Source of the DNA: Chloroflexota bacterium
GTDB taxonomy: Bacteria; Chloroflexota; Limnocylindria; Limnocylindrales; CSP1-4
DNA length: 41,972 nt
Assembly: GCA_005882635.1 (NCBI GenBank)
Contig: VBFG01000008.1
Span: 1 to 41,972 of the forward strand
Reading direction: 5' to 3'
Shown: positions 1 to 41,972 of the stretch, piece by piece
Layout of the letters: each line of letters opens with the position of its first letter
How positions within the stretch are numbered: position 1 is the first letter of the stretch
Translations under genes and position numbers: made by a program
Notes under the pieces: generated by a model
Database searches by the model: none
Told to the model about the DNA's origin: nothing
What the model saw: the letters and a program-made list of their open reading frames with translations, nothing else

Positions 1-558
1 ATCGAGGCCGACGTCGAGCGCCTCGACGCGCGGATCCACGAAGCGCTCGACGCTGCGAACGTCGGCGATCGGGCGGCCGTCGCCGCGGCCCTCGATGCGT
101 ATGCCACGATCGCCGATGACGCAACAGCCGCCAGCGGTGACGACGAGACGCTAGAAGCGCGGGTCGAGCAGGCCCTGGCGCGGCACCAGGCGGTCCTGTC
201 CGCTCTCGTCGCGGGCCTCACCGACAAAGGCAACGACACGGCGGCGGCGGCGATCGAAGGGAACCTCCAGCGCGCGATCGCCCACAACGCGGCCGTTCTC
301 GATCAGCTCTCCTCGCACGAGGGCGGAGTCGGCGCCCCGAACGTGACCAGCCCGGGCAGCACCAACACGGGCGGTACCGGTGGTGGCGGCACGGGCGGTG
401 GCGGTGCCGGTGCTGGCGGCGCTGACGGTAGCGGCGGCGCCGGTGGCGGGGCCGGCTCGGGTGGAGCCGGTGGGACCGGAACCGGCGGTGGTCCCGACAA
501 GCCGAGCCCGACCCCTCACCCGACGCCGGATCACTCGCCCCGCGGCAACGACAAGTAG
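1..558 (+). CDS. C-terminal part of a protein (5' truncated by the window): helical Ala-rich segment then Gly-rich low-complexity tail; possibly DUF5667-like
   Basis: Frame 1 is open from base 1 (IEADVERLDARIHEALDAANVG...) to TAG at 558, ending in a GGTGGGG tail and PTPHPTPDHSPRGNDK. Confidence 0.6.
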   Translation: MEADVERLDARIHEALDAANVGDRAAVAAALDAYATIADDATAASGDDETLEARVEQALARHQAVLSALVAGLTDKGNDTAAAAIEGNLQRAIAHNAAVLDQLSSHEGGVGAPNVTSPGSTNTGGTGGGGTGGGGAGAGGADGSGGAGGGAGSGGAGGTGTGGGPDKPSPTPHPTPDHSPRGNDK

Positions 559-574
559 TCGTCACTGATCCCCG

Positions 575-595
575 GCGAGGGCGCCTCGCCCTCGC
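575..595 (+). terminator. Hairpin terminator candidate after the first CDS
   Basis: Perfect 9-bp inverted repeat GCGAGGGCG-CCT-CGCCCTCGC just after the stop at 558; only a short T run follows. Confidence 0.45.
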
Positions 596-608
596 TTACC
601 CTGCCGCC

Positions 609-1397
609 ATGAACGCGCCGACCGATCGCCTCGGCCTGACGGTGCTCGGCGCCGGGCCGGCCTACACGGACCGGGCCGGATCGTCAGGAGCGGCCTATCT
701 CGTCCGGACGGCGGAGTCGGCCTTCCTCCTCGACCTCGGCCAGGGATCCTTCCCGCGACTGGCCGCGGCGATCGAGCCAAGCACGCTCGACGCCGTCGTC
801 GTGAGCCACCTCCATCCTGATCACTTCATCGACCTCATCCCGCTCCGGCATTACCTCCGCTACCACTTCCGCCCCCCGCGCCGCGTCCGGGTGGTCGCCC
901 CGGCGGGTCTCGCGGGGCGCCTCGACGCGCTGCACGCCGAGCCGGGCTTCACGGCGGCCGCCCTGGACGTCGAGCCGTTCGCTGCCGAGCCGTCGCCGAC
1001 CGAGCTGGTCATCGGCGACGCGCGACTCGAGGCCCGACGGGTGACCCACACCCCGGACAGCCACGCCGTGCGGATCGCGCCGCTGGGTGCCGCTGCCGGC
1101 CTCGTCTACTCCGGGGATTGCGGACGGGCGGAGGATCTCGCGCCGCTCATCCGGCCCGGCGACGCGCTCCTCGTCGAGGTGTCCTTCGGGGCCGGCCCTG
1201 TGCCGGCCGGAGCCGGGCATCTCGACGCGCCGGCGATCGCGACGCTCGTGCGCGGGACCTCGCCCGGCGTCGTCCTCCTCACCCATCTCCAGATGGGCTT
1301 CGATGCAGACGCGGCCGTCGACATCGTCCAGGCGACGACCGACGCGCCGGTCCGGCTCGTCGAGCCGGGCGACCATTTCGAGCTGACTCGAACATGA
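609..1397 (+). CDS. MBL-fold metallo-hydrolase (RNase Z/phosphodiesterase-like)
   Basis: 262 aa with HLHPDHFIDL (HxHxDH) plus downstream SGDCGR and THLQMG motifs. Confidence 0.85.
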   Translation: MNAPTDRLGLTVLGAGPAYTDRAGSSGAAYLVRTAESAFLLDLGQGSFPRLAAAIEPSTLDAVVVSHLHPDHFIDLIPLRHYLRYHFRPPRRVRVVAPAGLAGRLDALHAEPGFTAAALDVEPFAAEPSPTELVIGDARLEARRVTHTPDSHAVRIAPLGAAAGLVYSGDCGRAEDLAPLIRPGDALLVEVSFGAGPVPAGAGHLDAPAIATLVRGTSPGVVLLTHLQMGFDADAAVDIVQATTDAPVRLVEPGDHFELTRT

Positions 1398-1398
1398 C

Positions 1399-1431
1399 GG
1401 GACCGGAGCGCGACTTTCGCGCTCCGGTCCC
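1399..1431. terminator. Strong hairpin between convergent genes
   Basis: Perfect 15-bp stem GGGACCGGAGCGCGA-CTT-TCGCGCTCCGGTCCC 1 nt after the MBL stop; no T-tract; convergent gene ends at 1457. Confidence 0.7.
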
Positions 1432-1456
1432 TGGGGTCGCTCAGGGACAGCGAAGG

Positions 1457-2434
1457 CTATCGCTTGGCGCGGACCGTCCTGGGCTCGGACACGAGCAGGA
1501 TCGACATGACGATACCGGCGAAGCCCGCGAGGAGGAGGCGCCATGGATCGTTCGTCGCCGCTGGTCGGCTCTCGAGCGTGTCCGTCGCCGGCGGGGTCGC
1601 CTGCGGCGTGCCGGTGACGGCTTGGACCTCACCAGTCGGGCTGGGGCTGCCAGTCGCCGGGAGCTCGCTGCCCGACGGCGGCGTGCTCGGCGGACTCGAC
1701 GGCGGGGTTGACGGGGGGGTCGACGGCGGCGTGGACGGCGGGGTCGACGGCGGCGTGCTCGGCGGCGACGACGGCGGCGTGCTCGGCGGCGTCGACGGCG
1801 GCGTGCTCGGCGGAGTCGACGGCGGGGTTGACGGTGGGGTCGACGGCGGCGTGCTCGGCGGGGTCGAGGGCGACTCCGTGCAATTCAGCGAATTGGTCTT
1901 GCTCGACGAGATCGAGGTCGTGTTGTCCGCGTTGACGGCGAACACGACGAGGACGCCACCAGAGCTGACCGTGAACGGCGACGTGACGCTGATCGACCAG
2001 TCGATGACGTCACCGCTGCTGTGATCCCCGGCCCCGAGGGTGATCGTCGCCTCGTTCTTCGAGACGTTCGCCTCTGGTGAGGCGTTCGAGCCGTTGTTCG
2101 GGACCATGTAGATGGTGATCGTGGATCCGACATCGAGCGTCTTCGTCAGGGTGAATTGACCGTCGATGTGACCGACATTCGTGCCGGTGCAGAACATCTC
2201 GGCGTTCTGATCCATGGTCGCGCTGCTGCCGGCGGCCGACAGGCTGCCGTCGACGGTCGCGTTCGATGTGGTGCCGTTGCCGGTCTGATCCAGACCGTTG
2301 TTGCCAGGGCCAGCTGCCGAGACGCCCGCCGGGGCGAGCACGGCGATGGAGAGCATGCCGGCGGCCAGCAACCAGCTGGCTCGCCTGAAGATCGAAGGCC
2401 GGTACGGGCGGTTGGTGGAACGACGGATGTTCAT
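1457..2434 (-). CDS. Secreted surface protein with (TPPS)n linker, LPATG-like motif and C-terminal TM plus basic tail
   Basis: ATG at 2434 gives signal peptide MNIRRSTNRPYRPSIFRRASWLLAAGMLSIAVLAPAGVSAA; long PPSTPPST repeat; ends DPWRLLLAGFAGIVMSILLVSEPRTVRAKR. Confidence 0.8.
   Translation of the reverse strand: MNIRRSTNRPYRPSIFRRASWLLAAGMLSIAVLAPAGVSAAGPGNNGLDQTGNGTTSNATVDGSLSAAGSSATMDQNAEMFCTGTNVGHIDGQFTLTKTLDVGSTITIYMVPNNGSNASPEANVSKNEATITLGAGDHSSGDVIDWSISVTSPFTVSSGGVLVVFAVNADNTTSISSSKTNSLNCTESPSTPPSTPPSTPPSTPPSTPPSTPPSTPPSTPPSSPPSTPPSTPPSTPPSTPPSTPPSSPPSTPPSGSELPATGSPSPTGEVQAVTGTPQATPPATDTLESRPAATNDPWRLLLAGFAGIVMSILLVSEPRTVRAKR
1680..1866. repeat. Degenerate 12-bp tandem repeat encoding TPPS units
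   Basis: Iterated GACGGCGGNGTNGACGG / GTGCTCGGCGGC units, translated on the minus strand as PPSTPPST... Confidence 0.85.
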
Positions 2435-2440
2435 GTCGGT

Positions 2441-2519
2441 GGTCCCCGAGGCGACTGGTCGACCACCTCGCGTCAGGAACGCGAGTGCGGACCAGGTCGT
2501 TCGCAAATCCTCGGGGACC
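2441..2519 (-). promoter_or_regulatory. Structured 5' leader immediately upstream of the TPPS-protein start codon
   Basis: Perfect 11-bp inverted repeat GGTCCCCGAGG (2441-2451) / CCTCGGGGACC (2509-2519) enclosing an inner CTCGCG/CGCGAG hairpin; its 3' arm ends 7 nt before the ATG at 2434. Confidence 0.5.
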
Positions 2520-2736
2520 GGACTGGTACTCGTCTAGGACCTTCGTACGGTTGCGACCACTCGCGACCTCACCGATCCCAACCTGCCGCCGAAACGCCGT
2601 TGTGAGCAGTCACCGAATCGGTCCTGACGACGCCTGGGACCTTCGGATGACGACCGGTCGCCAATGGTCTGACGACCGCTCCAAAGAAGCGATGATGACG
2701 CCGGCTCGAGCCGTCAGCGCGCCGCCTGGACGTAAC

Positions 2737-2782
2737 GGACGGGGCGCCCTGTCGAGGACGCCCCGTCCGGGTCTCGGGACCT
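2737..2782 (-). terminator. Hairpin downstream of the 897-aa DUF11 gene
   Basis: GGACGGGGCG (2737-2746) / CGCCCCGTCC (2759-2768), followed by a GGTC/GACC hairpin; same element seen at 5775. Confidence 0.6.
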
Positions 2783-2821
2783 GGTTGCTGACGACGGGGT
2801 CGCCGTCAGCGCTGGCGGAGC

Positions 2822-5515
2822 CTAGCGACGGCGATCCTTGCGCTGGTTCCGGAGATGATCCGGAGCCGGCGTCAGGACGCCGATCGTCAGGGCCAGCCCG
2901 CCGACGACGAGAAGGATGAGCATCAGGGCGAAGCCCGGATTGCCCGTTGCCGTCTGCGACGAGAGGCTGTCGGTCGGTGGCGGGGTGATCGCCGGTGGCG
3001 GGGTCAGCGCCTCGGGCGGAGGCAGGACCCCGACGGGGACCTCGCCCTCATCCGGTGGCGTCTGATCGGACTGGATGGTGGCGACGTTGTCGACGATGCC
3101 GATCTCCGCGGCGGCCTCGAGGACCTTGACCTGGAAGGTCACGGAACCGTCGGCCGGGTCAGGCAGCGTCGCCGCCTTCCACGTGAGGGTCTTCGTCGTG
3201 GCGTCGTAGCTGTCGAACGTGAAGTTCGCGTCGCCCGTCGCCGAGCCCGTGATGTACTCCAGGCCTGCCGGGACCGGGTCCGCGATGACCGCGTTGGTCA
3301 GGACGCCGGTTCCGCTGTAGTGCAGGGCGTAGGTCAGCGTGTCGCCGATCTTCGCCTGGGCGAGACCGTTGAGGGGGTTGTTCGGATTGTTCGGATCCTG
3401 GAACGTGCCGCCCGTATTCCCGGAGACCGACTTGTCGATCACCAGGGTCGAGGTGCAGACCTCGATCGTGGCGCTGCCCTGGTTGTTGCCGAGGGCGCCG
3501 GCGGGCTCGTTTGTCGACGTGGCCGACGCGGTGTTCGGCAGCGTCTCGCAGTTGCCTTCCGGCGAGACCCCGTCCGTGCTCGCCGTGACCGTGATGGCCA
3601 CCGACGCGCCAGGAGCGAGATCGCCCAGGTCGCAGTGGAGGATGCCGCTCGTGATCGAGCAGCCGGCATGCGAGACCTGCCAGGGGAGCCCACCCGGGAG
3701 CGGGTCGTTGAGCTCGACGTCCCTGGCCGTGCCTGTGCCGATGTTGCTGACCGTGATCGTGAACGACGCCGTGTCGCCGACCCGGATCTGCGCTTCCGCC
3801 GCGGACTTCACGACCTTGACGTCCGGGCAGTTGACGGCCATCGACGCGCCGTCGCTCGCCTCGCCGTCATTCGTCGAGGTGATGTTCCCGGTGTTGTTGA
3901 CGGTTCCGCAGCTGGCGGGCGTGGTGCCACTCGTGACGTGGACCGTGCCGCTGACAGCCGTGTTGCCGCTGATCGAGCCGACGTTGCAGGTGAGGACCTG
4001 GCTGCCGACGGCTCCGCTGATCGCGCACGTGGAGCCGCTCCCGGTCGATGCATCGATCGACCAGTTCAGGCCCGCCGCGCCGGGCAGGTTGTCAGTGACG
4101 ACGACGCCCGTCGCCTTGCCGGCGCCGGAGTTGCCCCAGCTCAGGGTGAATCCAACCGGGTCACCCGCGCTGACGGAAGCACCGTCGGCGGTCTTGTCGA
4201 TCGTGACCTGGGCCGGGATGACCTGGAAGCATTCGGTGGTCTTGTTGGTGTGGCTCGCCGCGAGGTACTTGGAGCCCTCCGCCGGCGTGTAGTCGACGCG
4301 GAAGCAATAGAACCCGGCGTTGGCCGGCGTGTACGACGCCGACGTCGCATTGCCGCCACTGAGCGTCTTCGTCCCGCCGACCGCGGTCCCACCGCTCGAG
4401 CAGTCCGGGGCCGCCGAGGCGTTGAAGCAGACGGAGAAGTCAACCGTGCCCTCGACGGTCCCCTTGGAGCCGGTGAGGTGCGCGAAGTCCTGAACGGACT
4501 CGCCCTTGTTGATCGTGCCGAGCGAGCCGAGTGACTGGCCGTCCTGCTGGACCTGGGTCGCAATCGTCGGCGGCTTGCAGAAGGAGAACGTCCCGCCGGC
4601 GAAGTCCGACAGCGTGGCGTCGACCGCCTGCGAGGAGCGGGTCTCGGCGATGAACGACGTGAAGCAGCCCTGATCGAGGCCGAGGGCCGTCAGGTTGATG
4701 CCGCCTTCGAAGAACTCGCCGGCCAGGAAGTCGTGCGAGCCCGACTTGTCCGTGAAGGCCCACGGCGCAGACTCGGTGTCGGTGTTCGTCGCGGCGCACG
4801 CGACGTCCGTCGCGCCGGCCGTGGTGCAGGGGACGCCACTCGCGACCGTGTGGAGGTGGGTGGCGGCATCGCCGCCCGAGGCGACCCAGCTGTAGACGTT
4901 GAAGTCGGCGACGCCGCCGCCGTTCGTGTAGTCGGCCAGGACGAGGACGTCGCCGACCGTGTGGGCCCCGCTGAACGGGCTGCCGGGCGCGGCGCCGCTG
5001 CCGGTCGGTCCGACCTGGCCCTGGAGGAACCAGAACCCGACGAAGTTGTCGCCACTGGCATCGAACTTGTTCATGCCGAAGTAGACGATGGTGTCGCCGG
5101 CCGTGTCCGGATTCACGCCCGTGTAGGAGGCCGCGAAGGCGTGGGTGATGTCGTTCTTGTCCTGAACGCCCCCGACCTTCCACAGCCAGTCGGTCGTGTT
5201 GTGGTCGTCCTTCGACGAGCCGCCCGTGAAGATGTCATCCCCGGAGTTCACCGCATCGGTGATGAACTCGGTCGCCTCGGCAGACGACGTCCCGGCGTGG
5301 ACTTTGTCCCAGTCGTCGCCCGGCACGGCAGCACTGCTGACCGCGTTGCCGTCGAGCTCGAACAGGCCCTCGTCGTGGACGGCCATGGCTGCCGGGGCCA
5401 GCGCGAAGGCGGCGTATTGCAGCAGGACCGACAGGATGAAGAGCGCCGACCAGGACAGCGCGAGTCGCTTCCTGGTCTTCGGGCTGACAAGCCCGAGGGC
5501 TCCCCGCGATGTCAT
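2822..5515 (-). CDS. DUF11 repeat-containing secreted surface protein (3 repeat modules)
   Basis: N-terminal signal/TM, LFELDGNA motif, repeated DKTADGASVSAGDPVGFTLSWGNSG...VTDNLPG modules, C-terminal TM and RKDRRR tail. Confidence 0.85.
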   Translation of the reverse strand: MTSRGALGLVSPKTRKRLALSWSALFILSVLLQYAAFALAPAAMAVHDEGLFELDGNAVSSAAVPGDDWDKVHAGTSSAEATEFITDAVNSGDDIFTGGSSKDDHNTTDWLWKVGGVQDKNDITHAFAASYTGVNPDTAGDTIVYFGMNKFDASGDNFVGFWFLQGQVGPTGSGAAPGSPFSGAHTVGDVLVLADYTNGGGVADFNVYSWVASGGDAATHLHTVASGVPCTTAGATDVACAATNTDTESAPWAFTDKSGSHDFLAGEFFEGGINLTALGLDQGCFTSFIAETRSSQAVDATLSDFAGGTFSFCKPPTIATQVQQDGQSLGSLGTINKGESVQDFAHLTGSKGTVEGTVDFSVCFNASAAPDCSSGGTAVGGTKTLSGGNATSASYTPANAGFYCFRVDYTPAEGSKYLAASHTNKTTECFQVIPAQVTIDKTADGASVSAGDPVGFTLSWGNSGAGKATGVVVTDNLPGAAGLNWSIDASTGSGSTCAISGAVGSQVLTCNVGSISGNTAVSGTVHVTSGTTPASCGTVNNTGNITSTNDGEASDGASMAVNCPDVKVVKSAAEAQIRVGDTASFTITVSNIGTGTARDVELNDPLPGGLPWQVSHAGCSITSGILHCDLGDLAPGASVAITVTASTDGVSPEGNCETLPNTASATSTNEPAGALGNNQGSATIEVCTSTLVIDKSVSGNTGGTFQDPNNPNNPLNGLAQAKIGDTLTYALHYSGTGVLTNAVIADPVPAGLEYITGSATGDANFTFDSYDATTKTLTWKAATLPDPADGSVTFQVKVLEAAAEIGIVDNVATIQSDQTPPDEGEVPVGVLPPPEALTPPPAITPPPTDSLSSQTATGNPGFALMLILLVVGGLALTIGVLTPAPDHLRNQRKDRRR

Positions 5516-5668
5516 GGAGTGTCCCTCCCTGTTGTGACCATCGGTCGATGAGTTCTCCGAACGTTCGCCAGGCGCTCCCCCTGGAGCGTCCCCTCAGCGC
5601 CGGTCCCTGGGCACCACGGACCGACGGCTGTCCTGCCGGGTGGCGAAGAGTACCGGCGGCAGGGGGAG

Positions 5669-5700
5669 AAAGGTACTAGTGAGAACGACCTATTACTAGT
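5669..5700 (-). promoter_or_regulatory. Promoter/operator-like element shared by the DUF11 genes
   Basis: aaaggtactagt (5669-5680) plus a second tactagt (5694-5700); the same 12-mer occurs at 11385-11396 upstream of the paralogue. Confidence 0.45.
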
Positions 5701-5774
5701 CTTGTTCGGCGGATTCCGGGCAATTCCCTCCGTGAGGTCGCGGTCGCGGTGCAGTTCCACACCGGAGGGAGCGA

Positions 5775-5816
5775 ACGGGGCGTCCACGAAGGACGCCCCG
5801 TCCGGGTCTCGGGGAC
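5775..5816 (-). terminator. Double hairpin downstream of the 1784-aa DUF11 gene
   Basis: ACGGGGCGTCC-ACGAA-GGACGCCCCGT (11-bp stem), then GGGTC/GACCC; about 24 nt identical to the element at 2756-2779. Confidence 0.6.
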
Positions 5817-5857
5817 CCTGGCTCGGTTCCGACGGGACCGGGTCGCTGGCCGTCCGG

Positions 5858-8800
5858 CTAGCGTCCGCGCTCCCGCCGCCGGACCCGCTCCGGAACCGGG
5901 GTGATGAACCCGACTCCGAGGGCGAGGCCGGCCACGCCGAGGAGGATGAGCATCAGGGCGAAGCCCGGGTTGCTCGTCGAGGTCTGCGGCGTGAAAGTGT
6001 CGGTGGGCGGAGGCGTCAGCCCGAGCGGCGGGGCGAGGACGGCCACCGACGCGGTGTCGCTGTCCGTCAGCTCGGCACCGCTCGGGGTGTGGCCGACGAT
6101 CGTTGCGGTGTTGATGAGCGGTTGAGGCTGCTCGGGCGCGCTGGCGAGGACCTTCACGTCGTAGGTGACGTCCCCACTCGCCGGATCCGGCAGGCCGTTG
6201 GCCGCCTTCCACGTGAGGGTGCGGGTGGCGCTGTTGTAGCTGTCGAACGTGAAGTTCGCGTCGCCCGCTGCGGTCCCGGTGACGTACTCGAGACCCACGG
6301 GCAGGACGTCGGTGATCGTCGCGTCTTCGATCGGCCCGGCACTCGTGAAGTGCAGGGTGTAGTGGAGGGTGTCACCGATCTTCGCGGACGGGACGCCGAG
6401 GTCCGGATCCGTGCCGTTGGTGTTGCCCGTGAACGACTTCTCGATCGAGAGAGCCGAGCACAGGACGGTGATGGAGGCATCGTCGCTGTTGTTGCCGAGG
6501 ACGTCGTCGCCCTCGTTGCTCGAGCTGGCCGAGGCGACGTTCGGAATGACGTGGACGAGCGTTTCGCCGCAGTCGACGTTACCCGTCTCCGGATCCCCGG
6601 ACGTCGGGGCCGTGAGCGTGATCGTCACGGTCGCATCGGGTGCCATGTCGCCGAGGTCGCATGTCAGGACACCGCCGGCGATGTCGCACGCCGCGTTGTC
6701 GACCTCCCAGTCGAAGCCCGCCGGGAGCGTGTCCTTGAGCACGACGTCATTGGCCGTGCCATTGCCGATGTTCGTGACCGTGATCGTGTAGACCAGGTCC
6801 CCGCCGACCGAGATCGGCGTGTTCGGCGCGTCCTTCACGACCTCGATGTCGGGGCACGCGATGGTAATGGACGCGTCGTCGGAGTTGTTGCCGGTGTTCG
6901 CCTGGACCTCGTTCGAGGCGGCGACGACCGCCACGTTCGGGATGACGGCGCAGTTGTCGCCGGTCGTCGGCGCGGTCAGGGTGACCGTCCGGGACTCGCC
7001 GGGCGCCATCGTCCCGAAGTTGCAGCTCAGGACGTCCGGGTTCGGGACCGTGTTGATCGAGCAGTCGGCCGCATCGGCGCCGCCGAGCGTCCACGTGTAG
7101 CCGGCCGGCAGGTTGTCGGTCAGCGTCACGTTGTAGGCGGTTCCGATCCCTTGGGCGCCGGAGTTGTGGACAACGATCGTGAAGACGGCGTTGTCGCCGG
7201 CGTTGACGGTCCCGCCGTCCGGGGTCTTCTGGACCGACACGTCGGGGCACTGGACGGTGACCGACGACGAGTCGTCGTCGCCGCCGTCATTGCCCGTCGT
7301 CACCACGGCCGTGTTGTTCACGACGCCGCAGTTGGCTGCCGTCGTCGTGCCATGGATGTGGACGCTGAAGGACGATCCAGGCGCCATCAGGGCCGCGTCG
7401 CACGTCAGGACGTCCGGGTTCGGTGCAGCGTTGATCGAGCAGGACGCCGTGGCGGTCCCGGTCGTGGCGTCGGCAGTCCAGGTGATCCCGGCCGGCAGGT
7501 TGTCCGTGACGTGGACGGCCGTGGCGTTGCCGAGGCCGGTGTTCGTCACCGTGATCGTGAACCCGATCGGGTCGCCGGCGCTGATGGTGGCCTTGTCGGC
7601 GGTCTTCGTGACGACGATCGCCGGGCAGTCGACCGTGATGTCGGCGCTGGCCGAGTTCGGGAACTGGTCGTCCGGGACCTCGTTGGAGGCCGAGACCGTG
7701 ACGACGTTATGGAGCGTGCCGCAGTTGGCCGCGACGGTCTCGCCACTGATGTGGAGCGTGATCGACGCCGCCGGGGCGAGGCTCGCGAAGTCGCACGTCA
7801 GGGCCGTCCCGACGATGCTGCAGCCGGCGACCGCCGGATCGAGCGTCCAGGTCACGCCGGCCGGCAGCGTGTCGGCGACGTGGACGTTGAACGCCGTTCC
7901 GGGGCCATGGTTGGTGATCACCACGGTGAAGGCCGCGGTGTCGCCGGCGCTGATCGTGCCGTCGTCCGCCGTCTTCACGACCCCGATATCGGGGCAGTTG
8001 ACGTCGATCGACGCACTGTCGGAGTTATCGCTCTGGTCGGCGACCGGCTCGTTCGACGCAGCCACGACTGCCGTGTTGTCGAGACCGGCGCAATCGCCGT
8101 TGTCCGTCAACCCGGAGATGTGAATCGTGACCGAGGCGCCCGATGCCAGCGTGGCAAACGAGCAGTCGAGGGTGTTGCTGACGATCGCGCAGCCGGCGAC
8201 CGCGGGATTGATCGTCCAGTTGACGCCGCTCGGGAGCGGGTCGTGGAGCGTCACGTTCTTGGCCGTCCCGATGCCGTCGTTGCTGACGACGATCGTGAAC
8301 GCGGCCACCTCGCCGGCGTTGATCGTGCCGGAGTCGGCCGTCTTGAGGACGTGGACGTCCGGGCAGTTCACCACGATGTCCGCGTCGTCGGAATTCGAGA
8401 ACTGATCCGTGTCCGTGTTCTCGTTCGACGCGGCGACCGTGACGTCGTTGTGGATGCTCGGGCACTCGGCGGCGACCGACGCCTTGCTGACCGTGATCGT
8501 CCGGGTGGCGCCGCTGGCGACCGCCCCGAAGTTGCAGGTCAGGAGGTTGGAGGCGCTGATCGAGCACGAGGCCGCGTTCGCCCCACCCAGCGTCCAGGTG
8601 CCGGATGGCAGCTGGTCGGAGAGAGTGACGTTGGCAGCCGCGCCCGGGCCATGGTTGGTCAGGACGATCGTGAACGTCGCCGTGTCACCGGCACTGAGCG
8701 GGCCGTTGCCCGTCTTCACGACCTCGAGGTCCGGGCACTGGACCGTGACCGACGCGCTGGCTTCCGCCGACCCGTCGTTCGTGGTCGTGATGTGGCCGGT

Positions 8801-11179
8801 GTTGTTGACGACCGCGCAGCTCGCGGACGTCGTGCCGCTGACGATGTGGACCGTGCCGCTGACGGCCGTGTTGCCTGGGATGTCGCCGACGTTGCAGGTC
8901 AGGACCTGGCTGCCGTCCGGGCCGCTGATCGAACAGGTCGATCCGGTCCCGGTGGAGCTCTCGATGGTCCAGTGCAGGCCGGCCGTGCCGGGCAGGTTGT
9001 CGCTGACGACGGCGCCGGTCGCCTTGCCGCCGGTGCTGTTGCCCCAGGTCAGGGTGAACCCGATCTGGGAGCCCGCGCTGACCGGGCTGGTGTCAGCCGT
9101 CTTGCCGATCGTGACCGTCGCGCACAGGACGGTGACCGAGCCGTCGTCGGAGTTGTTGCCGAGGACGTTGGACGGCTCGTTCGTCGCCGCCGCCGAGGCG
9201 GTGTTGTTGACCGGACCGCAGTTGTCCTTGGAGGTGACGCCGCTGACCTGGTAGGTCTTCGACGCGCCGCTGGCCAGCGTGCCGACGGTGCAGTTGAGGA
9301 CCTGGCTGCCGTCCGCGCCCGTGAGAGTGCAGTCGTTCTCCGCCTCGGTCCAGTGGATACCGGCCGGAAGGCTGTCGGTGAGGGTCACGCCCGTGGCCGT
9401 GCCCGCGCCGATGTTTTCGACCTTGATCGACCAGGTGATCGTTCCACCGGCGTCGACGTTCCCGCCGTCCGGGGTCTTCGTGACCTTGATGTCGGGGCAC
9501 TGGACGACGACGGACGCGCTGTCGCTGTCGGTCCCGTCATTGGTCGTGGCGACGCTGGCCGTGTTGTTCACGGTGCCGCAGTCGGCGGCGTCGGTCGTGC
9601 CATGGATGTGGACGCTGAAGCTGGCATCGGCGGCGAGGCTCGCCTTCGTGCAGGTCAGGACGTCCGGGTTGGGGGCCGTGTTGATCGAACAGCTCGCGCC
9701 GTTCGTGGCCGGATCGGCCGTCCAGACGATGCCGGCGGGCAACGGGTCGTTGACCGAGACGCCGAGCGTCGTCTGCGTGCCGTTGTTGTGGACGGTGATG
9801 TCGAACCCGATCGCCGCGCCGGCGCTGACCGGTCCGACCGGGTTGGCCGTCTTCGTGATCTCGATGGTCGCCGGGGCGACAAAGAAGCACTCGGTGTCGG
9901 TGTCGGTGTGTTTGCCAGCCAGATACTGCGAGTTCGCGTCGGGCGAGTATTCCGCCCGCCAGCAGTACCAGCCTGATGCCGCCGCGGTCAGGCCCACGGT
10001 GTAGTCGGCCGACTCGGCGGTGCCGCCGTTCGCGCTCGTGGTGACGGCGACCGCGCCGCCGACCTGGGTCCCGCCGGTCGAGCAGTCGGGCTTCGAGGCG
10101 GCCGGACCACAGAGGAAGAACTTGACGCTGCCGGAGGCCGGCCCGTCATTGCCGCTCAGCGTCGCGGTGTCATGGACCGTCGCGCCGAAGTCGGCGGTGG
10201 CCTTGCTCGAGGTCGTCTCGATCGTCGGCGGAACGCACGTGCTGAGGCTGCCGAGAGCAAAGTCCTTCAGCTGTGCGTCTGTCTCCTGGGACGAGCGGGT
10301 CTCGGCCAGGAACGTGCCGAAGCACGGCGGCTGGCCGCCGAACATGTCGCTCAGGTTGATGCCGCCCTCGAAGAACTGGCCGGGGGCGAAGTTGTGCTCG
10401 CCGTCCTTGTTCGTGAAGGACCACGGCGCGGTCGCAGTCGCCGCGTTCGTGACGGCGCAGATGTCGAAGGTGCCGTCAGCGACGTCGCAGGCCGCGCCCG
10501 CGGCGACGAGGTTCAGATGGCTGCCGTTCGTGGCCGGGTCGCAGTTGCCCTTTGCGGCGATGTTGGCCCCGCCGCTGGCGCTGTCCCACTCGTATGCACA
10601 GACGAGGTCCACGACGCCGCCGTTCGTGTACTGGCTGAGGATCAGGACGTCGCCGTTCTTGTGCTGGCCGGTGAAGTCGCCATTGGCGATCCCGACGTTG
10701 TTCTGGAAGAACCAGAAACCGATCTGGGCGTCGCCTTCGTTGTCGAACCGGTCAGCTCCGAAGTAGACCCAGGTCTCACCGTTCAACTGGTAGACAGCCG
10801 CGTAGGCGTCGGTGAGCTCGTCCTTGTCCGGGACAGCGTTCGACGTGATGGCCCAGCTCGGGATGTCGTTCTCGTCCTTCGAGCCGCCGGTCGTGAAATA
10901 CGTGCTGTCGTTGGCCGAAGCCTCGCTCGCCTGACCCGCAAAGAACTGGTCGGCCGAGCCCTCGGCGCCGTTCTCCCAGTCGGCTCCCGGAGCGGGCTGA
11001 TCGATCGCGTTGCCGTCGAGCTCGAAGAGGCCCGTGTTATGGGCAGCGAGTGTCGGCGACGCAACGGCGAAGCTGAAGTACTGCATCAGCAGCGAAAGCA
11101 CAAAGAGCGCGCTCCACGACAGAGCCAGGCCCCGTCGCTTGCGCGCACTCATGACGTGCCACAGACCCCGAGACGACAT
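5858..11179 (-). CDS. Large DUF11 repeat-containing secreted surface protein (about 10 repeat modules)
   Basis: 1784-aa ORF (upstream alternative start 11212); LFELDGNA N-terminal region; serial KTAD...SAGDxxxFTIxVxNxGxGTAxxVxLxDxLPAGxxW modules; C-terminal TM and RRRERGR. Confidence 0.88.
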   Translation of the reverse strand: MSSRGLWHVMSARKRRGLALSWSALFVLSLLMQYFSFAVASPTLAAHNTGLFELDGNAIDQPAPGADWENGAEGSADQFFAGQASEASANDSTYFTTGGSKDENDIPSWAITSNAVPDKDELTDAYAAVYQLNGETWVYFGADRFDNEGDAQIGFWFFQNNVGIANGDFTGQHKNGDVLILSQYTNGGVVDLVCAYEWDSASGGANIAAKGNCDPATNGSHLNLVAAGAACDVADGTFDICAVTNAATATAPWSFTNKDGEHNFAPGQFFEGGINLSDMFGGQPPCFGTFLAETRSSQETDAQLKDFALGSLSTCVPPTIETTSSKATADFGATVHDTATLSGNDGPASGSVKFFLCGPAASKPDCSTGGTQVGGAVAVTTSANGGTAESADYTVGLTAAASGWYCWRAEYSPDANSQYLAGKHTDTDTECFFVAPATIEITKTANPVGPVSAGAAIGFDITVHNNGTQTTLGVSVNDPLPAGIVWTADPATNGASCSINTAPNPDVLTCTKASLAADASFSVHIHGTTDAADCGTVNNTASVATTNDGTDSDSASVVVQCPDIKVTKTPDGGNVDAGGTITWSIKVENIGAGTATGVTLTDSLPAGIHWTEAENDCTLTGADGSQVLNCTVGTLASGASKTYQVSGVTSKDNCGPVNNTASAAATNEPSNVLGNNSDDGSVTVLCATVTIGKTADTSPVSAGSQIGFTLTWGNSTGGKATGAVVSDNLPGTAGLHWTIESSTGTGSTCSISGPDGSQVLTCNVGDIPGNTAVSGTVHIVSGTTSASCAVVNNTGHITTTNDGSAEASASVTVQCPDLEVVKTGNGPLSAGDTATFTIVLTNHGPGAAANVTLSDQLPSGTWTLGGANAASCSISASNLLTCNFGAVASGATRTITVSKASVAAECPSIHNDVTVAASNENTDTDQFSNSDDADIVVNCPDVHVLKTADSGTINAGEVAAFTIVVSNDGIGTAKNVTLHDPLPSGVNWTINPAVAGCAIVSNTLDCSFATLASGASVTIHISGLTDNGDCAGLDNTAVVAASNEPVADQSDNSDSASIDVNCPDIGVVKTADDGTISAGDTAAFTVVITNHGPGTAFNVHVADTLPAGVTWTLDPAVAGCSIVGTALTCDFASLAPAASITLHISGETVAANCGTLHNVVTVSASNEVPDDQFPNSASADITVDCPAIVVTKTADKATISAGDPIGFTITVTNTGLGNATAVHVTDNLPAGITWTADATTGTATASCSINAAPNPDVLTCDAALMAPGSSFSVHIHGTTTAANCGVVNNTAVVTTGNDGGDDDSSSVTVQCPDVSVQKTPDGGTVNAGDNAVFTIVVHNSGAQGIGTAYNVTLTDNLPAGYTWTLGGADAADCSINTVPNPDVLSCNFGTMAPGESRTVTLTAPTTGDNCAVIPNVAVVAASNEVQANTGNNSDDASITIACPDIEVVKDAPNTPISVGGDLVYTITVTNIGNGTANDVVLKDTLPAGFDWEVDNAACDIAGGVLTCDLGDMAPDATVTITLTAPTSGDPETGNVDCGETLVHVIPNVASASSSNEGDDVLGNNSDDASITVLCSALSIEKSFTGNTNGTDPDLGVPSAKIGDTLHYTLHFTSAGPIEDATITDVLPVGLEYVTGTAAGDANFTFDSYNSATRTLTWKAANGLPDPASGDVTYDVKVLASAPEQPQPLINTATIVGHTPSGAELTDSDTASVAVLAPPLGLTPPPTDTFTPQTSTSNPGFALMLILLGVAGLALGVGFITPVPERVRRRERGR

Positions 11180-11384
11180 GTCTAAGACCTCCCGATCCCC
11201 GAGACGAACCACACGGTCGATAAGACCTCGCAGAGGTAGGTGGACCCCCGACGTGACGGTTGCCCCCGCGGAGGTGCCGAAATAGGACCCCTGTCCCGAT
11301 ACCGGCTCGGTGCCGGTACTCCTGGCCCCCGGTGGGGCACCTCCCTGAAGGGAGTGCGGGCATGCTACGGCGGTACGGGGCGGA

Positions 11385-11396
11385 AAAGGTACTAGT
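11385..11396 (-). promoter_or_regulatory. Shared aaaggtactagt element upstream of the large DUF11 gene
   Basis: 12-nt identity with 5669-5680. Confidence 0.4.
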
Positions 11397-11427
11397 CAGG
11401 AATGGCGGCGACCAGACCCAATCCCAC

Positions 11428-11449
11428 TGATGTCTACCGTTTGACATCA
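11428..11449. promoter_or_regulatory. Operator-like palindrome in the DUF11/argS divergent intergenic region
   Basis: TGATGTC-N8-GACATCA perfect 7-bp inverted repeat overlapping a TTGACA hexamer at 11441-11446. Confidence 0.4.
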
Positions 11450-11647
11450 GCCGATTCCGCTGTTCTTGGTGCGGCTGGGCAACGAAGTACTGGTACTCAG
11501 GTCCTGGGTCCGAATCGGCGACGTTCGGGACTCCGATTCGGACTCGCGCGACGCCTGGCGCGGGTGTCGGCGGGCGGCCGGTTACGATGATCCGGGCGCC
11601 GTTCCCGGCGGCCTTCCCATCGCTCATCCGGAGATCCGTAGCCGCTC

Positions 11648-13342
11648 GTGACCAGCGCCGATCCGTCTCTTCCGATCCGGACCCAGGTCCGCGACGCCGT
11701 CGCAGCCGCATGGCGGCGCGCGGTCGCGCGCGGTGCTCTTCCCGACACACCGGATGGACCGGTCCCGGCGGTCGAGATCGAGCGGCCCGCCAAGGCCGAG
11801 CACGGTGACCTGGCCTCGAACCTGGCGCTGAAGCTGGCCCGGCCGCTCCGCCGGGCGCCGCTGGACATCGCCCGGATCATCGCGGACGAAATCGCCGCCG
11901 ACGCCGCCGACCGGACGCCCGGCGCGCCCATCGCCGGCGTCGACGTCGCCGCCCCGGGCTTCCTGAACCTGCGCCTGTCCGACCAGGTCCTCGAGGCGAC
12001 GATCGCCCGGGTCCTGGCCGATCCCGACGGGTGGGGCCGTGTCCCGCCGGTCAACCCGCGCGCCGTCAACGTCGAGTTCGTGTCGGCCAATCCGACCGGG
12101 CCGCTGACGATCGGCAACGCTCGCGGCGCGTTCATCGGCGATCTGCTGAGCCGAGTCCTCGAGGCCGGTGGGCAGACGGTGACGCGCGAGTATTACTTCA
12201 ACGACCGGGGCGGGCAGATCCCCAATCTCGGCGCATCCGTCGTCGCGATCCGGCGGGGCGAGCCCATCCCCGACGATGGCTACCACGGTGACTATGTCGT
12301 CAGCCTGGCGGCCGACCTGCCGGAGGACGTGTGGTCCGAGGCGACCGCGGCGGGCGCGGAGGCTAACCAGATCGTCGGCCAGTGGGCGGGCATGCGGGTC
12401 AGGGCGGGAATCGAGGCCAGCCTCGAGCAACTGGGCGTCCACTTCGATGTCTGGACGACGGAGGCCTCGCTCCACGAAGCCGGCTGGGTCGATCGGGCCG
12501 TGGAGCGGCTCCGCGCCGGCGGCCACGTCTACGAGCAGGACGGCGCGCTGTGGTTCCGCTCGACCGCCTTTGGGGACGACAAGGACCGGGTGATCATCCG
12601 GTCGAACGGCGAGCCGACCTACTTCGCGGCGGACATCGGCTACGTGACCGAGAAGTTCAGCCGCGGCTTCGATCACCTGATCTACATCTGGGGCGCCGAC
12701 CACCATGGGACGGTGGCCCGGGTCCGGAACGCCGCCGAGGCCATGGGCTACGACCGCGAGGCGGTCCAGATGCTGCTCTACGCCTGGGTCCGGTTCGTCC
12801 GGGACGGCGCCGAGATCTCGATGAGCAAGCGCGCCGGCGAGTTCGTGACGCTCGACGAGCTGCTCGAGGAGGTCGGGGTCGACGCCGCTCGATGGTTCTT
12901 CGCGTCACGGGCGGCCACGACCGAGATCGACTTCGACATCGAGCTCGCGAAGAAGCAGTCGGCCGAGAACCCCGTCTACTACGTCCAGTACGCCCATGCC
13001 CGGATCGCCTCGATCCTGCGCAAGGCAACCGACGCGAGCCTGGCCCCGGCCGATGCGGTCGAGGGCTCGCTGTCGGCCGGGCCCGAGGCGGCCCTCGCGC
13101 GCGCGATCGTTCGATTCCCGGAGGTCGTCGAGGATGCGGCGACCTCGGAGGAGACGCATGGTGTGACGGCCTACGCCACGGAGCTGGCGACGCAGTTCCA
13201 CGCGTTCTACCGCGACGCCCGGGTCGTCGACGAGGCAGAGCCGGAACGGTCGAGGGCTCGCCTCGCGTTGGTCGCTGCCGCGAGGACGACGCTGGCCAAC
13301 GCGCTCGGGCTCCTGGGGATCAGCGCCCCGGAGTCGATGTAG
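11648..13342 (+). CDS. argS: Arginyl-tRNA synthetase
   Basis: 564 aa; VNVEFVSANPTGPLTIGNARGAFIGDLLSRVLEAGG and EISMSKRAGEFVTLDELLEEVGVDAARWFF typical of bacterial ArgRS. Confidence 0.93.
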   Translation: MTSADPSLPIRTQVRDAVAAAWRRAVARGALPDTPDGPVPAVEIERPAKAEHGDLASNLALKLARPLRRAPLDIARIIADEIAADAADRTPGAPIAGVDVAAPGFLNLRLSDQVLEATIARVLADPDGWGRVPPVNPRAVNVEFVSANPTGPLTIGNARGAFIGDLLSRVLEAGGQTVTREYYFNDRGGQIPNLGASVVAIRRGEPIPDDGYHGDYVVSLAADLPEDVWSEATAAGAEANQIVGQWAGMRVRAGIEASLEQLGVHFDVWTTEASLHEAGWVDRAVERLRAGGHVYEQDGALWFRSTAFGDDKDRVIIRSNGEPTYFAADIGYVTEKFSRGFDHLIYIWGADHHGTVARVRNAAEAMGYDREAVQMLLYAWVRFVRDGAEISMSKRAGEFVTLDELLEEVGVDAARWFFASRAATTEIDFDIELAKKQSAENPVYYVQYAHARIASILRKATDASLAPADAVEGSLSAGPEAALARAIVRFPEVVEDAATSEETHGVTAYATELATQFHAFYRDARVVDEAEPERSRARLALVAAARTTLANALGLLGISAPESM

Positions 13343-13348
13343 GGTCGG

Positions 13349-14680
13349 TCAGCTCCCCAGCCCGAGCACCGCTGCGATGTCGTGAAGCGTGTGCTCGTCG
13401 GAGCCGAACAGGATCCAGCGCTCCTTGCCGTCACCCGGGATGAGGCCGGCCGGTGTCGCCAGGCTGTCGACGTAGTCGCCGGCGGCGCTATCGAACTCCG
13501 TGGCGTCTGCCGGCGTGTCCCAGATGACGCGATAGATCACCCCCCACGTCCCGTTTGGCCCGTCGACGACGGCGATCCGATCGCCGCCCCAACCCGCCGC
13601 GGCGGCATTCGCCTGCGCCGTCGAAAGCCCGTGGTTCTGGCGCAGCCAGACGGCGAGCTGGAATTCTCCGAAGGTGTCCTGGAGGGCGATCGTCCAGCCG
13701 GCCCCGAGACGCTTCAGCAAGTCGGTCGGGAGGTTGACCGCGACGGGCACCTGGTGGGCCGCGTACTTCTCGGGATGGAGGATCTGCTCCGTCGACGCCG
13801 GCGGATCCTTGAACGCGTCGTCGACTGCGCCCCAGCCACCGTCGATCTGCAGTCCCTGGACGAACGCGAGGCCCTGGACGTACGGGAACAAGAGCGATTC
13901 GCGGAGGATCGGCGGCATCGCCAGGAGCTGCTTGGTCGACTCGTCGCTGCTGGCAGCCTGGAGCAGCTCGCCGATCTCGGCGGGCGTGAGGTAGGTCAGC
14001 TGCCACGAGCTCATCGACAGGGTGGCGTCACCTTCGACGAGCGAGAGGCGGGCCAGCGATCGGTCGCCCTGACCGATCTCGTCGAGCTTCAAGGACCCGA
14101 GGTCGAAGTTCTGGTCCTGGAGGGCGTGGGTGAACTCGTGCGAGAAGGTCGACTTCTCGAGCGCCCCGATCCGGCCCGACTTCGAGACGACGTAGAGCTT
14201 CTTGTCGTCGGGGCTGTAGAGGCCGGCGACCTGGCTGCCGAGCAGGTCGATGTAGAGGGTCTTCAGCGAGGCGTCCGCCGGCAGCAGGCCGAACGCCTTG
14301 TAGATCCGCTCGTTCGCCGCGACGATCGCGTCCGGGTTGTCCTTCGAGAACGAGTCGGCGATGAACTTCTTGATGCCGGCGTCGTCGAGGATCGTCGGAT
14401 TGACCGGCGCCTTCGGCTTGAGCTCGCGGAGCGCGACCACCTGGTCCTCGATCGTCCGGTAGATCTGGGCGGCGTCCTGGGACGGCTCGGCCGACGGCGA
14501 GCCACCGACCGTGGGCGGGGGTAGGGTCGGCGCCGTTGACGGAGCGGTGGTGGGCGTCGGGCTGACCGCCGGCGACGGAGTGCCGCAGCCGACGAGGAGG
14601 GCAACCAGACCGGCGACAAGGAACGGGGATCGCCGGCGGGCGTGCCGCTTGGCGGCGGGCTCCGGCCGAGGTCGTGGCAT
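13349..14680 (-). CDS. Lipoprotein with HExxH-type metallopeptidase-like motif
   Basis: Lipobox LVALLVGCG; Pro/Thr linker; STFSHEFTHALQDQNFDL (HEFTH). Confidence 0.7.
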   Translation of the reverse strand: MPRPRPEPAAKRHARRRSPFLVAGLVALLVGCGTPSPAVSPTPTTAPSTAPTLPPPTVGGSPSAEPSQDAAQIYRTIEDQVVALRELKPKAPVNPTILDDAGIKKFIADSFSKDNPDAIVAANERIYKAFGLLPADASLKTLYIDLLGSQVAGLYSPDDKKLYVVSKSGRIGALEKSTFSHEFTHALQDQNFDLGSLKLDEIGQGDRSLARLSLVEGDATLSMSSWQLTYLTPAEIGELLQAASSDESTKQLLAMPPILRESLLFPYVQGLAFVQGLQIDGGWGAVDDAFKDPPASTEQILHPEKYAAHQVPVAVNLPTDLLKRLGAGWTIALQDTFGEFQLAVWLRQNHGLSTAQANAAAAGWGGDRIAVVDGPNGTWGVIYRVIWDTPADATEFDSAAGDYVDSLATPAGLIPGDGKERWILFGSDEHTLHDIAAVLGLGS

Positions 14681-14800
14681 CGCCGGGATTGTGGCATGGC
14701 CCCGGCCGCCGGGCGATCGTCCTGAGGTCCGGGTTTTCCATGTCGCTTTCTTAATGGATATGCCGGTTGTCGTTGAACGCGCTCGGTCTAGCGTTCGATT

Positions 14801-14881
14801 CGGACCGAACCCTCAGGGTTCCATCCTCCCTCCCTCCGAGTGGGGGCGCCGATTGGGCAGGCGCCCCCACTCATTTTTTTC
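14801..14881 (+). ncRNA. Candidate intergenic small RNA with rho-independent terminator
   Basis: Promoter-like TTGTCG-16-TAGCGT (14767-14794); GAACCC-TCA-GGGTTC hairpin; CCTCCCTCCCTCC single-strand stretch; terminator. No + strand CDS lies upstream between 14680 and the terminator. Confidence 0.5.
14838..14881 (+). terminator. Canonical intrinsic terminator
   Basis: GAGTGGGGGCGCC (14838-14850) / GGCGCCCCCACTC (14860-14872), 13-bp perfect stem, followed by ATTTTTTTC. Confidence 0.9.
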
Positions 14882-14971
14882 TTGCGGGGACCGGCTGTCG
14901 CACCTGAGCACGTCATTGCGTTCTTGCGACCTGCGCAGTCCGGGTGAAGCGGGCTATGCAAGAATCGACGC

Positions 14972-15643
14972 ATGGAACTCACCTGGTATGGGCGGACCTG
15001 CGTCCGGATGCGCGGTAAGGATGCGGTCGTCGTCGCCGATCCTTATCCGGCGGTCGTCGGGCCGACCGGCCGGGGGATCACCGGCGAGATCGTGACCTTC
15101 TCGCACCCCGACGATCGTCCCCTCCCGAAGGCGAAGGGCAAGCGATCGCGCGACGGCTCGACCGTCCTGCCGTCGTCGCTCGACGCGGCGTTCGTCCTCG
15201 ACGGGCCGGGCGAGTACGAGGTCCGCGAAGTGCTCGTCACTGGCGTCCGGACCTATCGCGACGACACGAAGGGCGAGGAGCGCGGCAAGCAGACGGCGTT
15301 CGTCGTCGAGCTGGACGGGATGCACACGATCCATCTCGGGGAGATCGGCCATCTCCTGACCGAGGAGAAGCTCGGCGACATCGGGCCGGTCGACATCGCC
15401 TGCGTCCCGGTTGGCGGCAGCCTGACGCCGCAGAAGGCGGCGGAGCTCATCGCCCAGCTCGATCCGCGGATCGTGGTCCCGATGCCGCTGGACGAGGAAG
15501 CGCCCGAGACCCGCGACGCCCTGGCGAAGTTCCTCCACGAGATGGGCGGAGAGCCCGTGCCTCAGTCGAAGCTGTCGGTCATGATCTCGGGCCTGCCGGC
15601 GGAGACCACGACCGTCCTGCTCGAGTCGCGCGGCAAGGTCTAG
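14972..15643 (+). CDS. MBL-fold hydrolase-like protein (UlaG-like) with degenerate metal motif
   Basis: MELTWYGRTCVRMRGKDAVVVADPY...; TFSHPDD at the usual HxHxDH position; HLGEIGH; 223 aa. Confidence 0.7.
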   Translation: MELTWYGRTCVRMRGKDAVVVADPYPAVVGPTGRGITGEIVTFSHPDDRPLPKAKGKRSRDGSTVLPSSLDAAFVLDGPGEYEVREVLVTGVRTYRDDTKGEERGKQTAFVVELDGMHTIHLGEIGHLLTEEKLGDIGPVDIACVPVGGSLTPQKAAELIAQLDPRIVVPMPLDEEAPETRDALAKFLHEMGGEPVPQSKLSVMISGLPAETTTVLLESRGKV

Positions 15644-16992
15644 GTCGAGGCGCGATCCAGGACGACGCGCCCGTTCTTGATCACCGTCCGGACGAGATCC
15701 GCGGCGGGCCAGTACGGGATCTGGCGCGCCGTCGGGACGTTCCAGATCACCAGGTCGGCCCGTTTGCCCGCCTCGAGCGACCCGATCTCGTCGGCCAGCC
15801 CGAGGGCCAGCGCCGCGTTGATCGTGACCGCGGCGAGGACCTCGTCCGGCGCCATCCGCAGGTTGACGCACGCGGCGGTCATCGCCAGCGGCAGGCTCGG
15901 GGTCGGCGAGGTGCCGGGGTTGAAGTCCGTCCCGATCGCGACCGGCACCCCGCGGTCGATGAACGTCCTCGCCGGCGCGTGGTGGTCCTTCATCAGGAAC
16001 CAGGTCGTCGCCGGGAGCAGCGTCGCCACGACCGGGCGGCCATCCGCGGCGGCCGAGGCCAGGGCGTCAATCCCGGCCTCCGACGGTGTCGCGAGGTGGT
16101 CGGCGCTCGACGCCCCGATCTCGGCGGCGAGCTCCGCGCCACCGCTCGGCGCCAGCTCGTCGGCATGGAGACGCGGTCGCAGGCCGTATCCCGCGGCGGC
16201 CTCGAGGATCCGCCGCGACTGGTCGGTGTCGAAGACGCCCTCCTCGCAGAACACGTCCGCCGCGACGGCCCGACCCTGGGCAGCGACGCCCGGCAGCTGC
16301 TCGTCGAGCAGCAGCCGGACGTAGGCCTCGGTCGCATTCGGGCGGTCGCGGAGCTCGGGCGGAACGGCGTGCGCGCCGAGCCAGGTCGGGACGATGTCGA
16401 CCGGGCCCTCCGTCCCGAGCTGGTGAGCGACTTCGAGCAGGCGCAGCTCGGTCGGGAGGTCGAGGCCGTAGCCGGACTTCGCCTCGACCGTCGTGACGCC
16501 GTGTCCGAGCATCTCGTCGAGCCAGCGACGGCCGTGCGTGGCCAGGTCGTCGGCCGACGCGGCGCGCGTCGCGGCCACGGTCGACAGGATGCCGCCGCCG
16601 GCGGCCAGGATCTCGAGGTAGCCGGCGCCTCGCTGGCGGAGCTCGAGCTCGTCCTCGCGACTCCCCGCGAACAGGAGATGGGTGTGCGGGTCGACGAGGC
16701 CCGGCGTCACGGTGCCGCCGCTCGCATCGAGGACGGCGAACTGGTGCAGGGCGTAGCCCTCCCCCGCGATCCGTCGCTCCAGGTCGGCCCGGCTCGCCAC
16801 GCCAACGATCCGTCCGGCCCACGAGGCGACCGCCGGGTCGTCGCCGTCTGTGGCCAGCCGGCGATCGACCTCGCCCTGGGCCGAGCCCATCCGCGGCCCA
16901 CCGCCAAGCGTGTCGATCTCGGCCGCGCCGACCACGAGCAGGCCGGGCAGCTCCGGCTGGTCGCGACCGCCCGAGATGAGGCGGAGGCTCAC
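15640..16992 (-). CDS. hutI: Imidazolonepropionase
   Basis: VTPGLVDPHTHLLFAGSREDELELRQRGAGYLEI, GHGVTTVEAKSGYGL, HADE, GTDFNPGTSPTPSLPLAM. GTG start at 16992 chosen after the ftcD stop; the longer ORF extends to 17151. Confidence 0.92.
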   Translation of the reverse strand: MSLRLISGGRDQPELPGLLVVGAAEIDTLGGGPRMGSAQGEVDRRLATDGDDPAVASWAGRIVGVASRADLERRIAGEGYALHQFAVLDASGGTVTPGLVDPHTHLLFAGSREDELELRQRGAGYLEILAAGGGILSTVAATRAASADDLATHGRRWLDEMLGHGVTTVEAKSGYGLDLPTELRLLEVAHQLGTEGPVDIVPTWLGAHAVPPELRDRPNATEAYVRLLLDEQLPGVAAQGRAVAADVFCEEGVFDTDQSRRILEAAAGYGLRPRLHADELAPSGGAELAAEIGASSADHLATPSEAGIDALASAAADGRPVVATLLPATTWFLMKDHHAPARTFIDRGVPVAIGTDFNPGTSPTPSLPLAMTAACVNLRMAPDEVLAAVTINAALALGLADEIGSLEAGKRADLVIWNVPTARQIPYWPAADLVRTVIKNGRVVLDRAST

Positions 16993-17020
16993 GAGCCTCG
17001 GCGCATGCTGCCCACGACCG

Positions 17021-18049
17021 TCACCGGCTCGCCCCGGACTCGGCGGCGGCCAGGCGGAGCTCGAGCGCCTGGAGAGGGCTGAAGTCGCGGAGCTTGAGGA
17101 ACCGGGCGGCGGCGGCCAGGCGCTCGTCGGCCGGCCCGTCCCGCGGGGCATCGACGTGGTCGGCGACGTCGAGGAACGCGGCGAGCGGCGCCAGTCCGAT
17201 CAGCTCGGACTCGTACAGCTCGATGCCGTCCTCGGCGGCTTCTGCCCGGACGACCTCCCACACCCGCCACAGGGGCGTGACCCGGAAGTCGAGCAGATTC
17301 ATCGAGACCTGAGCGCGGTCAACCGTTTCTGTCGCGCCGGGCGGGGTCTCGGAGATCTGGAACCCGTTGGCCTGGACCTTCGGCAGCCCGCCGCCGGACT
17401 CACGGATCCGGCGGGCGATCCGCTTGGCGAGGTCGACGTCGGGTGAGTCGAGGTTGATGTTGTAGGCGATGAGGAACGGACGGGCTCCCACGGCGACGGC
17501 ACCGGCAGATGGGTGCATCCGAGTCGGTCCCAGATCGGGCTCCCGGCCGTGCTGGCCGATCTCCGCCTTGAGGCCCTCGTACTGGCCGCGGCGGACGTCG
17601 GCGAGCTTGACCCGGTCGGACCGGCGTGCGGCCTGGGCGTAGAGGTAGACGGGCAGGTCGAAGCGCTCGGCGATCCGCGCCCCGAAGTCGCGGGCGATGT
17701 CCACTGCCTCGTCCATCGTCGTGTCGCCGAGCGGGACGAAGGGGATGACGTCGACCGCCCCGATCCGGGGATGCTCGCCCCAGTGGGTATCCATGTCGAT
17801 CTCGCGGACCGCGGCGGCGACCAGCTGCTCGAGGGCATCGGCGACCGGGCCCGCCGGGCCGGCCAGGGTGAAGACCGAGCGGTTGTGGCTCGCGTCGCTG
17901 GTCCGGTCGAGGAGGTGGACGCCCGGAACGCTGGCGATCGCGTTCGCCAGCCGCTCGACGACATCCAGCCGGCGGCCCTCGGAGACATTGGGGACGGACT
18001 CGATCAGCCGGTCGTCGAGCGCGCGTGCCTGGGCTGACATCGGGTCCAT
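17021..18049 (-). CDS. ftcD: Glutamate formimidoyltransferase
   Basis: LIESVPNVSEGRRLDVVERLANAI, DTHWGEHPRIGAVDVIPFVPLG, RRGQYEGLKAEIG; 342 aa, transferase domain only. Confidence 0.92.
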   Translation of the reverse strand: MDPMSAQARALDDRLIESVPNVSEGRRLDVVERLANAIASVPGVHLLDRTSDASHNRSVFTLAGPAGPVADALEQLVAAAVREIDMDTHWGEHPRIGAVDVIPFVPLGDTTMDEAVDIARDFGARIAERFDLPVYLYAQAARRSDRVKLADVRRGQYEGLKAEIGQHGREPDLGPTRMHPSAGAVAVGARPFLIAYNINLDSPDVDLAKRIARRIRESGGGLPKVQANGFQISETPPGATETVDRAQVSMNLLDFRVTPLWRVWEVVRAEAAEDGIELYESELIGLAPLAAFLDVADHVDAPRDGPADERLAAAARFLKLRDFSPLQALELRLAAAESGASR

Positions 18050-18111
18050 CGTGCCACGGTTGGATGGTGACGGGCGACCTCGGGACGGGGTCGTGGCGCT
18101 GCTGGGGACGT

Positions 18112-18142
18112 TGACTAACGGGTGTTAGACCGTAGACTAACA
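18112..18142 (+). promoter_or_regulatory. Promoter with TetR/MarR-type operator upstream of the MFS gene
   Basis: TTGACTAACGGGTGTTAGACCGTAGACTAACA: perfect CTAAC-GGGT-GTTAG palindrome, an extra GACTAAC half-site, and TTGACT-16-TAGACT spacing. Confidence 0.55.
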
Positions 18143-18180
18143 ATGCCCCAGGCCTTCGACCCCACCGCCCGAGGTACCCC

Positions 18181-19500
18181 TTGGCCTCCCCGACCCGGCC
18201 GCGCAGCGGATTGCTGCGTCACCCAGACTTCCTGAAGCTCTGGACCGCCGAGACCGTCAGCGTCTTCGGGACGCAGGTCACGCTCCTCGCGTTGCCGCTC
18301 GTGGCCGCGACGATCCTGCAGGTCTCGCCGTTCGAGTTCGCCCTCCTTGGGACGATCGAGTTCCTGCCGTTCATCCTCCTCAGCCTGCCGGCCGGCGTCT
18401 GGGTCGACCGGTTGCGGCGCCGCCCGATCCTGATCGTCGGGGACCTGGGGCGGGCGATCAGCCTCATCTCGATCCCGCTCGCCTATTCCGTCGGCGCCCT
18501 GACGATCTGGCAGCTGTACGTCGTCGCGTTCGTGAACGGCTGCCTCACGGTCTTCTTCGACGTCGCCTACCAGAGCTACCTGCCGTCGATCGTCGACCGC
18601 GATCAGCTCGTCGAAGGCAACTCGAGGCTCGAGATCAGCCGGTCGGCGTCGCAGCTCGCGGGCCCGGGCCTCTCCGGCGTGCTGATCGGCTTCCTGACGG
18701 CACCGTTCGCGATCGTCGTCGACGCGATCAGCTACGTCCTCTCGGCCTTGTTCGTCTTCGGCATTCGCCGGGCTGAGCCGCCGATCGAGCCGCACGACGA
18801 GACGACGGGTCCCCGGCCATCGATGCGGAGCGAGATCGCAACGGGCCTCCGCTACGTGACGGGGCACCGCTGGCTGCGGTCGATCGCCGCGTCGACCGGG
18901 ACATCGAACTTCTTCACCAATGTCTTCATGGCGATCCTGATCCTCTACCTCGTCCGGGACCACGGCTTCACCCCGCAGAGCCTCGGCTTTGCGTTCTCGA
19001 TCGGCTCGGTCGGCGTCCTCGCCGCTGCGCTGACGACGAGCCGGCTGACCGCACGGCTGGGCGTCGGCCGGATGCTCGTCCTGACGGCGATCGGCTTCAG
19101 CGTGTCGGCCTTGCCCGTCGCGGCGGCGCCCGAGGCGGCACTCTTCGCCGCGGTCGCGGCCACGACCTTCATCGGCGGCTTCTGCAGCGTCGCCTGGAAC
19201 ATCAACCAGGTGAGTCTCCGCCAGGCGATCACCCCACCGCGGATGCAGGGCAAGATGAATGCGACGATGCGGTTCATCGTCTGGGGCACGATCCCGCTCG
19301 GCCAGATCGTCGGTGGCGCGCTCGCGACGGTCATCGGCCTCCAACCCACGATCTGGGTCGGCGCGGTCGGTGGGCTGATCGCCTTCCTCCCGGTCGCGCT
19401 GTCGCCCGTCCGGGAGATCGTGACGATGCCCGCACCGGTCGATGATTCGGAGGCATCGTCGGGCGGATCGACCGCTCAGCCGGCGGCATCCGGCGGCTGA
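18181..19500 (+). CDS. MFS transporter
   Basis: 439 aa with multiple TM helices and GVWVDRLRRRPILIVGDLGRA loop; TTG start with upstream GAGG. Confidence 0.85.
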   Translation: MASPTRPRSGLLRHPDFLKLWTAETVSVFGTQVTLLALPLVAATILQVSPFEFALLGTIEFLPFILLSLPAGVWVDRLRRRPILIVGDLGRAISLISIPLAYSVGALTIWQLYVVAFVNGCLTVFFDVAYQSYLPSIVDRDQLVEGNSRLEISRSASQLAGPGLSGVLIGFLTAPFAIVVDAISYVLSALFVFGIRRAEPPIEPHDETTGPRPSMRSEIATGLRYVTGHRWLRSIAASTGTSNFFTNVFMAILILYLVRDHGFTPQSLGFAFSIGSVGVLAAALTTSRLTARLGVGRMLVLTAIGFSVSALPVAAAPEAALFAAVAATTFIGGFCSVAWNINQVSLRQAITPPRMQGKMNATMRFIVWGTIPLGQIVGGALATVIGLQPTIWVGAVGGLIAFLPVALSPVREIVTMPAPVDDSEASSGGSTAQPAASGG

Positions 19501-19547
19501 CGGCAAGGAGCGCGGGCCGCCGGCCCCCGGAGGCGCCCGGAATTGCC

Positions 19548-21206
19548 CTAGTCGAGCATCGGGATCCTGATGCCGCGCTCTCGAGCAACCTCGATGGCCC
19601 GCTCGTAGCCGGCGTCGACGTGGCGGACGACACCCATCCCGGGATCCGTCGTCAAGACGCGTTCCAGCTTCCGGGCCGCGATCTCTGTCCCGTCGGCGAC
19701 GGCAACCATTCCGGCGTGCTGGCTGTAGCCGATCCCGACTCCACCGCCGTGATGGATCGAGACCCACGTCGCGCCGGCGGCCGTGTTGACGAGAGCGTTG
19801 AGGAGCGGCCAGTCGGCGACCGCGTCCGAGCCGTCGGCCATTGACTCGGTCTCGCGGTTCGGTGAGGCGACCGATCCGGCATCGAGGTGGTCCCGGCCGA
19901 TGACGATCGGGGCGCCGACCTCGCCGGCCGCGACAAGGCGGTTGAACTCGAGGCCCGCCTTCGCCCGCTCGCCGTAGCCGAGCCAGCAGATCCGGGCCGG
20001 GAGGCCCTGGAACGGCACCTTCTCGGCGGCCATCGTCAGCCAGCGACGAAGCCCGGAATCGTCCGGGAACAGCTCGAGGATCGCCCGGTCCGTCCGGGCG
20101 ATGTCGGCCGGGTCGCCGCTCAGGGCGGCCCAGCGGAATGGTCCGCGGCCCTCGCAGAACAGGGGCCGCACGAATGCCGGCACGAACCCCGGATAATCGA
20201 ACGCGTTCGCGACGCCCGCGTCCTTCGCCTGGGCCCGCAAGTTGTTGCCATAGTCGAAGACGACGGAACCGGCCTCCTGGAACGCGAGCATCGCCCGGAC
20301 GTGATCGGCCATGGCCGCCATCGACCGCCGGACGTACTCGTCCGGCTGGGTCCGCCGGAGGATCGCCGCGTCGTCGAGCGAGATCTCCTCCGGGACGTAG
20401 CCGCCCAGCGCATCGTGAGCGGAGGTCTGGTCCGTGACCACGTCGAAGCGCTCACCCGCCCGGGCCCAGGCCGGCTCGATCTCGGCGGCATTCCCGATCA
20501 ACGCGACGGACTGGGCGGTGCCCGCCGCGGCGGCCTCGCGGGCCCAGGCCAGCGCTTCGGCCGGCTCCGCCGACAGCCGGTCCACGTAGCCGATGTCGAG
20601 ACGCCGCCGTGCGCGCAGCTCGTCGACCTCGATCGCGAGACAGACGCCGCCGTTCATCGTCACCGCCAGCGGCTGCGCGCCGCCCATGCCGCCCAGACCG
20701 GCGGTCAGCACGACCCGCCCCGCGAGCGATCCGTCGAAGTGCTGGCGGGCCATCTCCGCGAACGTCTCGTAGGTGCCCTGGAGGATCCCCTGGGTCCCGA
20801 TGTAGATCCAGGAACCCGCGGTCATCTGGCCGTACATCATCAGGCCCCGCCGCTCCAGGTCCCGGAAGACGTCCCACGTCGCCCATTTGCCGACGAGGTT
20901 CGAGTTGGCGATGAGGACCCGGGGCGCCCACTCGTGGGTTCGGAACACCGCGACGGGCTTGCCGGACTGGACGAGGAGCGTCTCGTCGTCGGCGAGCCCC
21001 CGCAGCTCGCGGACGATCGCGTCGAAGGCATCCCAGGAGCGGGCGGCGCGGCCGGTCCCGCCATAGACGACGAGCTGGTCGGGGTTCTCCGCGACCTCCG
21101 GATCGAGGTTGTTCATCAGCATCCGGAGGGCGGCCTCCTGGGGCCAGCCCAGACAGGACAGCTCGGGGCCGCGCGGGGCGCGGACGGGTCGAGGACCGCT
21201 CGTCAT
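19548..21206 (-). CDS. hutU: Urocanate hydratase
   Basis: [77 protein letters not shown]. Confidence 0.95.
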
Positions 21207-21276
21207 GGTTCGACCCACGTCATCGATCGATCCTAGCCCGCGCCCATCGGCGCGGGTGAGCCGTCACGCCGCGCCG

Positions 21277-21906
21277 TCACGCCGGCAGCCGTCGGAGGAC
21301 CCGTTCGCCGAGGCGGTCGGGGCCGACCGACGTCAGCGACAGCACGATCGAACCGCCGGCGAGCCGGACGTGATAGGTGATCGCGCCGGCCGCGCACGTC
21401 CCGATGAAGACGGTCCGGCCGTTGATGACGGTCTCGGCGTGACCGGCGACGCCGCCGGCCGTCGCGCAGGCCGACTGGTCGTAGGAGTCCCGATAGCCGC
21501 GGAACCACGCCTCGCCCGCGGACGAGTCGCGGAGGCGGGCGACGCTCGCCACGACGAAGTCGGCCGGCGGCGACTGGCCGGTCACCGTGAACAGCCCGAT
21601 CGCGAGTGCCGAAACGTCCGCCGCCAGGCGGGGGTCCGCGGCGACCTCGTCGGTCGTGTCCGGGTCGTATGAGAACGCGATCCCGTCGCCGGCCGTCGGG
21701 GCGAACTGGAGCAGCGCTTCGTCCGAGACAACCGCCGGACTCTCGGCCGGAGCCGTCGCCTCCGACGACGTGGAAGGATTCCGGGACGCCGGCGCTGACG
21801 AGGAAGGCTGCCCCTCGGGCGACGCCGCAGCCGACGGGCTGACCGGAAGCGAGGTCGAACAGCCGACGAGGAGCAGCCCGACGATGCCGAGAAGACGGAG
21901 CCTCAA
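21277..21906 (-). CDS. Putative lipoprotein
   Basis: LRLRLLGIVGLLLVGCSTS lipobox; Ser/Pro linker; TTG start overlaps the VOC stop (TTGA). Confidence 0.6.
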   Translation of the reverse strand: MRLRLLGIVGLLLVGCSTSLPVSPSAAASPEGQPSSSAPASRNPSTSSEATAPAESPAVVSDEALLQFAPTAGDGIAFSYDPDTTDEVAADPRLAADVSALAIGLFTVTGQSPPADFVVASVARLRDSSAGEAWFRGYRDSYDQSACATAGGVAGHAETVINGRTVFIGTCAAGAITYHVRLAGGSIVLSLTSVGPDRLGERVLRRLPA

Positions 21907-22325
21907 GCGGGCAGCCGGTCGGTGTCCTCGGCCGGTCGGGTGAACGCCGATTCGTAGAACTGCAGCGGATTGCCCTCCGGGTCCCACAGGAAGCAGAACG
22001 AGCCGTACGCGGTCCGAACCACCTCTTCGTGGCGGACGCCGGCGCTGTCGAGGCGGCGGATGGCGAGCGCGAGATTGTCGACGATCAGCTCCGGGACGAC
22101 GCCGCCCCGGCGGTAGTCCTTCGGCTCGGCCGACGCCGTTCCGCCAGAGATCAGCGACAGGCTCGTGCCCTGCGTCGCGTCGAACCGGATGAACGTTCGC
22201 GTCCGGTAGAGGAGCCGCAGGCCGATGACGTCGCGGTAGAACTTCAGCTCCGCCTCCGCGTCCTCGACGAAGATCAGCGCCCCCCGGACCTTGCTGACGT
22301 TGCCGAGCGCCTGGATCATCGACAT
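21903..22325 (-). CDS. VOC (glyoxalase/bleomycin resistance-like) family protein
   Basis: MSMIQALGNVSKVRGALIFVEDAEAELKFYRDVIGLRLLYR...FLWDPEGNPLQFYE. Confidence 0.8.
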   Translation of the reverse strand: MSMIQALGNVSKVRGALIFVEDAEAELKFYRDVIGLRLLYRTRTFIRFDATQGTSLSLISGGTASAEPKDYRRGGVVPELIVDNLALAIRRLDSAGVRHEEVVRTAYGSFCFLWDPEGNPLQFYESAFTRPAEDTDRLPA

Positions 22326-22369
22326 CGAACAGACCCTCGTCGTGAGCGCTGACGGCCGGACGGTACCAC

Positions 22370-23140
22370 TCAGCCGAGCTCGCGGCGGACCACAGGGAAC
22401 CGCTCGTCGTCCACGGCGATGTGGAACCCGGCCGTCGCCCAGAACTCCGGAGTCGCGGCGCTCGTGGCGTCCGGTCGGGTGCCGCGCTCCGGATAGGCCT
22501 CGACCGCCGCGAAGCCGCGCCGCGCGAGGTCGTCGCACACATCCCGGACGAGCGCTGCCGCGTGGCCCTGGCCGCGCGCCTCGGCCGTCGTCGCGATGCA
22601 CGTGATGACCGCCGGCAGCGGCGCCTCGGGTAGCTGTGGATAGAGGTCGCGGAGGCGCTGGGCCCGAGGGTAGGCCGACAGCGGGCCGAACTGGGCATAC
22701 GCGACCGCGACGTCGTCGACGAGGAGCACCTTCGCGTAGCTCCCGAAGACCGCCAGCCCGCGACCGAGGAGGCCGAGCTTGCGCGGCCCACCCTCGCCCA
22801 CGCCCGCACGGGCCCGCGGCGTCGGGGCGAACGGGTTGTCGGCCGGCTCGTCGTCGTCGTCGGCGAACGGGTTGAACGCCGGTCCGCTCGAGCGATCCGT
22901 CCGCGCGAACGGGTTGAAGTCCGGCTCAGACCGCGGGGGCGCGAACGGGTTGTCGGCCGCGGGGCCCGCCGGCGGCGGAGCCGGCGCGGCCTCGAGCCAT
23001 GACGCTCGGGCGGCCTTGGACCCCCGATCGGCGTCCTCCCAGTAGTCGCAGGTCCGGTGGTCGAAGCCCGGATCGGCGCATGGCGGGATCAGCCGGAAGG
23101 AGGCGTCCGCGGTGACGTCGACGATGCGGACCTGCATCAT
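22370..23140 (-). CDS. GNAT-family N-acetyltransferase with NPFA-repeat insertion
   Basis: ITCIATTAEARGQGHAAALVRDVCDDLARRGFAAVEAYP acetyl-CoA binding region; four NPFA motifs; overlaps the hutH stop. Confidence 0.75.
   Translation of the reverse strand: MMQVRIVDVTADASFRLIPPCADPGFDHRTCDYWEDADRGSKAARASWLEAAPAPPPAGPAADNPFAPPRSEPDFNPFARTDRSSGPAFNPFADDDDEPADNPFAPTPRARAGVGEGGPRKLGLLGRGLAVFGSYAKVLLVDDVAVAYAQFGPLSAYPRAQRLRDLYPQLPEAPLPAVITCIATTAEARGQGHAAALVRDVCDDLARRGFAAVEAYPERGTRPDATSAATPEFWATAGFHIAVDDERFPVVRRELG
22826..22955. repeat. Interspersed short repeat (g)GCGAACGGGTTG x4
   Basis: Four GCGAACGGGTTG copies encode NPFA in the GNAT protein. Confidence 0.85.
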
Positions 23141-24753
23141 CGATCGCGGACCGTTTCGCGGCCGTTGCCAGCGAACCGGGCGAGCTCGCCGCGATGGACC
23201 AGGGCGGTCACGCTCGCGAGATCGGGACCCATCTCGCGGTCCGCGTCGACGTGCCGGGCGACGGATCGGACGAGGGCGTGCGCTTCACGAACGCCCTCGC
23301 CGGCCGCGACGTCAGCGAGCGCCGCGAGCCGGAGGTCGAGCGCCTGGGCCGCGCACAGCGCCTCGATGGCGAGGATCCGCTCGACGTGACCGAGCACCAT
23401 CCGGGCGTGCCGGCCGGCGATCGGCCCCATCGAGACGTGATCCTCCTGGTTGGCGCTGGTCGGGATCGAGTCGACCGTCGCCGGATGGGCGAGCACCTTG
23501 TTCTCCGAGACGAGGGCGGCCGCCGAGTACTGCAGGAGCATCAGCCCGGAGTCCAGCCCGGAGGCTGGGGCGAGGAACGCCGGCAGGCCGCCGTTCAGGT
23601 GCGGGTCGAGGAGGAGCGCCGTCCGCCGCTCGCTGATCGACCCGAGCTCGGCGATCGCGATCTTCGCGAAGTCGAGGGCAAGGGCGATCGGCTCGCCGTG
23701 GAAGTTGCCGCCGCTGATCACCCGCCCGCCGCCCGTCGCCAGGGCATCACGCGCGGCCACGCCGCCCTCGGGGAAGACGAGCGGGTTGTCGGTGGCGCTG
23801 TTCATCTCGATGTCGAGGACCCGCCGGAGGTGGTCGAGCGTATCGCGGACCGCCCCGTGGACCTGCGGCACGCAGCGGAGCGAGTAGGGGTCCTGGACCT
23901 TGTGCCCGGTCGACTTGTGCGCCGTCTGGAGGGACGAGTCCCGCAGGAGGTGCCGGAGCTCCGCCGCCACCTCGATCTGGCCCGGATGAGGCCGGGCCAG
24001 CTGATACGCCGACGCGAACGCCACGTCCGTCCCCAGCAGCGCCTCGACCGACATCGCCGCCACCGTGCTCGCGGTCCGGACCAACCGATCGGCGTCGGCC
24101 AGGAGGAGCGCCCCCAGCGCCGACATCAGCTGCGTCCCGTTCAGGAGGGCGAGCCCCTCCTTCGGACCGAGCGTGAGCGGCTCGAGCCCCACCTCCCGCA
24201 ACGCGACGAGGGCGGGCACGTCGTGGCCGGCGAGCTCGACGTGGCCACGGCCGATCAACGGCAGGGCGAGATGGGCGAGCGGCGCGAGGTCGCCCGACGC
24301 GCCGACGGACCCCTGGGCTGGCACGACCGGCTGGACGCCGCGGCGAAGGAACTCGAGCAGCTGATCGACGATCGCGGGACGGGCCCCACTGTGACCGAGG
24401 GCCAGGGTGTTGGCACGGAGGAGGAGCATCGCCCGGACCACGTCGCGGGGCAGCGGCTCGCCGATCCCGACGGCATGGCTGACGAGCAGATTCTCCTGGA
24501 GACGGGCCGCGTCGGCCGGGTCGATCGTCCGGTCGGCGAGCGCCCCGAACCCGGTCGTGACGCCGTAGACGACCTCGCCGTCGGCGACGAGTCGGTCGAT
24601 GACGTCGCGGGCTTCCTGCATCCGCTCGCGCGCCCGGGGATCGAGCTGGACCTCGGCACCGTGACGGGCGACGGCCTCGACGTCGGCGATCGAGAGGTTC
24701 GCCCCCGTCAGGACGATCGGATCGGTCGGGCTGGATCTCCCGTGGACGGTCAC
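23137..24753 (-). CDS. hutH: Histidine ammonia-lyase
   Basis: VYGVTTGFGALAD, GSVGASGDLAPLAHLAL (MIO ASG), FHGEPIALALDFAKIA; GTG start VTVHGRSSPTDPIVLTG. Confidence 0.95.
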   Translation of the reverse strand: MTVHGRSSPTDPIVLTGANLSIADVEAVARHGAEVQLDPRARERMQEARDVIDRLVADGEVVYGVTTGFGALADRTIDPADAARLQENLLVSHAVGIGEPLPRDVVRAMLLLRANTLALGHSGARPAIVDQLLEFLRRGVQPVVPAQGSVGASGDLAPLAHLALPLIGRGHVELAGHDVPALVALREVGLEPLTLGPKEGLALLNGTQLMSALGALLLADADRLVRTASTVAAMSVEALLGTDVAFASAYQLARPHPGQIEVAAELRHLLRDSSLQTAHKSTGHKVQDPYSLRCVPQVHGAVRDTLDHLRRVLDIEMNSATDNPLVFPEGGVAARDALATGGGRVISGGNFHGEPIALALDFAKIAIAELGSISERRTALLLDPHLNGGLPAFLAPASGLDSGLMLLQYSAAALVSENKVLAHPATVDSIPTSANQEDHVSMGPIAGRHARMVLGHVERILAIEALCAAQALDLRLAALADVAAGEGVREAHALVRSVARHVDADREMGPDLASVTALVHRGELARFAGNGRETVRDR

Positions 24754-24783
24754 GACCCAACGATAGTCGGCTACGCTCCGCCG

Positions 24784-25443
24784 ATGCTCGCGTTCATCGA
24801 CCAGATCGTTATCCCGTTCCTGAACTCGCTGTATGGCGCCGTCGGCTACCTCGGCGTGATGATCGCGATGGCGATCGAGTCGGCCATGATCCCGCTCCCC
24901 TCGGAGCTGATCCTCCCCTACGCCGGCTTCCTCGTGTCCGACCCGGGCCAGCTCGAGCCCTTGACCCGCGGCCCGTGGTCGTTCTGGGTCGTCGTCATCG
25001 CCGGCACGATCGGGAACACGATCGGGTCGTTGATCGCCTACGCGATCGGCGCCTGGGGCGGCCGACCGTTCCTGGAGCGTTGGGGTCGCTATCTCCTGAT
25101 CCGGCCGCACGAGCTGGACATGGCGGAGCGTTTCTTCGAGCGGTACGGGTCCGCGACGGCGTTCTTCAGCCGGCTCCTGCCGATCGTCCGGACGTTCATC
25201 TCGTTCCCGGCCGGCGTCGCCCGGATGCCGATCGGTCGGTTCGTGGTCTATTCCACGGCCGGGGCGTTCATCTGGTCGACCGTGCTCGTCTACGCAGGGA
25301 CGGTCCTCGGCGCGCGCTGGGCAGACATCCGCCACGCCCTCGCGCCCTTCGACCTGCTGATCGCGATCGCGGTCGTCGTCCTCATCGTCGGATTCATCTG
25401 GCTGCGGCTCGGACGGCCCGGCCTGTCACGGCGCGCCGGCTGA
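24784..25443 (+). CDS. DedA-family membrane protein
   Basis: ESAMIPLPSELILPYAGFL, GNTIGSLIAYAIGAWGG, FFSRLLPIVRTFISFPAGVARMP. Confidence 0.92.
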   Translation: MLAFIDQIVIPFLNSLYGAVGYLGVMIAMAIESAMIPLPSELILPYAGFLVSDPGQLEPLTRGPWSFWVVVIAGTIGNTIGSLIAYAIGAWGGRPFLERWGRYLLIRPHELDMAERFFERYGSATAFFSRLLPIVRTFISFPAGVARMPIGRFVVYSTAGAFIWSTVLVYAGTVLGARWADIRHALAPFDLLIAIAVVVLIVGFIWLRLGRPGLSRRAG

Positions 25444-26205
25444 CGCCGTCGCTCGATCGAACGCGAAGATCCGGTCGACCTCGGCGAAGCCCATCGATTC
25501 GTAGACCGGCACGCCGGCCTCGCTGCTCTGGAGGACCGCGAGCTCGCACTTCCAGGCCGCGACACCAGCCGCGAGCACGGCCCATGTGACCGCCCGACCG
25601 TAGCCGCGCCGCCGGTATCGCTCGACCGTCCCGACCGCGTAGATCCCGAGCGCCGGCCCCGACCGGACCGCCGCCGCGTGGGCCACCGGCTCCCCGTCCA
25701 GGTCGGCGACCGCGACGCGGACCGTCGGATCGGCCATGAACTCCGGCCCGATGACCCGCCGCAGCGTCGTGCTCAGGCCGACGGCGGTGTGCCAATCGTC
25801 GAACAGCTCCGCCCCGCCGACGCGGACACCGAGCTCTGGCGGGCCGGGTGGGCCCGGCGGGATCGGCTCGAGGATCATCACCGGCGACGCCCACGGATCG
25901 ATCACGAAGTCGCGACGGCCGAGCTCGGCGCCGAGGCGGTGCTCGGCGTCCGCCGACAGGTGGGCCGTCGTCGGCAGCCCGCTCGACTCGACCCACTCGA
26001 TCGCCCTGAGCACGTCGTCGAGCGAGCCGCCCGGGCCGAGGGCGAGGACGGGGTTGTAGAAGCCGATCTCGATGCCGGTCCGGATCGCGGCGACCGAGCC
26101 GAAGCGTCGGGCAGCGCTGCGCGGCTCGTCGAGGCAGCGGCGGACGAGGTCGAATGCCGCGATCAGGTTCTCGTCGGCGAGCCGGCGCTGCCGGTCGGCG
26201 TCCAT
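25426..26205 (-). CDS. GNAT-family N-acetyltransferase
   Basis: GIYAVGTVERYRRRGYGRAVTWAVLAAGVAAWKCELAVLQSSEAGVPVYESMGFAEVDRIFAF. Confidence 0.85.
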   Translation of the reverse strand: MDADRQRRLADENLIAAFDLVRRCLDEPRSAARRFGSVAAIRTGIEIGFYNPVLALGPGGSLDDVLRAIEWVESSGLPTTAHLSADAEHRLGAELGRRDFVIDPWASPVMILEPIPPGPPGPPELGVRVGGAELFDDWHTAVGLSTTLRRVIGPEFMADPTVRVAVADLDGEPVAHAAAVRSGPALGIYAVGTVERYRRRGYGRAVTWAVLAAGVAAWKCELAVLQSSEAGVPVYESMGFAEVDRIFAFDRATASAGAP

Positions 26206-26215
26206 CGCCACGGGC

Positions 26216-27517
26216 TCAGGCGCCGCTGCGCCGTGCCTGGGCTCGTTCGTCCGGGGCGCGCCCGGACGTGAACGCCCGGTACAGCAGGAGGTCATAGGCG
26301 ATCTTCAGGCCCCCGGCGAGGAGGAACGGAGCCGCGGCGAGACCGGCGGTCGCGACGAGCGGCGTCGACAGCGCCGGCGAGATCGCGGCACCGGTCGTCC
26401 GGGCGATGCCCGTGACCCCGGCGGCCGCCGACCGCTCGCCCGGCTCGACGACGGCCATGACGTAGGACTGGCGGGTCGGGACGTCCATCTGGCTGAGGCT
26501 GAACCGCAGGAGCAGGACGCCGATCGCGAGCGGCAGCGTGGGCATCAGCGGTACCAGGATCAGCAGGACGTTCGACGGGAGGTGGGTGAAGACCATGGTG
26601 TTGATCAGTCCGATCCGCGCAGCGATCCGCGACGCCGACAACGAGGACACCGCGGCGAGGAGGTTCGCCCCGAAGAAGATCCCCCCGAGGATCGCCGGCT
26701 CGACGCCGAACCGGAGGTGGAACCAATACGCCATCAGGCTCTGAGGGATGAACCCTCCGCCGAACGCGTCGAGCGCGAACAGCGCCGAGAGCCGGGCGAC
26801 GATCCCCTTCGACCGACCGAGACCGAGTCGGCGCCCGATGCCGTCTTCCGCAGCGGGTCCCGGCGGCGCCTCGACCGCAGCGCCGACGCGCCAGAAGACG
26901 ACGGCCATCAGCAGGCCGACGATCGCGTAGCCGACGACGACCGCCCGGTACGCATCGACCGGCGCGTAGCCCGCGGCCAGGAGCATCTGGCCGAGGAACC
27001 CGGCGGCGAGGGCCCCGATCGCCGTCGCGACGTAGCCCGCGAGGTTGTACCAGGCGAAGGTCGGGGTCCGCCGAGCGTCCGGCGTCGCCTGGCTCAGCGC
27101 CGCCTGCTCGACCGCAAGAAAGGGCCCGACCTCGTTGCCGGTCGGGCTGATGACCCCGATCGTCGCCGCGACGATCAGCAGCGGGACCCAGCTCGTGAGG
27201 GCGAAGACGACGCCGGCGATCACCATCAGGAGCGAGCCGGCGACGAGGACCCGTCGCCGGCCGATGCGATCCGCACTCGTCGTGAGCCACAGGGAGATGA
27301 CCGTGTCGCCGAGGAGCGTCAGGGTCAGGATGACCCCGATCAGCCCGGCGTCGATGCCGAGCGCGGCCAGGTAGAGGACCAGCACGACCGCGAGGAACCC
27401 GTAGCCGAACATCCGCAGGACGCGGGTCGCGAACAGCAGCCGGCCGTTCCGATCGAGCCCCCGGAGGCTCGCCACCAGGCCGGCGTCGATCGGCGGCGCC
27501 GTGGTCGAGAGGGTCAC
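26216..27517 (-). CDS. MFS transporter
   Basis: 433 aa, 12-TM-like; TSADRIGRRRVLVAGSLLMVIAGVVFALTS. Confidence 0.85.
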   Translation of the reverse strand: MTLSTTAPPIDAGLVASLRGLDRNGRLLFATRVLRMFGYGFLAVVLVLYLAALGIDAGLIGVILTLTLLGDTVISLWLTTSADRIGRRRVLVAGSLLMVIAGVVFALTSWVPLLIVAATIGVISPTGNEVGPFLAVEQAALSQATPDARRTPTFAWYNLAGYVATAIGALAAGFLGQMLLAAGYAPVDAYRAVVVGYAIVGLLMAVVFWRVGAAVEAPPGPAAEDGIGRRLGLGRSKGIVARLSALFALDAFGGGFIPQSLMAYWFHLRFGVEPAILGGIFFGANLLAAVSSLSASRIAARIGLINTMVFTHLPSNVLLILVPLMPTLPLAIGVLLLRFSLSQMDVPTRQSYVMAVVEPGERSAAAGVTGIARTTGAAISPALSTPLVATAGLAAAPFLLAGGLKIAYDLLLYRAFTSGRAPDERAQARRSGA

Positions 27518-27578
27518 CCGGCGAAGTCTACGTGCGAGAATGCCCCGGCACGGATCGCTGCCGGAGGCTCTCGTTCAC

Positions 27579-27854
27579 ATGCCCGACCCGACCCCGACGA
27601 GCCACGAGCCGACCACCGCCGAGCTCAGCCAAGCCGACGCGGAGTCGCATCACCCGGGCGACATCGCCGGCGAGGCCCACGGGCCCGACGATCACGGCAC
27701 GACCCACGGTCACGACGACCATGCCCACCCCGGCGAGGCGCTCGGACCGGTCGACACCGCGATGTGGGGAGCCTTCGCGGTCGGGATCGCGGCCGGACTT
27801 CTCGTCGTCCTGTGCCTCGTCCTGACACTGTCCGTGATCGGGTCCGCCGCGTAG
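27579..27854 (+). CDS. Small membrane protein with His/Asp-rich N-terminus
   Basis: MPDPTPTSHEPTTAELSQADAESHHPGDIAGEAHGPDDHGTTHGHDDHAHPGEALG then one TM helix. Confidence 0.6.
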   Translation: MPDPTPTSHEPTTAELSQADAESHHPGDIAGEAHGPDDHGTTHGHDDHAHPGEALGPVDTAMWGAFAVGIAAGLLVVLCLVLTLSVIGSAA

Positions 27855-27869
27855 GAGCCGGACGATCGC

Positions 27870-29576
27870 CTAGAACAGCCCGACGATGTTCCCTTCGGCG
27901 TCGATGTCGATGTTCTCGCCGCCGGGACGGGACGGCAGCCCGGGCATCGTCCGCATCTCGCCGACAAGCGGCGTGATGAACCCGGCACCGGCCGACAGTC
28001 GGATGTCGCGGATCGGCACGGTGAAGGCCCCGGGGCGGCCCTTCAGGTTGGCGTCGTGGCTCAGGGAGTACTGGGTCTTGGCCATGCAGACCGGCAGGCG
28101 ACCCATCCCCAGCTCCTCGTAGAGCTTCAGGGCCTTCTTCGCGGCCGGCGTGAACTCGATCCCGTCTGCGCCGTACACGCGCGTCGCGATCGTGTGGATC
28201 TTCTCCCCGAGCGGCGCCTCGTCCGGATAGAGGAGCCGGAAGCTTGCCTCGCCGCTGGACGCCGCGTCCCAGACCGCGGTCGCGAGTTCGGCCGCTCCGG
28301 CGCCACCGTCGGCGAAGTGGGTCGCGACGACCGCCGCCCGGGCCCCCGCGTCCAGCGCGACCTGGCGGATCGCCTCGACCTCGGCGTCGGTGTCGGTCGG
28401 AAACGAATTGATGGCGACGACTGCCGGGACGCCGAAGAGGCGGACGTTCTCGATCTGCTTCGCGAGGTTCGCCGCCCCCGTCCGGACGGCCTCGACGTTC
28501 TCCTCGGTGAGGGCCGGATCGAGCGGCTTGCCGGCGACGATCTTGCCGACGCCGCCGTGCATCTTGAGCGCCCGGACCGTGGCGACCACGACCGCGGCAT
28601 CGGGCGCCAGGCCGGACGCCCGGCACTTGATGTCGAAGAACTTCTCGGCCCCCATGTCGGCGCCGAAGCCCGCCTCCGTGCAGACGATCTCGTTCGTCGC
28701 AAGCGCCAGGCGGTCGGCGATGATCGAGTTGTTGCCGTGAGCGATGTTCGCGAACGGCCCGCAATGGACGAAGGCCGGCCCACCCTCGAGCGTCTGGAGG
28801 AGGTTCGGCTTGATCGCGTCGGTCAGGAGCGCGGTCATCGCGCCCGCCACGCGGAGATCCTCGGCGGTCACGGCCGAGCCGTCCTTGCGGGTCGCCAGCA
28901 CCATCCGGCCGAGCCGCTCGCGCAGGTCGTGGAGATCGCGGGCGAGGGCGAGGACGGCCATGACCTCCGACGCGACGGTGATCACGAACTCCGTCTCGCG
29001 CGGGACGCCATTCTCCTTCCCGCCGAGCCCGACGATGACCCGCCGAACCGCGCGGTCGCTGATGTCGACGACACGCGGCCAGAGGATGGCGAACGGATCG
29101 ACGCCGAGCGCGTTCCCGTGATGGAGGTGGTTGTCGAGGAAGGCGGCAGCGAGGTTGTGGGCGGCGCCGATCGCGTGGACGTCCCCGGTCAGGTGCAGGT
29201 TGAAGTCGGCCATCGGGATGACCTGGCTGTAGCCACCGCCTGCTGCGCCGCCCTTGATCCCGAAGACCGGGCCGAGCGACGGCTGGCGGATGCAGACCGC
29301 TGCCTTCCGGCCGATCCGATTCAGTCCCTGGGCCAGCCCGACGGTCGTGGTCGACTTGCCCTCACCGAGGGGCGTCGGCGTGATGGCGGTGACGACGACG
29401 TACTTGCCACGCGGATTCGCGGCCTCGACCCGTTCGATCCCGGCGAGGGTCACCTTCGCCTTGGTATGCCCGTACGGCTCGATCTCGTCGTCCAGGAGGC
29501 CCAGATCGTGGGCGACGTCCATGATCGGGCGCGGCGTGACGGATCGGGCGATCTCCAGGTCGGAGGGGAAGGTCAT
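27870..29576 (-). CDS. fhs: Formate--tetrahydrofolate ligase
   Basis: VVTAITPTPLGEGKSTTTVGLAQGL, RQPSLGPVFGIKGGAAGGGYSQVIPMADFNLHLTGD. Confidence 0.95.
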   Translation of the reverse strand: MTFPSDLEIARSVTPRPIMDVAHDLGLLDDEIEPYGHTKAKVTLAGIERVEAANPRGKYVVVTAITPTPLGEGKSTTTVGLAQGLNRIGRKAAVCIRQPSLGPVFGIKGGAAGGGYSQVIPMADFNLHLTGDVHAIGAAHNLAAAFLDNHLHHGNALGVDPFAILWPRVVDISDRAVRRVIVGLGGKENGVPRETEFVITVASEVMAVLALARDLHDLRERLGRMVLATRKDGSAVTAEDLRVAGAMTALLTDAIKPNLLQTLEGGPAFVHCGPFANIAHGNNSIIADRLALATNEIVCTEAGFGADMGAEKFFDIKCRASGLAPDAAVVVATVRALKMHGGVGKIVAGKPLDPALTEENVEAVRTGAANLAKQIENVRLFGVPAVVAINSFPTDTDAEVEAIRQVALDAGARAAVVATHFADGGAGAAELATAVWDAASSGEASFRLLYPDEAPLGEKIHTIATRVYGADGIEFTPAAKKALKLYEELGMGRLPVCMAKTQYSLSHDANLKGRPGAFTVPIRDIRLSAGAGFITPLVGEMRTMPGLPSRPGGENIDIDAEGNIVGLF

Positions 29577-30577
29577 CGAACTCCTCGGCTCGCGCTTCGG
29601 CCGGCGCTTCGGCTGGCGGCAGCGACCCGCCGATCGGGAACGGTGGCGGCTGCGGCCTTCCGCGACGCGGCCGGCCCGCGGGTCGCGACGAGCGGAGCAT
29701 CGGCCGCGACCTCGACACGGGCCTCCTGGCCGAGCGCCGCCCGGACGAGGTGCGCGAGGAGGAGCGCGTTCGTCAACGGCCCGATGCCGCCCGGGACCGG
29801 CGTGATCGCCGACGCGACCCGTCGGGCGGACTCGAATTCGACGTCGCCGACGATCGCCCCGTCGACGACGTTGATTCCGACGTCGACGACGACGACGCCC
29901 CGGCGGAGCATGTCGCCGCGGACGAGGCCGGGGTGGCCCGCTGCGACGACGAGGATCTCGGCGTCCTTGACGTGGCGGGCCAGGTCGCGCGTGCGCGAGT
30001 GGCAGACGGTGACCGTGGCGTTCTCGCGGACGAGGAGGAAGGCGGCGGGCATGCCGACGACCGCCGACCGGCCGATGACGACCGCCCGCTTGCCCTCGAT
30101 CTCGATGGCGGACCGCCGGAGGATCTCGACCGCGGCATGGGCCGTCGCAGGCAGGAACCCGTCGTAGCCGAGGCGCAGGAGACCGGCGTTCAGCGGGTGG
30201 ATCCCGTCGATGTCCTTGGCGGGGTCGATCGCGTCGACCACGCTCCGCAGGCGGATCGTCGGCGGCAGTGGCATCTGGACGATGATCCCGTTGACCGCCG
30301 GGTCGTCGTTGAGCGCCCGGATCGCGTCCACCAGCGCCGCCTCCGACGCCTCGCCGTCGATCTCGACGAGCCGGCCGTCGATCCCGACCTTCTCGCAGCT
30401 CCGCAGGATCTGGTGGAGATAGACCATCGACGGCGCGTCGCGCCCGCAGATGACCACCGCGAGCACGGGCGCCTGGCCATGTCGGTCGCGATATGCGGCG
30501 ACATCTTCGCCGACCGCCTGGCGGATCTCGGCTGCGATCGGGCCCCCTTGGAGGAGTCGGGCGCCTCCGCGTGGCAC
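29573..30577 (-). CDS. folD: FolD-like methylenetetrahydrofolate dehydrogenase/cyclohydrolase, diverged
   Basis: GIIVQMPLPPTI, DPAKDIDGIHPLNAG, VVVDVGIN, ITPVPGGIGPLT; 4-nt overlap with fhs. Confidence 0.9.
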   Translation of the reverse strand: MPRGGARLLQGGPIAAEIRQAVGEDVAAYRDRHGQAPVLAVVICGRDAPSMVYLHQILRSCEKVGIDGRLVEIDGEASEAALVDAIRALNDDPAVNGIIVQMPLPPTIRLRSVVDAIDPAKDIDGIHPLNAGLLRLGYDGFLPATAHAAVEILRRSAIEIEGKRAVVIGRSAVVGMPAAFLLVRENATVTVCHSRTRDLARHVKDAEILVVAAGHPGLVRGDMLRRGVVVVDVGINVVDGAIVGDVEFESARRVASAITPVPGGIGPLTNALLLAHLVRAALGQEARVEVAADAPLVATRGPAASRKAAAATVPDRRVAAASRSAGRSASRGVR

Positions 30578-30590
30578 GCCGATCAGGCCT

Positions 30591-31265
30591 TCATGCCGGG
30601 ATGGGATCCCGTGACCCGCCGCTCCGGACCTGCGCGTGGGCGCTGGCCGAGATCTCCTCGATCGAGTCGAGGAGTCGCATGACCCGGTCCGTCGCCTCGC
30701 CGACGTAGGTCTCGTCGTCGACGGACGGTAGGTTGATCAGGACATTGGCCGCGGCGCCTCGAGCGGCGGCCTCGCCCAACAACGTCGCGACGTCGAGGTC
30801 GCTCGCCGCGTTGGGGTTGCTCCGACCGACGAGCGACTCGGCGGCAGCGACCAGCTCCAGGCACGCCTCGACGGTCGCCAGCGGCACGTCGGCCGCGCCC
30901 CGAGCGGCGTCGCTCATGGCCGTCCGTCGGAACACCTTCTCGGCGTCCGTCTCCCTCGGCAGCTTCATCGCGAGTGCGTACGCCGCGTACGCCGAGGCGT
31001 CCTCGTCGGCCAGATCCAGGAACCTCGCCGCAAGGCGGCGCCCCGTCGCGATGGACACGGCGTTGAGCTCGGCGTGCTCGGCGTACTTCGGGCGGCCCTC
31101 GGACAGCGAGGCGACCATCGACACGAGCGCCGCCGCCAGCGACGCCGCAACGGCGGACGCGCTGCCTCCGCCCGGCACGGGCTCGGCCGAGGCGAGCTGG
31201 TCGACGAACGCGCCGACGGTCAGGTCGCGGAACGATGCTCCACGCTCCGGGGAGGACATGCCCAC
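30591..31265 (-). CDS. fchA: Cyclodeaminase/cyclohydrolase family protein (FchA/FTCD-C type)
   Basis: FVDQLASAEPVPGGGSASAVAASLAAALVSMVASLS signature; 224 aa. Confidence 0.88.
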   Translation of the reverse strand: MGMSSPERGASFRDLTVGAFVDQLASAEPVPGGGSASAVAASLAAALVSMVASLSEGRPKYAEHAELNAVSIATGRRLAARFLDLADEDASAYAAYALAMKLPRETDAEKVFRRTAMSDAARGAADVPLATVEACLELVAAAESLVGRSNPNAASDLDVATLLGEAAARGAAANVLINLPSVDDETYVGEATDRVMRLLDSIEEISASAHAQVRSGGSRDPIPA

Positions 31266-31350
31266 GATTGTAGGTGGCGCAGACCTCCCTCAGGGGTCGG
31301 CGTCGGGACGAGCGCGGTACCGGCGCGCCCGTCCCGTCGACCGACTGTGA

Positions 31351-31620
31351 TCAGGCCGCCCGGCGCTCCTCGTCGAGAGCGGTGATCGTCCAACGCCGGG
31401 AGCGATGCTGATACGTGAGCGCGAGTCGAGCTCTGGGGGTCTCCACCTCGAAGAGCGTCCGCGGCCCGGTGATGACCGGATAGGCAGCCGCCTCCTCGCG
31501 GACCGCGGCCAGCCGCGTCACGGGCAATCGTTCGTCGCCCCAGGTGATCTCTCGTGGACTGCCGTCGAACCAGCCAGTCCGCACGTGGACCTCGACCGGC
31601 TCGACTCGGATCATGGCCAT
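31351..31620 (-). CDS. DUF6504-like small protein
   Basis: MAMIRVEPVEVHVRTGWFDGSPREITWGDERLPVTRL...LALTYQHRSRRWTITALD; adjacent to dinB; good GAAGGAGG RBS. Confidence 0.7.
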   Translation of the reverse strand: MAMIRVEPVEVHVRTGWFDGSPREITWGDERLPVTRLAAVREEAAAYPVITGPRTLFEVETPRARLALTYQHRSRRWTITALDEERRAA

Positions 31621-31682
31621 TCCGGCCTCCTTCGCGGCGGGGATCGCTTGGCTCGCGTCCGTCTCCGGGGCACATCAGCGGT

Positions 31683-31696
31683 GGAACGTCTGTTCG
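31683..31696 (-). promoter_or_regulatory. Second SOS/LexA-like box
   Basis: GGAACGTCTGTTCG, close to CGAAC-N4-GTTCG. Confidence 0.55.
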
Positions 31697-31716
31697 GTTC
31701 TGGCGTCATGCTGCAT

Positions 31717-31737
31717 CGAACACCTGTTCGATGTCAA
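31717..31737 (-). promoter_or_regulatory. SOS (LexA) box with -35 element upstream of the DUF6504 gene
   Basis: Minus strand reads TTGACATCGAACAGGTGTTCGATG; CGAAC-N4-GTTCG palindrome, same layout as the lexA promoter. Confidence 0.85.
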
Positions 31738-33050
31738 GTGACGTCGAGGCCATCCTCGGCGAAGGTTGTGTCATCTTGCGTGTCACGATCGTCGGGCTCG
31801 CCGTCGGCTCGACCGCCGTCGTCCGTCTCGATGCCTCGCGCCTCGAGCGGGCTCATCGGGTCGTGCTCGAACGGGGCCGGGAGTCGCGATCCGACCAGGC
31901 GCGCCCGGGTGATCGCCCGCTCGCCGAACCGATGGCGGACCTCGTCGGCCGCCTCCACGGCCCGCCTCCGACGAGGATCCTCGAGCCCGAACAAGGCGAG
32001 CTGTTCGCGCTCGCCGAGACCGCTGGCCGTCACCCCGAGGAGCCGGATCCGCACGCCGCGGACCTCCGGCCTCGCGAGGTCAAGCGCCGTCCGGAAGATC
32101 GGCTCGGTCAGGTCCGTGGGATCAGGGAGGGTCCGCTGGCGGGTGATCGTGCGGAACGTCGTGTCGCGGATCTTGACCGTGATCGTCGATGCCTTCACGC
32201 CGCTGTCGCGGAGCCGGCCGGCGACACCCTCGCTCATGCCGAGGAGCGTCCGCTCGATGACGTCGGGGTCCGAGGTGTCGACGTCGAAGGTGTGCTCGTG
32301 ACCGATCGACTTCGCGGGATCGCGTCCGCCCACGGGATCGGCATCGAGCCCTCGCGCCCGCTCGCCCAGCGCCGCGCCGTGCTTGCCGAAGCGTCGCACG
32401 AGGAGGTCCTCCGGCAGGCCCGCCAGGTCGCCGATCGTCCGCACGCCGTAGTCCCGCAACGCCTCGGCCAACTTGGCGCCGACACCCCACAGACGACCGA
32501 TCTCGAGTGGGGCGAGGAACGCCGCCTCGGTGCCGGGCTCGACGACGACGAGCCCGTCCGGCTTCCGGAGGTCCGAGGCGATCTTGGCGACGAGCTTCGT
32601 CGTCGCCACGCCGACCGAGATCGTCAGGTCGACCGCCGAGCGAATCTCGTCCTTGATCTGGCGGCCGATCTGCTCGCCGTCGCCGAACAGGATTCGCGAA
32701 CCCGTGACGTCGAGGAACGCCTCGTCGATCGAGATCGGCTCGACGAGCGGCGTGAACCGCCGGAGGACCGCCATGACCTGGCGGCTGACCGCCTGGTACT
32801 TCGCGCCGTCGACCGGGAGGAAGATCCCGCGGGGACACAAGGCGCCGGCCGTTCGAAGCGGCATCGCCGAGTGGACGCCGAACGCCCGAGCCTCATAGCT
32901 CGCGGTGCTGACGACGCCCCGATCGTGCGGGCCGCCGCCGCCGACGATGACCGGCTTCCCGCGGAGCTCGGGCCGATCCCGTTGCTCGACCGCGGCGAAG
33001 AACGCGTCGAGATCGACGTGGAGGATGGTTCGCGGATGCGCCTGGGTCAC
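31734..33050 (-). CDS. dinB: DNA polymerase IV (Y-family)
   Basis: ILHVDLDAFFAAVEQRDRPELRGKPVIVGG, SIDEAFLDVTGS, LWGVGAKLAEALRDYGVRTIGDLA. Confidence 0.95.
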   Translation of the reverse strand: MTQAHPRTILHVDLDAFFAAVEQRDRPELRGKPVIVGGGGPHDRGVVSTASYEARAFGVHSAMPLRTAGALCPRGIFLPVDGAKYQAVSRQVMAVLRRFTPLVEPISIDEAFLDVTGSRILFGDGEQIGRQIKDEIRSAVDLTISVGVATTKLVAKIASDLRKPDGLVVVEPGTEAAFLAPLEIGRLWGVGAKLAEALRDYGVRTIGDLAGLPEDLLVRRFGKHGAALGERARGLDADPVGGRDPAKSIGHEHTFDVDTSDPDVIERTLLGMSEGVAGRLRDSGVKASTITVKIRDTTFRTITRQRTLPDPTDLTEPIFRTALDLARPEVRGVRIRLLGVTASGLGEREQLALFGLEDPRRRRAVEAADEVRHRFGERAITRARLVGSRLPAPFEHDPMSPLEARGIETDDGGRADGEPDDRDTQDDTTFAEDGLDVT

Positions 33051-33162
33051 CCGCCCATCATCGCTCGACCGCGCGAGCGCGCGATTCCGTCAAACGACCG
33101 CAGGAGGTTCGGTAGACAGAAGCCGGGACTGAGGCACCCGATGAGTGGGCGGCTGAGCCTCG

Positions 33163-33609
33163 CTAACCCTTGGGTTCGACGACGACGGTCACCTCGGGCG
33201 ACAGGCCGGCGAACACCTTGATCGCGACCTTGTACGTGCCGAGCGACTTGAGCGGCTCGTCCAGGTCGATCTTGTGGCGGTCGACCTCGATCCCGCGGCG
33301 GGCGAGCGCATCGCCGATGTCCTTCGACGTGATCGACCCGTACAGCTTCCCGCCCTCGCCGACCTTCACTCCCATCGTGAGCGTCGTCGACGCGATCCGG
33401 GTGGCCGCGATCTCGCCCTCCTCGCGCTCGCGCTTGCGCTTGTCCTCGCGGCTGGCGATGTCGTGCTGCCAGGCGCGGTAAGCGCCGCCGGCGGCCGGGA
33501 CGGCCACCCCCTGCGGGATCAGGAAGTTCGTGGCGAAGCCATCGGCGACCTGCTTCATCTCGCCGCTCTTCCCGAGCTTGTCGACGTCCTTGGTCAGGAT
33601 GACCTTCAC
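33163..33609 (-). CDS. rplI: 50S ribosomal protein L9
   Basis: VKVILTKDVDKLGKSGEMKQVADGFATNFLIPQGVAVPA; GTG start at 33609. Confidence 0.95.
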   Translation of the reverse strand: MKVILTKDVDKLGKSGEMKQVADGFATNFLIPQGVAVPAAGGAYRAWQHDIASREDKRKREREEGEIAATRIASTTLTMGVKVGEGGKLYGSITSKDIGDALARRGIEVDRHKIDLDEPLKSLGTYKVAIKVFAGLSPEVTVVVEPKG

Positions 33610-34121
33610 GCGATCGGTTCCTCCTTGTTGATCCACTGCCGGACGCGCGGCCCGATGCCCGAACTCTCCACCGCCGCAGCGGCCTGCCCGAGCAGATCGG
33701 GGATCCGCCGGATCGTCCTGCGGACCGGCCCTGGCGTCAATCGCCGGATCCGGGCGACGTCCTCGTCGAACGCCGCTCTGTCGATGTCGAGCTCGGCCAG
33801 CTTCTCCGCGAGGAGCTCATCCGGGACACCGTCCAGGAAGAGGTCGACCGCAAGGATCACGACGACCAGGTCGTCGAGGCCCCCGAGGAGCGGGATCTCG
33901 TCCGGAATCAGGTCTCGCCCGATGAGGACGTAGCCGGCGGCGCCGGCGAGGAACGCCTTGCGCGCCGCGGGAGTGCGCTCGTCGAGGATCAGTGACAGCA
34001 TGAGCCGGGCGTACAACGGCGCCCGACTGGCGATTGGCATGAAGGCCAGCAGTCCGAGGGCGCGACCGAGCGCGGTCGAGCGCCGACTCCCGTGATCCCG
34101 TTCGTTCGAACCGCGCGCCAT
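33606..34121 (-). CDS. DUF1232-like protein
   Basis: LAGAAGYVLIGRDLIPDEIPLLGGLDDLVVVILAVDLFL (YxxxPxDxIPD-like motif). Confidence 0.8.
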   Translation of the reverse strand: MARGSNERDHGSRRSTALGRALGLLAFMPIASRAPLYARLMLSLILDERTPAARKAFLAGAAGYVLIGRDLIPDEIPLLGGLDDLVVVILAVDLFLDGVPDELLAEKLAELDIDRAAFDEDVARIRRLTPGPVRRTIRRIPDLLGQAAAAVESSGIGPRVRQWINKEEPIA

Positions 34122-34222
34122 GACGATCCCCGTCCAGCCACCGGCCGATGACGCGCGTGCCGCGCGTCGACGCCGGGGTCGGTGAGTCTATCAGCCGGGC
34201 TGGTCCCCGGACGACGCCCACC

Positions 34223-34250
34223 TTGACATCGAACGTCCGTTCGGTATCAT
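34223..34250 (+). promoter_or_regulatory. lexA promoter with embedded SOS box
   Basis: TTGACA (34223-34228)-16 nt-TATCAT (34245-34250), with CGAACGTCCGTTCG at 34230-34243 in the spacer. Confidence 0.93.
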
Positions 34251-34274
34251 GGTCGCCAGGACAAGGAGGCGCCG

Positions 34275-34925
34275 GTGACCAAGCACGATGCGGACCGAAA
34301 GGTCAGGATCCTGGATTTCATCGCAGCGACGCTGCGAGCGCGGGGCTTTCCTCCGTCGGTCCGGGAGATCGCGAAGGCGGTCGGCCTCGCCTCCACGTCC
34401 GCCGTCCACCATCACCTGCAGATCCTGGAGCGCGAGGGCTATCTCGAACGGGGCGCAGCCCAGTCGCGCGCGATCCGGCTCACGCCGTACGCGGCGATCC
34501 GGCTCGGTCTCGCTGCTGAGCTCGTGCCCCAGTCGATCGCGATGGAGGCGCACGTCCTGCCGGTCGTCGGTGAGATCGCCGCGGGTGGACCCATCGAGGC
34601 CTACCAGGACGCGTCGGAGACGGTCGGGATCCCGGACATGCTGGCGCCATCCGGCGACGCGTACGTGCTCAAGGTTCGGGGCGACTCGATGATCGATGCC
34701 CACATCGCGGACGGCGACTTCGTTCTCATCCGACCCCAATCGACCGCCCGGAACGGCGACATCGTGGTCGCCCAGGTCGAGGAGAACGCTGTGACCCTCA
34801 AGCGGTTCTTCAAGGAGAAGGACCGCATCCGGCTTCAGCCGGCGAACCAGGCGTATCCGCCGCAGTTCTACGACGACGTTCGGATCCAAGGCAAGCTGAT
34901 CGGGGTGATTCGAAGGCTCGACTAG
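34275..34925 (+). CDS. lexA: LexA repressor
   Basis: N-terminal HTH (PPSVREIAKAVGLASTSAVHHHLQILEREGYLER), AG cleavage site in EIAAGGPI, GDSM and TLKRF catalytic Ser/Lys; GTG start with AAGGAGG RBS. Confidence 0.97.
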   Translation: MTKHDADRKVRILDFIAATLRARGFPPSVREIAKAVGLASTSAVHHHLQILEREGYLERGAAQSRAIRLTPYAAIRLGLAAELVPQSIAMEAHVLPVVGEIAAGGPIEAYQDASETVGIPDMLAPSGDAYVLKVRGDSMIDAHIADGDFVLIRPQSTARNGDIVVAQVEENAVTLKRFFKEKDRIRLQPANQAYPPQFYDDVRIQGKLIGVIRRLD

Positions 34926-34968
34926 CAGCTGGGCGACCTGAGCGCCCGATCACAGAACGGTCAGGCGC

Positions 34969-34988
34969 CTGTCCACAGGGTTTCCACA
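34969..34988. promoter_or_regulatory. Pair of DnaA-box-like sequences between lexA and dnaB
   Basis: CTGTCCACA (34969-34977) and GTTTCCACA (34980-34988), 11-bp periodicity; resemble TTGTCCACA. Confidence 0.5.
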
Positions 34989-35014
34989 GGCCGCCAACCG
35001 GCCAGGCGAAATCG

Positions 35015-36457
35015 GTGGACGAAGTTCGGGGACAAGTCCCTTCCGGGCACACCGGGCCAGACGTGACACTCAAGGTGACACGCTCTGCCGTCACCATCGA
35101 GGTGCCCGTGATCGATCGCCTGCCACCGCAAAGCCTCGAGGCCGAGCAATCGGTCCTCGGCGCGATCCTCATCGACCGCGACGCGGTTGTCGAGGTCGCC
35201 GAGTTCCTGCGGCCCGCGGACTTCTATCGGCAGTCGAACGGCAAGATCTTTGAGGCCGTGCTCGAGCTCTTCGAGCGCCGGGAGCCGATCGACATCGTCA
35301 CCGTCGCGGAGGCGCTCGAACGCTCGGACGACCTCGACAATGTCGGCGGGCGGGCCTACCTGTCGAGCCTGTCGAACTCGACGCCGACGGCCGTCCACGC
35401 CGTCCAGTACGCCCGGATCGTCGAACGCAAGGCCGTCCTTCGCAACCTGATCGGCGCGGCCGGCCGGATCGCCGGGATCGGCTACGAGGACCCGGCCGAG
35501 ATCCAGGAGGCGATCGACCGCGCCGAGGCGGAGCTCTACGCCGTCAGCCAGAAACGGGTCGACGTGGGCTTCGCCAAGCTGGACTCGCTGCTCCACCAGG
35601 CCTACGACCGCCTGGACTACCTGCACGCCCATCGCGGCGAGATCAGCGGGATCCGGACCGGCTTCACGGACCTCGACACCCTGACGACCGGCCTCCAGAA
35701 GAGCGACCTGGTGATCATCGCCGCCCGCCCGAGCGTCGGAAAGACGAGCTTCGCCCTCAACATCGCGGAGCACGCGGCGGTGCGCGACAAGCGGAGCGTC
35801 GGGATCTTCAGCCTGGAGATGAGCAAGGAGCAGCTCGTCCTCCGGCTCCTCTCGAGCGTCTCGAACATCGACAGCCAGCGGCTCCGGACCGGCTTCCTCG
35901 AGGAGCTCGATTTCGCCAGGATCGCGCCGGCGATGAACGCCCTGTCGGAGGCGCCGATCTACATCGACGACACGCCCAACATCAGCACGATGGAGCTCCG
36001 GACGAAGGCTCGCCGACTCCAGGCCGAGGCGGGCCTCGACATGGTCATCGTCGACTACCTCCAGCTGATGCAGGCGCAGACGACGACGCGCGATGCGAAC
36101 CGGGTTCAGGAGGTGTCGGAGATCTCACGCGGGCTGAAGGCACTCGCCCGAGAGCTCAGCGTTCCCGTCGTCGCCCTGTCGCAGCTGAGCAGGCAGCCGG
36201 AGATGCGCGAGTCGAAGGAGCCGCGACTGTCCGACCTCCGCGAGTCGGGTGCGATCGAGCAGGACGCCGATCTCGTGTGCTTCCTCTGGCGCGACAAGGA
36301 GCGCGGCGCCGACGACGCCGATCAGGACGGCGAGATCATCAACCTGCGATTGGCGAAGCACCGCAACGGCCCGACCGGCGAGGTCCAGCTCTGGTTCAAG
36401 AAGCGCCAGACGCGGTTTGTCTCCTACGCCGGCGAGCGCTTCGCCGAGGCTGGGTAA
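35015..36457 (+). CDS. dnaB: Replicative DNA helicase
   Basis: RLPPQSLEAEQSVLGAILID, IIAARPSVGKTSFALNIAEHAA, VDYLQLMQ, SQLSRQPEMRESKEPRLSDLRESGAIEQDADLV. True start may be downstream (about 35063 or 35108). Confidence 0.95.
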   Translation: MDEVRGQVPSGHTGPDVTLKVTRSAVTIEVPVIDRLPPQSLEAEQSVLGAILIDRDAVVEVAEFLRPADFYRQSNGKIFEAVLELFERREPIDIVTVAEALERSDDLDNVGGRAYLSSLSNSTPTAVHAVQYARIVERKAVLRNLIGAAGRIAGIGYEDPAEIQEAIDRAEAELYAVSQKRVDVGFAKLDSLLHQAYDRLDYLHAHRGEISGIRTGFTDLDTLTTGLQKSDLVIIAARPSVGKTSFALNIAEHAAVRDKRSVGIFSLEMSKEQLVLRLLSSVSNIDSQRLRTGFLEELDFARIAPAMNALSEAPIYIDDTPNISTMELRTKARRLQAEAGLDMVIVDYLQLMQAQTTTRDANRVQEVSEISRGLKALARELSVPVVALSQLSRQPEMRESKEPRLSDLRESGAIEQDADLVCFLWRDKERGADDADQDGEIINLRLAKHRNGPTGEVQLWFKKRQTRFVSYAGERFAEAG

Positions 36458-36496
36458 CGAGACGTCCGGCTGTCGCGCGACGAACGCAGTCGCGTT

Positions 36497-36700
36497 TCAG
36501 CCTTCGTACTCGAAGCCGATCTTGAGTTCGACACGGTATTCCACGATCTCGCCGTCGCGGACCTCGGCCGTCGACTTCACGACCTCGACCGTCTGGATGT
36601 TGCGAACGGTCTTTGCGGCCGTCTCGACGGCTCGGCGGGCCGCGTCGCTCCAGGAGTTCGGACTCCGGCCGACCATCTCGCGGATGATGATGACGCCCAT
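36497..36700 (-). CDS. Dodecin-family protein
   Basis: MGVIIIREMVGRSPNSWSDAARRAVETAAKTVRNIQTVEVVKSTAEVRDGEIVEYRVELKIGFEYEG. Confidence 0.85.
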   Translation of the reverse strand: MGVIIIREMVGRSPNSWSDAARRAVETAAKTVRNIQTVEVVKSTAEVRDGEIVEYRVELKIGFEYEG

Positions 36701-36824
36701 GCCATGCGCCTCCTCTGTTCGGGAAGGCCAGTCTAGCCACCGAATCGGCGAGGCCGGCCGCGAAGGCCGGCCTGGCGATGCGGCAGCCGAGCCATGGAGG
36801 TCGATCGGCGCCTGGGAACCGCGG

Positions 36825-37130
36825 TCAGACGGTTGCTGGAGTGTCCACCGTCCCGGCACGAACCTTGTCGAAGCACGTGCTGCAATAGACCGGTCGGTCG
36901 TTGCGCGGCGCGAACGGGACGACGGCCTGGCCGCCGCAATTGCCGCAGATGGCGGCGTGGAACTCCCGTGGTCCGCCGACCGTCCGGGCCCGTTTCGCGA
37001 CAGCGCGGCATGACGGGCATCGTTGCGGGTCGTTCATCAGGCCCTTGCTCGAGAAGAAGGTCTGTTCGCCACTCGAGAACACGAACTCACTGGCGCAATC
37101 GCGGCAGGTGAGGGTCCGATCCTGGAACAC
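36825..37130 (-). CDS. Zinc-ribbon / CxxC-x17-CxxC domain protein
   Basis: TCRDCASEF, RCPSC, and CGNC-x17-CSTC; 101 aa. Confidence 0.8.
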   Translation of the reverse strand: MFQDRTLTCRDCASEFVFSSGEQTFFSSKGLMNDPQRCPSCRAVAKRARTVGGPREFHAAICGNCGGQAVVPFAPRNDRPVYCSTCFDKVRAGTVDTPATV

Positions 37131-37473
37131 GCTCTCCCGGTCCTCCTGGTGCGCCCCTATCGCCCCGGTCTTCGTCGCGGCCCCCCGCGCCGATCCGGAC
37201 GATCCGCCGACGCCAACAGGAGGGCACGCACCGACGGGTCGAGCCGGGATCGCACCCGGTACTCATGTGGCGGAGAATACCGGGGCCGTCAAGCGGTTTT
37301 TTAGGCGGAACCTCGCATGAAAATGGCCCGTCCAGCGACGAGATTCGCAGAGATCCAGCGCCAGTCGGTTGACAAAGGGCGCTCCGCTCGAGTCCCCGGG
37401 CCCGTCGTGGCTGCGGCAGACCGCGCCTCAAACTGTCCGGGAACCGGTCCAAAGGTCGCGACGTCCGGCCGCC

Positions 37474-38412
37474 ATGCTCACGAGATTTCGCGTGCCCGTC
37501 CATCGTCCCGCCGCCGCAGCCGTCGTCGCGCTCCTCGTCGCCGCCTGCAGCGGCGCGACGGGGTCACCGCCGACGACCGGCTCGCCGACCCCGTCGAATC
37601 CGCTCCCGTCGACCGCCCCCACCGCCTCCCCCGCTGCGACGGTCGGGCCGATCGACCATCTGACTGGCGCCAACGACGTCGTGCTCCGCCTCGAGCAGGG
37701 CGGCGGCTTCGCCCCGATGGAGCTCAACGCTTCGCAGGCGCCGATCTTCACGCTCTATGGCAATGGCGTGGTCATCTTCAAGCCCAAGGTCGAGACGTTC
37801 CCGGAGCCCGACGCTGCCGGCGTTGTCCACAGCATCCCGTGGCGGACGGCGAGCCTCGACGAGGGCCAGATCCAGGAGCTGCTCGCGTTCGCGATCGGCC
37901 CGGGCGGCCTCGGCACCGCCCGCGCCTCCTACGTCGAAGGCGGCATCGCGGATGCGCCGAACACGATCTTCAAGGTCAAGGCCGGCGGGCTCGACAAGAT
38001 GGTCGTCGTCAATGCCCTGGCCGAGGGCGGCGGGCAGGGCCCGGACGCAGCGGCCCGGTCGGCGTTCTCCAAGGTTTCCCAGCGGCTGAGCGACTTCGAC
38101 GCGGGCGGTACGATCGCCACCGATGTCTACCAGCCCGACGCGTTCCGGGGCGTCCTCATCGCTCGCGATTCACAGCCCGGCGTGACGCCCCAAGCATGGC
38201 CGTGGCCGGCGCTGAAGGTCGCCGACTTCAAGGAGAACCCGAACGGCGAGGGCGGGATCGCGTTCCCGCATCGGGCGCTCTCGAAGGCGGAGGTCGATGC
38301 CCTCGGCATCAAGGATGTCGTCGGCGGCCTGCAGAACGTCATCCTCACCGGAACCGACGGGAAGGTGTACAGCCTGATCCTGCGGCCGCTCCTGCCCGAG
38401 GAGTCGGAGTAG
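37474..38412 (+). CDS. Putative lipoprotein
   Basis: AAAAVVALLVAACSG lipobox; Ser/Thr/Pro linker; 312 aa from ATG 37474. Confidence 0.7.
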   Translation: MLTRFRVPVHRPAAAAVVALLVAACSGATGSPPTTGSPTPSNPLPSTAPTASPAATVGPIDHLTGANDVVLRLEQGGGFAPMELNASQAPIFTLYGNGVVIFKPKVETFPEPDAAGVVHSIPWRTASLDEGQIQELLAFAIGPGGLGTARASYVEGGIADAPNTIFKVKAGGLDKMVVVNALAEGGGQGPDAAARSAFSKVSQRLSDFDAGGTIATDVYQPDAFRGVLIARDSQPGVTPQAWPWPALKVADFKENPNGEGGIAFPHRALSKAEVDALGIKDVVGGLQNVILTGTDGKVYSLILRPLLPEESE

Positions 38413-38429
38413 CCCGACTGCGACCTCTA

Positions 38430-38450
38430 GGACGCCCCGACGGGGGTCTC
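38430..38450 (+). terminator. Terminator-like element after the lipoprotein
   Basis: GGACGCCCCGACGGGGGTCTC resembles the 3' elements at 2756 and 5791; imperfect stem. Confidence 0.35.
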
Positions 38451-38482
38451 AGATAAGCCGGGGGTGAGGGCTCGTCGGCACC

Positions 38483-41400
38483 ATGCCGACGATGCCCAAC
38501 CGCAGCCTCCGGCTCGTTGACAGTCCGCGAGCCACGTCCGTATCGTTCGCGCCGCCCGATCCGGTCACGCTCGGTCCACCAGGGAGGAAACCCACGCGTG
38601 CGCCGATCGCGGTCGGCCCGGGGCGCGCGGTGACTGCGGCGCCCGACCGTGTCCGCGCCGACCGAGGACCCGGCGTGAGCTATCCGATCCAGCCCGGCAA
38701 GGTCCAGGCGCCGGCGCTGCGCGACGAAACACTCGCCCGGACCCGTCTGCTGGATTGGCTCGAGACGAAGATCCACAGTCGGGTGATCTTCGTGATCGCC
38801 GACGCCGGCTACGGCAAGACGACCCTTCTCGCCGATTTCTCGCGACGGACTCGGCTGCGGACGATCTGGTATCGGATCGATGAAGACGATCGCGACTGGG
38901 TCGGGTTCCTGTCGCATCTCATCGCGGCGGGTCGCGAGCACGACCCCGAGTTCGCGCCACGGACGACGGCCATGCTTCGGTCACTCGAACCCGGCGGGAC
39001 GACCCGCGATGACGCGATCGCTGCCTTCGTCGCCGAACTGCCATCGGTCGCGGCCGAAGGAGCCGCCCTCATCTTCGACGACTTCCACCTGGCCGACGAG
39101 GTCACCGACGTGCGGCTCATCGTGCGGGAGATCGTGGCCCGAGCTCCGGATCGGCTCTCGATCGTCTTCGCCAGCCGACGGCAACCGCCGGTGCCCGTCT
39201 CGAAGCTGCGGACCGTCGGCGAGCTCGCCGAGCTCGGGATCGGCGACCTTCGGTTCTCGGACAGTGAGCTCGAGCAGCTGTTCCGCGAGACATACGGGCG
39301 GCCGCTCGAACCCGACGTCCTGACCGAGCTTGCCAGGCGAACCGAGGGATGGGCGGCGTCGCTGACCCTCGTCCAGGCAGCCCTGCGAGAGCGATCGCCG
39401 GCGGAGACTCGATCGTTCATCCGTGGCCTGTCCGGCGCTCGCGACGAGCTGCACGACTACCTGGCGGAGGAGGTCGTGGGCGACCTGCCGCAGATCCACC
39501 AGCAGTTTCTGATGCGGACGTCAATCCTCCAGATCGTGACGCCGGAGCTGGCACAGGTCGCGACTGCCCTGACGGCGATCGAGGTCCAGTCGCTCATGCT
39601 CGAGTCCGAGCGACTTGGGCTGCTTGGCCGACGGCCAAACCGCCGGTCGACGGCTCAGCGCTACCACCCGCTCGTTCGAGAGTTCCTCGAGGAACGGCTG
39701 CGCCGCGAGGTCGGGTCGACCGGCGTCGACGACCTCCACATCAGCGTCGCCCGCTGGGCGGAGTCGACAGATTGGCGAACCGCTGCATACCACTTCGCTG
39801 CGGCTGAGCGGTGGCCGCACCTCCAGCGAGTCCTTGAGTCGCACGTAGAAACAATTGTGGCTTCGGGTGCGTTCTCCGCCGCAACTGAGTTCGCACGCCA
39901 GCTGCCTGACGGCACCAGTTCCGCAGCTGTCGAAGTCGTACTTGCGAGGCAGGCTAGTGCGATTGGCGACTTCGAGGCGGTAACGCGTCACGCTCAGCTC
40001 GCGTTCGAGTTGGCACCGACCAGCGATGTCGTCCTCGGGACCCTTGTCGCATCGAAGTTTTTCTCCGGTTCCTTCGAGGACGCTGCTGACCTGGGCAGGC
40101 AATGGGCCACCTCAGCGTCATCGCCCTTACAACGCGAGATAGCTCAAGCGTTCCTGTCAATCGTGGGAGCTTCCCTGCGCGATAGCATCGATGACGCAAT
40201 TCGCCAATGCGAGGGCCTGGCGGAGCGTGCCGCTCGAGATGGGTTACATCACGTTGAAGGCGTCAGCTGGCTAAACGCTGGGCACGCTCGGCTCGCGGCG
40301 GGTCAATTCGCCCAAGCAAAATCCTCCGCACTTCTCGCCATCGATGCACTCTCAATCAGCTCATCCGGAGCGGAACTCGGAGCCGCGCTGTCTCTGGACG
40401 CTGCAATCACGGCACTAGGTGGTGACCTACCGTCGGCGCGACAGAAGTTCGACGCCGCTCTCCTGAGCGTGAAAGGGGGCACTCGGACGGAGCTGGTAAG
40501 CGAGTACGCCGAGATCGAGGCATGGCTTGGGGACGCCGATCGAGCGACGCAACTGGTCGCAGGGCGACCTCGGCGCGAAGTCAACTCATCGACGCCGCTA
40601 GTACAGATTCTCGATGCGTTGCTTCTAGTCCGTCGCGGCAACTTCGATCTGGCGGCCGACGTCGCCACTGCAATTCCCCTGGACAAACCGACGGCCACCA
40701 CAGGGTTTCAGAGTCGCCTTCGAGCTACACGCGCGTTGTTGTGTGCCCTAAGCGACCGCGCCGAGGCCCAAGGTGAATCCCAGAACGCTATCGCGTTCGC
40801 CAATAGGCAGGGCGCTCAACTCTGGCGAGCCGTCGCGGAGCTCGCTCTAGGACACGCACAGAACGCAATGAATTCTGCCATCCATGGACTGCCCGAGGCT
40901 ATGAGCTCAGTGCTCTCGATGGGGGCAGAATTGATCGTTAGAAATCTTGACAGGATAGATGAACAAGCCTTGGCGAAGATCCGCGCCGCCGCCTCGTCGG
41001 CACCCGAGCGCTGGCGGCCGTGCCTGCGTCAAGAAATTGTGCGTGGTCGAATCGCGCGTCTTTCAGCTGCAAGGTTGCTTGATGTCGTTGGCGAACGCGA
41101 AGACATTTCTGTCCTGAGGCAGATAGCAAGGGAGCCAAGACGACAAGCCGCTGACCGAAAGCTTGGTCGAGGGCTAGCGCGGCGCCTGGCTCCACGCGTC
41201 CACATCGAGGATCTCGGTCGCCTGACCGTTCGGTCCGGTGATCTGGTGGTCGAAGGCGGCGAGATCCGGAGAAAGGTCCTGTCGCTTCTGTGTTTCCTCC
41301 TTACGCGACCGCGGTGGGCCGCAACGAGAGAGGAGGTCATGGAGGCGATGTGGCCTAACATGGATCCAAGCTCAGCGGTCAACTCGCTCAACCAATCGAT

Positions 41401-41908
41401 CTACTTTCTGCGTCGTGTCTTCGAGACCGAGTACTCAGAAGAGACGACTGCAGGCTATGTCCACCAAGAATCGGACCTCGTTTGGCTCGATCGAGACCTG
41501 ATTGTTGCGACAAGCGCCGTATGCGCGGATCTCGTCGCCGAGTACGGACGCAGCGGTGATCCGGGGTTCGCGGAACAGCTATCCGAGGCGTACGTCGGTC
41601 GGTTCGCGCTCGATTTTGCGTACGACGAGTGGAGCGCCGACTTCCGAGAGTGGCTTCACGTCGCCTACCTGCAGGTGATTGAGACGCAGATTCGACTCGA
41701 TGTCGACAACGGAAACTACCGAAGGGGTATTTCCCTGGCGCGACGGGCGCTCGAAATTGAGCCTCGGAACGAGGATCTGGAGCTTTCATTGTTAAAGCTA
41801 CTGCGGGTGGCTGGCGCCCATTCCGCTGCCGCCGAGCAATACAACCGATACGCGAACGTGCTTCGGAGCGACCTCGGAGTCGATCCGCCGTCGCGGGACG
41901 AGGTGTAG
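38483..41908 (+). CDS. MalT-like STAND ATPase with C-terminal winged-helix/BTAD domains
   Basis: Walker A IADAGYGKTTLL, Walker B AALIFDDFHLAD, TPR-like middle, then VRSGDLVVEGGEIRRKVLSLLCFLLTRPRWAATREEVMEAMWPNMDPSSAVNSLNQSIYFLRRVFE and a BTAD-like C-terminus. Confidence 0.85.
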   Translation: MPTMPNRSLRLVDSPRATSVSFAPPDPVTLGPPGRKPTRAPIAVGPGRAVTAAPDRVRADRGPGVSYPIQPGKVQAPALRDETLARTRLLDWLETKIHSRVIFVIADAGYGKTTLLADFSRRTRLRTIWYRIDEDDRDWVGFLSHLIAAGREHDPEFAPRTTAMLRSLEPGGTTRDDAIAAFVAELPSVAAEGAALIFDDFHLADEVTDVRLIVREIVARAPDRLSIVFASRRQPPVPVSKLRTVGELAELGIGDLRFSDSELEQLFRETYGRPLEPDVLTELARRTEGWAASLTLVQAALRERSPAETRSFIRGLSGARDELHDYLAEEVVGDLPQIHQQFLMRTSILQIVTPELAQVATALTAIEVQSLMLESERLGLLGRRPNRRSTAQRYHPLVREFLEERLRREVGSTGVDDLHISVARWAESTDWRTAAYHFAAAERWPHLQRVLESHVETIVASGAFSAATEFARQLPDGTSSAAVEVVLARQASAIGDFEAVTRHAQLAFELAPTSDVVLGTLVASKFFSGSFEDAADLGRQWATSASSPLQREIAQAFLSIVGASLRDSIDDAIRQCEGLAERAARDGLHHVEGVSWLNAGHARLAAGQFAQAKSSALLAIDALSISSSGAELGAALSLDAAITALGGDLPSARQKFDAALLSVKGGTRTELVSEYAEIEAWLGDADRATQLVAGRPRREVNSSTPLVQILDALLLVRRGNFDLAADVATAIPLDKPTATTGFQSRLRATRALLCALSDRAEAQGESQNAIAFANRQGAQLWRAVAELALGHAQNAMNSAIHGLPEAMSSVLSMGAELIVRNLDRIDEQALAKIRAAASSAPERWRPCLRQEIVRGRIARLSAARLLDVVGEREDISVLRQIAREPRRQAADRKLGRGLARRLAPRVHIEDLGRLTVRSGDLVVEGGEIRRKVLSLLCFLLTRPRWAATREEVMEAMWPNMDPSSAVNSLNQSIYFLRRVFETEYSEETTAGYVHQESDLVWLDRDLIVATSAVCADLVAEYGRSGDPGFAEQLSEAYVGRFALDFAYDEWSADFREWLHVAYLQVIETQIRLDVDNGNYRRGISLARRALEIEPRNEDLELSLLKLLRVAGAHSAAAEQYNRYANVLRSDLGVDPPSRDEV

Positions 41909-41927
41909 GGATAGGTAGGATGACGTA

Positions 41928-41957
41928 TTGACCGGTTTAGATCGGTCTCCCTATAGT
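41928..41957 (+). promoter_or_regulatory. Putative promoter for a gene beyond the window
   Basis: TTGACC-18-TATAGT; spacer includes a GACCG/CGGTC inverted repeat. Confidence 0.45.
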
Positions 41958-41972
41958 CCGGCCCACTTCCCA

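Follow-up and report, generated by a model that had tools for sequence, protein, structure and literature searches.

The three surface proteins encoded in the window (the whole stretch of 41,972 nucleotides analysed here) share a real, modular C-terminal tail, probably a sorting signal, that lies outside the described CTERM families. Judged from the aligned tails, its core is a variant of LPXTG in which P often replaces L, and D, S or A replaces G. We estimate at roughly two in three the probability that this tail is a sortase-type signal processed by a serine-type sortase, the enzyme encoded on contig C194 of the same genome.

All three proteins are encoded on the minus strand (Table 1), and their C-termini match exactly the ends quoted in an earlier note on this DNA, which had proposed the shared tail. 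Protein 1 is composed of a putative hydrophobic N-terminal signal, a small domain, a stalk of TPPS repeats (81% P/T/S) and the sorting tail; a Pfam search with it gave no match. Proteins 2 and 3 are paralogues, each bearing an RrgB-like isopeptide-type domain close to its C-terminal end. Protein 3 extends well past the region originally noted (1457-6010), so that only its tail lies inside. By eye, the N-terminal hydrophobic segments of all three proteins have AxA-like ends and resemble signal peptides. In each tail, T-P-P-[PA]-T-D-[TS] is followed after about 13 residues by a hydrophobic helix with a basic end. Elsewhere in the window, ORFs between 15640 and 25335 resemble imidazolonepropionase, formiminotransferase and histidine ammonia-lyase, again by eye, and suggest a histidine-degradation cluster.

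Table 1. Positions of the tailed proteins, their tails and the candidate sortase-fold enzyme.
Feature	Position	Strand	Description	Basis
Protein 1	1457-2506	-	349-aa ORF; likely start is the ATG near 2434	
Sorting tail of protein 1	1460-1597	-	Core TPPATDT 1577-1597; hydrophobic helix ~1490-1537; basic end	37-tail profile match, E=2.3e-19; alignment
Protein 2	2822-5515	-	897-aa DUF11-repeat surface protein	TIGR01451, TIGR04226, PF01345
Sorting tail of protein 2	2825-2986	-	Core TPPPTDS 2966-2986; helix ~2873-2932; basic end	Profile matches
Protein 3	5858-11212	-	1784-aa DUF11-repeat surface protein, 10 DUF11 stretches	Pfam/NCBIfam
Sorting tail of protein 3	5861-6016	-	Core TPPPTDT 5996-6016; helix ~5903-5962; basic end	Profile matches
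Divergent sortase-fold protein	G000:C194:2356-3078 (outside the window)		240 aa	Profile from relatives

Searching the genome and its relatives with a profile of the tails, as the earlier note had proposed, recovered further tailed proteins. The profile of the three window tails found two on contig C73 of the same genome (E=2.9e-4 and 0.005), and a later profile found a sixth on contig C17 (E=4.8e-14), so that the genome encodes at least three tailed proteins besides those of the window. A profile of five tails from this genome matched tails in other species with E-values down to 5e-18. Since the three-tail and five-tail profiles recover tails elsewhere in the genome and in other species, the resemblance of the window tails goes beyond chance. 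Within a single family of Ca. Limnocylindrales (Chloroflexota) the matches ran into hundreds. A 37-tail profile matched 98 of the 107 genomes of the window's family one or more times at E<=0.05; at E<=1e-3, among the matches listed, the tail was present in 90/107 family genomes vs 3/70 other genomes of the class. A pattern search with CCNCCNACNGAYNCN in the window's own genome returned mostly frame noise and was discarded.

To describe the signature we used 78 distinct tails, pooled from all sequences retrieved. Their core reads T-[P 57, L 18]-P-[P, A, N, S]-T-[D 60, S 12, A 4]-[T, A, S, G], with the second Pro and the Thr invariant (78/78 each). D occupies the fifth position of the pentapeptide in 77% of the tails and G in none. 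The motif is separated from the helix by 12-15 residues of variable sequence, and the net charge of the C-terminal end ranges from +2 to +7. After removal of the tail, 65 of the proteins were long enough to compare and fell into 27 similarity clusters. A constant motif on otherwise unrelated proteins argues for reading the tail as a sorting signal, and the tripartite layout of motif, helix and basic end that the earlier note had described thus holds across the family. Its signature TDT...NP does not: the conserved core is xPxT[D/S/A] instead, and N(P/D), present in the three window proteins and a DUF11 subfamily, is not shared by the family at large. The LPATG of protein 1, which the note had already considered too distant from the helix, is indeed too far away to serve as the signal and is missing from proteins 2 and 3. 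We also rejected as primary motif a looser (A/E)TG-x-P box that precedes the PxTD core by no more than 18 residues (e.g. window positions 1598-1639, minus strand), as it is present in only 35 of the 78 tails.

None of the Pfam and NCBIfam anchor or CTERM models, GlyGly-CTERM and MYXO-CTERM included, matched the tails above its cut-off; the best match to the LPXTG model PF00746 remained below threshold (E 0.05-0.08). Judged by these models, the tail is not part of an already defined CTERM family. The suggestion that it is an undescribed anchor or processing signal survives in so far as no curated family claims it, although its core is an LPXTG-like variant. The similarity to LPXTG signals comprises a pentapeptide with fixed P and T, a short spacer, a helix and a basic end, placed C-terminally on stalked, probably secreted surface proteins; unlike in LPXTG, the first position is P more often than L (L in 18/78) and the fifth is D, S or A. 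A screen has already listed LPxTD among sortase motifs and made use of it (PMC9210967).

A helix with a basic end would suffice to anchor a protein, and the stalks are P/T-rich and encoded by high-GC DNA, as exemplified by protein 1. The tail might accordingly be an uncut membrane anchor, its PxTD core being a stalk remnant spread by gene-end recombination. We regard this as quite unlikely, as a plain anchor would require no such motif, whereas Pro and Thr are invariant in all 78 tails and keep their distance from the helix across a variable spacer.

The processing enzyme favoured here was overlooked by the standard model. The Pfam sortase model PF04203 gave no match in the window's own genome and weak matches in most relatives, nearly all of which have L-Q-T-S in place of the sortase T-L-x-T-C. 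These L-Q-T-S proteins were gathered by PF04203, not by a pattern requiring Ser, and a profile of 32 of them yielded a single match in the own genome (C194:2608-3075, E=1.9e-63), exposing the apparent absence of a sortase as a false negative. In the C194 enzyme, a hydrophobic N-terminal segment and a linker rich in P, S and T precede the catalytic domain; NCBIfam sortase models did not match the main enzyme subfamily. The 32-protein profile detects the enzyme family in 96 of the 107 genomes of the window's family (33/34 of the better genomes), and the 80 enzyme loci obtained from a scan of named genomes carry, with few exceptions, the label Chloroflexi or Ca. Limnocylindrales.

An AlphaFold model of the enzyme (pLDDT 90.8, pTM 0.88) places His51 directly behind one strand, Ser120 where a second strand ends and Lys129 at the beginning of the strand that follows (residue numbers by counting). 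All 50 of the 50 PDB matches listed by Foldseek for this model are sortases (best E=3e-8, TM 0.66-0.70), and the enzyme family, as modelled, has a sortase fold. Alignment to SrtA puts the enzyme's Ser on the catalytic Cys and its Lys on the Arg. His51 and Gln-Thr-Ser120-Glu are invariant in 79/79 aligned domains, as are Cys28 and Cys156 (numbering of alignment A7). Ser occupies the catalytic Cys position in 32/32, 79/79 and 119/124 aligned domains with a residue there, the count of the 79-domain set being biased by a scan that relied in part on a pattern with LQTSEG. In the 119 Ser-type domains the Arg position holds Lys (96), Arg (14), Gly (8) or Glu (1); eight enzymes (L283, L256, L250, L241, L240, L252, L247, L259) show a GYTG-type insertion behind LQTSEGP, and neither Lys nor Arg occupies their aligned position. 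In a tree the Ser types group together, with the Cys types outside; the root and several branches are weak. This topology is compatible with Cys having been replaced by Ser once, at the base of the class.

Tail and enzyme were compared across 301 genomes that sample the phylum evenly, 20 from the window's family and 281 others. Tails (E<=1e-3) were present in 19/20 family genomes vs 7/281 others, the latter all weak matches, and the enzyme subfamily (E<1e-50) in the same 19 family genomes and in 0/281 others. The single sampled family member lacking the enzyme (G019, 93% complete) also lacks tails. Over all 301 genomes the association gives a Fisher value of 1e-24, which overstates the evidence since the genomes are related; inside the family it is not significant (p=0.23) and carries no information, both features being nearly universal in draft MAGs. 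The two distributions match at the level of the family, and common descent could account for this. The tail is the likely substrate of the C194-type enzyme. Of the co-occurring proteases that the earlier note had envisaged, a Ser-type sortase-fold protein with matching family-level distribution was found, but exosortase is absent (PF09721: 0 in the own genome, 0/37 over the cut-off). In small-genome relatives (f2: G037-G055; L290, L291, L293) a divergent Ser enzyme with LQTSET occurs in about half of the cases. No tail was detected in f2 genomes, whose substrates may bear another signal.

The Ser enzymes of f2 without tails would fit a scheme where the tail is a sorting signal for another protease (a Cys sortase, a rhomboid or a protease of unknown type), with the Ser sortases either lacking activity or acting on something else. 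In addition, a small number of family genomes encode Cys-type sortases (L088, L105, L107, L130), and some family members carry other Ser types. Yet the window's own genome contains neither a Cys sortase nor another PF04203 match nor an exosortase, and Cys types are rare (5 His-Cys vs 119 His-Ser domains among 124 aligned ORFs) while the Ser subfamily tracks the tail. The invariant His and Ser also speak against decay, and on the basis of these searches for sortases and exosortases we consider processing by another protease unlikely.

The main enzyme gene is surrounded by a fixed set of housekeeping genes and does not adjoin tailed proteins; none with a PxTD-type tail is encoded within 10 kb of it. 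Housekeeping sortases are usually encoded away from their substrates, in such neighbourhoods. Direct linkage is seen in two genomes: in G036 a TPPATDT-tailed ORF immediately precedes a Ser-type enzyme gene, and in G025 a protein with an MPDTAT core, a helix and RRR lies between enzyme genes. The order nuoN - tlpA - enzyme - corA - MFS - CDP-alcohol phosphatidyltransferase - ino1 is conserved in many loci (L168 97-8326; L197-L276; gene names assigned by eye). This arrangement raises the possibility that the sortase-like enzyme links proteins to lipid, in the manner of archaeosortases, rather than to peptidoglycan, with the CDP-alcohol phosphatidyltransferase and inositol-1-phosphate synthase-like neighbours supplying the lipid. 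Such a linkage appears very improbable to us: the neighbourhood also includes unrelated housekeeping genes and may be plain synteny, and nothing connects the lipid genes with the tail.

For processing by the serine-type sortase we propose the following scheme. The hydrophobic helix and basic end would hold the secreted protein in the membrane, where the membrane-anchored C194 enzyme would recognise the core [P/L]-P-x-T-[D/S/A]. By analogy with sortases, cleavage would occur after the motif Thr, with Ser as putative nucleophile assisted by His and Lys/Arg, and the new C-terminus would be passed to an amine, presumably of the cell envelope. Exchange of Cys for Ser often inactivates cysteine enzymes, and the Ser-type enzymes could for this reason be inactive; the strict conservation of His, Ser and their surroundings across the whole family, in turn, argues that they function. 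We give about even odds to Ser acting as catalytic nucleophile, and the wider proposition that surface-protein sorting in Limnocylindrales depends on active serine-type sortases, with the Cys nucleophile replaced by Ser and a matching PPxTD signal, is likewise an even bet. The tail-less f2 genomes with Ser enzymes, the eight GYTG members devoid of Lys/Arg and the additional sortases of some family members count against the serine-sortase reading.

In comparison with sortases A-F (PF04203), the enzyme shares the fold, the N-terminal membrane segment, a His that follows a core strand and a nucleophile position where a core strand ends. It differs in that all main-family members have Ser instead of Cys and most have Lys instead of Arg, and in the extra invariant Cys pair. 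The His-Cys-Arg triad, by which sortases are defined, has been described as the sole residues absolutely conserved in all sortases (PMC1569441). As the fold is that of a sortase while the Cys is lacking, we refer to the enzyme as a sortase-fold serine-type variant and not as a member of classes A-F, and this variant probably works like a sortase. Non-LPXTG signals with a dedicated sortase class are known from class D/LPxTA and class E/LAxTG (PMC5148588); those sortases use a Cys nucleophile, and their signals differ from the xPxT[D/S/A] core of the present tails, in which D predominates. PEP-CTERM/exosortase systems are similarly tripartite, serve many substrates with one enzyme and are recognisable by phylogenetic profiling, but the tails lack a PEP motif, no exosortase was found and the enzymes are unrelated in fold. 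A search of the open-access literature turned up nothing relevant on serine sortases or on sortases of Limnocylindria, which is no proof that such reports are lacking.

If the serine-sortase reading is true, a family-wide Ser at the Cys position together with a distinct matching signal would change the definition of a sortase. It would also allow surface proteins to be predicted in a widespread uncultured group, and would point to a ligase chemistry that tolerates oxidation. Should the enzymes be inactive, their strict conservation would need an explanation of its own.

Further sortases were seen in the class. A second group with Ser for Cys keeps the Arg (LTLQTSTSYY..PRF or LTLQTSTGP..PRF) and is found in other families of the class (loci L089, L090-L093, L134, L292, L294-L296, L298-L300). 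In L134 (G017), a protein ending in LPSTST, a helix and a basic end is encoded at 6805-7455, between a Cys and a Ser sortase.
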